IMG/VR virus record: IMGVR_UViG_3300030333_004669 | Coordinates: 1-52,674 of that record | Strand: one strand, 5' to 3' | Length of the DNA stretch: 52,674 nucleotides | Origin: a virus | Part shown: piece after piece, positions 1-52,674 of the stretch | How the letters are laid out: each line of letters starts with the position of its first letter | Numbering within the stretch: the stretch's first letter is position 1 | Notes under the pieces: generated by a model | Seen by the model: the letters and a program-made list of their open reading frames with translations, nothing else | The model's database searches: none | Told to the model about the DNA's origin: nothing | Made by a program: the position numbers and the translations under genes

Positions 1-5739: not shown

Positions 5740-6045
5740 GTGACCTTTAAATATATCGCGCTCTTTTAGGTAGTCTGAGAACTTAAAAAACTGGTGTCGC
5801 CGCTTGGGATCGGCATCCAAATCGTTCTTTACCTTAATAATCGCGTTATAAACAATCGTCCTGTCACGATTCCAGAACATCCCGATGATGGATTTCTTTA
5901 TTTGAGCCCGATCTGCGATATACATGCAGACATTTCTGGGCCAAGTGAGGCGTCTTAATCTGGAATTTGATTTGAGTTGCTCTAAATCCTGCTGGAAAAA
6001 TTCGGATGCAGCTTCAGCGAGCACCCTTTGATTGCGTAATTTCAT
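5731..6045 (-). CDS. Stand-alone DnaA domain-IV-like DNA-binding protein
   Basis: A 104-residue protein. Residues about 30-75 (LRRLTWPRNVCMYIADR, then IGMFWNRDRTIVYNAIIKV) match the layout of the C-terminal helix-turn-helix domain IV of the replication initiator DnaA, where the signature GRDHTTV contacts the DnaA box; here it reads NRDRTIV. There is no AAA+ domain, so it cannot act as a full initiator. It may recruit or compete with host DnaA, or mark a phage origin. It is the last gene of the 8271-5731 leftward block and its ATG overlaps the TGA of the gene before it (ATGA). Confidence 0.75.
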   Translation of the reverse strand: MKLRNQRVLAEAASEFFQQDLEQLKSNSRLRRLTWPRNVCMYIADRAQIKKSIIGMFWNRDRTIVYNAIIKVKNDLDADPKRRHQFFKFSDYLKERDIFKGHLI

Positions 6046-6230
6046 TCTGCGGCTGGCTTATTCTTATGCATGGGGCACTTATCGGACAAATAGAAGACTG
6101 GTTTACCGTCTTCCCCGGGCCATCCACGGCCATTTCTGTTATCAGGCACGGGACAAAGGCAGCCTTTACCTACGGCTGCGATGCTTCCCGGTGTTAGTAG
6201 TTCGCTTGGTGACTTTTCTTGCTTTTGCAT
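6042..6230 (-). CDS. Small Cys-containing protein, 62 aa
   Basis: No family recognised. The 62-residue product has three cysteines (KGCLCPVPDNRNG and SDKCPMHKNK), Gly/Pro-rich turns and could bind one metal ion. Its first 65 bp overlap the basic tail of the metallopeptidase gene in another frame. That overlap is long, but no later start gives a sensible product, and its stop is coupled (ATGA) to the DnaA-like gene. Moderately likely to be real. Confidence 0.5.
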   Translation of the reverse strand: MQKQEKSPSELLTPGSIAAVGKGCLCPVPDNRNGRGWPGEDGKPVFYLSDKCPMHKNKPAAE

Positions 6231-6567
6231 TTGTAGATTTTCGCTTCGCTTTCTTCCTTGGGGTTAGCATTGAGGCCATCCACTTGAAGGCATCTGGGTT
6301 ATCAGCCCATACAGCGCATATCCCATTGGTGATTCTGTTGGTGAGGTTCTCCTCATCGGTGGAGTTGATCCCCATTCCGTAGTGCACGGCATGTATGAGC
6401 TCGTGCAGGAAGGTGTTGGCTAGGGCGGTCTTAGGTTGATCCTCGATGATCCAGATGGTTAGCCCTGTAAAGTCGCACCAGCCCAGCTTGTCGCCCCCAG
6501 AATCGTCCTTCCCAGTCCACTTCACCTCGTATTGCAATCCGAGTACATTGACATTAGTGGGGCGCAT
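6166..6567 (-). CDS. Putative zinc metallopeptidase (HExxH)
   Basis: A 133-residue protein with HELIH at residues 55-59 in FLHELIHAVHYGMG, followed about 20 residues later by an Asn/Asp-containing helix (ENLTNRITNGICAVWADNPD) that could supply the third ligand. This is the pattern of small zincin-type peptidase domains found in phages and next to ImmA/SprT-like families. The C-terminal 30 residues are strongly basic (PRKKAKRKSTNAKARKVTKR) and may bind nucleic acid. The ATG overlaps the preceding stop (TAATG). Peptidase fold likely, substrate unknown. Confidence 0.75.
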   Translation of the reverse strand: MRPTNVNVLGLQYEVKWTGKDDSGGDKLGWCDFTGLTIWIIEDQPKTALANTFLHELIHAVHYGMGINSTDEENLTNRITNGICAVWADNPDAFKWMASMLTPRKKAKRKSTNAKARKVTKRTTNTGKHRSRR

Positions 6568-6860
6568 TAGTTGTTCTCAGGTTTCTTGATCCAAGGGAGA
6601 ACGCGGTCATTGCCAAAGCATTCATTGTAAAACTGCTGCAAGGTGACCAGCCTGCCAAGTATGAACGCTGATTCTGGGGATAACATGCGAGTAACCTCAA
6701 TGTAGTTACTGGCTCCGATCTCAATGCTTTTGATTCCCTTAGCTGCAAACTCCTTGCCCAGTATTGAGGTAATACAATCTATCTCACCAAGCAGGTCTTC
6801 CTCGTTGGTTATTTCCAGCGGTTGGTTAGTAACATCGTAGCTATGGCCCCGTAATTGCAT
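6567..6860 (-). CDS. Hypothetical protein, 97 aa
   Basis: No family recognised. A 97-residue acidic protein (EITNEEDLLGEIDCITSILG) with mixed alpha/beta character. Its start overlaps the 3' end of the DUF1599-like gene by 52 bp, and its stop overlaps the start of the metallopeptidase gene (TAATG). It sits in a tightly packed leftward operon of replication or takeover genes. Confidence 0.6.
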   Translation of the reverse strand: MQLRGHSYDVTNQPLEITNEEDLLGEIDCITSILGKEFAAKGIKSIEIGASNYIEVTRMLSPESAFILGRLVTLQQFYNECFGNDRVLPWIKKPENN

Positions 6861-7222
6861 ATATCTATGGCGGTATCTTCTAATGATTCATCTTTTACCT
6901 TCGCCCCTTTGCCTTCCATTTTCTTTTGGGAGAGGTTGAGCAACCGCTGTACTTTATCATTTAACCTTATAGCCACGCCAATGACGTTCATGTCCCTGGA
7001 ATCAGAGAACGCGATGTTCTTTGAACCGTAATCGTGTTGCTTGTTATCAAACAGCTTGCACGCTTTTAGCGCTGTCTTGAGGCGCTCTTGCCCCATCTCT
7101 GTCTTGAGATTTAGCTGTTTCGCTAGAGTTGCCGCTATCTCGTCCTCCCTTCGCACTTGGGAAGGTGTCGAGGTAATCGGCCCAGTCGTCGTCATTCCAG
7201 AACCAAAAGGGAGATCGTTCAT
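6809..7222 (-). CDS. DUF1599-like (nucleotide-modification-associated domain 1) protein
   Basis: The 137-residue protein carries LFDNKQHDYGSKNIAF, then GVAIRLNDKVQRLLNL and finally VKDESLEDTAIDICNYGAIA. That order, with the invariant-looking YG.KN, the R..DK..R and the D.D.C.Y motifs, is the pattern I know from DUF1599/Nmad1 proteins. They are phage and bacterial proteins associated with DNA-base or nucleotide modification and are distantly like all-alpha NTP pyrophosphatases. The ATG overlaps the upstream stop (ATGA). If correct, the phage may carry modified DNA or police its nucleotide pool. Confidence 0.7.
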   Translation of the reverse strand: MNDLPFGSGMTTTGPITSTPSQVRREDEIAATLAKQLNLKTEMGQERLKTALKACKLFDNKQHDYGSKNIAFSDSRDMNVIGVAIRLNDKVQRLLNLSQKKMEGKGAKVKDESLEDTAIDICNYGAIATMLLTNRWK

Positions 7223-7455
7223 GTTTTTGCATTTAAAAATTCATAGTTATCCAACCAAGACCATAGTTTCTGATCCACGACTCGGACATCGTGATCAGGG
7301 CATTCTTGTTTATGGCTTCTTATGGCAGCCGCCAGATCGTTAATGACGGACTGCTTGTGAGCTACGAGGTCTTCCTCATCCATGATGAGGGGTTTCTCTT
7401 TTTTCTTATTGGGAATAATTTGTCCCATACGAATTACTTTAAAATTATCAGGCAT
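7219..7455 (-). CDS. Hypothetical protein, 78 aa
   Basis: No family recognised. The start at 7455 (MPDNFKVIRMGQIIPNKKK...) is preferred to an in-frame start at 7494, because the longer version would be translated from the terminator hairpin at 7462-7514. The product is mostly helical (EEDLVAHKQSVINDLAAAIRSHK). It lies directly downstream of that terminator, so it is either reached by read-through or has its own start signal that I cannot see. Confidence 0.62.
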   Translation of the reverse strand: MPDNFKVIRMGQIIPNKKKEKPLIMDEEDLVAHKQSVINDLAAAIRSHKQECPDHDVRVVDQKLWSWLDNYEFLNAKT

Positions 7456-7461
7456 TGTCTT

Positions 7462-7514
7462 TGGGAAAAAAAATTCCCAGCAACAAGGTGACAAACGGAA
7501 ACCTTGTTACTGGG
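7462..7514 (-). terminator. Rho-independent terminator / attenuator after the SSB gene
   Basis: CCCAG (7476-7480) pairs with CTGGG (7510-7514) and AACAAGG (7482-7488) with CCTTGTT (7502-7508). On the minus strand the stem is followed by AA and eight T (7466-7473). An alternative short hairpin TGGGAA/TTCCCA uses the same T-run. The next ATG is only 7 bp further on, so partial read-through would set expression of 7455-5731. Confidence 0.78.
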
Positions 7515-7596
7515 AAACGAGGGGTTTCAAGGGCGGGAGGAGCTAAGAAATCCCACCGTTCGGAGCTATTACCTCCGACACCATTCCCTCGTAAAT

Positions 7597-8271
7597 TTAG
7601 AAAGGATTACCTTCTCCGCTGTCAGAAGGGGCAACCGAGTGAAGCACTCCGATGTCGCCCACCATCTTCAACTTGGCTTTGGTGGTTCCGTCTTTGGCTT
7701 CGTAGACCTCTGCTGATGGTCGCCCTTGTGCGTAAACCATTGTGTCTGCCGTAAGGGAGTCAGCCTTACCTACGTTGCGCTCTCCAAAACCTACAAAATC
7801 CCAGTAGGTCTTGAATGTTTTGTCGGCATAATCGCCGCTACCTTGTTCTTCAGTTACGATGGTTCCACCGATAAACTGCTTCCCACTTGCCTTGCCAGTG
7901 AGAACATTGATGTCACGAACTAACCTTCCTGCTATAGCTGTATTATTCATATTTATTCTAGTTTCTGCTTTTTTGATTAAAGATGCTCTGACCTTAGCAA
8001 TAGCACTTATTTCAATTTGCTGGACGCGCTGACGGGAAATACCCATATCCTCAGCCACTTGTGACTGGGTTTTTACAGTATTTAAATCGAGTAGCTCCCT
8101 CTCAGTACCACCATACTCCTTTAATAAAGTCCTTCTATTCCTTTGGTCGAGTAAACACCTCAGGCAGATTTCTACTGGTTTTTCTAACGGGGAGAAGTAA
8201 ACGCTCCTGCAAGAAACACATAGGTAGAAACAACCTCTGCCTGACGCACAATTTATTGCATAGTCACACAT
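7597..8271 (-). CDS. SSB-like protein with in-frame Cys-rich, sigma-region-4-like N-terminus
   Basis: One uninterrupted frame of 224 codons. Residues 1-50 hold seven cysteines in CxxC-type pairs (CFYLCVSC, EICLRC), likely a zinc ribbon. Residues about 64-97 (NTVKTQSQVAEDMGISRQRV) match the helix-turn-helix of sigma-70 region 4. From Met108 (ATG at 7950) the sequence MNNTAIAGRLVRDINVLTG onward reads as a single-stranded-DNA-binding OB fold and ends in a GEGNPF tip like SSB tails that recruit partners. SSB may be made from the fused start, from an internal start at 7950, or both; the region before 7950 has only a weak AGAATAA. No stop codon separates the halves. A leftward promoter candidate lies at 8325-8333 and the start codon sits in an ACATTGTG operator-like site. 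Confidence 0.75.
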   Translation of the reverse strand: MCDYAINCASGRGCFYLCVSCRSVYFSPLEKPVEICLRCLLDQRNRRTLLKEYGGTERELLDLNTVKTQSQVAEDMGISRQRVQQIEISAIAKVRASLIKKAETRINMNNTAIAGRLVRDINVLTGKASGKQFIGGTIVTEEQGSGDYADKTFKTYWDFVGFGERNVGKADSLTADTMVYAQGRPSAEVYEAKDGTTKAKLKMVGDIGVLHSVAPSDSGEGNPF

Positions 8272-8280
8272 TGTGCAACA
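8268..8280. promoter_or_regulatory. ACATTGTG site over a start codon
   Basis: ACATTGTGCAACA, matching the sites at 8791-8798 and (inverted) 1919-1926. It covers the ATG of the SSB-fusion gene, suggesting autoregulation. Confidence 0.45.
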
Positions 8281-8564
8281 CTTTTCTTAATCTTTTTTCG
8301 AGATAAATTCGATTTCCTTTGGCGGTTATAACAGCGGGTAAATTAGTAACTGACGGTTAGGTTAAATCAGGTTATCGGGTTTGTTTTTCCGTCCTTTGTC
8401 GGCAACGAGTTTTGGTTACAGCACCCCCTTGGAAATCATATTAATTTCCTTATTTTGTTAATAAGCTCCTTTCCCAATCCTTACCCCCGTTATCCCCGAG
8501 GGTAGGCTAAAACATTATTAATCCTTGGCGTTTTGCCTAGTTTTCTTGGCGTTGCAGGCTGGGA
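8272..8564. other. Intergenic control region, possible origin
   Basis: About 290 AT-rich bp without a gene. GGTTA recurs four times between 8325 and 8373, and CTTGGCGTT occurs at 8524-8532 and 8545-8553, 21 bp (two helix turns) apart, next to AT-rich runs. These are iteron-like, but no DnaA box was found, so an origin is only a possibility. Confidence 0.35.
8325..8333 (-). promoter_or_regulatory. Leftward extended -10 candidate
   Basis: On the minus strand TGTTATAAC (plus GTTATAACA), about 50 bp before the ATG at 8271. No clear -35 box. Confidence 0.4.
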
Positions 8565-8714
8565 TTATTTGGTCTGTTTTTCCTTTCTCGTATAACTGAG
8601 TCTGGCTACAGCAATCATATCCTCAAACGCCGCGTGCAACCGATGTAACGTGCAGGTTTCCCTGCTTGGATATGCCCTTTTTACGGTCTTGGGGGTCGCT
8701 AATGAGTTGATCAC
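8565..8714 (-). CDS. Possible small basic protein, 49 aa
   Basis: A frame from GTG (8714) to TAA (8565) encodes 49 residues, basic and helical (LHRLHAAFEDMIAVARLSYT, then RKEKQTK). It lies about 30 bp downstream of a leftward promoter candidate (8752-8780). No Shine-Dalgarno, and the frame stays open upstream to 8867, so the start is uncertain. I include it because its composition looks coding and it explains the promoter. Confidence 0.38.
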   Translation of the reverse strand: MINSLATPKTVKRAYPSRETCTLHRLHAAFEDMIAVARLSYTRKEKQTK

Positions 8715-8751
8715 GCTAGTGGCCCTACCAAGAAAACCTATGTGCGGGAGA

Positions 8752-8780
8752 GGTATAAATGTGTTATTGCATACTGTCAA
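8752..8780 (-). promoter_or_regulatory. Leftward sigma-70-like promoter
   Basis: On the minus strand TTGACA (8775-8780), 17-bp spacer, TATACC (8752-8757). It overlaps the rightward promoter at 8767-8795. Confidence 0.5.
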
Positions 8781-8819
8781 ACAATTTATTACATTGTGCC
8801 ACAGAGTGGTGCAGCATGT
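8767..8819 (+). promoter_or_regulatory. Rightward promoter with operator-like sequence
   Basis: TTGCAT (8767-8772), 17-bp spacer, TACATT (8790-8795) would start the rightward transcript for 8860 onward. GTCAAACAA-N6-ACATTGT (8776-8797) repeats the element at 1885-1906, and ACATTGTGCCACAGAGTG (8791-8808) closely matches the minus strand of the operator-like repeat at 1900-1926. Confidence 0.5.
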
Positions 8820-8859
8820 TGAGTTTTTTGTTGAGCACAGAGATGAGGAATGGTGGGTG

Positions 8860-9060
8860 ATGAGCAAGAGCAGATCGTTCCCGAATCCAAACCCAGTGGG
8901 GCAGAGGTTCGTGAAGATGGAGTACGGCCCGATTCTGAAGGTGGTTCATCAGACGGAGGAGGAGGCGATCAAGGAGAGGGACTGGCTGGAGGATCACATC
9001 AAGCGGTACGAAATGCGGAAGGCGAAGACCATGAGAAAGAGGCGGCGAGCCACTTCATAA
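8860..9060 (+). CDS. Hypothetical protein, 66 aa
   Basis: No family recognised. A 66-residue charged, helical protein (HQTEEEAIKERDWLEDHIKR) with a very basic C-terminus. A G-rich stretch (GAGGAATGGTGGG) before the ATG could serve for ribosome binding. The +2 frame is also open here, but its product is a Gly/Ser/Asp-rich low-complexity string typical of a shadow frame. First gene of the rightward block. Confidence 0.62.
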   Translation: MSKSRSFPNPNPVGQRFVKMEYGPILKVVHQTEEEAIKERDWLEDHIKRYEMRKAKTMRKRRRATS

Positions 9061-9065
9061 ATTAT

Positions 9066-9782
9066 GTGGCTGCTAGGGTAGGGGCTAAGCCCAGTGTGAT
9101 GAAGGCGGTCTGGGCTGCGATTGTGCAGGAAGCGCCAGCTTACTTACTGGAGGAGCAGCGCAGCATTAACATGGGCTTTGTTGAGTTGACCGCTATCCCG
9201 TACAGGGAGAACTGGAAGCAAATCATGCATGCCAAGTTTCCGAAACTGGTTCCGTCCTTAAAGAAGGTTCCCCGGGAAATGGCTGATGCTTATCTTTTTA
9301 ATGTAGGCTGGGATGCCGAGCTTCTTAATTCAGAGCTTTGTGAGTTCCATAGGAATGGCAGTCATTACGGATGGGCGATTGAAGCCCACGAAAAGAGGCA
9401 ATGGCAGCTAATTTCCTATGAATATGAGAGAAAACAAAGGGAATCACTGGGTGCTGCTCGATACGCATCAAGGTGGATCAAGGTGGTTCGCAAGGCTGCA
9501 AGAAGGATTTTAAAGTATTTTTTAAATTATGTGGCGAAAACGTCTATTCCGTGCGCGGCAGTTCGTGATGGCGGCAACAAAAGGGGCAATTATCTTGTGC
9601 CACACACCCCCAAAGGGAAAGTGCGCCCAACGGCTCCTCAGAACTTTGTTGTTCATGCTGTCAACGATCCGCAAGAAGGAGAAATTAAATCGCCAGAGGG
9701 GGCGACTTTATCTGGCCCGACTAAAAAAGTGCCACCAGTGCCCTTTATTTCATCCGATCCTAAAGACTTGTGGAAGCGCTGA
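9066..9782 (+). CDS. Hypothetical protein, about 238 aa, start uncertain
   Basis: No family recognised. The frame is open from 8850, but coding-like sequence begins about VAARVGAKPSVMKAVW; GTG at 9066 (5 bp after the previous stop) or ATG at 9099 are the likely starts. It contains many aromatic and charged residues (GSHYGWAIEAHEKRQWQLIS) and a basic stretch (RWIKVVRKAARRILKYF). Its last 250 bp overlap a second, cysteine-rich frame (9529-9936). The C-terminal part in this frame is Pro-rich and may be less conserved. Confidence 0.55.
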   Translation: MAARVGAKPSVMKAVWAAIVQEAPAYLLEEQRSINMGFVELTAIPYRENWKQIMHAKFPKLVPSLKKVPREMADAYLFNVGWDAELLNSELCEFHRNGSHYGWAIEAHEKRQWQLISYEYERKQRESLGAARYASRWIKVVRKAARRILKYFLNYVAKTSIPCAAVRDGGNKRGNYLVPHTPKGKVRPTAPQNFVVHAVNDPQEGEIKSPEGATLSGPTKKVPPVPFISSDPKDLWKR

Positions 9783-9936
9783 TACAATAGATGACGGAGG
9801 GGAACCTATGGGTTGCCTTTGCTTTATGCCTTTTAAGGCAAAATTAAATGTAGATTGTTGGTTAAGAGAAAATGAAGACAGATACGGGCCAATCGCCAGA
9901 GAGTACGGATGGGCAGACCCCATCAGAAATAACTAA
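9529..9936 (+). CDS. Cys-rich zinc-binding-type protein overlapping the previous gene
   Basis: The C-terminal half has the layout C-x2-C (KKCHQC), a further Cys in LKTCG, then GCLCFMPFKAKLNVDCW. This spacing is common in small phage proteins of unknown role that probably bind zinc. The first ATG is at 9529; a second at 9655 (MLSTIRKKEKLNRQRG...) would shorten the overlap with the preceding gene from 254 to 128 bp and is the more likely start. Its 3' end overlaps the next gene by 65 bp. An extended -10 box (TGATACAAT) lies inside it at 9780. Confidence 0.58.
   Translation: MWRKRLFRARQFVMAATKGAIILCHTPPKGKCAQRLLRTLLFMLSTIRKKEKLNRQRGRLYLARLKKCHQCPLFHPILKTCGSADTIDDGGEPMGCLCFMPFKAKLNVDCWLRENEDRYGPIAREYGWADPIRNN
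9780..9788 (+). promoter_or_regulatory. Extended -10 candidate TGATACAAT
   Basis: Identical to the box before the capsid gene (31340-31348). It lies inside the Cys-rich gene, about 83 bp before the ATG at 9872. Confidence 0.35.
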
Positions 9937-10396
9937 TCCACCCATTGAGGTAGGCAAAGGAAAGGTTGAACCTGAGAAAATAACATCTCAGGAGATCGAC
10001 GATGCCGCTCGGGAGCTTGGGCTCAAGAAGATCGGGGCCGCTACGATCAAGAGGCTAAGTGACGTTGGGATAGCTGCTGAGCAGTATGGAGCTATCAAGG
10101 TGGCCCTAGGCAGGGTGGTTGTATCTGATGATCGGCTGGATCGGCTCATGGAGGTTGTCCTCGATGTGGCTGAAAATTCAGAGGAGCCCGAGATTCAAAT
10201 CAAAGCAGCGGCAGCGGGTTCTTCTCTTGCTCAACAGATTTCTAAGAACGCTGATCTCGTTTACAGAATGCAGAATGATAAGATGATTCAATCAAGTTCT
10301 GATAAGAGAAAGTTTCAATCTTTTGGCCCAGATCATGTGGTTGTCCCGGTGCAATCCAACGTGCAGGTCAATTTGTCGAAAGACGAGGAAAGCTGA
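9872..10396 (+). CDS. Hypothetical protein, 174 aa; terminase-small candidate
   Basis: A helical, acidic protein with a disordered N-terminus (SPESTDGQTPSEITNPP), a middle segment DDAARELGLKKIGAATIKRL that could be a helix-turn-helix, and a helical region (RLDRLMEVVLDVAENSEEPE). Size, domain order and position before structural genes would suit a small terminase subunit, but the large subunit is 15 kb away on the other strand, so this is a guess. AAGAG precedes the ATG. Its TGA is part of the next promoter box (TGATAAAAT). Confidence 0.6.
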   Translation: MKTDTGQSPESTDGQTPSEITNPPIEVGKGKVEPEKITSQEIDDAARELGLKKIGAATIKRLSDVGIAAEQYGAIKVALGRVVVSDDRLDRLMEVVLDVAENSEEPEIQIKAAAAGSSLAQQISKNADLVYRMQNDKMIQSSSDKRKFQSFGPDHVVVPVQSNVQVNLSKDEES

Positions 10397-10402
10397 TAAA
10401 AT
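10394..10402 (+). promoter_or_regulatory. Extended -10 promoter, 9 bp before ATG
   Basis: TGATAAAAT, then nine bases, then ATG at 10412. A weak TTGTCG lies 18 bp upstream of TAAAAT. No Shine-Dalgarno. Confidence 0.55.
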
Positions 10403-10411
10403 GCCGCTGAT

Positions 10412-10798
10412 ATGGCGGTTAATGGAACCCGACGCTTAGGGCGGTCAGACAGGCTGACACCAGATCAGAGGGAGAGGATAACAAGTAACTTGGTTAAGGA
10501 TGAAGATTCCTTAACGAGTGACAGCCCTCATCATGTGCCTACCCAGCAATCAGTGAAGCACTATGTGGATAATAAATATTCCCAGCTTCGCTACACTCAC
10601 ACCCAATCCACCTCCGCTAACCCTTGGTCAATCACGCACAACCTTGGGTACTATCCTGACGTTACGATAATGAAGTCTGTAATTGGCGGGGGATCAGATG
10701 ACTACGAGGAGGTAGAGGCTCACATTCAGCACAACAGCGTGAACGATTTAACAATAAACTTATCTGGAGCAACATCAGGTAAGGCACTTATGAGATAA
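10412..10798 (+). CDS. Short tail-fibre-tip-like protein
   Basis: The 128-residue protein ends in a pattern common at the tips of phage fibres and baseplate proteins: YTHTQSTSANPWSITHNLGY, then PDVTIM and a closing beta strand (LTINLSGATSGKALMR). The N-terminus has TPTQQ/YVDNKYSQL, a short helical linker typical of trimeric fibres. With the two following genes it makes three consecutive fibre-tip proteins. Transcription probably starts a few bases before the ATG from the box at 10394-10402. Confidence 0.68.
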   Translation: MAVNGTRRLGRSDRLTPDQRERITSNLVKDEDSLTSDSPHHVPTQQSVKHYVDNKYSQLRYTHTQSTSANPWSITHNLGYYPDVTIMKSVIGGGSDDYEEVEAHIQHNSVNDLTINLSGATSGKALMR

Positions 10799-10802
10799 CA
10801 TC

Positions 10803-13800
10803 ATGGCAGATAAAAAAGTTTTTACTAATCTTCAGTTTGAAGGAAACGCGGAGTTAAAATTTCCAAGGGTACACCCCGATGGTTCAGCACCAGCATCCAA
10901 AGGGCCGGGGCAAGCCTACTTTGATACAGGAACAGGAGGCACACTAAACCTACAGTTCGCAGAGGCAGGGGGAACTAACGATTGGCGGGCAGTACACACC
11001 TCTGGCGTTCCGTTCAGCACCGATCAAGTGTTTACCTCCAGCTTGGCTACTGGGACTGCACCGTTCACGATTACGTCTACCACTAAAGTCGCAAACCTTA
11101 ATGTTGATAAACTGAATGGGCGTACTTGGTCTGAATCGACTACTGGTGACACTATTGTATCAAGAGATGGATTAGGCCGAATAAAAGTAACAGCACCTAG
11201 TTCCTCGGACACAAGCTCATCTTTAAATTTATACGCAGTCAATAAGGGCTACGTCGATAATGCGATTCAAGGGCTGGATCACAAATCATCTGTTCGGGTA
11301 GCCACGATAGGAGCTAACATTGACATTAGCGGAACCGCTACAGATATAGACCACGGCGATACCTTTAATGGAGTAAAATTAACAGAAGGAGATCGTGTTC
11401 TTGTTAAGGATCAAACTGTTAAAGCGGAGAACGGAATCTATGTTGTGGGGGCGGCGAATCAAGGAGTCTCAAGAGCTACTGATGCTGACACTACGGGTTC
11501 CACGGATATATCTGCTGGATCGGATGGTAGCGGTTTTACGGGGTCAGGCAGCGATGCAATATTAGGATGGTCAGCGTCTTCTGGGACACCATCTGTTTCC
11601 TCTGGGGCTTTATCATGGACGCATCCAAGCAACACAGATTGGCATTCTCTTAACACTACGTTCACGGCAGAATCGGGGAAAACGTATGTAATCAAGGCAA
11701 CATTCACGGGGAACACCACAGGGGCGTGGAATTTCAGAGCAACCGATGAAAATAGCCAGCATTCTACTGAATACGGAAATATTGGGGGAAGTTTCAATAA
11801 CGAGTCTGTTGAGTTAATCGTAACACCAAATATAAATGGTACTGTCTATGTTTATTTTAACAGTCAGGCAAGCGGGGCAGTAATTGAGTTGTCGGCGTTG
11901 TCAGTTTTAGAGACAGCTTTAACGGATGGTGCGTTTGTTTTTGTTGAAGAAGGGAATGCGTTGGCTAATACAGCTTGGGTATTGAGCGATGCTTCTCATG
12001 TTGGCGACTGTCTATGGACACAATTTTCTGGGGCTGGTCAGATTACCGCTGGAGATGGTTTAGCCAAGAATAGTGATATTTTAAGCGTTGATCTTGCCGC
12101 TGGAACACCCCTTCAGATTTCCAGCAACAAATTGTCTATGGCAGCGATTGGGGTGAATGACCTAGCCGATGACGCAGTAACCGCTGCCAAGCTGGATGAT
12201 GACGGTAACTTTACAATGGCCAAGTTAGGTCTAGGGGGTTCTCCTACGGCGACACAACTCGGTTCATCCAGTTGGCCTACCAACGCTTTAGATGTCAACG
12301 GTGCTATTCGTTTGCTTGGGGGAGGATACGCAACGTATGCGGCAAAACTAACAGCAAGATTAGACTCAGAACATTGTTTGACGTTAGAGTCACAAATTAA
12401 TGACACTACTCCGTTTGAGGTTATTGGGACGTATGCAGGAAGTGGTGGAGCAAGCCCACGGGTTGTGTTGTCAGCGAATGGCAAACCAGTAGGAATAAAT
12501 GTTACCGACCCCAGCGGAACCCTGCACGTTCAAACGGCGAGGTATGGGAGTAATCTTTTAACAGGATCAAAGGCGTTTACTACTACTAGCGGAACTGATT
12601 GGGCTGTTGAAGCAGGATGGTCTTTAAGCGGAGGAACCGCCACAAGGAATAGTAGCTCATCCGATGAAAAGTGGATTTACGTCACTTCATTAACTTCAGT
12701 TGGTAAACGCTATAAATTCTCATTTAATTTTAATAGGACTGCTGGTTCTGGTCATTTGGAGGTAGTGCAGTTTAACTCTGGCTGGATAGTAATTACAGAC
12801 AACGTGGCTAACGCTGACGGAGCAGGGTCAGTAACAGGTTATTATAACACTACAACAGGCAGTAATGGGGGTTTTTACATTCGGAACTCTGGAGAATGGC
12901 AGGGGACATTTACTGGACTGACGATAGTAGAGGACACACTAACCGCCAATGCTTCGGCTACGGAAGCTGGAGGTTTGTCGGTCAACGCTGCCGCCGATGA
13001 TCTGGTTATAGCGAACAACGATCACGGTGGTTTGTCTATTATTACTCCAGCGGATAAGAAGGGTATAATATTCTTTGGAGACAAGAACGACAATGACCGT
13101 GGTGGAATTAAATATGACCATGCCGAAAACAACAGCGAAGTAGCCACCGATGAACGTATGGAGTTTTCAGTTAACGGAGACAATAAAGCGTTAACTCTGC
13201 ACTCTGATCTGTCAGCAAAGTTTGAGGGTGGAATAGGTATAGGCACGGTAGAATCAACTGCTGGACATATTACTGCATTAGATACAACTCCATTAATCAC
13301 CGCAAAAAACAGCAACGACAATTTAGCCGAAATAGGGGCAGGATCAACGGGGGGTAAGTTTTATGCGGGAGGAGACAATGGGGCTATCTTGTTATCTACA
13401 TTTGGAACGTCATATCTTAATTCGGGTAATGTGGCTATTGGTGGGGATGCTGCTTCTGCAAAATTAGAGGTAATAACGGGCAGCAATACTGACGGCATTC
13501 AAATTCGCCGCAACAGCGCAAACGCAACGTCAACAGCATTACTCGGCTTTAGGACATCGTCTGGAGCTAACGCAACAAACACCTCTAGTATAGCGGCAGT
13601 TAGAACTAATTTACCTAACGCTGGAGACAACAAATTAGTTTTTCAAACACAAGCGTCTGGAGCGTTAGCAGAGCATTTGACCATTGACGGATACGGAACC
13701 CATGACCACAAAGCCAACCCCATCGTTAACTCCGCTACAGTCCAAGGATTGCAGGACGGGGCTTGCTACGATTTTGACGGGGAAAACACTACCCGCATAG

Positions 13801-16800
13801 CACTTCCCACGGCAGCTTATGATGCAGTTAAAGGCGACCGAATTACAGTTGCAGCATGGATTAAAAGAACATCCGATTCTGGCGAATATGACGGGATAGT
13901 GTCTGTTGATGGTTTGGTCAACCAGGCCGAAGGGTTCGCTCTTTTAATAGACGGTACAGACGATAAGCTATTTTGGCAATACGATGCTGGTAGCCAAATA
14001 GACCATAACGATTCTGGCGGCCAAGTGTTGGCACTAAATGTGTGGTATCACGTTGTTGGTATCTATGATGGGAGCAACCTCAAAACCTATGTAAATGGCG
14101 TTTTGGATCGCACACAGTCTGGTGCAGGAAAGGCTTTAAGTGGAACTAATAAGACCATTGTAATAGGCAACCAACACACAAATGCTAATAAATATTTCCG
14201 AGGCCAAATCAGAGACGTTAAAATCTTCCCCTCCGCACTTTCCGCTGGAGACATTCGCAAATTATATAGCGGCGAGAATCCGAAGAAGAATAACAATGTA
14301 GACTTGCTGGAAGGATACGGTGATGGCGAATCAGCAAGTGTTTCGCAATGGACAAACCAAAGTGGGGCTACAATTTCATCTGAAGATAACACTTTTAAAG
14401 TCACAACTACGGCAGCTTTTGTTGCGGCAAAAAGGAATGTCGCAACTACCGAAGGAAAACTTTATAAGGTTAGTGCGCTGGTCAAGGCTGGATCAGTTGG
14501 GGCTTTATTGGAAATAACTGGCACGGGTCTTTCATCTATTAACTCTGGAACCGTTACAAGTTCTTCTTTCGTTCGCAAAACCATATTCTTTACCGCTGCC
14601 TCGTCTACCTCAGTAGTTGAGCTTCAAGTGCAGACAAGCAGTAGTAGTGGAGGTACTGCTTATTTTGACGACATCACTTTTGAAGAAGTAGGAACCCTCG
14701 TAGATTTTACCCCTCAATCAGCTTCATCGTCCAAATGGAGAAACGAGGCACTACTTGGGTTTTACGATGGCACGGTAAACAACGCCACTCTGTCGCAGGG
14801 CAACTCTTATTGGAACAACATTAAGCAGGATGGGACAGCGACAACAATAGACGGATCGCTTGAGGTTCAAACTGCTTCTGGGGGTGAACTTAATTTTGAC
14901 CGAAACGGAAATAGCGGAGTTGCGATTCAGCTAAAGAACAACGGTGATATAGCCAGCGGGACACTTAAACTTGCTGGTGGTTCTGGCGTTACATTGTTCA
15001 CCAACGAAACTGAAGCACTATCTACTGCGGGTGGCGATGTAAAGGTGGCAGCCAAGCTAGGCATTGGAGACGTTGCTGACAATAACCATGATTTACGAAT
15101 ACATAACACTTCAAATTACGGTTTACTATTTTCTGGAACGAACGGGACTATTAAGTCTAACAACAATTTAGTAGTAGAGGCTACTCATAACATATATTTA
15201 CGACCCCAGACTAGTACCCAAGATTATGCTGTTCGTGTGGATACTGGTAAAGGGTTAAGAGTTACGTCTGGGACTGTAGGAATTGGAGCAGGAGCAGCAA
15301 ACCCTTCTACCGAGGGGTTGGAGATTGCTAATCCATCTGCCGATACGACTTATGATTTAAATAGCCAAGCGGATAATCTTCTGGTTATTCGGAATAGCGA
15401 TACATCAGCTAATTTGAATCGGTTTGCTGGGTTCCAAATGAAGATTAATTCCGATTCTTTAGCAGCAGAGGGAACTATACGAACCCAGTTTGCCGAAGAT
15501 GGTGGAGCGGATTTAATATTCTCAACAACAAAGAGTGGGAGTGGAGTTGACCGATTAACATTAGACAAGGACGGTGTTCACAATCACCACGGCAACCACA
15601 CAGTTAACTCCGCTACAGTTCAAGGATTGCAGGATGGGGCTTGTTACGATTTTGATGGGGCTAGTGGTTCTGTTTACACTTCATTAGCTGAGAATCCATT
15701 TAAAGGTGGTGGCACAATTTCTTTGTGGATAAATGGAAGAACGGTCGGGGAAGGCTCGTTAGGGAGGTTGTTTGACTCTGTTGGGTACGGAGTGTTATCT
15801 CACCTTGACGGTGCAAGCGGAGGGGCATACCGAGTTTATTTTTCTCAAGCTCACTCAACGGATTTAGGAGGGTGGCACAGCGGTTACGCTTTTGAGCTAA
15901 ACAAGTGGAACCATGTAGTCATCTCTTATAACAACGCATCAACTTCTAACAACCCATCAATTTGGATAAATGGTGTTTCACAGACTGTTACCGAAGCCTA
16001 CACACCAGATGGGACAGCTTCTGATTCAGCAAGTGGTCAGATATATTTAGGCGGGAATAGTGGCGATAACAGAACATGGGACGGCAGTATAAGAGACGTA
16101 AAAATCTTCCCCTCCGCATTGGAAGATGCCGATGTTCGCAAACTCTATAGCGGCGAGAACCCGAAGAAGAATCTTAATGTAAACTTAGTAACTAACGGAG
16201 ATTTTAGTTCTGCGCTGGGAACTACATGGGCGGCACGGAGAAGCGCAGTAGTCTCAATCGTCAGCGGGGAGTTAAAGGTTGTAAACGCTGGGGGTGTAGG
16301 GAGTGGTATAGCGGAACAAGCCATAACTCTTACGGGGGGTAAAACCTATAAGCTAAAAGCAGACGTAAAATCTTTTTCTGGGCTGACTCAAGCGTATATG
16401 CGGGTTTGGACTACATCTGCGACTTCGGGTGGTTCCGCTGATCTAGATAAAGTTGTAACCGCAGGAGATGACCAAGAGTTTGTTTTTACGGTTTCTGGTA
16501 GTGGTTCAGTTACTCGCTATGTGACCCTACAAGGTTATGGCGGCAGCAATGATGACTATGTAGTTTTTGATAATGTTTCCCTAACAGAAGTCGGAACCCT
16601 CGTTGATTTCACCTCTGATTCAGCAAGCACTAGCAAATGGTACAATGATGCACTACTTGGTTTTTATGATGGCACAGTAAACAACGCCACGCTTTCGCAG
16701 GGTAACTCGTACTGGAATAATATAAAACAGGACGGCGATGGTGTTGAATTTAAAAATAATATAGGTATAGGTACTGCCCCTACTACATGGAAGGCAACGA

Positions 16801-19800
16801 TAAGCGATGGCACTACTACGGGATTCATAAATGCGTACAACAACGCTCTCAGTTTCGGAACCAACACAGATCACGCTCTAAAACTTTACCAGAACGGAAC
16901 TGTTGCTTTTCAGTTGGACGCTGACGGTAATACTGAAGTTGAAAACAAGCTCGGCGTTGGGGGTGTTGCTACTTCTGCAATGACCCTTCACATGGCGGGT
17001 GGTAGTTATACTACAGATGCTACTAGCGGATTTATTATTAGTAACACAAGTTCTGGCCGTGCAACGCAAAGGATTCGTACCGTCAACGACAATGCTGCCG
17101 AGTTGTTTTTTGATGTAAACGGTGCTTCACGTTGGGATTTTTCATGCAGGAATAGTGGAAGTGATTACAAACTAAACCTATACAGCCAAGCTGGCACACC
17201 TTCATACACCGCCGTATCTGGCCCAGCAATGACATGGTTGCAAAATGGCAACGTAGGAATTGGGAACGATGACCCCAAAGCATTACTTCACCTAAAAAGT
17301 TCTGGCGGCACAACACTACGACTAGAACGCAATGACACCACAATCGTTGCTGGCGATATATTAGGTCAGATTGAATTTGAGGGGCAAGACACTAGTGATA
17401 CAGCCGCAGCGTCTGGTATTCGGGCTAAAATACTAGCGATAGCGGATGATCAGAACGGCTACGCACATAGAGGAGCGACAGGGTTATCATTTCGCACATC
17501 ATCATTAGGAGGAGGGGGTGACAATACTGACGCAACTACAGAACGGTTGCGTATCACAGATGACGGCACTCAAGACCACCACGGCAACCGCATTGTAAAC
17601 TCCGCTACGGTCGCTGGGTTGCAAGATGGGGCTTGCTATGATTTTAACGGCACTACCTCAAGCATAGACCTTGGGTCAGAGGTTATCGGTACTGGTGCGG
17701 TAACGGTTTCAGCATGGGTTAAGTCCGATGATTACGGGGAGCATGGAGGTAATGATTTTGGGAGAATAGTCGATAACGGAACTCAATATTTGTATATCGC
17801 AAGTGCAAGTTCGGGTCAAATTTTGTTTAAGCGTTCAACTGGGGGAACAGCAGCAGAAGCACCTTGGCCAACATCTAACCACGGCAAGTGGATTCATGTT
17901 GCAGCAACATCTACTGCTGCGGGTGCTATAAAGATTTATATTAACGGGGTAGACTCTACTACTACCGCTGGAGCGGGATCACCTACGGCTGGGAATACTA
18001 ACACATTTATTGGTAACAATTCTGATTCAGACAGAACATGGGACGGTAGCATAAGAGACGTTAAAATCTTTCCCTCCGAATTGGACGCTGCCGATGTTCG
18101 CAAACTGTATAGCGGCGAGAATCCGAAGAAGAATGACAATGTTGAAAAAGTTACCAACGGAGACTTTAGCACCCAACTTACCGTAACTACTAACGGGGGA
18201 AGCTCGGGTGGTTGGACTAATTATAACGCTACATCAATTTCCACTAACGGCAGCGCACAACTTGTTGTAGATGACACAACGGGTGTTGGCGGTAATAGTG
18301 CTGCCATTCAAAACTTAAACCTAACATCGGGTAAGAATTATTTAGTCAGCCTTGATTTAATTGCAGTAGGGGGAACTGGAACCACGGGCTTATACGTTAG
18401 TGCTAGGGGTTCGTCTACTAATCCTAACCCTACTGGTAATTGGCAAATCAGCGCAAATAGCACTCTTGGAACGCACCGATTTTTAGTTGAGGCGACCTCA
18501 GATTCGTATTTGTGGATATGCGCTAATGGGACTTCAACGGTAACAGTAGATAACGTCTCTGTTAAAGAAGCGGAAACCCTTGTAGACTTCACTCCGCAGT
18601 CAGCTTCGTCTTCAAAATGGAGGAACGAAGCAATACTTGGTCTTTACGATGGTACAGTCAACAACGCCACCTTGTCGCGGGGTAACTCGTATTGGAATAA
18701 TATTAAGCAGGATGGGCAAGCTGTAGAATTGTCTGACACTTTTGAGGTAACAGGGGCAAACGAAAAGATTAATTTAAAGCTGGGCGCACCTCATAGCACT
18801 ATTACTCAGCGGGGTTGGCTGAAACTGAGCAACGCTACAAATAACACTACAGTTTACACAAACGCTGGAGCTTCAAATGGTGAGTTTGGAATACATACTT
18901 TTAAGCAAAGCAAGGGCGATGGCACAGATGCACGGTCAATTCTCACTCTAGGTGAAACTAGCAATACAAATGTAAAAGTCCACGGCAAGCTCGGCGTTGG
19001 TGCTGATGCTGATGCAAATGCTGCGTTGAATGTTAATGGAGGGATGCTTGGAACATATTTCCGTATGTCTGATTACGGAGAAATCCGAGCAGATGACGCT
19101 GAGTTGTATTTTGAAAATACAGCTAATAATCGTTATTGGCGTTGGAAGTTAGCTGAAGAAGGATCAACTGATACATTTAATTTTATACTAGACCACTACA
19201 ACGGAACCTCTACATCAAATGTTTTACAATTTACACCAACTGGCAACGTAGGAATAAACAGCACAGCCCCAAAAGCACTACTTGATATTAACTCAACTGC
19301 TACTGGAACGTATCCATTGCTTATAAGGGGCGACTTGGATGGAGCAGGAAGATATACGGGCATTAAGTTTGGGCTGAATGGAACAGGAGCCACAAACAAT
19401 TATTTTAAGGCCGCAATTCAAGTGCGAGGAACGGGTGGTCATGTCCAGCCCGATATGCACTTCATGTTGCAAAGTGCCGCCTCATCAACTTCGGTAGAAG
19501 ACACAGCAAGTGACAGAGTTCTTACGCTCAGAAATGACGGCACACATGACCACAATGGCAACCGCACGGTAAACAGCCAGACGGTCAGCGACTCATGGCG
19601 ATCTTCGGAACCTTCTTTGCGGTTTGATGGGAGTAATGATGTAGTTACTGTAGGATCAACTACTAATTACGGATCAAAAGCTACTGTTGCTGTTTGGGTT
19701 AAATTTAACAAACATGATGCAGCAGATAATGGCAGAGAGGGAATAGTCGGTTCAAAATATTGGTCTGATAACGACTTCTCGTTGCACCTACATGATTCTG

Positions 19801-21341
19801 GTAGGCTAATGTTTACTAGCGGTTCTGGTGTCTATTCTAGTTGGGTTGCTGATACTGCTTATGATGTCGGAGTGTGGAATCATTTGTGTCTTGTTTATGA
19901 CTCAACGCAAAGCACTAACGCTAATAAAGCGAAGCTATATATTAACGGGGTTCTTATAACTCATTACTCAGCAGGAAATCATGCTGGCGATTTAAAAACT
20001 GATACAGGTTTAAAGATTGGTAAAACAGAGGATACGCATGATGGAGAAATCAAAGACGTTCGCATTCACAACCGTGCGATGGATGCCGATGAGGTCAAGG
20101 GGTTGTATAATGGGGAGAGTACGCCTTTTGCTTATGCTGACTCCAGCAACATATTTAACGACACGGCAGCTTCCGATAGTTCAAGTTCCTACGGCACTAA
20201 CTCCGACTCTACTGTTGCTCATGCTTCAGACCATTACACCCTTTCAAACAACACTTCATCGCATGGAGCATGGAATTACCATTCGTTTGTTTCTGGTAAA
20301 GCCTATCGCTTCTCAGTTGACATCAAAGACGGGACTGAAGCGAATGTGGAGGTGAGGTTGCAAGCGCAAGTTGCAGCAAACAGCGGTTGGGTATTAAACG
20401 ATATAACCACTACCTCATCCTTTGTAACGTACACTTTAGAGTTTACTGCTGTCGCTTCTGGTTCGCAAAACTATGGTTTGTGGCCGATGGTAGACATGAA
20501 TAACGACAACATCCAGTTTAAGAATTTTAGGCTGGATGAAATCGGAGAAGTCGCAGCTTACACGCCGAAGTCTATTGGGGGAGGTAATAGTAGAACATGG
20601 TTTGATTCCACTAGCAACAGAAACCACGGGTCTGTAACAGGAGCAACGGTGGTGAATCCAATGCGGATTGGCCCTATGGAACTGAGTGCAGACAACTTGG
20701 TCAACTTCCGATTGGACGCTGCCGACTCTGTTCCGTTGCAGTTAGAAAACAGAAACAAAACAAACGGGGATGTTACGGCAATACGTTGGAAATTTGAGGA
20801 TGGTAACTCTACTGCTGGTTACTACCCCGTTGAACTTGGTGGTGTCATTGGAACTTCAGTTGGTGATGCTGATGCTCGCAATGCCGACTTTAAGTTGTGG
20901 GTTTCCGATACTGATAATGTAAACAGATCAAACGATTGTAGACTTCACGTTACTCATGCAGGTGAGGTTAAAGCAACCTCTGCAACCAGCACCAACCTCA
21001 AGCAAGTCGCACGGGGTTTTACCACTACAATTATCCAGCCATCAGGCAAAGCATTTACAAGTTTTAGACTGAATCACGCTTTGGGAACTCAGTTTATCCA
21101 CGTTTCGGTTATTGAGTCTGGAGGTAATCAAGAGGTTGTGGAATGTGCAATTAGAATAGGTTCATGGACGGAGGGGCAAACAGGAGCAAACATTTCGTCT
21201 GCGGGTACTGGGGTGACAGGAGTAACAACTATGGGAACAGAAAACACAAACGCTGCGAACAAGGAAGAATACTGCATGGTTACTTTTGCTACCGCCCCTG
21301 CTGTTGGGACGAACTATAAAGTAGTGGTCATAGGAATTTAG
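10803..21341 (+). CDS. Giant modular tail fibre / adhesin, 3512 aa
   Basis: Longest gene of the window (about 370 kDa). The N-terminus (MADKKVFTNLQFEGNAELKF) resembles the start of the next gene and probably attaches to the virion. Residues about 153-420 contain a common fibre module (IQGLDHKSSVRVATIGANID) interrupted at residue ~236 by a beta-rich insert before its GAFVFVEEGN half. From residue ~976 four LamG/concanavalin-A-like lectin modules follow (ends marked by RDVKIFPSAL..RKLYSGENPKKN), at ~976-1165, 1599-1789, 2266-2442 and 2929-3109. After the first three comes a CBM4_9-like beta-sandwich and SSSKWRNEALLGFYDGTVNN-type linker; after the fourth a variant. Shaft repeats (GNVGIG, LGVG) lie between. 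The C-terminal ~150 residues resemble the tips of the neighbouring fibre genes. Likely role: binding host surface glycans. No enzymatic motif seen. Confidence 0.85.
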   Translation: MADKKVFTNLQFEGNAELKFPRVHPDGSAPASKGPGQAYFDTGTGGTLNLQFAEAGGTNDWRAVHTSGVPFSTDQVFTSSLATGTAPFTITSTTKVANLNVDKLNGRTWSESTTGDTIVSRDGLGRIKVTAPSSSDTSSSLNLYAVNKGYVDNAIQGLDHKSSVRVATIGANIDISGTATDIDHGDTFNGVKLTEGDRVLVKDQTVKAENGIYVVGAANQGVSRATDADTTGSTDISAGSDGSGFTGSGSDAILGWSASSGTPSVSSGALSWTHPSNTDWHSLNTTFTAESGKTYVIKATFTGNTTGAWNFRATDENSQHSTEYGNIGGSFNNESVELIVTPNINGTVYVYFNSQASGAVIELSALSVLETALTDGAFVFVEEGNALANTAWVLSDASHVGDCLWTQFSGAGQITAGDGLAKNSDILSVDLAAGTPLQISSNKLSMAAIGVNDLADDAVTAAKLDDDGNFTMAKLGLGGSPTATQLGSSSWPTNALDVNGAIRLLGGGYATYAAKLTARLDSEHCLTLESQINDTTPFEVIGTYAGSGGASPRVVLSANGKPVGINVTDPSGTLHVQTARYGSNLLTGSKAFTTTSGTDWAVEAGWSLSGGTATRNSSSSDEKWIYVTSLTSVGKRYKFSFNFNRTAGSGHLEVVQFNSGWIVITDNVANADGAGSVTGYYNTTTGSNGGFYIRNSGEWQGTFTGLTIVEDTLTANASATEAGGLSVNAAADDLVIANNDHGGLSIITPADKKGIIFFGDKNDNDRGGIKYDHAENNSEVATDERMEFSVNGDNKALTLHSDLSAKFEGGIGIGTVESTAGHITALDTTPLITAKNSNDNLAEIGAGSTGGKFYAGGDNGAILLSTFGTSYLNSGNVAIGGDAASAKLEVITGSNTDGIQIRRNSANATSTALLGFRTSSGANATNTSSIAAVRTNLPNAGDNKLVFQTQASGALAEHLTIDGYGTHDHKANPIVNSATVQGLQDGACYDFDGENTTRIALPTAAYDAVKGDRITVAAWIKRTSDSGEYDGIVSVDGLVNQAEGFALLIDGTDDKLFWQYDAGSQIDHNDSGGQVLALNVWYHVVGIYDGSNLKTYVNGVLDRTQSGAGKALSGTNKTIVIGNQHTNANKYFRGQIRDVKIFPSALSAGDIRKLYSGENPKKNNNVDLLEGYGDGESASVSQWTNQSGATISSEDNTFKVTTTAAFVAAKRNVATTEGKLYKVSALVKAGSVGALLEITGTGLSSINSGTVTSSSFVRKTIFFTAASSTSVVELQVQTSSSSGGTAYFDDITFEEVGTLVDFTPQSASSSKWRNEALLGFYDGTVNNATLSQGNSYWNNIKQDGTATTIDGSLEVQTASGGELNFDRNGNSGVAIQLKNNGDIASGTLKLAGGSGVTLFTNETEALSTAGGDVKVAAKLGIGDVADNNHDLRIHNTSNYGLLFSGTNGTIKSNNNLVVEATHNIYLRPQTSTQDYAVRVDTGKGLRVTSGTVGIGAGAANPSTEGLEIANPSADTTYDLNSQADNLLVIRNSDTSANLNRFAGFQMKINSDSLAAEGTIRTQFAEDGGADLIFSTTKSGSGVDRLTLDKDGVHNHHGNHTVNSATVQGLQDGACYDFDGASGSVYTSLAENPFKGGGTISLWINGRTVGEGSLGRLFDSVGYGVLSHLDGASGGAYRVYFSQAHSTDLGGWHSGYAFELNKWNHVVISYNNASTSNNPSIWINGVSQTVTEAYTPDGTASDSASGQIYLGGNSGDNRTWDGSIRDVKIFPSALEDADVRKLYSGENPKKNLNVNLVTNGDFSSALGTTWAARRSAVVSIVSGELKVVNAGGVGSGIAEQAITLTGGKTYKLKADVKSFSGLTQAYMRVWTTSATSGGSADLDKVVTAGDDQEFVFTVSGSGSVTRYVTLQGYGGSNDDYVVFDNVSLTEVGTLVDFTSDSASTSKWYNDALLGFYDGTVNNATLSQGNSYWNNIKQDGDGVEFKNNIGIGTAPTTWKATISDGTTTGFINAYNNALSFGTNTDHALKLYQNGTVAFQLDADGNTEVENKLGVGGVATSAMTLHMAGGSYTTDATSGFIISNTSSGRATQRIRTVNDNAAELFFDVNGASRWDFSCRNSGSDYKLNLYSQAGTPSYTAVSGPAMTWLQNGNVGIGNDDPKALLHLKSSGGTTLRLERNDTTIVAGDILGQIEFEGQDTSDTAAASGIRAKILAIADDQNGYAHRGATGLSFRTSSLGGGGDNTDATTERLRITDDGTQDHHGNRIVNSATVAGLQDGACYDFNGTTSSIDLGSEVIGTGAVTVSAWVKSDDYGEHGGNDFGRIVDNGTQYLYIASASSGQILFKRSTGGTAAEAPWPTSNHGKWIHVAATSTAAGAIKIYINGVDSTTTAGAGSPTAGNTNTFIGNNSDSDRTWDGSIRDVKIFPSELDAADVRKLYSGENPKKNDNVEKVTNGDFSTQLTVTTNGGSSGGWTNYNATSISTNGSAQLVVDDTTGVGGNSAAIQNLNLTSGKNYLVSLDLIAVGGTGTTGLYVSARGSSTNPNPTGNWQISANSTLGTHRFLVEATSDSYLWICANGTSTVTVDNVSVKEAETLVDFTPQSASSSKWRNEAILGLYDGTVNNATLSRGNSYWNNIKQDGQAVELSDTFEVTGANEKINLKLGAPHSTITQRGWLKLSNATNNTTVYTNAGASNGEFGIHTFKQSKGDGTDARSILTLGETSNTNVKVHGKLGVGADADANAALNVNGGMLGTYFRMSDYGEIRADDAELYFENTANNRYWRWKLAEEGSTDTFNFILDHYNGTSTSNVLQFTPTGNVGINSTAPKALLDINSTATGTYPLLIRGDLDGAGRYTGIKFGLNGTGATNNYFKAAIQVRGTGGHVQPDMHFMLQSAASSTSVEDTASDRVLTLRNDGTHDHNGNRTVNSQTVSDSWRSSEPSLRFDGSNDVVTVGSTTNYGSKATVAVWVKFNKHDAADNGREGIVGSKYWSDNDFSLHLHDSGRLMFTSGSGVYSSWVADTAYDVGVWNHLCLVYDSTQSTNANKAKLYINGVLITHYSAGNHAGDLKTDTGLKIGKTEDTHDGEIKDVRIHNRAMDADEVKGLYNGESTPFAYADSSNIFNDTAASDSSSSYGTNSDSTVAHASDHYTLSNNTSSHGAWNYHSFVSGKAYRFSVDIKDGTEANVEVRLQAQVAANSGWVLNDITTTSSFVTYTLEFTAVASGSQNYGLWPMVDMNNDNIQFKNFRLDEIGEVAAYTPKSIGGGNSRTWFDSTSNRNHGSVTGATVVNPMRIGPMELSADNLVNFRLDAADSVPLQLENRNKTNGDVTAIRWKFEDGNSTAGYYPVELGGVIGTSVGDADARNADFKLWVSDTDNVNRSNDCRLHVTHAGEVKATSATSTNLKQVARGFTTTIIQPSGKAFTSFRLNHALGTQFIHVSVIESGGNQEVVECAIRIGSWTEGQTGANISSAGTGVTGVTTMGTENTNAANKEEYCMVTFATAPAVGTNYKVVVIGI
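13690..20130 (+). repeat. Four super-modules (~650 codons each) within the giant fibre gene
   Basis: Unit starts at about 13690, 15565, 17555 and 19530, each opened by DHHGNR-like and NSATVQGLQDGACYDF text and followed by a LamG domain. The first three also share near-identical linkers (NSYWNNIKQDG) at 14800, 16700 and 18690. Unit length 1.9-2.0 kb. Nucleotide identity is patchy: conserved in linkers, low inside the lectin domains. Confidence 0.8.
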
Positions 21342-21342
21342 A

Positions 21343-22098
21343 ATGGCATCAAAAAAACATTTCGCAGGGATAGACTTCCAAGGTGGAGCTTCCATTAAGG
21401 TAGGAGGCACAGCGGGGAATAATCAGTTCCTTAAAGCAAGTAGTGACGGGGGATTGTCTTGGGCAAGCGGAACCACTTCTGCATCTGGAATGGGTGATGT
21501 CGGGATTACAAACTATGAAGGATTGATCCACTCTGGAATTACCAGTAGCCAGAACGCCAATTTTGCATTAGCTCAAAGTAGTGGTGGGCTTACGGTATTA
21601 AACTCAAAGGCTGGCAAAGGGCTTTATCTACGAACAGAGGGAGGAAGCTCGGCAACAGATCAGATTATCATTGATGGCGGCACACTCAGTTTCCAAGGGA
21701 GCATTGGTAGCGAAGGGAATGTACTGACAGTTAACTCCAGTAATAAAGCTGTATGGGCTGCGCCTAGCGGGGCAAACAAGAAAACCTATGAGTTTCGCTG
21801 GGATACAAGCTCTCCTCCAACTGGCTGTTCATTCCATAACACCAACCTCGGTGGTTCCTCTACTAAACATGATACTGTTAGGTTAACGCATACATTTGGA
21901 GAGATTACCATTGTTAACATGATTGACGTTAATGACTTATTCGGATCAGGCATAACTAATTATGGTTTGCAAATGGGATATGATGTCTCGGTATCTCAAG
22001 GGAATAACACTATGGACATAATCCTTACTGGGATAGATGCCGACGATGTGCCGACATATTCCAGCAACAAAAACTTTAAAGTGATTATAATGGGCTAA
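21343..22098 (+). CDS. Second tail-fibre protein, 251 aa
   Basis: The start MASKKHFAGIDFQGGASIKV parallels the start of the giant fibre (MADKKVFTNLQFEGNAELKF), so both probably share an attachment point. Residues 20-130 are Gly/Ser rich with beta-shaft character; the C-terminal 100 residues (KTYEFRWDTSS..., VTRLTHTFGEIT-like text, ending KNFKVIIMG) form a tip domain ending like that of the giant fibre (VVVIGI). It follows the giant gene after 1 bp. It may be an alternative or accessory receptor-binding protein. Confidence 0.75.
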   Translation: MASKKHFAGIDFQGGASIKVGGTAGNNQFLKASSDGGLSWASGTTSASGMGDVGITNYEGLIHSGITSSQNANFALAQSSGGLTVLNSKAGKGLYLRTEGGSSATDQIIIDGGTLSFQGSIGSEGNVLTVNSSNKAVWAAPSGANKKTYEFRWDTSSPPTGCSFHNTNLGGSSTKHDTVRLTHTFGEITIVNMIDVNDLFGSGITNYGLQMGYDVSVSQGNNTMDIILTGIDADDVPTYSSNKNFKVIIMG

Positions 22099-22331
22099 TG
22101 GAACACAGCCACACCATAATTGAGCTACTCCTAGTAATCGCAATGCTGGGAATACTGTACTCTATGTATGTGGGGTCATTGGCACGGGCTAGAGAGGCGG
22201 CAGAGAGGGCTATATGTAAACAATATCAATGGGAGTGGAGAACCCTTCGGGAGACAGAGGATATTCCTGACATGGTGCGAGTAGCGGATAGTTGTTTCAA
22301 CTGCCACGCAACTGCTCCACCCAACTGGTAA
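22098..22331 (+). CDS. Prepilin-like small protein with CXXCH motif
   Basis: 77 residues. Residues 5-34, HTIIELLLVIAMLGILYSMY then VGSLARAREAAERA, follow the class III prepilin N-terminus: Glu at the +5-like place, a hydrophobic helix, then a charged helix. The LARAREAAERAxC wording is especially like prepilins of the Verrucomicrobia/Lentisphaerae/Planctomycetes group. The usual Gly before the cleavage site is replaced by Ser, so processing is doubtful. The C-terminus contains CFNCH, formally a haem-c attachment motif. It overlaps the fibre gene stop (TAATG). It could interfere with host pili or secretion, be a piece of acquired host gene, or simply be a single-span membrane protein. Confidence 0.6.
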   Translation: MEHSHTIIELLLVIAMLGILYSMYVGSLARAREAAERAICKQYQWEWRTLRETEDIPDMVRVADSCFNCHATAPPNW

Positions 22332-22332
22332 A

Positions 22333-22794
22333 ATGGAAACGAATTTAGTAGAACAATTAGCAAACAAGGAAGTCATGGAGGGCGTGGCTAAGAACCTTGT
22401 TGGGGAATACGCATGGCTGCTGGTAGCCGCCGTGGTGATGTTGTTCCTCAAGGACACGGTGATGAATTTTGTCGCAGGGATAGGTGTTTGCTTTGGCTCC
22501 CATTGGCGAGCAGACGAGGTTCTCTACATTAGTGGAAGACAGGCGCGGATAGTTCGCGTTGGGATAAGGTCAACCACGCTATACATGAGCGATAGGAGAA
22601 CGAAGATGGTCGTGCCTAATGAGAAGTTGAAAGACTTAGTTGTGGAGAAGACGCTGCCTAAAAACGGTGGTGAACCATATCTTCCTAAAGGCGGCGATCC
22701 TCAGTTTGTAGGCACAATGGAAATACCCATAGCCCCTGAGCCACAAAAGGTAGAGATCGTAGATAAACCAAAACGAGGAAGACCGAGAAAATGA
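22333..22794 (+). CDS. Compact MscS-like channel protein
   Basis: 153 residues. One hydrophobic helix (AWLLVAAVVMLFLKDTVMNF) leads into VAGIGVCFGSHWRADEVLYI, matching the pore-helix/beta-domain junction of MscS (LxNLAAGV...FRPFRAGEYV). Then come VGIRSTTLYMSD and VVPNEKLKDLVVE, the counterpart of FSTTMRTADG...IPNGKI. The TM1-TM2 sensor helices and the C-terminal alpha/beta domain of MscS are missing. The C-terminus ends KPKRGRPRK, an AT-hook-like motif shared with the scaffold-like protein. Possible roles: virion-induced permeability, lysis help or osmotic relief. Family by eye, fairly sure; role unknown. Confidence 0.66.
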   Translation: METNLVEQLANKEVMEGVAKNLVGEYAWLLVAAVVMLFLKDTVMNFVAGIGVCFGSHWRADEVLYISGRQARIVRVGIRSTTLYMSDRRTKMVVPNEKLKDLVVEKTLPKNGGEPYLPKGGDPQFVGTMEIPIAPEPQKVEIVDKPKRGRPRK

Positions 22795-23027
22795 AGAGAT
22801 GGCTTACAATAGCGGCACTCAGCATATTCACCATTTGGGTGGGTAGTGGGTGTCAGAACATAAAATCTTTTGAAGCGGATTTCGGGGGAGTGGACATAGA
22901 GTATTATCCAACACATCCCTCTCAGGAGGAGAAATCAATTTTTGACTTTAGCGGCACAGCACAGGACTTGGTAGTTCCAGCAGATTGGGACGGGCCTTTG
23001 CTGATGCCAATGACGAGAGATAAATAA
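22791..23027 (+). CDS. Small lipoprotein, 78 aa
   Basis: Signal sequence MKRWLTIAALSIFTIW followed by the lipobox-like VGSGC, with acylated Cys at about residue 21. The mature part is acidic and unlike known spanins. A GAGGAAG sequence upstream of the ATG serves as ribosome-binding site, and the ATG overlaps the stop of the MscS-like gene by 4 bp (ATGA), suggesting coupling. It may act with its two membrane-protein neighbours in the envelope. Confidence 0.7.
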   Translation: MKRWLTIAALSIFTIWVGSGCQNIKSFEADFGGVDIEYYPTHPSQEEKSIFDFSGTAQDLVVPADWDGPLLMPMTRDK

Positions 23028-23029
23028 TT

Positions 23030-23536
23030 ATGGCTAACATTAAATACGATGTAACAAGATGGGACGTAAGTTGCGAGTCGGCTGACCCAACTAAGGTCTG
23101 TAGTGTGATTCTAGGCATAACAGCCACGGATCAAGAATCGGGCAAATCTGCCTACAAGGATGAGCGTATCTCCGTTCCGTGCCAAGACCTGACAGAGTTT
23201 GAGGCGCAGAGTGAGAAGTTCATAGAGGGAGTGCTGGGCAGTCAGGGCTGGTTTCTCGAGTTACAGACTCGGATTGCAAATCAGCTAACTGCTCCTGTTC
23301 CCGCGCCAGAGGACAGGGAGAAACCAGATTTTTCCTCGATGACAATCGGTGACGGCTACCAGAACCTCCCAGACGAGGAGAGTGAGGAAGCCCCAGCCGA
23401 GGAGTCTAGCGAGGAAGAAGCCGAGGAGGCTCCAGCGGAATCTGAGGAGGAATCTAGCGAAGAGGCCGAGGAATCCAGCGAGGAAGAGTCCAGCGAGGAA
23501 GAGTCCAGCGAGGAAGAGTCTGAAGGTGGCGAGTAA
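23030..23536 (+). CDS. Acidic-tail protein, 168 aa
   Basis: The N-terminal ~95 residues form a globular unknown domain (IKYDVTRWDVSCESADPTKV...), apparently a beta-sandwich. The last ~60 residues are a Glu/Ser repeat (EESSEEE units), highly negative and probably disordered. At DNA level the tail is a run of GAGGAAGAGTCCAGC-type repeats, so it can expand or shrink. A +1 frame through the same repeats is open and strongly basic (PARKSPARKS) but is probably a shadow. No function recognised. Confidence 0.68.
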   Translation: MANIKYDVTRWDVSCESADPTKVCSVILGITATDQESGKSAYKDERISVPCQDLTEFEAQSEKFIEGVLGSQGWFLELQTRIANQLTAPVPAPEDREKPDFSSMTIGDGYQNLPDEESEEAPAEESSEEEAEEAPAESEEESSEEAEESSEEESSEEESSEEESEGGE

Positions 23537-23654
23537 ATGCACCAACAAGGACTGCTTTGAGGATACTTGCAAGGGTGGGTGCAAACCAAAGAAGAGAAAG
23601 AAGCCGCCTAAAGAAGACTGGCCTTGGTATCGGCAAGTCAAAGCAGGTGAATAA
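23526..23654 (+). CDS. Small Cys4 protein, 42 aa
   Basis: GTG start at 23526, stop TAA at 23654, overlapping the previous gene by 11 bp in another frame. The product has four cysteines (KCTNKDCFEDTCKGGCKP), a Lys-rich patch and an aromatic end (EDWPWYRQVKAGE), so it looks like a small zinc-binding peptide. The frame extends upstream through the basic shadow of the acidic repeat, and a longer basic product cannot be excluded. Confidence 0.5.
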   Translation: MASKCTNKDCFEDTCKGGCKPKKRKKPPKEDWPWYRQVKAGE

Positions 23655-23694
23655 TCCTCAGCTTGTCAGTGATTAGCACGACTTGGCTTTAAAG

Positions 23695-23703
23695 TGCTAA
23701 AAT
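23695..23703 (+). promoter_or_regulatory. Extended -10 promoter, 10 bp before ATG
   Basis: TGCTAAAAT, then ten bases, then ATG at 23714. AGCAC/GTGCT words at 23675, 23694 and 23704 form overlapping inverted repeats across the box, possibly an operator. Confidence 0.55.
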
Positions 23704-23713
23704 CAGCACGCTT

Positions 23714-23905
23714 ATGGCTGAACAGAGCAAAGAGCAGGCGCAGGCTGCTGTAAATATCCTGTTTAACGCTGCAAGTCAGGCACGCCTGACCGCAGCAGAG
23801 CACGACCAAGTTAAGCAAGCTGCTCAAATAGTGGCGGCTGGACTTGGTTTAACGGAAGGGCAAGACAATACCGAATTGGTAATGCCTGATGAAAGTGAAG
23901 GATAA
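23714..23905 (+). CDS. Hypothetical protein, 63 aa
   Basis: A 63-residue helical, Ala/Gln-rich protein (KEQAQAAVNILFNAASQARL), acidic at the end. No Shine-Dalgarno; the promoter box lies 10 bp before the ATG. It is the first gene of the lysis group 23714-25361, followed after 12 bp by a small membrane protein. Confidence 0.66.
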   Translation: MAEQSKEQAQAAVNILFNAASQARLTAAEHDQVKQAAQIVAAGLGLTEGQDNTELVMPDESEG

Positions 23906-23917
23906 AGAGTGTGTTGG

Positions 23918-24067
23918 ATGGATGATTGCAAGGTACTTGGTTCCTTCGCCCTTGGCTTTGGTAACTGGATGCTGGAGATAGACCTTGTTTTAAAGGTGGC
24001 AATATCTTTAGCAACCCTTGTTTATGTTATCCTTCGCATACGAAATCTCATCAAATACAAACAATGA
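23918..24067 (+). CDS. Small membrane protein, 49 aa, holin-like
   Basis: ATG at 23918, TGA at 24067 overlapping the next ATG (ATGA). A short N-terminal part with an aromatic/hydrophobic stretch (SFALGFGNWMLEIDLVL) is followed by a membrane helix (VAISLATLVYVILRI) and a basic tail (RNLIKYKQ). Size and location upstream of a second holin-like gene and spanins suggest a holin or antiholin. Too short for a firm family call. Confidence 0.58.
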   Translation: MDDCKVLGSFALGFGNWMLEIDLVLKVAISLATLVYVILRIRNLIKYKQ

Positions 24068-24390
24068 AATATAGATTGTATATACTAGGGGCGTTGTTGC
24101 TTTTTGCAACGAACGTCAACGCGGGTTTGTTTGGGGCAGCGCTGAAGCCTGATCCCAATATTACCCTTTTTGGGCAAAAGCTAAGCTGGCCTATCCCGAG
24201 CCTGTGCATAGGCGCTAAAGCTGGGGTGCTGCCTGACGCTGGAGTTTCATCCGATGGAATCAATTTTAAGATTCCTTATTTCTCGGTTGATCTGCCGTTT
24301 CCCTCCTTAACCATTAAAGGCACTAATGCTGTCACTAAGGTTAAGATTGGGGCCGTGGAGAAGACAGTGACCAAGGAGGTGAAGAAGTAA
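24064..24390 (+). CDS. Exported protein, 108 aa
   Basis: A clear signal peptide (MKYRLYILGALLLFATNVNA) with probable cleavage after NA. The mature ~88 residues are beta-rich (FGQKLSWPIPSLCIGAKAGV) with one cysteine and a basic Lys/Thr/Val end. No enzyme motif was seen, so it does not look like an endolysin. Located between two small membrane proteins of the lysis group; may act in the periplasm. Confidence 0.66.
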   Translation: MKYRLYILGALLLFATNVNAGLFGAALKPDPNITLFGQKLSWPIPSLCIGAKAGVLPDAGVSSDGINFKIPYFSVDLPFPSLTIKGTNAVTKVKIGAVEKTVTKEVKK

Positions 24391-24566
24391 TGCTACGCTC
24401 AAAAACGACTTGGACTGCTTTGACTGGTGCGCTTGCCGGGATCGCTGGTTATTTTACTGGAGAGCTTGAGCTTGGTGCTGCCGCTAACGTGGTCATCACC
24501 AGTCTGCTGGCTCTGTTCCTTAGGCACGGAATCAAGAAAACCGAAAAAGCGGTAACCGGGGAGTGA
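24390..24566 (+). CDS. Holin-like protein, 58 aa
   Basis: The start overlaps the preceding stop (TAATG). The pattern LRSKTTWTALTGALAGIAGY, an acidic loop (FTGELELGAA), a second hydrophobic stretch (VVITSLLALFLR) and a short charged tail (HGIKKTEKAV) is what I know from small phage holins with one or two membrane helices. AAGGAGG upstream is a good ribosome-binding site. It lies just before the spanin-like pair. Confidence 0.72.
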   Translation: MLRSKTTWTALTGALAGIAGYFTGELELGAAANVVITSLLALFLRHGIKKTEKAVTGE

Positions 24567-24572
24567 ACCCAA

Positions 24573-25019
24573 ATGGGTATTCTCAACTTAATAGCTTCAA
24601 TTCTAAAGGCCGTCCCAATTTTGGGGCGGCTTTTTGTGAGGTTTGCAGATGATAAGCGAGAGTTAAAGGCACAAGAACGGTATGAGGAAAAACTTAATCT
24701 TATTGATAGCGCTGTTGACAAGTATCATAGGGCAGGGCTGCACGACAGCGGTGAAGTACAACAACAGCCAGGAATTGATGGAGCACCCGCAATTTCCGAG
24801 AGCAGCGTTTCACGCGCCAGCGTTCACAAAGCAAGCTCTAAAAACGATAGCGGAACTGGAGTATCAGTTAGAAAGAAAAAAGTAGCCAAGAAGAAAGCTG
24901 TTAAGAAAAAAACAGCTAAAAGAAAGGTATCTAATGCCAAAGAAAAAAGACCCACGCCTCGCCGCAGCGGGCGTAAGCGGATACAACAAGCCGAAAAGAA
25001 CACCAAATCACAAAACTAA
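24573..25019 (+). CDS. Rz-like protein (inner-membrane spanin candidate)
   Basis: 148 codons. An N-terminal hydrophobic helix (IASILKAVPILGRLFVRF) precedes a charged helix (DDKRELKAQERYEEKLNLID), as in i-spanins, but the C-terminal half is extremely Lys-rich (KKKVAKKKAVKKKTAKRK), which is unusual. A lipoprotein gene (24682-24885) is nested in another frame, like Rz1 in Rz. The last ~85 bp overlap the next gene, 24934. A strong terminator-like hairpin lies in its first codons. Confidence 0.6.
   Translation: MGILNLIASILKAVPILGRLFVRFADDKRELKAQERYEEKLNLIDSAVDKYHRAGLHDSGEVQQQPGIDGAPAISESSVSRASVHKASSKNDSGTGVSVRKKKVAKKKAVKKKTAKRKVSNAKEKRPTPRRSGRKRIQQAEKNTKSQN
24609..24635 (+). terminator. Terminator-like hairpin inside the Rz-like gene
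   Basis: GCCGTCCC (24609-24616) pairs with GGGGCGGC (24623-24630, one G-U), loop AATTTT, followed by five T. It would end transcripts from the holin side unless translation or antitermination prevents it. Confidence 0.5.
24682..24885 (+). CDS. Nested lipoprotein (Rz1-like o-spanin candidate)
   Basis: Signal MRKNLILLIALLTSI, lipobox IGQGC with Cys at residue 20, then a 47-residue mature part with a C-terminal helix (TKQALKTIAELEYQLERKK). It is entirely embedded in the Rz-like gene in another frame, the classic arrangement of an Rz/Rz1 spanin pair that fuses inner and outer membranes at lysis. This implies a Gram-negative type envelope for the host. Confidence 0.68.
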   Translation: MRKNLILLIALLTSIIGQGCTTAVKYNNSQELMEHPQFPRAAFHAPAFTKQALKTIAELEYQLERKK

Positions 25020-25221
25020 ATCTCACGTTGTTGTGGCCAAAGATGGCGACAAAATTAAAACGATAAGATTTGGGCAGCAAGGTGTTAGGGGTGCTGGTAA
25101 AAACCCTACTAGCGCGAAGGATAAGGCTCGTAAAAAATCCTATTACGCAAGACACAATGCTCAGGACTCAAGTCCTGATAAAATGAGTGCGAGGTATTGG
25201 TCGCATAAGGTTAAATGGTGA
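24934..25221 (+). CDS. Conserved small basic phage protein, 95 aa
   Basis: A Lys/Arg/Gly-rich protein (KDPRLAAAGVSGYNKPKRTP, then HVVVAKDGDKIKTIRFGQQG, ending MSARYWSHKVKW). I recognise this wording from unnamed small proteins in marine phage genomes, where it usually sits next to the protein encoded at 25221; the function is unknown. Its start overlaps the 3' end of the Rz-like gene and its TGA overlaps the next ATG (TGATG). Confidence 0.68.
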   Translation: MPKKKDPRLAAAGVSGYNKPKRTPNHKTKSHVVVAKDGDKIKTIRFGQQGVRGAGKNPTSAKDKARKKSYYARHNAQDSSPDKMSARYWSHKVKW

Positions 25222-25361
25222 TGAGTTTGTATAAGAACATAAACAAAAGAAAGAAGTCGGGAACTAGCCGATCAAAGAAGAACTCAACTATTTCAAAGGA
25301 ATCCTACGCCAACATGAAAGCAGGCTTTCCTAAGAAGAAGAAGAGTGGCAAAAAACCGTAA
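25221..25361 (+). CDS. Conserved tiny basic phage protein, 46 aa
   Basis: ATG 25221 to TAA 25361. The product (MSLYKNINKRKKSGTSRSKK, then STISKESYANMKAGFPKKKK) is very basic and of a type I have seen beside terminase genes in marine phages. It couples to the previous gene through TGATG. It ends 20 bp from the convergent end of the terminase gene. Confidence 0.7.
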   Translation: MSLYKNINKRKKSGTSRSKKNSTISKESYANMKAGFPKKKKSGKKP

Positions 25362-25381
25362 TCCTTTTAAATCTCCAAGGG

Positions 25382-26854
25382 TTAGATTGGGACGGAAGTT
25401 AACGAAAGTCTTCCGCTTTTCGGATCGTTGGAAATTTCTAGGTCGGCTGACATCTCTCCGATCAGGGCGTAACTCAGGCTATCAAAGCTGTGCTTATTGT
25501 CATCATTGACAACGTACTGCCCAACACTCTTCCCCTTCCTTAAAAACTTCATCATATCAATCGTTCGGTGGCAGTGAGCACTAATGTGCAACCTGTTGAG
25601 CATTAGTAAATCCTTTATCAGCTTAACCCTTTGCCTGACTGATCCCGCAAACTTTGGTGCGCCAATCATGTTGATTTTCCCATCGCTGGCAGCGGCTACC
25701 ACCCTGTGATCGTATGTGTTTCCTGATGCCCTAAAGCGATTCATGGCAGACATGTCAGACCAATGCGTCCACCTAACTGGCCTTCCTATGTGACTCTCTA
25801 GCTGCTCGATCCGATCCATTGCTTCGCCTGTGAAATCCTCAAGGGATACATCTGCGTGGAGTACAACGAGCTCATCCAGTACCGCCCATCGAACACCATT
25901 CATCGTGCGAACCTTCTCCATGATGTGAAAGGCGTGGTTTCTGTCTCCTAAATCCCAGCCCCCAATTAATTCCGTGCAGTTATCGGAAGGCAATATCACC
26001 TCCCATTCATCCTCTATGGGGGAGTCTGTGTTGCCAACCACATGCAGCGGCGTCTTAAACACCTTTCCAAAATGGGAATCGGTACTACTGGCTGTCCACT
26101 TGCCCAGTACATAACGGTCATATAACTCAGGGTCTGGTCTGAATGTGGCGATCAAATCCTTCCTGTCGTGGTCAGAAAGGTAAGGATTGTCGTGAATCAT
26201 GGATTCAATGATCTGGAACTGCTCGGCGTACTCAGGGTCTGGGTGATCCTCTTGGAACGGCTCCTCGTACCAGAGCTTATAAATCCAGCTAGTCGTTCCT
26301 TCTTCTGCTGGGTTGGTATCTCCGATCCACTGATGTCTGTGGTAATCCAGCCCGGGCAAACGAAGCTGCCCCTTACTGATCGAGAACACGCATGAGTCTT
26401 TGAAGTTTGATAGCTCTGAGAAAAATATCATACTAAATCGGGTTCCCTTGATCTTCTCCTCGATGTCGTGATCTACGTCTAGCGAGTGGAGTTGGATTTC
26501 TGTTTCGCCTCCATGCATGTTGGCGACTTTCATGTAGTTCATCTTGGTCACCCCATCCACTTTGGGTTTAACCGTAATCTCAAATCCGTCCAGATTCTCC
26601 TCCCATTCTGGAATAATCAGGTCAGTCAGGTCAGACCAGACTCCAGATTTAGCGTTGCGAATAGTTTTACAGAAGACGCCAACGCGCCCTCCTTTTGTTT
26701 CCCAGCAATGGCGAACCAGCCTGTGTAGGACACCGATTGTCTTACTGGAATAACGCGGCCCAGAAACAAGCAGGTATCGTTTGGAGCAGTTGAATATTTC
26801 CAACTGTTTTGGGCTGATCGAGGGATACCATGCGCCACTAGCATCAAGAGGCAT
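25382..26854 (-). CDS. terL: Terminase large subunit
   Basis: 490 residues. Variant Walker A SGPRYSSKT at residues 31-39 and Walker B MIFFSEL near 143 power DNA translocation; the C-terminal nuclease part has GGWDLGDRNHA near residue 295 and HSFDSLSYALIGEM near the end, where acidic metal ligands of the RNase-H-like fold are expected. Length is normal for the family. It is the only late gene on the minus strand. Its ATG is 32 bp from the ATG of a divergent gene. A weak box TAAATT lies 9 bp before the ATG, with AGCACGGAT between, much like AGCACGCTT before 23714. Confidence 0.92.
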   Translation of the reverse strand: MPLDASGAWYPSISPKQLEIFNCSKRYLLVSGPRYSSKTIGVLHRLVRHCWETKGGRVGVFCKTIRNAKSGVWSDLTDLIIPEWEENLDGFEITVKPKVDGVTKMNYMKVANMHGGETEIQLHSLDVDHDIEEKIKGTRFSMIFFSELSNFKDSCVFSISKGQLRLPGLDYHRHQWIGDTNPAEEGTTSWIYKLWYEEPFQEDHPDPEYAEQFQIIESMIHDNPYLSDHDRKDLIATFRPDPELYDRYVLGKWTASSTDSHFGKVFKTPLHVVGNTDSPIEDEWEVILPSDNCTELIGGWDLGDRNHAFHIMEKVRTMNGVRWAVLDELVVLHADVSLEDFTGEAMDRIEQLESHIGRPVRWTHWSDMSAMNRFRASGNTYDHRVVAAASDGKINMIGAPKFAGSVRQRVKLIKDLLMLNRLHISAHCHRTIDMMKFLRKGKSVGQYVVNDDNKHSFDSLSYALIGEMSADLEISNDPKSGRLSLTSVPI

Positions 26855-26859
26855 ATCCG

Positions 26860-26869
26860 TGCTAATTTA
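26860..26869. promoter_or_regulatory. Overlapping divergent -10 candidates
   Basis: Plus strand TGCTAATTT (26860-26868) before the gene at 26887; minus strand TAAATT (26864-26869) before the terminase. Both share the same bases in a 32-bp gap, so the two transcripts may exclude each other. Confidence 0.4.
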
Positions 26870-26886
26870 ACGGATTGGAGGCATTT

Positions 26887-27126
26887 ATGGCAAATGAGAT
26901 CACAATAGACCTAACAGACCCTGTTCTCGCTGAGGCTTTAGCTGAGTGTGACCCGGGTGAAACACACACGATCACGATGGATATAAACGTGACAGAGAAG
27001 ACCACCCAACTTGTTGGAACGGTTACTCCAGAATCGGTTGAGAAGTATGGGGAAGAGGAAGAGGTTGCCGAGGAAGCCCCTGCTGCGCCAACTGAAACTC
27101 CTGCTGCCGTTGAGGCGGTCATGTAA
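26887..27126 (+). CDS. Small acidic structural-region protein, 79 aa
   Basis: The start at 26887 follows GGAGG by 7 bp; an in-frame ATG at 26875 is less likely. The N-terminal half looks beta-rich (EITIDLTDPVLAEALAECDP, THTITMDINVTEKT), the C-terminal half is Glu/Ala/Pro-rich and disordered. It overlaps the next gene by 1 bp (TAATG). No family recognised; first gene of the head operon. Confidence 0.65.
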   Translation: MANEITIDLTDPVLAEALAECDPGETHTITMDINVTEKTTQLVGTVTPESVEKYGEEEEVAEEAPAAPTETPAAVEAVM

Positions 27127-27377
27127 TGCCGAAGCGGAAGCCTGAGGTTACCTACAACAAGGACGGCACGGTCAACTTGACCCTGCGCTTTTACAACCTA
27201 AGGCCAAAGAAGGGTAGAAACTTTAGGAGTGTAGAATACCACGATGCAGTTTTGAAAAATTCTGATCTAAACGCCTATGTGAAGATTTGGCGAAGGATGC
27301 CAAGGGCAAGGATCAGGAAGATTATGGTAGAATACGCCAAGAATCGCATGATTCAAAACAGTCCAGTTATTATATGA
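27126..27377 (+). CDS. Hypothetical basic protein, 83 aa
   Basis: 83 residues, strongly basic (MPKRKPEVTYNKDGTVNLTL, RFYNLRPKKGRNFRS, RRMPRARIRKIMVEY). It is coupled to both neighbours: TAATG at its start and ATGA at its end with the portal-like gene. The position before the portal would suit a head-completion or DNA-binding role, but nothing specific is seen. Confidence 0.65.
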   Translation: MPKRKPEVTYNKDGTVNLTLRFYNLRPKKGRNFRSVEYHDAVLKNSDLNAYVKIWRRMPRARIRKIMVEYAKNRMIQNSPVII

Positions 27378-29656
27378 TTGATCTGAATGTTCTAAATAGT
27401 CGGGGAGTAAACACGGACAAACTAAAGTCCGTGTTCAATCGTGATGATCACTCTGTCCCTGACAAGGCCGTGCCTCTGCTGGACAGAATCCGAGACAGGA
27501 TAGATGACGGGCTTCAGTGGTGCATTAAGAACCACAAAATATATCACGCACTTGATCTGGCTTGGGAAACTCCTTTCCGTCAGGTGAGCTCTACTCTTGC
27601 CTATTCACTCATCAACAAAGACTTGGATGAGAAGACTGTAAAGGAAGCTGCTCGCGATTGGGGGCTGACAGGCATGATAGATGAAGTGACTGACAGCAAG
27701 GGAACATCCCGCAACCTCAACCTGCCGATTTTCTTTAATGTATTTGTTCCGATAGTCCGCGCTTATGTGACCATTCGTTGGGCCAGAATCTACAACGACA
27801 GAAGGCAATATCCTCTGTTTAAGTATGAGATGGCCCAGAACACAACGACCAATAAACTTCGCAGTGACATCATCACGGATCGAATCCAGACGATGGCGAA
27901 CAACTATGGGTATTCTGAAACCTTGAAGCAGGGCATCTTTCACATGCTGCACTACGGCTCCTGCATGATGTTCCCGCAGGAGGAGTGGCATTCGGAGAAG
28001 CAGATACTTAGGAACGATGTAGGAGCAGAGGAGGAGAAGTATGTCAGAGAGGGACTGCGATACCATCTGCCTCATCCTTCAAGAATCTTTTTCGATCAGG
28101 CGCATAGGACAACTACTTTTAACACTGATAGCGGCTGCGAGTTTGCAGGCTATTGGAGGATCATGCGCTACGGTGATATTCGCAGGAATGAAAAGTTCTG
28201 GAACGTGGAGAAAATAAGGTACGGCAGGACTACTGACATGCTTGCGAGTGCCAAGACCTACCTTGAGCTCGTCTCTCCCTGCACAATGGAATTTCCGACA
28301 TCAAGAAATGCTTATGGGATGTTAGATAGGGAGGAGGAGATAGATAGATATTACAATAAATCCGACGATGACAAAGCTGTACTCATTACTGAATACTTTG
28401 AAAAGATCATTCCGTCTGAGCATGGCCTTGGTGATTATGATCATCCTGTATGGTTTCGTTTTTGCTTGGCTAATGATGATACTATTCTCTATGCCGCTCC
28501 TCTACCTTATTGCCCGGTTGTTTACTACGCATACGACCCGCACGAAGGAAGATCAATTAATGCTTCACTGAGTTTAGAGATCGTTCCGTTCCAAGATCAG
28601 ATTGGGAATCTACTATCCCAGTACCTGTTGTCAGTTAAGCAAAACCTAGCCAACATTACATTTGTTGACTCTGATCAGGTTCCCAAGTCGATGATCGACC
28701 AGCTTCAAAACTGGGGGGAGAAAATATTTAGGGGCTTGAACTTCATGCCCTTTAGTTCGCGCCAGAACAAATTCGCTCAGTCTGATGTTAGAGAGGCATT
28801 CAATTCAGTTCGGTTCTCCACGCTCGACACCAATGGGATCGTCGGGGCGATGCGACAAGTCATCGACATGCTGGAGAGGTTACTCGTCATATCCGCACAG
28901 GAAGTTGCTCAGGTCGCAAGCCACGAACAGACGGCTGAGGAAGTCCGAACCGTTGCTTCAACAACATCCACAAGGCTTGCTTTCACGGCAACTGGCGTCG
29001 ATGACGCAATCAACGCATGGAAGGAACAACTTTATCGCGGCCTTATGGCTTACGGTGAAGATGAAATTTACGCAAATATTAACTCCCAGTACACGGTTGA
29101 CTCCCTTCATGCCCTTGGATTCACCGTTACAGAGAAAGACGAGGATCGTTCTGGCTCTGTCAAGGTACGAGGACAAAAGAGCGCACTTGCTCTTGAAAGC
29201 ATTGGTTCTTACCGCGACAGCTTGGATCGGGTTTCTGACAATGCAATGGCTGCTGCTCTGACTCAGTTCTATCAGATAGTGGCCAACGACCCAGAGATTA
29301 GGCAAAGCGTTGGCACTGATCAGATATTGGATGTGATTAATCGAGTCGGCCAGATGCTTGGGTTGCCAAGAGATTTTAAACTTCAAAAGATAAGTGAAGA
29401 CCAAGGGCCAGAGCAGCAGGCCGAACAAATGGCTGCTATAGCGGAGGAAATAAAAGGCTCCGTATTGCAGGAAGTTGGACAGGCATTAGAGCCTATAGCC
29501 CAAAACACTCAACAGAACTCAAGCGCAATAGAACAACTGGTTCAGTTGATTAGTCAGGCTCCACAACCACCTGCCGAATCGCAGTATGATAACATTAACC
29601 AAGCTCCCAGCGGAGTCCCAGAAGGTACTCCAAATCCAGAACTGGTTGAGGCATAA
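27374..29656 (+). CDS. Portal-like protein, 760 aa
   Basis: The start at 27374 (MIDLNVLNSRGVNTDKL) is coupled to the previous stop (ATGA); the frame is open upstream to 27287 but overlaps it there. The long mixed alpha/beta body contains text typical of large podoviral portal/connector proteins: an N-terminal helical part (RDRIDDGLQWCIKNHK), a central region ending QDQIGNLLSQYLLSVKQNLA, a long helical stretch with VIDMLERLLVISAQEVAQVA and EVRTVASTTSTRLAF, and a Gln-rich helical C-terminus (EQQAEQMAAIAEEIK). Length and position before a scaffold-like and a capsid gene support portal; family call by eye. Confidence 0.7.
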   Translation: MIDLNVLNSRGVNTDKLKSVFNRDDHSVPDKAVPLLDRIRDRIDDGLQWCIKNHKIYHALDLAWETPFRQVSSTLAYSLINKDLDEKTVKEAARDWGLTGMIDEVTDSKGTSRNLNLPIFFNVFVPIVRAYVTIRWARIYNDRRQYPLFKYEMAQNTTTNKLRSDIITDRIQTMANNYGYSETLKQGIFHMLHYGSCMMFPQEEWHSEKQILRNDVGAEEEKYVREGLRYHLPHPSRIFFDQAHRTTTFNTDSGCEFAGYWRIMRYGDIRRNEKFWNVEKIRYGRTTDMLASAKTYLELVSPCTMEFPTSRNAYGMLDREEEIDRYYNKSDDDKAVLITEYFEKIIPSEHGLGDYDHPVWFRFCLANDDTILYAAPLPYCPVVYYAYDPHEGRSINASLSLEIVPFQDQIGNLLSQYLLSVKQNLANITFVDSDQVPKSMIDQLQNWGEKIFRGLNFMPFSSRQNKFAQSDVREAFNSVRFSTLDTNGIVGAMRQVIDMLERLLVISAQEVAQVASHEQTAEEVRTVASTTSTRLAFTATGVDDAINAWKEQLYRGLMAYGEDEIYANINSQYTVDSLHALGFTVTEKDEDRSGSVKVRGQKSALALESIGSYRDSLDRVSDNAMAAALTQFYQIVANDPEIRQSVGTDQILDVINRVGQMLGLPRDFKLQKISEDQGPEQQAEQMAAIAEEIKGSVLQEVGQALEPIAQNTQQNSSAIEQLVQLISQAPQPPAESQYDNINQAPSGVPEGTPNPELVEA

Positions 29657-29894
29657 GGAGTGTTCAGACCTCAAATCCCTTCTACTGGGAGACATAGCTT
29701 CTCTACAGGAGAAGGCTTCTCGCGTTTTAATACAAGCAAACGAAGATGAGCGTAAGGTTGCAGATGCTAGGGCAGCGGCATCTGAGGCTGAAGACCTAGT
29801 TAAGTTCGTTGATATGTTGGATAAGATTCAATCTGGAGACTATGAATTTCAAAGAGTCAAAATAGGAGTTTCGGAGAAAATACTATGGAAGTAG
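29586..29894 (+). CDS. Coiled-coil protein, 82-102 aa, start uncertain
   Basis: A helical protein (SLLLGDIASLQEKASRVLIQ, ERKVADARAAASEAEDLVKF) overlapping the end of the portal gene. ATG at 29586 would give 102 residues with a 71-bp overlap; TTG at 29646 gives 82 residues and a cleaner boundary. Small coiled-coil proteins between portal and scaffold genes are common in marine podophages and of unknown role. Confidence 0.58.
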   Translation: MITLTKLPAESQKVLQIQNWLRHKECSDLKSLLLGDIASLQEKASRVLIQANEDERKVADARAAASEAEDLVKFVDMLDKIQSGDYEFQRVKIGVSEKILWK

Positions 29895-31342
29895 CAGACC
29901 CAGTACAGGAACAGGTTGACATCCAAGCGCCCCCGGGAGTGCAGATGGTCAGCGCCGCAGACTTAGGCAAGCCCCTTATTGATCAAGTACAGGAGCAGGC
30001 AAGTCAGGAGGAACCCGAGCAGCAACAGGAGGAGACTCCTCCCGAGGAGCCGAAGGAGGAAATCAAGGATGCCGCTTCTAGTTTGATGGAGCGCCTTGGG
30101 TACAAGAAACCCAGCGAGGAACCGCCAGCGGAGCCTGAGCCTGAACCCGAGCCTGTTGAAGAAAAGGTCGAAGAGGAGCCAGTGGCTGAGGAAAAGCCAA
30201 AGCGAAAGAGAGGTAGGCCACGGAAGGATGAGTCTATCACGGCCAACGAGATCAAGGACATCATCAGGGAGACAGCTTCATCGGTAGCTGCTGCCAATTC
30301 ACCTAAGGATACTCCACAACAAGTCACGAGTTATGATGAGATAGAGGCACTCAACAAGGATGACTTGGAGATATTTGCCTCACTTGAGGAGAAAGACCCC
30401 AAATACGCAGGCATCAGGGACAAGTACAAAAAGTATCTAGGTTCCTTGAGTGGATACAAAGAGGCATGGGCCAAGGATAATCCCGGTCTTACCTTTAACC
30501 CGAACGATGCAGAGCATGAGGACTGGGTTAACTCCAACATGCCAGAGTTTGATGACAGGGACTTCGATGATGCGAGGATCGAGACAAGGGCCAAGCGCCT
30601 GATAAAAGATCAGGAGCAGAAGTACATGTCTGAACTGGATTCAGTTCGATCTGAGGTGGCAGAAGCCAACATGAAGACCGAGCTACAGGATGGGGCCAAC
30701 AACTCTATTGCTGAGGTTGTCAGCAACATTGATGAGTCCTACTTGAAAATGATTCAAGAGAATGGCGGCGAGGCTTTGGAAGAGGCTGATCCAATCGCTC
30801 ATCATGTCCTAAATGACACACTCTCTCGCAGTGAGAACATGCTCTATGAACTTGAAAAACTGTCCCACCCAAGCAGGAAGTTTAAACTGAATGCAGCAAA
30901 CGAGACACACAAGGAGTTGCTTCAGTTTGCTATGGGTAAGGAGAAGGAGATAGCGGCCCTCTCTCCATCAGATCAAATACACGAAGGGAAGCGCTTTGCT
31001 ACTACTGAGCAGTACGCGAAGATGAGTGATGCCCAGCGACAAAACCATTGGAGGCTGGAGCCATCTCATATCAAGACGATGTATGTGAGCCAAATAAGCC
31101 AAGAAGCGAAGAATCGCATACAATCAGAAAGGGAAAGGTTTGAACGATATATTTCTAAAAAATCCTCTGGGACAAAAAATTCCCAGGGAGGTTCAGTGAA
31201 AAATATTATTAGCCCTGCAAAACGCACGAAACCTCAGCCTCCAGCAACAAGCGGAGAAGCTGTTTCGTCAACAAGCACTGGTGACCCCGGGAAGAACAAT
31301 CTCGGTGATCTGCCAACTTTGAAAAAGTTTCTATGGGGGTGA
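29885..31342 (+). CDS. Scaffold-like protein with AT-hook, 485 aa
   Basis: N-terminal ~120 residues are a disordered Pro/Glu/Gln region (EEPEQQQEETPPEEPKEE). An AT-hook-like KPKRKRGRPRKDE follows at about residues 104-116. The rest is helical and charged, with no cysteine, ending in a Ser/Pro-rich tail. High charge, helical content and the place just before the capsid gene are typical of scaffolding proteins. The AT-hook is odd for a scaffold and could touch DNA. Confidence 0.68.
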   Translation: MEVADPVQEQVDIQAPPGVQMVSAADLGKPLIDQVQEQASQEEPEQQQEETPPEEPKEEIKDAASSLMERLGYKKPSEEPPAEPEPEPEPVEEKVEEEPVAEEKPKRKRGRPRKDESITANEIKDIIRETASSVAAANSPKDTPQQVTSYDEIEALNKDDLEIFASLEEKDPKYAGIRDKYKKYLGSLSGYKEAWAKDNPGLTFNPNDAEHEDWVNSNMPEFDDRDFDDARIETRAKRLIKDQEQKYMSELDSVRSEVAEANMKTELQDGANNSIAEVVSNIDESYLKMIQENGGEALEEADPIAHHVLNDTLSRSENMLYELEKLSHPSRKFKLNAANETHKELLQFAMGKEKEIAALSPSDQIHEGKRFATTEQYAKMSDAQRQNHWRLEPSHIKTMYVSQISQEAKNRIQSERERFERYISKKSSGTKNSQGGSVKNIISPAKRTKPQPPATSGEAVSSTSTGDPGKNNLGDLPTLKKFLWG

Positions 31343-31374
31343 TACAATCCCAACCTTTAACTCTTTAGGGAGGA
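31340..31374 (+). promoter_or_regulatory. Capsid-gene promoter and strong ribosome-binding site
   Basis: Extended -10 TGATACAAT (31340-31348), then AGGGAGGA (31367-31374), 7 bp before the ATG at 31382. The only late gene here with both an extended -10 and a near-perfect Shine-Dalgarno at normal spacing. Confidence 0.65.
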
Positions 31375-31381
31375 AAATATT

Positions 31382-33367
31382 ATGGCTGTAACACAGAACA
31401 CGAATGATGGAGCCCATGCAGGTCATGGGACTAATCAAGCCAATCTCTATCAGGATACGATTGCCGCGAAGGACTCGCAGGGGAATCCAACATCAGCAAA
31501 AACCGCTGTATGGAACTCCTACGCATCTTGCGGAACAATCACACGATCCAATGTAGGATTGGCTGCGCCCGCAGACTTGGATGATATATTTAAGTCGAGT
31601 GGCAATTATCGGGACATGACCCACTTGCTAACAACCCAGATGGAGTTGGCAACTTGCGGGGCTCGTCAGTATGGAATGTATGACTGGTTGATTTCTAGCG
31701 CTAAAAGCGTAGGTAATTTAGTCAACACCAAGAAGATTCAAGGTTCTGGATTTGAGGTTGATCCTTTTATTCTGGCTGCCCAGAAGGATATTATTAAAGA
31801 CAACTACTGGCTGGTTGAAAGGCTTTACACCTTTGAATACAAGACCATGAATGCCACGAGTGGAACCACACTTGTGACTGCTCACGCAGATGACCAGTTG
31901 ATTACCTCTGGATTGGGCGCAGATGCAAAGAACCACAACATCATTAAGGTGAAGGTTCCTGCAACTGGCAACCAGCCAAACTCGGCTAGTTATTTTGCCC
32001 CGGGTATGCACTTCCACTACTTCGTAAAGACTTCGACTGGTAGCGCATATCGCTTAGAGTTTGAGGTCATTCAAGCTATCGGTGGAACGACAGGTTCTGG
32101 TGCAACAACATCGACCGCATCTGCTGAATACATCGACATCGAGTGTAAATTCGTTGGCGGCTACGGTGGGGGCGCTTCGATCAAGTTGGGCACAACTGGT
32201 TCATCTGTTGCTGGCGACTGGGATGCTGACTTTAAGGTTGGCAGTTCAGTGAACGAAACCGCTTTGTCGCTTTTGATTTCAAGGGCTAAAGGCGGCATAG
32301 TTGTCGTTGGCTCTAACAACGTGTCTGATTTTGAGAAATGGTGCGAAAATCGCCCTGCACTTAATACTTTGAAGCACGTTCCGTTTTGGTTCCAGACTTC
32401 ACGTTACTCCCTCTGCGTGGATCAATTCTACAAGGAGTGGTTGGAGCGTATGATGAGGAGCAACGCCTACTTCCAGAAGTTTGGCGATGTTCCACTGGCA
32501 GAACGCAACAAGCAGTTGGGCTTACAGTTCCAAAAAGAGTGGGTTAACCAGTTCTTCTTTGGTCAACCACTTAATGGTCAAACGCTTGCTGGTTATCAAG
32601 CTAACCTTTCTCCGATTAATTCTTACGACCCGAGCCACACTGAACTCACTTCTGGCATGGAGGGTAAGTTCATCAGTTACCGAGCCAATGCTACTGGTAT
32701 TTATCGCCAGTTGCAGGACACGGGCCGCGTGACCGATAAGCAGGGAGGGCAGCTAAACCTCGAAACAGACTTGTTCGATAAGCTGTTTGAGTTGGTTCGC
32801 TCTCGGAAGGATCAAGGCAAGCCAGCCGATTCCGTTGATGTCTTTACCGACTCGACTACGGCTCGCAAGATTATGAAGGCGATGATTGCCTACTATAAGG
32901 CAGAAGGTCTTGATAACGTGAACTACAATATGGAAGGGGGTAACTTGTTTGGTGGGTTCTACGCCACATCTTACAACTTGCATCACCCTGCTGGAGTTCA
33001 GATGAACGTCATCACGAACGAGTTCTTTGATGATATGGCTACTGTTGCCGCATTAGGTGACACCCGCACATACAAGTCTGGTGGCACTGCTGCCACTTCT
33101 GACGGTTCTGCTGGTCGATTCTTGATGATCCTTGACTTGGGTGGAGGTATCTACCCGGGCATGATTGATTCTAATCGTGTGGTTCACACTACTGGCGAGT
33201 TGGAAAACTTGGCCAAGGTTAACGAGGATTACGCTTGCGTGATGAAAAACCCAACGAAGGAGGTTACTCTTAACTCCCAGACTTGGACGGCGATTGTTGA
33301 GTGTCCTACCGATAACCTGATTATCGAGAACTTCGACAGCCAGACGCCAGCACACGGTAACGCTTAA
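31382..33367 (+). CDS. Major capsid protein candidate, 661 aa
   Basis: Identified by context: scaffold-like gene upstream, own strong promoter and ribosome-binding site, and its own terminator downstream, as expected for the most abundant protein. The sequence is neutral and Gly/Ala/Thr-rich. A beta-rich segment at about residues 150-290 could be an inserted surface domain. The later part (SLCVDQFYKEWLERMMRSNA, GMEGKFISYRANATGIYRQL, GGGIYPGMIDSNRV) resembles HK97-fold capsid text from marine podophages only loosely. At 661 residues it is long for that fold. Confidence 0.72.
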   Translation: MAVTQNTNDGAHAGHGTNQANLYQDTIAAKDSQGNPTSAKTAVWNSYASCGTITRSNVGLAAPADLDDIFKSSGNYRDMTHLLTTQMELATCGARQYGMYDWLISSAKSVGNLVNTKKIQGSGFEVDPFILAAQKDIIKDNYWLVERLYTFEYKTMNATSGTTLVTAHADDQLITSGLGADAKNHNIIKVKVPATGNQPNSASYFAPGMHFHYFVKTSTGSAYRLEFEVIQAIGGTTGSGATTSTASAEYIDIECKFVGGYGGGASIKLGTTGSSVAGDWDADFKVGSSVNETALSLLISRAKGGIVVVGSNNVSDFEKWCENRPALNTLKHVPFWFQTSRYSLCVDQFYKEWLERMMRSNAYFQKFGDVPLAERNKQLGLQFQKEWVNQFFFGQPLNGQTLAGYQANLSPINSYDPSHTELTSGMEGKFISYRANATGIYRQLQDTGRVTDKQGGQLNLETDLFDKLFELVRSRKDQGKPADSVDVFTDSTTARKIMKAMIAYYKAEGLDNVNYNMEGGNLFGGFYATSYNLHHPAGVQMNVITNEFFDDMATVAALGDTRTYKSGGTAATSDGSAGRFLMILDLGGGIYPGMIDSNRVVHTTGELENLAKVNEDYACVMKNPTKEVTLNSQTWTAIVECPTDNLIIENFDSQTPAHGNA

Positions 33368-33412
33368 TACTATTTCCTAATACTGCTACTGTTATCTAGG
33401 AATAAGCATCAG

Positions 33413-33443
33413 CGGGGAGGTTGTCACGACCTCCCCGTTTTTT
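33413..33443 (+). terminator. Rho-independent terminator after the capsid gene
   Basis: CGGGGAGGT (33413-33421) pairs perfectly with ACCTCCCCG (33429-33437), loop TGTCACG, followed by six T. The T-run runs straight into the next promoter box. Confidence 0.92.
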
Positions 33444-33451
33444 GTTATACT
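33443..33451 (+). promoter_or_regulatory. Extended -10 promoter, 10 bp before ATG
   Basis: TGTTATACT, ten bases, ATG at 33462. Its TG is the last T of the terminator T-run plus the following G, so terminator and promoter are fused. Confidence 0.62.
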
Positions 33452-33461
33452 ACTGGCTGCT

Positions 33462-33875
33462 ATGGCGAAGCCGAAAACGCACTACTGGAAGAAGAATAAT
33501 CCTCGTAATCCTGTACCATTAAAAAATGGGGGATACCTTGAGTTAGAAATAATAGCTCAAAATGAAGGGGTGGCCCAAGTTACCGATCCCGAGATACAGG
33601 AAATACTTATTGGCATGCTTGGAACCTATGGGCTTGAGCAAATAGATAAAGCCACCTACGAGGACTTAAAAAAAAACAGGTCATCAACCTTCTTAAAGCC
33701 TCAGGTGCGAGAGGAAATTGGGGGGATCAGTCAGGCGCAAGACCCAACATTCAGCCCTCAAACAATCGAGGTGGATGCAATTGTGCAAAGCGATGAGCCT
33801 GCCAGTCCTAATCAGGCTTTGCCTTTGCCAGAAGATTACAAGCCGACAGCCTCTAAACGATCCAAACCTAAATGA
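33462..33875 (+). CDS. Hypothetical head/neck-region protein, 137 aa
   Basis: No family recognised. A basic N-terminus (KPKTHYWKKNNPRNPVPLKN), a central segment with a possible beta/alpha domain (QVTDPEIQEILIGMLGTYGL) and a Pro/Ser-rich, basic C-terminal tail. No Shine-Dalgarno; probably near-leaderless. It overlaps the next start (ATGA). Confidence 0.66.
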   Translation: MAKPKTHYWKKNNPRNPVPLKNGGYLELEIIAQNEGVAQVTDPEIQEILIGMLGTYGLEQIDKATYEDLKKNRSSTFLKPQVREEIGGISQAQDPTFSPQTIEVDAIVQSDEPASPNQALPLPEDYKPTASKRSKPK

Positions 33876-35638
33876 AATTTAATGACCTCGTATCAGAGTT
33901 AAGTGCAGACATCTGGCCCGAAGGGGTTCCAGAGAATCTGCTTGCACCGATCAAGAAGAACTTTGCGTCGGCGGCAGTCAGCTTGCAGCGGTATATTCCA
34001 TGTTTCCAAGAGAAGAACATCAACCGCTATCCGCAGTGCTCCACATACTACCAGAGAGGTATGACAGTATTCGATGCGCCCAAGGGCAGGATCGAAAGAC
34101 TTTATACCATCCAAGATATTGATGAGGACTATCCTGCGGTATTCAAGCAGACATCGAAACACGAGGTTGAGTGCCACGCATTTGCGTACATCAGAAGCAT
34201 CTACCCTCCTACCAATGAGGGCATGGATGTTTTGCCGTTGGGCTTTAAATACCCAGAAGAGGACAGTGACTTTGCCGTAACTGTCAGCGGAGTCACTGCC
34301 ACCAAGAAAACAACGAAGCACCCAAGGGCGCTGATCGGGCTTTGGGCGGTCGAGAACGGTAAGATTTATGTCTCGCCTTGGATCAACAGCTACGAGGTGG
34401 CTGTTGTTGAGTGGAGCGGGCTCAAGCAAAACTATTCAGATGATGACATTGTTTATGATTCATCTGATTGGAGGCGTGCTGTTCGCCTGTATGTCCACAA
34501 GGAATACGCGAGAGACTTTGATAGCGATTACGAAAAGTACAAGTTCCTGACTGTAGAGTACAACGAGGCGCTGGCTGATCTGCTGTACGAGTGCAAGAAG
34601 GAGAACGAGGTTAAACCGTTCCTTTATTGTGATGAGGCTTTTGACATTCTTGCTGCTCGCCGTGACGCGCAAACAACTGCTGGAACAACGGATGCCGCAA
34701 CTGTCACCTCTGAATATGTCTTCGCCCAGATTGGAGACTTTGGGGCTTCTTCTGGATCGGGAGACTATGATGGAACCAACGCTGGCAAGGTGGCGACACT
34801 CGTTAAAGGCTGGAGTCCGCAGTTCATTATTACAACAGGTGACAACACGGGCGACGATGATGGCACTGACATGGATGCTGGCGAAAATTTTTACGATGTA
34901 AACGTAGGGCAGCATTACAGCGACTACATTTTTCCGTTTGGAACCAGTCAGTCTGCCACCTACACATCGTCAGCAACTGAGAACAAGTTTTTCCCTGCTG
35001 TAGGTAATCACGATTATGTCTCTGACAGCCTAGCTCTTTATAAAAGCTACTTCACCCTGCCCGGGAACGAGAGATACTACGACTTTCAAAGAGGAGGTAT
35101 CCACTTCTTCTGCCTCAACAGCGGCATAGCAAGTGACGGCGATGTGGTGGAGCCCGATGTGCTAAGTGGGTCGGCCACTCAGCACAGAGGTGAGGAATCC
35201 ATAATGGCTGACTGGTTGCAGAGTAAACTGGCTTCGTCAAAGGCGCACTGGAAAGTGGTTTACTTTCACCACAGTCCTCATACATCTGAGACAACTAAAG
35301 CCCCGGGATCAACTGATATGCGCTGGGACTACGAGGGCATGGGCGCTGATATTGTTATTGGCGGTCATTCGCATAGCTATGAAAGATTAAGGGATGCAAA
35401 TAGTTTTCCTTACATTGTGAACGGGGCAGGCGGTTCACCTCTTAGGGGTTGGAGCGGTAGTCCCGGGTTGGCATCTGGGATCACAAGCGTAAAGCAATAC
35501 AACGCCAAACATGGTGCGCTTAAAGGAACCGTGTCAGGCGACACTCTCAAGTTTGAGTTTTATGATTTCGACGGAACTGTTCAAGACACCCTGACTTTAA
35601 CAAAGGCAGCGAACGCAACCTCAACGACTTACGCATAA
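33872..35638 (+). CDS. Structural adaptor fused to a purple-acid-phosphatase-like metallophosphoesterase
   Basis: 588 residues in two parts. Residues 1-~270 resemble a head-tail adaptor/neck protein (helical start, then YIRSIYPPTNEGMDVLPLGF, KIYVSPWINSYEVAVVEWSG). Residues ~281-560 carry the five metallophosphoesterase motifs in order: IGDFG (~284), TTGDN (~320), VGNHDY (~376), YFHHSPH (~463) and GGHSHSYER (~495). The last is the GHxHxYER form of purple acid phosphatases. All metal ligands expected for an active enzyme appear present. No signal peptide. It is coupled to both neighbours (ATGA, TAATG). Possible roles: virion-borne phosphatase acting on host surface or nucleotides, or phosphate scavenging. 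The enzyme fold is firm, the adaptor call is inferred. Confidence 0.82.
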   Translation: MKFNDLVSELSADIWPEGVPENLLAPIKKNFASAAVSLQRYIPCFQEKNINRYPQCSTYYQRGMTVFDAPKGRIERLYTIQDIDEDYPAVFKQTSKHEVECHAFAYIRSIYPPTNEGMDVLPLGFKYPEEDSDFAVTVSGVTATKKTTKHPRALIGLWAVENGKIYVSPWINSYEVAVVEWSGLKQNYSDDDIVYDSSDWRRAVRLYVHKEYARDFDSDYEKYKFLTVEYNEALADLLYECKKENEVKPFLYCDEAFDILAARRDAQTTAGTTDAATVTSEYVFAQIGDFGASSGSGDYDGTNAGKVATLVKGWSPQFIITTGDNTGDDDGTDMDAGENFYDVNVGQHYSDYIFPFGTSQSATYTSSATENKFFPAVGNHDYVSDSLALYKSYFTLPGNERYYDFQRGGIHFFCLNSGIASDGDVVEPDVLSGSATQHRGEESIMADWLQSKLASSKAHWKVVYFHHSPHTSETTKAPGSTDMRWDYEGMGADIVIGGHSHSYERLRDANSFPYIVNGAGGSPLRGWSGSPGLASGITSVKQYNAKHGALKGTVSGDTLKFEFYDFDGTVQDTLTLTKAANATSTTYA

Positions 35639-37992
35639 TGAATTTTGATAACGTCAAAACCGCAGACTGTTTAAAGAAGGCATCAACACCGCAAGCTGAT
35701 GTCTTAAAAGATAATTATGTGCCGCCAACTACTGATGATCAGAATTGTAGCGACCATGAGTATGCGGCACTAAATCCAAGCAAGTGTTCTAACCCTCCTT
35801 CAATAGGGAGGTTAATCATTGAGCCATCTTCTGGCGCTCAAGTGGAAGAGGGGAAGGTTGCTAAGTTCGATGCTAAGCTGGAGTTTGTTTTTGCTGATGG
35901 AAAGGTGAAGTACAAGGTCGTAACTGATGTCTGCGACTGGTCATCATCTGATGTGTCTCTAGCCTCGCATACTGTAGACGGCAAGTTTGACATAGGGGAG
36001 GTAGCTGCTGACACCTCAGTGGATATATTTGCGAGCTACCAGCCAGAAGGGTCAGGTACAACTTACGATGCGTCAGCCCCATTAACCATTACCGACAACT
36101 GTTTACGGGTTGGGATGGATATTGTTTTGGTGATGGATCGAAGTGGATCAATGCTTCGTAAGAACGCATCAAATGTGAGTCGATTGGATTCTGCCAAGGA
36201 GGCTAGTAATGCTCTGATTGATGGGGCGAATCTGCCTGACATGGAGCAGGAAGGGATTACCACATCAGGGGATTATGATCGGATCGCGGTTCTTTCGTAT
36301 GCAGGGAATAAGGAAACTGGTTCCAATGTTACCACCCATATTAAGCTGGCCCCAACTAAGGAGTCGGCTCGCGCTGGGGTAGCGGATATTCAAGTTTCAG
36401 ATGAATGTGGCGGTCAGAGTACGAGTCTGAAAACATGCGCCACGGGTATAGGTGGTGGGTTATCCGCTGCATACGAACTTCTTAAAAGTGACGGTAAGTT
36501 AGGAAAGAGAAAAGTCATCGTCCTTCTTACTGATGGCCATGAGAATGTTTGTGAGACAGGTAAGTATCCCAAGGTTATCGCAGACACGATCAAGGCTGAT
36601 GTTGAAAGGACAGCGAGCTCGATAACTGAGTCTAGCGGGACAGCTACAGCCACAACCTCTGAGGCTCACGGGTTCTCAACTGGAGACAATGTTCACATCA
36701 CTGGAGCCACAGGTGCGAACGCCGCAACGTACAACAACCTTCATTACATCACAGTAACCAGCACTACTCAGTTCACATTCCCGGTTACATCAGGAACAGG
36801 TAACGCTGCTGGAACTTTAAAGGCGGCACGCAATGCGGCCAACACAATGATAGTGGCTGTTGGCTTTCACACTAGCGGCAGTAAACAAATCAGGCGATGT
36901 GACGGAACACAAAGAACCATAGATCAGTTTCTCGGAACAGACATCGCATCATGCAACCTCTACTACACTGCTGCTGATACAGCTTCACTGGTTAATGTGT
37001 TTCAGAAGATTCACAAACTGATCTGCGATAACAATCAGAGCGGAAGTCCTTGTCATTATGTGGCTCCACCCAGCGAGGTGTTTGAGAACCCATGTCTAAA
37101 GGATCGTTACAACTATTACGGGTTTAAAAACTGGGAGTTAACCAAGGGCAGGGTGGACATTATGGGGGCCGATATTTGGAACTCCCTTGCCCCGGGTAAC
37201 GGCCAGTATGTCGGCTTAATTGGCAATCGTGGCACGATCATTGGATCAACAAATATAAATGAAATATCTGGCACTAACTGCCAGAGGTTTTGGACTCCGT
37301 GGGATGAGCAGTTCGGTGGGATTCAAACACAGGATGAATTTACCCTTACCGCTGGTAAGTATGAGTTGGTTGTTAAGCTGGCAGGCAACAGGGAGGTCAA
37401 CTTTCCTAATCTTGGAAACCAGCTTTGTTCCACAGTCCGAGTGTCTGTTGGGGGAACGCAAGAGGGAGAGTTGCATCAGGGAAGATATGCAAAATCACCT
37501 GATTCTGTAGGAACGGTTCAATGGGGCTTTAAGGATAATACTGCTAGACTTGTCACTAGGAGGCTGAAGGACACGGTGGTTGAAAAGATTCTCACAATCG
37601 AGCCCATGTCCTCCTTTAGGGAATACCGAGTGCAGTTTGATGCAGATGGGCAGGACGCTAAAATCAGAGTGGAGCAGTATCCTCTCGGGTGGAATTTAAA
37701 CCCATACACATTCACCGTTGATGATGAAGTTTTTGAGGGGAAGGGGTGCAGCAATGTGGTTAACCCTGTATCTGTCAAGGAGTATGGGGGGTACTGGACT
37801 CGCAAGGGATTTATGGTTCCTAATGAAAGGTTTGAGAGTAACCGATACGAAACAAGCGGCGCTGATGAGTTTATAGGCCCAAGTCCTTTTGGCGTTCTGT
37901 TTGGCGAGGCTACGCTTGTTCGGATCGAGGATGATGGAACTAAGACAACAATTTTTACTGACAACTTTGATAGCGAAAATCTTTGCACCTAA
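35638..37992 (+). CDS. VWA-domain structural protein, 784 aa
   Basis: The N-terminal ~150 residues contain an Ig-like repeat (SIGRLIIEPSSGAQVEEGKV). A von Willebrand A domain follows: DIVLVMDRSGSM gives the MIDAS DxSxS at about residue 166, and VIVLLTDGHENV the distal Asp near 296. At ~332-394 a small beta module (EAHGFSTGDNVHITGATGAN) interrupts the VWA fold, which resumes at NTMIVAVGFHTSG. The C-terminal ~300 residues look beta-rich and lectin-like (GKYELVVKLAGNREVNFPNL). Many Cys suggest disulphides, so it probably acts outside the cell, perhaps in adhesion at the tail. It begins in the previous stop (TAATG). Confidence 0.8.
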   Translation: MNFDNVKTADCLKKASTPQADVLKDNYVPPTTDDQNCSDHEYAALNPSKCSNPPSIGRLIIEPSSGAQVEEGKVAKFDAKLEFVFADGKVKYKVVTDVCDWSSSDVSLASHTVDGKFDIGEVAADTSVDIFASYQPEGSGTTYDASAPLTITDNCLRVGMDIVLVMDRSGSMLRKNASNVSRLDSAKEASNALIDGANLPDMEQEGITTSGDYDRIAVLSYAGNKETGSNVTTHIKLAPTKESARAGVADIQVSDECGGQSTSLKTCATGIGGGLSAAYELLKSDGKLGKRKVIVLLTDGHENVCETGKYPKVIADTIKADVERTASSITESSGTATATTSEAHGFSTGDNVHITGATGANAATYNNLHYITVTSTTQFTFPVTSGTGNAAGTLKAARNAANTMIVAVGFHTSGSKQIRRCDGTQRTIDQFLGTDIASCNLYYTAADTASLVNVFQKIHKLICDNNQSGSPCHYVAPPSEVFENPCLKDRYNYYGFKNWELTKGRVDIMGADIWNSLAPGNGQYVGLIGNRGTIIGSTNINEISGTNCQRFWTPWDEQFGGIQTQDEFTLTAGKYELVVKLAGNREVNFPNLGNQLCSTVRVSVGGTQEGELHQGRYAKSPDSVGTVQWGFKDNTARLVTRRLKDTVVEKILTIEPMSSFREYRVQFDADGQDAKIRVEQYPLGWNLNPYTFTVDDEVFEGKGCSNVVNPVSVKEYGGYWTRKGFMVPNERFESNRYETSGADEFIGPSPFGVLFGEATLVRIEDDGTKTTIFTDNFDSENLCT

Positions 37993-38999
37993 TGATTAGC
38001 TTGGAGGAAATAAGAAGGCGAGAGTACAAGCCCGGGAGCAACCCCGGGCCTGAGAGCTTTTGTACTATCATTGATTCTAAGGGCTTATGGGAGGGGATGT
38101 TTAGCCTGTACTCGATCAGAAGGTTTCACGATCAACCGATTTATGTTGTTTGCGACGAGGAGACGCGAAGTGTTATCGAACATTTAGGGATCAAGGACGT
38201 ACACGCAAGGCTGGATGTAAACAAAAAGTCGAACGACAAGATTCTCAACGGAATATTTAAGGGTGGTTCTAATAAGTTCAACGAAGACTGGCACTTCTTT
38301 CATCCTATTGAGCTCATGTTTAGAAAGCCCGATGTGGTGGACTATGCGCTTAGTGAAAATAGCAACACGCTGTTTGTTGATGGAGACATCTACTACGTCA
38401 ACCCAACCCATGTGGTCTACGACTCAGAGGTGGGGCTCTATCCACAATGCGCCAACTACTTTTTAGGTAAGGATGATATTTGGCGGGAGAAGATGGAGGC
38501 GAAGTATGGGCTGGCGACAGGTTCGATGGTCTATACCAAGTGCAAGGACTTCACTGATTGGTGGCGCGAGGCGACGATTAACGACAGCGTTTACTATGAA
38601 CAGGAATGCCTGACTCGTGCAGATGAGGTTTACGATGTGAAGTTTTTCCCAGCTACCGAGCAGCTACAAAGCTATCACTTTCAAGGTTACGGAGATATGA
38701 GTCCGTACATGGATTTGCCCTGCGAATCCGCACTTGAACACACAGGCTGGAAGATCGACAACGGATTACATGTGCAGGCAGGGGAGGTTACTTCATTTCA
38801 TTTCCACCTAGACTTGGGTGGCGTGCAGGCACGAGGCCAAGAGGTGGATTACAAGGCAAAGATATTGGGCAGGATATTCCTTACCATGCTGGCAGAGTCA
38901 GATAGGGAGGAGCATGCTGATCTGCTTCAGTTTTACAACGACCACATTCGCGTGAACATCAACCCAGAGTGTGAATTTAAGGAGGCGGTAAATGCCTAG
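37992..38999 (+). CDS. Glycosyltransferase-like protein, 335 aa
   Basis: The start at 37992 overlaps the preceding stop (TAATG). Residues 25-60 read SFCTIIDSKGLWEGMFSLYS, then RRFHDQPIYVVCDEETR, the opening of a GT-A nucleotide-sugar fold, and TLFVDGDIYYVN near residue 126 supplies a DxD metal motif. A C-terminal VTSFHFHLDLGG provides histidines. It resembles GT8-like or nucleotide-diphospho-sugar transferases. Sitting among tail genes, it may glycosylate a virion protein or host surface sugars. Fold likely, donor and acceptor unknown. Confidence 0.72.
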   Translation: MISLEEIRRREYKPGSNPGPESFCTIIDSKGLWEGMFSLYSIRRFHDQPIYVVCDEETRSVIEHLGIKDVHARLDVNKKSNDKILNGIFKGGSNKFNEDWHFFHPIELMFRKPDVVDYALSENSNTLFVDGDIYYVNPTHVVYDSEVGLYPQCANYFLGKDDIWREKMEAKYGLATGSMVYTKCKDFTDWWREATINDSVYYEQECLTRADEVYDVKFFPATEQLQSYHFQGYGDMSPYMDLPCESALEHTGWKIDNGLHVQAGEVTSFHFHLDLGGVQARGQEVDYKAKILGRIFLTMLAESDREEHADLLQFYNDHIRVNINPECEFKEAVNA

Positions 39000-40320
39000 C
39001 AAGATCACACCAAAAGACTTTGAGCGATTCCTCCCCGAGGAGCGCGACACTATTGCCCAAGGGCTCGTGAAGTATATCCAGTTCGCTATCTTGTTTTGGC
39101 GCTGGTATCGCAGGGCATACGCATCAGATGGTGATATGTCTAATGCATTCAAGATCGCCACATGCGGCACTGGCTGCTTAGGCGGCAAGCCTGTAGAGGA
39201 GGGCAAGCCTGATGTTGGGGATGGTGGATCGCAAAATGAAGATGGCACGGGTGAGCCTTCTGATGGCGCTATTGATGATGGCTGGCCAGACGAACCAACT
39301 CAGCCACCAGTAGTTCCTCCTCCAAATAATCCAGCCCCCGGCGACTTTGGTGACTGCTGCAAGCCAACAGTTCCGAATTATGAGGAGTTTTTCTTTTGGG
39401 AGAATGTTAAAAATGTAGATTTAAAATGCGGTAATTATAAGAAAATGGTGGCTGTTAGAAACGGCACACCATTCGGTGTAAATTTTGATACAGGCTTAGA
39501 TGACAACACCAATTTTAATAAGTTTGTTTCATGGGCTTGGAATTCAAAAAGAGGCACAGTACATGGTTCCATTCCTATTGAAGGCGGGGTTGGTGGAGTT
39601 GATGAGGCGGGGGGGCTGGTAAGTAGATGGGACAAAGTGATTGTTCAAATTTATGGAAGTGTGCCGCCTTTAAGGAGACTTGTTAACGACACTCAACTTG
39701 AAACATACCCTTCAGTACAAGGCGCTATATATTATAATAACAATAAATCTCATGTGCCGTTTGAGTTAGGCAACGGAGCCAAGCAAGGCACATTTGGTGT
39801 TGAAGTTGAATTAAGAAATTTTGCACCAACAAACCTTTCAACATTTGGTGAAGAGATCAGGAATTTTAGAATACACATAAGCCCTCATCACACTAAACCT
39901 GTTGGCTCAAGGGATGTAACCAGAGATGACAGATTTCCACTGGAGGTTAAAAAGGGAAGAATAATGCAGGAGCAACCATACCTAGCTTTTATTTATGGCA
40001 TCAGATTAATAATGCTACCACATGGTGCGAGCAAAGATGACTTAACTGAGCCTTGGCAAATTAACTCTGATACAAACAGTGTGCATCCTTTTGCAGCTTT
40101 AATGGATGAACGCTGGCAAAACGAGATACCTTGCTATGAGCCAACGGCTATTCCTGAGTACACACTGGGCAAAAGTCCATTGGCTTATGCCCCTTTGTGG
40201 ACAACTGAAGCGCATAACCCTACAGGTGTGTTTGAGATTTACACAGAGAGAGAATTTAATGATATGCCTTTGACGTATGCAAAGAGCATTCAAGTAGGAC
40301 AACTTAAACCAAGGGGGTAA
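38992..40320 (+). CDS. Tail-associated protein with shared N-terminal module, 442 aa
   Basis: The first ~65 residues (MPSKITPKDFERFLPEERDT ... FKIATCGTGC) resemble the start of the next gene (MPSPVTPNEIKNTLPNVDSG ... FKQELCQIKC): same length, helix, aromatic (Y/W) cluster and a Cys-x(2-3)-Cys end. This is probably a common docking module. A disordered Gly/Pro linker follows (residues ~70-120), then a beta-rich body without known motif. It overlaps the glycosyltransferase gene by 8 bp. Confidence 0.66.
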   Translation: MPSKITPKDFERFLPEERDTIAQGLVKYIQFAILFWRWYRRAYASDGDMSNAFKIATCGTGCLGGKPVEEGKPDVGDGGSQNEDGTGEPSDGAIDDGWPDEPTQPPVVPPPNNPAPGDFGDCCKPTVPNYEEFFFWENVKNVDLKCGNYKKMVAVRNGTPFGVNFDTGLDDNTNFNKFVSWAWNSKRGTVHGSIPIEGGVGGVDEAGGLVSRWDKVIVQIYGSVPPLRRLVNDTQLETYPSVQGAIYYNNNKSHVPFELGNGAKQGTFGVEVELRNFAPTNLSTFGEEIRNFRIHISPHHTKPVGSRDVTRDDRFPLEVKKGRIMQEQPYLAFIYGIRLIMLPHGASKDDLTEPWQINSDTNSVHPFAALMDERWQNEIPCYEPTAIPEYTLGKSPLAYAPLWTTEAHNPTGVFEIYTEREFNDMPLTYAKSIQVGQLKPRG

Positions 40321-40324
40321 TTAA

Positions 40325-42562
40325 ATGCCATCACCAGTAACACCAAATGAAATTAAGAACACCCTGCCCAATGTGGACAGCGGTGTTTGCGATAGGCTTA
40401 AAAAGGTAATCATAGATTTCCCGCGCAAGGTATATGCGTGGATGAGTTATGTTTATAACGATGACGGATCGTTTACGGAGGAATTCAAGCAGGAGCTCTG
40501 TCAGATTAAATGTGATGACATTGATGTAGGAACATCTGGGCCAACCACTGATCCGACAGGAGGAGGCCAAGGTGGTTCTATTCCTAAAGTTACCCAGCTT
40601 ATTGCCACCCCAGCGACTAGGAGCACTGGAGGGATAGTATTGGTTTGGCAGCATGTAGATCAGGCTATTTCATATAACATATATAGGACACCTACAATTA
40701 CTGTTAATCATGCCAGCCCGGGAACGCAGTACGCTGCAAATGCAACAAATATAAATGTTGAGCCATTGCTTGAGGAAGTAGAGTCAGGCAAGAAGATCAC
40801 GTTCGACAACGGAACCGTGTTGACCACCAACGCAAAAGCTATCGTAGGTGCAACAGCCCTCAGCGGTTCATTGAGTGGTGTGCTTCCAGACAGCGAGGAA
40901 GGCCACCTTCCCGGTGCTGACGCGAAGCTGCTAGTAAAAGACAGGACGGTGTGGACTTCTCCAAATTGGCGGCAAGCTGCGGCAGGGAAGATATGCATGC
41001 GCTCAGATAAATCCTGCACATTTCTTGATGAGCATGGCATGGAGATTTGGGATGGTAGCCAGATGAGCAGCGTGGACGGGGATAACAACCTGCTGAACTC
41101 TCTTAATGGCGGCCATCGTTACAACTATTTTGTAGTTGGGAAATCTCGCGGAGGTGAATACTCAGCTTACTCCAAAGCTGTTGGCGGTTATTCGCAGGTC
41201 GTTAAAGGATTCTCAGCAGTCGATGCTGACACTGGTTTAATTTACTCTGGAGGGGGAGACGCTGCCTATGAGCAAACTGTTCCTAATGGCCAATCGTTCA
41301 TGCGAGTTGTTCTTCGTGGTGGAGGTGGAGGAGGTGGAGCAGGTGGAGATTACAAGGAGCCTTCTGCTATTCAGTACCATGTTAAAAATATTAGTTATGC
41401 TGGGGGAGCTAACGATACAATTACATTCACACTTGGGGGATCATCGACGCCAGACATCAACCACTGGAGTACGCAGGTTGGTAAGAATGAGATTAGATTG
41501 CTGGATAACGGGAATAATAATTTTGAAAGATTGTTTGAGGTTATATCCGTAAGTGGAAGCACGTTTGTTTGTAAAGCGATAGCAGCACTCGCTGGTGAAA
41601 CACCCACCAGTAACGGGACTAATATTCCAAGCACATCTGACGCATCCTTTGGTAGGGTTTACAGGACAATAGATAAGCAAAAGGTAAAGGTTCCCGGTGG
41701 TGGCGGTGGCGCAGGGGGTCTGCTTGTTTGTGTCTTTGCTATTACAAACGCAATAACGAAGGTTCGGGTAAGAACTATTGACTCAACTGGAAGCCCTAAG
41801 ACAGTAAACTATTCAGACACTGGAACAGGCGCTTTCAAACAATTCGTTGGAAACTTGAGCGACTCAATAGGTGATGAGTTTGTTACTTACAATAGAGGTG
41901 GGGAAGGCAGGCAAGACGCGACAACCCACCCGACAGCAGGTGAGCCGTCAACGAACCCGGGAGCTCATACGGCAGTAGCCTTCAATGGTGATCCCGTTAA
42001 CAATGACGGCATTAGTAAGAGCACTCTCTTGGCTCCATACTTTACTCTGCTTGAGGTTTACAATGGCAGTTCATGGCTTGAGGTTGCTCGTGTTGCTGAT
42101 GGTCAGGGAGGTGGATACAGAAATGGCTTCACTCAATACCGATCACTAGGAGGCAAGGGCGGTTCCACTCACACCACTACAAATGTCACAGGCTGCACCC
42201 TCAGGACAGGGGCATTATCGAAACTTGTATCTGGTGGGAAGTTCTTCAAGGCGGGAGCCGATGGGAAGGATGGAACAACCCCAACCTATTTCGGCCCAGA
42301 AGCCCCGGGCATTGCTGGTAAAGGAGGCTTTGTTTGGGATGGGCATAGGCCATTTGGAACGAATAGCCCGCTTGAGATTTCCAAAAAAGGAGACATCACT
42401 GGTAACTCTGGTTGCTCTTTTGATTTAAGCGCCCCGGGGAGTGGAGGCTCAGGATCAACTGGTTCATCAATCGAAGAGGACACCAAGTTCTGTATAGGTG
42501 GCCACGCAATGGCGGGTTGTGCTTGGGTCACATATTCTACAACTGCATACGACAAATACTAA
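40325..42562 (+). CDS. Tail protein with docking module, FN3 and Gly-rich domains, 745 aa
   Basis: Residues 1-65 are the docking module shared with the previous gene. After a Gly linker, residues ~88-135 (IPKVTQLIATPATRSTGGIV, LVWQHVDQAISYNIYRTP) begin a fibronectin type III domain. The rest is a large Gly-rich region with GGGGGGAGG runs at about 334-344 and again near 458, separated by beta modules, as in glycine-rich adhesin tips of phage fibres. A 3-codon gap separates it from the upstream gene. Likely role: host contact at the tail. Confidence 0.7.
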   Translation: MPSPVTPNEIKNTLPNVDSGVCDRLKKVIIDFPRKVYAWMSYVYNDDGSFTEEFKQELCQIKCDDIDVGTSGPTTDPTGGGQGGSIPKVTQLIATPATRSTGGIVLVWQHVDQAISYNIYRTPTITVNHASPGTQYAANATNINVEPLLEEVESGKKITFDNGTVLTTNAKAIVGATALSGSLSGVLPDSEEGHLPGADAKLLVKDRTVWTSPNWRQAAAGKICMRSDKSCTFLDEHGMEIWDGSQMSSVDGDNNLLNSLNGGHRYNYFVVGKSRGGEYSAYSKAVGGYSQVVKGFSAVDADTGLIYSGGGDAAYEQTVPNGQSFMRVVLRGGGGGGGAGGDYKEPSAIQYHVKNISYAGGANDTITFTLGGSSTPDINHWSTQVGKNEIRLLDNGNNNFERLFEVISVSGSTFVCKAIAALAGETPTSNGTNIPSTSDASFGRVYRTIDKQKVKVPGGGGGAGGLLVCVFAITNAITKVRVRTIDSTGSPKTVNYSDTGTGAFKQFVGNLSDSIGDEFVTYNRGGEGRQDATTHPTAGEPSTNPGAHTAVAFNGDPVNNDGISKSTLLAPYFTLLEVYNGSSWLEVARVADGQGGGYRNGFTQYRSLGGKGGSTHTTTNVTGCTLRTGALSKLVSGGKFFKAGADGKDGTTPTYFGPEAPGIAGKGGFVWDGHRPFGTNSPLEISKKGDITGNSGCSFDLSAPGSGGSGSTGSSIEEDTKFCIGGHAMAGCAWVTYSTTAYDKY

Positions 42563-44557
42563 ATGCACATTTCACCAAAAGCTAAACTGTATGAGATGCG
42601 CCCGTTGACTGGGCCGCTCGATCCTCAGTCATCTCCTGACGGTGTAGCTGCTGGTGCACATCGTTGGGTGCAGAACTTTAGGGTTAACAAAGACGGCAAC
42701 CTTCAGAGGTCGGAAGGCTTTAGGCGGTTCATGTATTCAGATACATCAAACAATAACGCCGATCTTCACAATCAGTTTCCCAAAAATGACACCGCACAAG
42801 AATCGCAGATAGCTACGGGAACCGAGGAGGACTTGACGCTACTGTTCCAAGCCACATCAACAAATGGTGATACTCGATTACTCGCTGGCGGCTCAAAGAG
42901 AACCTACTGTTATAACCAGAAGACAAATAACTGGAGGGTAATCCGCAACTCGTCCACAGGTACTGGCAAGTGGAAGGCTGCCCAGCTTGAGGATGATGTG
43001 ATTTTTGTAAACGACAGCGCCAAGCCTCATTACTGGAAGCTGGATCAGCCGATGGAGAACTCCACGACTGATTCGATCAGGGAGATTAAATCGTTTTCCG
43101 AGATGGGTCTTAACCGTGTGCGTCACATACAGGAGTGGCGGGGTCTGATGTTTTACGGGAATGTCAACGAGGGCAACGAATGGATTCCAGACAGACTTAT
43201 CTGGTCTGATTTCAAGAAGCCTTTCAGCATAGCCCCGGGTGATGAATCACTGGCTGGATACCAAGACCTTGGACACGGGGAAGAGATCGTCGGCATGGAG
43301 CCGCTAGGCAATGCGCTTCTGGTCTACACCACTAAAGGCGTTTGGCAGTTTGAGGTTTCTGGTGGCACGGGCACTGATGTGTTGTCCTTTAGGAAGCGGT
43401 ACACGGATGAGGACAACGGCAACACAATCCCTGCTTACCCGAACACAATCATTAGCGCATCTGATAATCATTTCTATTTAGGCCGAGACGGAATCTACTA
43501 CTACAATATTTACCGTGCAGCCCCAGATCAGCCCGACTGGCTGAAGGACGCCAGCGCTGTAATCTTTGATAACATCAATGCCTCGGAGTGTGAGGCTCCG
43601 ATAGCAGCATACAACGCCAAGACTGACGAGGTGTGGATTAGTTGGCCAGTTGCGGGGGCAACTGAGAACTCAAAGACACTAATCATCAACGTCAAGCACC
43701 AGCATGTTAGTTATTACGATGCTGGTTTTTCTGCGTTCACCAACTTCACCAAGAAGGATTACACCAGCATTGGGGATTGGTTGACCACGAAGAACTATGT
43801 TTGCAGCCCGGGAGCTATTGCTGGGTTCCGTGACAGCACAGAAGGATCAACTGTCTGCTCAGGCAGCGCATCCTTTAGTAGCTCAGTTGGAACGCCTTCC
43901 TTAACCAACATATACTCCACGACAAATCTGGTAGTAACCGAAGAGGGAGAGGAAACTGACACCCTGATCACTGAGAACTGGGGCGCAGATACTGCTTCCG
44001 CTTTAAGCCTGTACGGGAATCTTGGTAGCCAAACATTTGCAGACATCTGCACGCAGGGATGTCCTGATGACATTCGATTTGTGATGGCCTATGTAAAAGA
44101 CAACTGTCTCAAGGAGGATGGCGGCGCTTACTACAGGGAACGCTGCACCAACAAGGCTAATTGCGGAACCTACACACAGGATAAGGATTACAAGAGCGTC
44201 CTTCGATCTCCTGCATTACGATTTAACAACCCGAAGAACAACAAGCTACTGCGTGCTTTGACCGTTGAGTTTGAGCACGCTCAGGCAGGCGGTAAGATGA
44301 GCCTGCGAGTAGGTAACGCAGCGCAGGCTGTTGATCCAAACAACCCCAAGTGCGGATTGCAGTGGCGTGAGCATGACGAAAAAGATGTGGCCTGCATTGC
44401 AGACCCAAGTGACCTAAGCCTCCGCGCCGTGGAGGAACTGACATGGCCGCTTTATGAGCAGGGAAGGAACCTGTACTACGAGCTCAGCGTGTACGGCACG
44501 GTGGGCAAGTTTGAAACCTCAGCGATAAGACTCTATGCCGAAACTAAAACGTCGTAG
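42563..44557 (+). CDS. Tail-nozzle-like beta-propeller protein, 664 aa
   Basis: The start (PKAKLYEMRPLTGPLDPQSS, then HRWVQNFRVNKDGNLQRSEG) and internal phrases (EDDVIFVNDSAKPHYWKLDQ, WRGLMFYGNVNEG, GNALLVYTTKGVWQFEVSGG, NHFYLGRDGIYYYN) show repeated four-stranded blades. This is the pattern of stabilisation/nozzle proteins that close the podoviral tail tube (T7 gp12/P22 gp10-like role). Length fits. It starts 1 bp after the previous stop. Confidence 0.72.
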   Translation: MHISPKAKLYEMRPLTGPLDPQSSPDGVAAGAHRWVQNFRVNKDGNLQRSEGFRRFMYSDTSNNNADLHNQFPKNDTAQESQIATGTEEDLTLLFQATSTNGDTRLLAGGSKRTYCYNQKTNNWRVIRNSSTGTGKWKAAQLEDDVIFVNDSAKPHYWKLDQPMENSTTDSIREIKSFSEMGLNRVRHIQEWRGLMFYGNVNEGNEWIPDRLIWSDFKKPFSIAPGDESLAGYQDLGHGEEIVGMEPLGNALLVYTTKGVWQFEVSGGTGTDVLSFRKRYTDEDNGNTIPAYPNTIISASDNHFYLGRDGIYYYNIYRAAPDQPDWLKDASAVIFDNINASECEAPIAAYNAKTDEVWISWPVAGATENSKTLIINVKHQHVSYYDAGFSAFTNFTKKDYTSIGDWLTTKNYVCSPGAIAGFRDSTEGSTVCSGSASFSSSVGTPSLTNIYSTTNLVVTEEGEETDTLITENWGADTASALSLYGNLGSQTFADICTQGCPDDIRFVMAYVKDNCLKEDGGAYYRERCTNKANCGTYTQDKDYKSVLRSPALRFNNPKNNKLLRALTVEFEHAQAGGKMSLRVGNAAQAVDPNNPKCGLQWREHDEKDVACIADPSDLSLRAVEELTWPLYEQGRNLYYELSVYGTVGKFETSAIRLYAETKTS

Positions 44558-44996
44558 TGATGAAGACGGGGAAAGAGTCGATGAGCTTTTAAACGAGGCC
44601 CGAACAAGGACACTAACCCCAGAGGAGCTAAAGGAGATCGTATGGATACTGTCTCCTATCACAGACACTCCTGCTTTCTATTACGATGGGCAGGCGTTTT
44701 ATTTTGATCACACATCAGGGGAGCTATACACAAAGCTCGATGGCGAGGAGCGTTCCTATGTTGGGCTAATCCCAGATGATCTTTCATCATTTATCTCTGG
44801 CGGCTCAGGGGGTAGAGGTGGTGGCATATTTGCTAGGCTTGCCCCTACTGCTAAAAGGTTAACGATTCCGCTACCTCCGTTCCCTAAGATACCCCCTAAT
44901 GTGAAAGCCAAGTTTCCTGAGCTAACAGAAAGCTGGGATAAGTGGGAGGATTCCGTAGATCAGTGGGTGCAGTATGTTCAAAACCAGTTAAGTTAA
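44535..44996 (+). CDS. Hypothetical protein, 153 aa
   Basis: Overlaps the nozzle-like gene by 23 bp. It begins with a charged helical part (KLKRRSDEDGERVDELLNEA), then FYYDGQAFYFDHTSGELYTK, a Gly-rich linker, and a C-terminal helix with Trp (SWDKWEDSVDQWVQYVQNQL). The layout resembles the next gene, which suggests distant paralogs. Probably a tail or virion accessory protein. Confidence 0.62.
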   Translation: MPKLKRRSDEDGERVDELLNEARTRTLTPEELKEIVWILSPITDTPAFYYDGQAFYFDHTSGELYTKLDGEERSYVGLIPDDLSSFISGGSGGRGGGIFARLAPTAKRLTIPLPPFPKIPPNVKAKFPELTESWDKWEDSVDQWVQYVQNQLS

Positions 44997-45602
44997 ATGC
45001 CTGAGTGGACGCCAGAAGAGGAGCTTCTCCTCAGCTACATGGACTTTTACGGGACTAGCCCCGATGAGCCAGTTGGCGCAACAAATTTCAGAGAGCTTCG
45101 GCTTACTGGCTGGAGCGAAAGGGATGAGAGAAACCTTAACTCTAACAACTGGAGGGAGTACATAAGCCAGTTTACCCCGGGGATTTTATCATACTGGCAA
45201 GCGGCTGCTGTAATGACTTTCGCCTTGCGAAGAGAACTAGCCGAGGATGAGTTGGATGTAATTACGCTTTGGTGGGACGCATTTAAAGAAGGCGATTATT
45301 ACATGTATTATGACGGCGATAAGATATATGGCCATGCAATCCATCTTGATCCCTCAAAAGCCATTGATGATACCCCCACAATTTTAAGAGTCTCTGGGAA
45401 TTTAAATTCCCAAGGTCAATTACAGTTACCTACTGTTGAGTTGGAGATTACCAAGCCTCGGGAAATACCCCAGTTTCCCCAATGGGATGATAAAATAATT
45501 AATAGGTTTCATCGTTCCACTGACCCAGAGATGCAGGAGTACACAAAGGCCATAGGAGACTGGTCTGCACTCATGCATAACGCCATCAGTCAGTTAGCTT
45601 AA
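44997..45602 (+). CDS. Hypothetical protein, 201 aa
   Basis: Starts directly after the previous stop. Acidic helical N-terminus (PEWTPEEELLLSYMDFYGTS), then a segment YYMYYDGDKIYGHAIHLDPS recalling FYYDGQAFYFDHTSGELY of the preceding protein, and a C-terminal helix. No known family. The gene ends 31 bp before the next promoter-driven unit, with no terminator between. Confidence 0.62.
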   Translation: MPEWTPEEELLLSYMDFYGTSPDEPVGATNFRELRLTGWSERDERNLNSNNWREYISQFTPGILSYWQAAAVMTFALRRELAEDELDVITLWWDAFKEGDYYMYYDGDKIYGHAIHLDPSKAIDDTPTILRVSGNLNSQGQLQLPTVELEITKPREIPQFPQWDDKIINRFHRSTDPEMQEYTKAIGDWSALMHNAISQLA

Positions 45603-45615
45603 AGCCACTCCCGTG

Positions 45616-45624
45616 TGTTAAAAT
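45616..45624 (+). promoter_or_regulatory. Extended -10 promoter, 9 bp before ATG
   Basis: TGTTAAAAT, nine bases (GCAGCCGTT), ATG at 45634. No Shine-Dalgarno. Drives the internal-virion-protein genes. Confidence 0.6.
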
Positions 45625-45633
45625 GCAGCCGTT

Positions 45634-46554
45634 ATGGCTGTTTTTGACAGGTTAAGAGATAAGCAGATCGTAAGGACGCAGGCGGCTCCACTGATGCAGA
45701 CTTCTGTCCAGCAGCCGCAGGAACAAAAGAACCCATATCAAGTCCTTGAAACCCCCCGTTCATCCGAGCTTGCGGATAGAATTAAAAGCATTTTAGGCGC
45801 GGCAGATAAGCAGCAAAAAAGCGCAGACAAATCCATACGAAGCTATGAGTCAGCGCTAAAGCGTTCCCCAGCTAAGTCTTTTGCGGATCAGGAAAGCAAT
45901 TACCTGTCCCGGTTCTTTGATTCCAGAGCACAGCAGGACTTGGAGGGCATGCGAACAAGGCAAGCTGACGCCCTCCGCAGGGCCGCTGACATTGCCCGAG
46001 GAAATGTTCGCCGCGACCTAAAGGCGGCTGGCTTTGCCAGCGGTGCTGGAAGTGGTAGCCGACTGGATCGGATGGCTCTGGATCGCAACATGGCCATCGA
46101 GGCAGACATTGCCAACCGCATGGCGGCTAGTGAGAGAGGGGACTACGATTATCTAAACCGCATGCGAGGTGCTGCTGTTGGACAGCGTGGCTCAATCTAT
46201 GACCGTTTAGCTGGCAGGGAGCTTCTTCCCATGCAGGCGAGGCAGCAGCAACTCAACACACAGCTTGGATTGCTGGGCAACATTGGCCAGCAGCAAAGAG
46301 CGAACACATTGTATCACCTAGCTGAGACACCTGAGTACACCCAGAACAGGGAGTATCAAGCCATGCTCGCAGAGCAGGGGATACAGCCGATCCCGGGTAC
46401 AGGGTACTCAATGGACATGTCCCAGACTGATCCGTTCGCAAGATTTCCCAAACAACCATTCATAGGATACGGGGTCAATCCACTGAATAACCTATACGGT
46501 TATCAGTATGCGGCTCCCCAATACAACTACCCAACTGTTTTAAGGCAGGTCTAA
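45634..46554 (+). CDS. Internal virion protein, small (ejection type), 306 aa
   Basis: A soluble, Gln/Ala/Arg-rich helical protein (QDLEGMRTRQADALRRAADI, RRDLKAAGFASGAGSGSRLD, ADIANRMAASERGDYDYLNR) ending in an aromatic, disordered tail (YGYQYAAPQYNYPTV). Composition, helix with Gly-Ser loop and position before two larger genes of the same kind match the gp14-like first ejection protein of podoviruses. It is probably packed in the head and released into the host at infection. Confidence 0.64.
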   Translation: MAVFDRLRDKQIVRTQAAPLMQTSVQQPQEQKNPYQVLETPRSSELADRIKSILGAADKQQKSADKSIRSYESALKRSPAKSFADQESNYLSRFFDSRAQQDLEGMRTRQADALRRAADIARGNVRRDLKAAGFASGAGSGSRLDRMALDRNMAIEADIANRMAASERGDYDYLNRMRGAAVGQRGSIYDRLAGRELLPMQARQQQLNTQLGLLGNIGQQQRANTLYHLAETPEYTQNREYQAMLAEQGIQPIPGTGYSMDMSQTDPFARFPKQPFIGYGVNPLNNLYGYQYAAPQYNYPTVLRQV

Positions 46555-48539
46555 TGGCTACTATATTTGAAAACCTACGGCGTACTGCGTATCAGCGCCC
46601 GTGGATGAAAAACTATAAGCCGATGTTCGGAGGATTATCCTCTGGCAGCGGCTCTAATCGTTTAGGTGCATCGAACTTCGCATCAGCGGGAACCCAGTAC
46701 ATGGATTCCCCGGGCGGCGAAGGCTTTCAAGGTGGCCAGAAGTTCTTCTCAGCGCTCACCCCGGGCATCGCGTATGACTCATTTGAGGAGGCACTGGCTG
46801 TAGGTAAGGAGGCGCAGGACGCTCAGGACATCGAGGACTACACTCGGTATGCCAAGTCGCTAGGGCTGCCAACTACTGCCCAAGGCTTTGATGGGTATCG
46901 CAAAGAGAAGGCGCAGCAACGACAGCTTGAGCAGCAGACTGCCCAAAAGAATCAGCAGCTTGCATTGCAGCAGGCAAACAGAGACAGGGAATTTGCCTTT
47001 AAGATGGCTCAGGCTAGAGAGTCAGCAGCTAGGGCAAACCGAGCGGCAGCGCAGGCTGATCAACGAAACAGGCTTTCCTACATGAACTACCTCCAGAAGC
47101 TGAACAAAGGAACTGGAACAGGTAGGGGCGGCTCTAGTTCTCGTAGCAGCGGCGGCAGTTCAGGTTCTCAAATAAACAGGTTAATGAGCGGCATCAAGGC
47201 TGGCGCTTACAATCAGTATAACCCAAATGAAATAGCTCAACTGGTTCAGCGTTATGGCGGTGACGAGATTGACCTTCAGACAGCGTTCGATGCTGTAGAG
47301 CAGTCCACTTTGGATCGCTCTACCAAAGCATCCACTGCAAGCCGACAAGCAAGTGACAGGGAAATCAAGCAGCAGGTCGATACCATCAACGGGTTGCTTC
47401 AAACAGATAATCTAGCTGAGTTAAAGAACGCTGATGTAGATGCTATCCCATACGAAACCGCTGCATTACTGCACAACAAGATAGACACTGTTCGCAATCA
47501 GGCTGAGCGAGACGCCATAATGTTGCAGCAGGCCAAGGATAAGATGGCTGCAATAGAGGCTGAAGAAGATGACGCTGAGGATTGGCAAACAGGAGATTAT
47601 TTTAAGGAAAAGAAGGAAGAATTAATAAGCCGATTTCCAAATCACATCGTTGGTGATGCTGATAATTATAGTTATGTAGAACAAGATAAAGAGATAGGCG
47701 AAAGCCTAGCTGACATCAGCCCGTTCGCTGACCTGTTTATAAATGACAATCAGGATGAAGTTCCTGATGGGGGAACGATTGATGCCGCTAAGGAACTGCT
47801 TGATAACCCTGTCACAAGTGAGGACTCCTTTGATTTTAATCTTACCCCAGCAGAGCAGGCGCAAGCTGATGCTGTAGATGCTGCCCGATTGAGAGAGCAG
47901 CAAGAAGCGTTTGCTGAAAATTTAAGGCAAGGCAGGGATGATTTAGCAAGGTCAGCGGCTAATCAGGTTATGAACCCTGAGTCGGAAACAAGGCAGACAT
48001 TAGGCCAGCTTGCTGATGCTTATAATGCTATCCGACCACGATCCATTCCCGGGGATGACTATGTTGATCAAAGAGACATTGATGAATTTAACAGACTAAC
48101 AAGGCCAGAGACTGTTGCTGACCCAGTGCCTCCTGCATTTGTTGGCAGGGATACTTGGTTTAATGATCCTACTACCCCTTGGGATATGGGCTCTACCGTT
48201 GAAGGATCATCTATCCCTCAAGGAACTATGGCGTGGGAAAACATAAAGGCTATGCCGATGAGCACATTGGGGATTGCCCCAGATGCTTATAGGGCAGCTT
48301 TAATGGGCGAAAAAAGCCAGACAATTAGGCAGCCCATGCTAAACCCCACTGCGTACACAGGGGGAGTTAAGCCGAAGATCACGGCTGAGTATGCGAAGCG
48401 CCTGCTGCCAAGGTATATAGAGATTCAAAAGAACATGCCTAACCGCGACCAAGGCGTTAATGAGTCTGATTTTTTTGAACGCAATGCTATTGCCATGCTT
48501 TTGGAACAGTATGAAATTGTTGATAAAGAATTTTTATAA
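46554..48539 (+). CDS. Internal virion protein, medium (ejection type), 661 aa
   Basis: Starts within the previous stop (TAATG). Residues ~115-190 form a long Gln/Ala/Arg coiled helix (QQRQLEQQTAQKNQQLALQQ, AQARESAARANRAAAQADQR), then a Gly/Ser linker (TGRGGSSSRSSGGSSGSQ), then acidic helical and disordered parts. This is like the second ejection protein of podoviruses. No lytic or enzymatic motif was seen. Confidence 0.64.
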   Translation: MATIFENLRRTAYQRPWMKNYKPMFGGLSSGSGSNRLGASNFASAGTQYMDSPGGEGFQGGQKFFSALTPGIAYDSFEEALAVGKEAQDAQDIEDYTRYAKSLGLPTTAQGFDGYRKEKAQQRQLEQQTAQKNQQLALQQANRDREFAFKMAQARESAARANRAAAQADQRNRLSYMNYLQKLNKGTGTGRGGSSSRSSGGSSGSQINRLMSGIKAGAYNQYNPNEIAQLVQRYGGDEIDLQTAFDAVEQSTLDRSTKASTASRQASDREIKQQVDTINGLLQTDNLAELKNADVDAIPYETAALLHNKIDTVRNQAERDAIMLQQAKDKMAAIEAEEDDAEDWQTGDYFKEKKEELISRFPNHIVGDADNYSYVEQDKEIGESLADISPFADLFINDNQDEVPDGGTIDAAKELLDNPVTSEDSFDFNLTPAEQAQADAVDAARLREQQEAFAENLRQGRDDLARSAANQVMNPESETRQTLGQLADAYNAIRPRSIPGDDYVDQRDIDEFNRLTRPETVADPVPPAFVGRDTWFNDPTTPWDMGSTVEGSSIPQGTMAWENIKAMPMSTLGIAPDAYRAALMGEKSQTIRQPMLNPTAYTGGVKPKITAEYAKRLLPRYIEIQKNMPNRDQGVNESDFFERNAIAMLLEQYEIVDKEFL

Positions 48540-51500
48540 TGCCAATTAAAGTTCACAAATTTGCCCCAAGACAAAACCTCCCTTCTTCAAGCGGAGGTTT
48601 ATATAGTAAATACAAGCGTCTGTTTGACGATGAAGAGTACCGCAAGCTCGTAGCCGAGCAGGGTCAAACTATTGCTGAGCTAGGTGAGGACACCATAGAG
48701 ACAGTCGGGGCTAACCTTTATGAGGGAACAAAGGCCACGCCTGAGGCTATGTACCAAACAGGTACAGAGTTATACGAGTTTGGGGCTGAGTTGTTTGGGG
48801 CTGGCGAGGATACAATGTACGACGCAAGGCAAGCTCGTCGTGCTGCTCAGGAGTTATCTGCACAAACAAAGCAGGAACTTGTCGGTGATGTTCCCGGTGG
48901 GGGTATAAGCGAATTTGGTTACGAACTTGGCAGCACTGCAACTCAAGAGATTCCCTTTATGATCGGCTCTGCTGGTGTTGGGACGGTTGCAAAAAAAGCA
49001 GGCCAGAAGATAGTCAAAAACAAGATACGACAACGCCTTGGTCAGGAGGCGCTTGAAGCTGCGCCTGACACTTTTGTTGGCAAGGCCGTAGGTAAGGCCA
49101 TACAAGATCAGACCGAGAAGATCGGCACGCGAGCAGCCATATCATCAATGGCTGCAATACATGGAGCGCGTTCAACATCGGGAACATTTGGCGCTGCTAC
49201 TGACAAACTGCATGAGGACTATTCCAAGGCTCTCAAGGCTCAGAACCCTGACATGCCGTGGCAGGAGATTGATCGGATGGCTTACGAGCAAGCTCGTGCT
49301 GATGCAGTTGCGCCTGCTGTAGCCAGTGGTGTTATTACTGCTGGATTAATTTCTGCCTTCGGAGCCACAGGTGTTGAGCGATTCTTTGCGAACCCAACTA
49401 AGTCGCGTCCAGTATTTCAGGAGTTCCTTAGCGCATTCGGATTGGAAGCAACTGAAGAGGGCGCGGATCAATTTCTTCAAGGTGTACTAGCCAAGCACAG
49501 CTACGATCCGTCTCGTTCTTGGGATTCGATCATGGCTGAGACAGCGCACGCTGGATTACTGGGTGGCACGATAGGCGTAAAGCTGGGTGGAACGAAGATA
49601 CTTGCGGAGAGGGGTGTTGATTTCTATCAGAACAGACCTATCACGAAACGCTTAGCTGCTTGGGCTGAAAGGAGAGCAGGGGCAAGAGTCAAGGACAAGG
49701 AAGGGCTTGCCAAGTGGATTGAAGATCACACAGACACCAGCGGGACAGAGGCCAAGGAGGCTGCCGCTGCGATAGCCAGTGCTACAGATCAGATCAAGGC
49801 TAGGCTTAACAAGGAATCCCAAGGTGCATCTGAGCGTGAAGCTAAATCAGAAGCTGCACAGGAGCAGCGCCCAACTGAAGAGGAACTGGATCAGCGGGAG
49901 GAACAGGGCGAGGATGTTACTGTTGAGCGAGATGTTGCTGAGGAACTGAACCAGCATAAGGCGCGAGGCAGGGCGGCTGCCGAGGACAAGGTGGAGAACC
50001 CTGAGGAGATCGCCTCCCAGATAGAGGAAGAGGATTCCATTGAAGCTGCCGAGAAGTTTGTTGAAGGCTACAACGAGGTAGCAATAAAAGAAGAAACCGA
50101 GCAGGAAGAGTTTAGGAGTGAAGACCTAGACCAAGACTATTTTGATACCTTCCCGGGAGCAGAGGAAGAGGTAACCACTGAGCAGTCAGCAGTTACTGAA
50201 CAGGAAGATGAGGCTCCTGTTAGGCAGGAAGACGATCCGAATCAGGAAGACTTCTTTGGCCTAATGCTGGCCCCAGCCGCAGAGCAAATCGCAACCAAGG
50301 AAGAAACCGATCAAGCTGATGTCGAGAACGACTCGATGGACTTGTTTGATCAGGCGCAGCAGCAGGTTGTCAACGAGGATAGGGATGTATTTGGGCCGCC
50401 AGTGGAAGAGGCACAGCGTGAGCTTGATCTCACTGAACTAGAAGAAGGCGAGGAGCGTGGCCGTGTCGATGTCCCTCAGCGCCCGCTTGGCCCGCCAGCG
50501 CCTGATCCGCAGCGTGACCTTGTTGTAGGTGAGGAGACTGAGCCTGACTTTACCACTGAGAACTTGGAGGCTAAAGAAGCCCCAGAAGATCAGTTTGTTT
50601 TGTCGATTGAAAGGCCATCAAAGAGCAGGCTGTCACACTACCAGAAAGCTGATGGTTACTATGCAGATGAGTACATTCACGTTGGCAAAAAGTTTGCGGA
50701 CAATGGCAGGGAAGTCATTGTTAAACACAACCAAAACACTAAGAGCATAGACATTGGATTCTTTAATCAGCAGGGCAGATTCATCCCTACCCATAGGCTC
50801 AAAGATTATTCGCAAGTTAAAGAGTCAAATCAGAAGAGAGGAAACTCTCAACAGCCTCGTGCATATTTTATTCCGAAGCAGCTACTAAGCGACAAGAACC
50901 TAGCTAACACTGATGTCTGGGAGTTGGCTCCTCGCTCCCCAATACAAGCCAAGTTTGAGAAAGCTCAGGCGGCCCAAGTTGGTGAGTCCGAGATGGCTCG
51001 TAGAATCGTAAGCAATGTCAGTGATCCTGTTCTTCGTGAGACATTGCAGCTAATGCTTGCTAATGGTCAGCTTGGCGTTGAGTCGGTTAATGCCTTAATA
51101 CTCGCTGCCAATCAATACAAGCCTAAGGGGGCTAAGCGGGTAAACCCCAGAACACTTGCTGATCGTGGTGACGCTGAAGGTCTTGCCGAGAATCTTGAGA
51201 AATCAATCTCCCTGCTACGCGATAAGAATTTATTTTCCCAAACTGTTAAGAAAGGTGATGCGGGCTTTACCGAGGAAGCGGTTAATAGCTTGGTTGCAGG
51301 GCTAGAGGCTAGGACAGATTTAACTGTTAATGATCTCAAACTTGTAGATAAGGGGAGGGCTGATGAGGAGTTCCTAGCTGCTGAGTTTGAGCCTACCGAA
51401 GTCAATAGAAACCGGGGATTCCGAGCCAGCGTTAAGCAAAGTAATAAAAGGGACAATGACCAAAGAGGTCTTGCTCAGGTGGTAAATGAAACAACTACTA

Positions 51501-52674
51501 CCAGTGAAGGGGCTGAGGTCAAAAGAGTTGAGGTTGAGTTAGTGAATCCTGAGAGGATTCCTTTAACAATGTTAACTGACTCAATGAACGCTTTGTTCCA
51601 AGGAAAAGGAATTGAGTTTGCTATCAACAAGTCAGGAGATAAGCCAACGCTTAGCGTTTCTGGAAAAACTGAAGCTCTGGATGAATCAACCCTCAATAGC
51701 ATTCGGGGCGTAGCTGCACATGTCAGCATGAAGGCCAAGAATGCTGAGGTTAATTCTAAGTACCAAGCTGTACTGGATAAGATCGCATCAATAAACAGGC
51801 CGCAGGACAAAAGAAAACGAAAGCATGGTGAGTATAAGACGGAAGGGTTGACTGAAGATGAATACAAGGCAACTGAAGTGGGGCGCAGAGGGAAAAAGAG
51901 ACTCACTGAGAATGACAAGAAAGTATTAGAAGAGGGTGGGGCAATCCCTGAGTGGTGGGCAGGTATTTTAACCCCTTCAAAATTAGGCAAGGCTGGCGCA
52001 GATAGAATCCAAGAAGGCCCACAAAGAGGCGAAATCCAACCTGCATTAAATTTATTTAATCCTACAGGCAAGAAGCCTGCGAAAATTAATAAAGTCATAA
52101 TCGAGAAGAGCCAACTAGATGAAGGGGTTGAGCGCTACAGTATTGATGGCAGGCAGGTATTCATTATTAAGGATAAACGAGATGGTAGGTACTATTACAC
52201 AATAGGCTCTCGACCCTCTACCGAGAACATTGGCGTTGCGATGGATGCCACTGTTAAGACTCCGTTACAGGCGAAGAACTTTATTGTCGGCCAGATCAAC
52301 AACCTAAACAAGGAGCTCAAGCTCGCTCCGCTGTCACTGCTTATCGGCAAAGCGAGAGACACCTTCGGGCAGGAGCAGCAACAAGCTGTAGAGGTAGAGG
52401 CGGCAGAGGGCGAAGGAGCAAGTGTCGAAACCAGAGGTAGATGGAGAAGTAAGGTTCAACCATCAGAGCCAATGCCTCAGGTTGAAGGCGTTGAGCGCCA
52501 AGACCCCAATGAACCAGCAGCATACAAGACAGGCAGGGAGATGCCTAAGGGCTTTGTCCTTGAGCGAAGAAAGCTGATCCCTGCTGCCAAGCAGTTCGAT
52601 AACGATTTCCGAGCCAGTGTCGGGTTGCCTCCTGTAACCAAGCAAGGAGGCAGGTATGCTTTACCCTCAAGTCC
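48539..52674 (+). CDS. Large internal virion protein, 3' end outside window (at least 1378 aa)
   Basis: ATG at 48539 overlaps the previous stop (TAATG); the frame stays open to the right edge. N-terminal ~100 residues are helical and charged (LYSKYKRLFDDEEYRKLVAE). Residues ~135-330 contain Ala/Gly-rich, possibly membrane-active stretches (FMIGSAGVGTVAKKAG, VASGVITAGLISAFGATGVE). Residues ~440-680 are a long Glu/Gln-rich disordered region. Later parts have globular unknown domains (SKSRLSHYQKADGYYADEYI; GVERYSIDGRQVFIIKDKRD). Such giant multi-domain ejection proteins often carry enzymes in the C-terminal part, which is not visible here. Confidence 0.7.
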   Translation, partial: MPIKVHKFAPRQNLPSSSGGLYSKYKRLFDDEEYRKLVAEQGQTIAELGEDTIETVGANLYEGTKATPEAMYQTGTELYEFGAELFGAGEDTMYDARQARRAAQELSAQTKQELVGDVPGGGISEFGYELGSTATQEIPFMIGSAGVGTVAKKAGQKIVKNKIRQRLGQEALEAAPDTFVGKAVGKAIQDQTEKIGTRAAISSMAAIHGARSTSGTFGAATDKLHEDYSKALKAQNPDMPWQEIDRMAYEQARADAVAPAVASGVITAGLISAFGATGVERFFANPTKSRPVFQEFLSAFGLEATEEGADQFLQGVLAKHSYDPSRSWDSIMAETAHAGLLGGTIGVKLGGTKILAERGVDFYQNRPITKRLAAWAERRAGARVKDKEGLAKWIEDHTDTSGTEAKEAAAAIASATDQIKARLNKESQGASEREAKSEAAQEQRPTEEELDQREEQGEDVTVERDVAEELNQHKARGRAAAEDKVENPEEIASQIEEEDSIEAAEKFVEGYNEVAIKEETEQEEFRSEDLDQDYFDTFPGAEEEVTTEQSAVTEQEDEAPVRQEDDPNQEDFFGLMLAPAAEQIATKEETDQADVENDSMDLFDQAQQQVVNEDRDVFGPPVEEAQRELDLTELEEGEERGRVDVPQRPLGPPAPDPQRDLVVGEETEPDFTTENLEAKEAPEDQFVLSIERPSKSRLSHYQKADGYYADEYIHVGKKFADNGREVIVKHNQNTKSIDIGFFNQQGRFIPTHRLKDYSQVKESNQKRGNSQQPRAYFIPKQLLSDKNLANTDVWELAPRSPIQAKFEKAQAAQVGESEMARRIVSNVSDPVLRETLQLMLANGQLGVESVNALILAANQYKPKGAKRVNPRTLADRGDAEGLAENLEKSISLLRDKNLFSQTVKKGDAGFTEEAVNSLVAGLEARTDLTVNDLKLVDKGRADEEFLAAEFEPTEVNRNRGFRASVKQSNKRDNDQRGLAQVVNETTTTSEGAEVKRVEVELVNPERIPLTMLTDSMNALFQGKGIEFAINKSGDKPTLSVSGKTEALDESTLNSIRGVAAHVSMKAKNAEVNSKYQAVLDKIASINRPQDKRKRKHGEYKTEGLTEDEYKATEVGRRGKKRLTENDKKVLEEGGAIPEWWAGILTPSKLGKAGADRIQEGPQRGEIQPALNLFNPTGKKPAKINKVIIEKSQLDEGVERYSIDGRQVFIIKDKRDGRYYYTIGSRPSTENIGVAMDATVKTPLQAKNFIVGQINNLNKELKLAPLSLLIGKARDTFGQEQQQAVEVEAAEGEGASVETRGRWRSKVQPSEPMPQVEGVERQDPNEPAAYKTGREMPKGFVLERRKLIPAAKQFDNDFRASVGLPPVTKQGGRYALPSS

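Follow-up and report, generated by a model that had tools for sequence, protein, structure and literature searches.

A phage should not build virions before there are genomes to pack, and a replication protein can be what switches on the late genes, as the single-stranded DNA-binding protein (SSB) of phage N4, N4SSB, and the T4 clamp illustrate. N4 cannot replicate without N4SSB, and the same protein turns on late transcription by the host polymerase through its C-terminus, the activating part, which contacts beta-prime (PMC4496689). The gene described here, a fusion known from sequence alone, may be compared with N4SSB in the way it would work, as a phage SSB with a dual role; the two differ in that the activator of N4SSB is the C-terminus, and the passages cited mention neither a region-4 nor a zinc-ribbon domain (PMC4496689). 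Sequence comparison with N4SSB was made only through tblastn of named phages. In the cited passages on T4, the co-activator gp33 clamps the flap tip helix of the polymerase and the complex has the sliding clamp as its tether, and gp33/gp55 with gp45 resemble our locus in that a module at the flap-tip place of sigma region 4 is coupled to a replication protein (PMC7892883). However, the T4 components are separate proteins that work with a clamp, whereas here a region-4 domain is fused to an SSB, and no homology is claimed. The short form of the T7 gene 4 protein arises from an in-frame internal start. The passages cited for gene 4 describe a zinc-binding domain for sequence recognition and cite a 56-kDa form (PMC9198812). 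The point of likeness is the N-terminal zinc-binding domain, putative in our fusion, to which a long and a short form would be added if the predicted internal start is used. The T7 proteins are, however, primase-helicase enzymes of another family. The principles seen in N4, T4 and T7 would be joined in a single polypeptide by our fusion.

Small phage proteins with a region-4-like helix-turn-helix (HTH), found in L058 and at L062:18124-18549, resemble the N-terminal half of the fusion, and in L058 the HTH is preceded by a CxxC...CxxC-like pattern, but no SSB is attached to them. The L062 protein is a second small region-4-like HTH protein in the same phage (G016). The C-terminal half resembles bacterial-type SSBs (PF00436/phrog_44) by profile and fold; however, the solved structures that were matched are either SSB or sigma, and none has both. 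Among the entries listed by our literature searches there was no described SSB fusion with a sigma-like, HTH or zinc-finger domain. The single domains have precedents, as do SSBs with an effect on transcription; their joining in one protein, with a likely dual start, is undescribed within the searches made.

We identified the fusion gene in a 52,674-base virus record, the whole of which is referred to as the window. It occupies positions 7597..8271 on the minus strand and encodes 224 amino acids between an ATG start and a TAA stop; the plus strand of 7597-8271 contains many stops. The predicted protein begins with a zinc ribbon (C18-x2-C21-x14-C36-x2-C39; 8155..8220, minus), followed by a sigma-70 region-4-like domain at residues 42-101 (7969..8148, minus; Pfam PF04545), whose core HTH spans residues 67-96 (7984-8073, minus). 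A linker of residues 102-107 (7951..7968, minus) leads to an SSB OB-fold domain at residues 108-205 (7657..7950, minus), recognized by Pfam, PHROGs and Foldseek, and to a disordered C-terminal tail whose last two residues, PF, form the SSB tip (7600..7632, minus). The profile searches and the conserved cysteines confirmed an architecture of zinc ribbon, sigma-70 region-4 HTH and bacterial-type SSB OB fold in one predicted ORF. The first-pass annotation had reported a 224-codon frame here, which exists with the domains as claimed and lies on the minus strand, and its reading of a -35-binding sigma-70 HTH joined to an OB-fold SSB was borne out when the halves were searched against Pfam and PHROGs. 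AlphaFold2, run on a 14-row alignment, modelled the whole fusion with a mean pLDDT of 78.7 and a pTM of 0.47, and the N-terminal half alone with a mean pLDDT of 85.2.

Seven cysteines had been noted at the N-terminus, and all are present (C2, C8, C14, C18, C21, C36 and C39), of which only C18, C21, C36 and C39 (CxxC-14-CxxC) are conserved, being invariant in all 14 distinct proteins of the family. The two CxxC knuckles fit a zinc ribbon with a putative metal site, and in the model the ribbon has two short strands on either side; Pfam gave no zinc-ribbon match in the fusion protein. Sigma70_r4 matched residues 67-96 at 31.0 bits (E 1.8e-7) when the N-terminal half was searched alone, and the whole protein at 29.5 bits, against a cut-off of 24.1. 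The family profile, compared with solved structures, matched region 4 of RpoS and RpoD over residues 42-101 or 61-95. With the N-terminal model the fold search gave weak matches (best Z 2.9), and the best of them include the sigma region-4 chains of Thermus sigmaA region 4 and mycobacterial sigL; the search of viral models with it yielded nothing at E 0.001 or better. Since region 4 occurs without region 2, the protein is not a sigma factor, and we rejected that reading, Pfam and PHROGs having found only region 4 and SSB within the 224 residues.

The region-4 homology extends over the part before the HTH, as in the RpoS match to residues 42-101, which would suit a decoy that binds the host RNA polymerase or an anti-sigma factor and weakens host transcription, with the SSB as a carrier. 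However, the recognition-helix stretch is almost invariant among the 14 distinct proteins, which suggests that a DNA target has been kept, and we regard such a decoy as highly improbable. The recognition helix presumably differs from that of sigma-70 at the contact positions, and therefore TTGACA need not be the target of the domain.

The C-terminal half is predicted to be a bacterial-type SSB OB fold that binds single-stranded DNA. In the window, the Pfam SSB model PF00436 matched residues 108-205 at 22.9 bits (E 9e-5), just below the cut-off of 26, and it exceeded the cut-off in six of the seven records having a match. PHROGs assigned the protein to the SSB family phrog_44 (E 2e-10), Foldseek matched this half to bacterial SSBs (best E 5.5e-9 against solved SSBs), and the family profile also matched solved SSBs. 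An acidic tip had been claimed for the tail; in the window the acidity is modest (SDSGEGNPF), while residues 214-224 are predicted to be disordered (pLDDT <50) and the final Phe is kept in 14/14 proteins.

We found relatives of the fusion by several routes. A protein scan of viral contigs gave one close relative, 81% identical to the window protein, and a scan with the SSB part only gave a second. In the alignment-based scan of viral contigs 131 stretches matched its patterns; 22 loci were confirmed, of which 16 have the fusion and six the HTH only. The 16 further IMG/VR contigs with the fusion include the first two relatives. In L055-L060 only a sigma-like HTH was present, within other proteins. 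A repeat of the viral scan with a wider alignment returned the same 22 loci, and in the one scan of cellular genomes 1/41 stretches was confirmed, an HTH-only locus with no SSB. When the window protein was compared by tblastn with 50,697 named phage records there was no match at E 0.01, and a distant member of the family matched mostly SSB domains in named phages and nowhere reached 80% query coverage.

In all 17 records, that is, the 16 contigs and the window, zinc ribbon, region 4 and SSB lie in one open frame, and no split form was found among relatives in the viral-contig scans. The 17 records contain 14 distinct proteins, the most distant being 45% identical to that of the window; L051 equals L050, and L053 and L054 equal L052, so these three rows were excluded from later counts. 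The linker of relatives is 0 to 6 codons longer and always in frame, and the start-codon column contains ATG, GTG or TTG, as expected of a genuine start. Values of dN/dS were 0.06-0.20 for both halves where they could be computed; nine pairs were tried, and saturation or numerical failure spoiled some, including the SSB half of the window against L002. For the pairs that yielded a value, both halves are under purifying selection, as estimated from these alignments. An assembly error that merged two genes, for which we found no evidence, is therefore rejected as vanishingly improbable, given 17/17 fused records with in-frame linker changes only and selection acting on both halves. The comparison of fused with split forms proposed in the first-pass annotation thus returned fused genes throughout, and the two circumstances it had named against a fusion, a stop codon or frameshift hidden between residues 97 and 108 and relatives that always have two genes, are both excluded, since the frame is open in the same way in 16 further contigs.

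The fusion also appears to be the only SSB of these phages that our searches detected. The Pfam SSB model was run against 12 records and matched seven, in each of which the fusion gene was the sole SSB found (7/7). The five records without a match are probably incomplete in that region, because both neighbouring genes that we tested are also absent from them. The large terminase of the window (25382-26854, minus) is weakly like those of named phages, the best being haloarchaeal tailed viruses at ~25%, and its close relatives are 31 IMG/VR records. All 31 were reached, and 29 lack the fusion gene; in the five larger of these 29 both tested neighbouring genes are absent as well, so in those five the fusion region is probably missing rather than split. 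The terminase likeness led us to consider an archaeal host, but the DnaB helicase, region 4 and the bacterial-type SSB favour bacteria.

An internal start had been proposed at 7950, from which free SSB could be made. The internal ATG (7948..7950, minus) opens a predicted free SSB of 117 amino acids and is invariant in all 14 proteins, and the residues just ahead of it vary in kind and number. In each of the 14 genes few stretches are as poor in GC as the 40 nt around this ATG, with 1.4 to 7.7% of codon positions as low. To cancel the effect of amino-acid content, synonymous codons were shuffled within each gene (300 shuffles). GC3 over the 14 codons around the ATG was 0.138, against 0.393 (sd 0.030) after shuffling, a value reached by none of the 300, and the low GC is therefore due to synonymous codon choice; the dip was individually significant (p <0.05) in 9/14 genes. 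Because the 14 genes are related and the shuffles ignore kinship, the counts cannot be treated as independent. For a control Met in the HTH there was no GC3 dip, and the tendency was the opposite. Folding energy at the internal ATG was low compared with the gene body and was not significant against synonymous shuffles (20/300); we therefore used GC3 alone as evidence. An AT-rich start lacking a motif is ordinary for this phage, since 37 of the 39 gene starts examined in the window are GC-poorer than their own gene bodies and 7/39 have a Shine-Dalgarno-like motif. In an alignment, Deinococcus SSB also has Met-Asn at its second, internal OB fold, and the Met may be kept for structure alone. Because the ATG is invariant and the low GC3 comes from synonymous choice, it is probable that the gene yields free SSB as a second product beside the full-length fusion. 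Position, conservation and codon choice thus support the proposed site as a likely second start, and the free SSB is a likely product.

The fusion gene comes first in an operon on the minus strand whose small genes are of early type and encode, among others, an AAA/MoxR-like ATPase and polynucleotide-kinase-like and metalloprotease-like proteins. In the larger relative G016, a DnaB helicase, a DUF2800 protein and an integrase are encoded in the same direction, and in the larger relative G014 a Sak4-like protein. An opposing plus-strand operon leads into the structural genes. The gene order and predicted functions show the fusion at the head of an early/replication operon, back to back with a late operon, and the early/late intergenic stretch of ~580 bp is strongly conserved among five close relatives. 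In the window, positions 10803-21341 (plus) hold one ORF of 3,512 codons with several internal repeated stretches; we guess that it is perhaps a tail fibre.

According to the passages cited, recognition of the -35 element and contact with the flap tip helix of the polymerase are both functions of sigma region 4 (PMC7892883). For this reason, TTGACA-type sites are natural candidate targets of the region-4 domain. A single copy of TGTTTGACA occurs in the window (8775..8783, minus), ~510 nt upstream of the fusion start, and the motif lies ~500 nt upstream of the fusion in 9/14 relatives. It was found once in each of three records counted whole. Upstream of L044, L045 and L049 the search did not detect it, and L043 and L048 had too little upstream sequence for the count. 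In L046 and L047, TGTTTGACA is half of a perfect TTGACA-NN-TGTCAA dyad. A scan of 7500-8900 for consensus sigma-70 promoters found none, compared with 2.1 in shuffles, and no promoter is therefore claimed.

A candidate operator, TGTTGCACA, lies directly before the start codon of the fusion (8272..8280, minus). At this place L041 and L042 have an exact second copy of TGTTTGACA, and TTG stands 6-8 nt before the start codon in 13/14 relatives and TTGC in 10/14. These observations are what would be expected of an autorepressor, in which the N-terminal domain does nothing except shut its own operon, the SSB part serves to form oligomers and free SSB from the internal start serves in replication. 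However, the element at the start codon is degenerate and is absent in L044, and we consider autorepression as the sole role to be unlikely.

Between TGTTTGACA and the fusion gene we found a conserved structured region (8457..8745, minus; nhmmer, covariation), which also lies upstream of the fusion in L002, L003, L041 and L042. It is ~290 nt long, free of ORFs and conserved as strongly as the coding part. In the consensus fold of the five sequences 13/80 pairs change on both sides, and 97% of cells are paired, compared with at most 47% when the fold is slid. The intergenic region had no match in Rfam. Positions 8457-8745 could be a leader, a separate new structured RNA or an origin.

An origin would agree with a different role for the fusion, as a tether for replication: the HTH would bind a double-stranded origin in the intergenic region and bring SSB for DNA opening and DnaB loading, with no part in transcription. 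In favour of the tether, a DnaB helicase and a Sak4-like protein are among the gene products of the family, and the intergenic region is conserved, can fold as DNA too and contains one single-copy motif per record. Against this, domains of this type are known to contact -35 DNA and the polymerase, and a transcription switch usually sits between divergent operons, as this region does. We therefore view a purely replicative tether as doubtful, while giving it some weight.

The best explanation overall, to which we give about an even chance, is a replication-linked regulator fixed to the phage's own SSB, and the fusion may thereby couple transcription to replication. Single strands would be covered by free SSB, and SSB oligomers of mixed composition would have at least one DNA-binding domain. 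Within the early/late intergenic region, the region-4 domain would attach to DNA of the -35-like (TTGACA) type, to host RNA polymerase or to both; the bound fusion would restrain its own operon, and the build-up of single-stranded DNA and SSB would favour the switch to late genes. That region-4 binding, restraint of the own operon and a replication-linked late switch all hold together is plausible, at somewhat less than even chances. A more specific and rather speculative proposal is a replication sensor consisting of one protein, in which the region-4 module on SSB recognises TTGACA-type sites both where its operon begins and between the diverging early and late operons, the ratio of full-length to free SSB and the amount of single-stranded DNA set the early-to-late switch, and the structured region between the sites is part of the same switch. 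The fusion places a DNA-recognition module and an SSB in one conserved gene that seemingly gives joined and plain forms, so that a single small protein and a pair of start-codon mutants would make the coupling of replication and transcription testable. The gene is also a marker for this group of uncultured phages.

Conserved regions of similar size also lie behind TGTTTGACA in two more distant groups (L046:4492-4850, L047:2671-3030, L050:2866-3190, L051:4515-4840 and L052:3055-3385), with apparent compensatory changes in several stems. nhmmer detected no link between these regions and the version in the window, and one common fold for all nine upstream sequences was rejected because the cross-group alignment was too poor. 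Just past the stop codon of the fusion (window 7551-7584, minus) there is a ATGGTGTC-hairpin, which is also present in L002, L003, L041, L042, L044, L049, L050 and L052, with a second copy in L038. Its stem varies and stays paired (CGGAG/CTCCG, CTAGG/CCTAG, CGCAG/CTGCG and TTGGG/CCCAA) and is followed by ACA or ACG, which suggests that a short RNA element has been conserved behind the SSB gene. In addition, positions 673-5153 of the window contain ten near-perfect palindromes of the form TTATACTT-NN-AAGTATAA, where 0.2 would be expected. Several copies lie directly before early-gene starts or over the preceding stop codon, and these palindromes are candidate operators or intercistronic hairpins.
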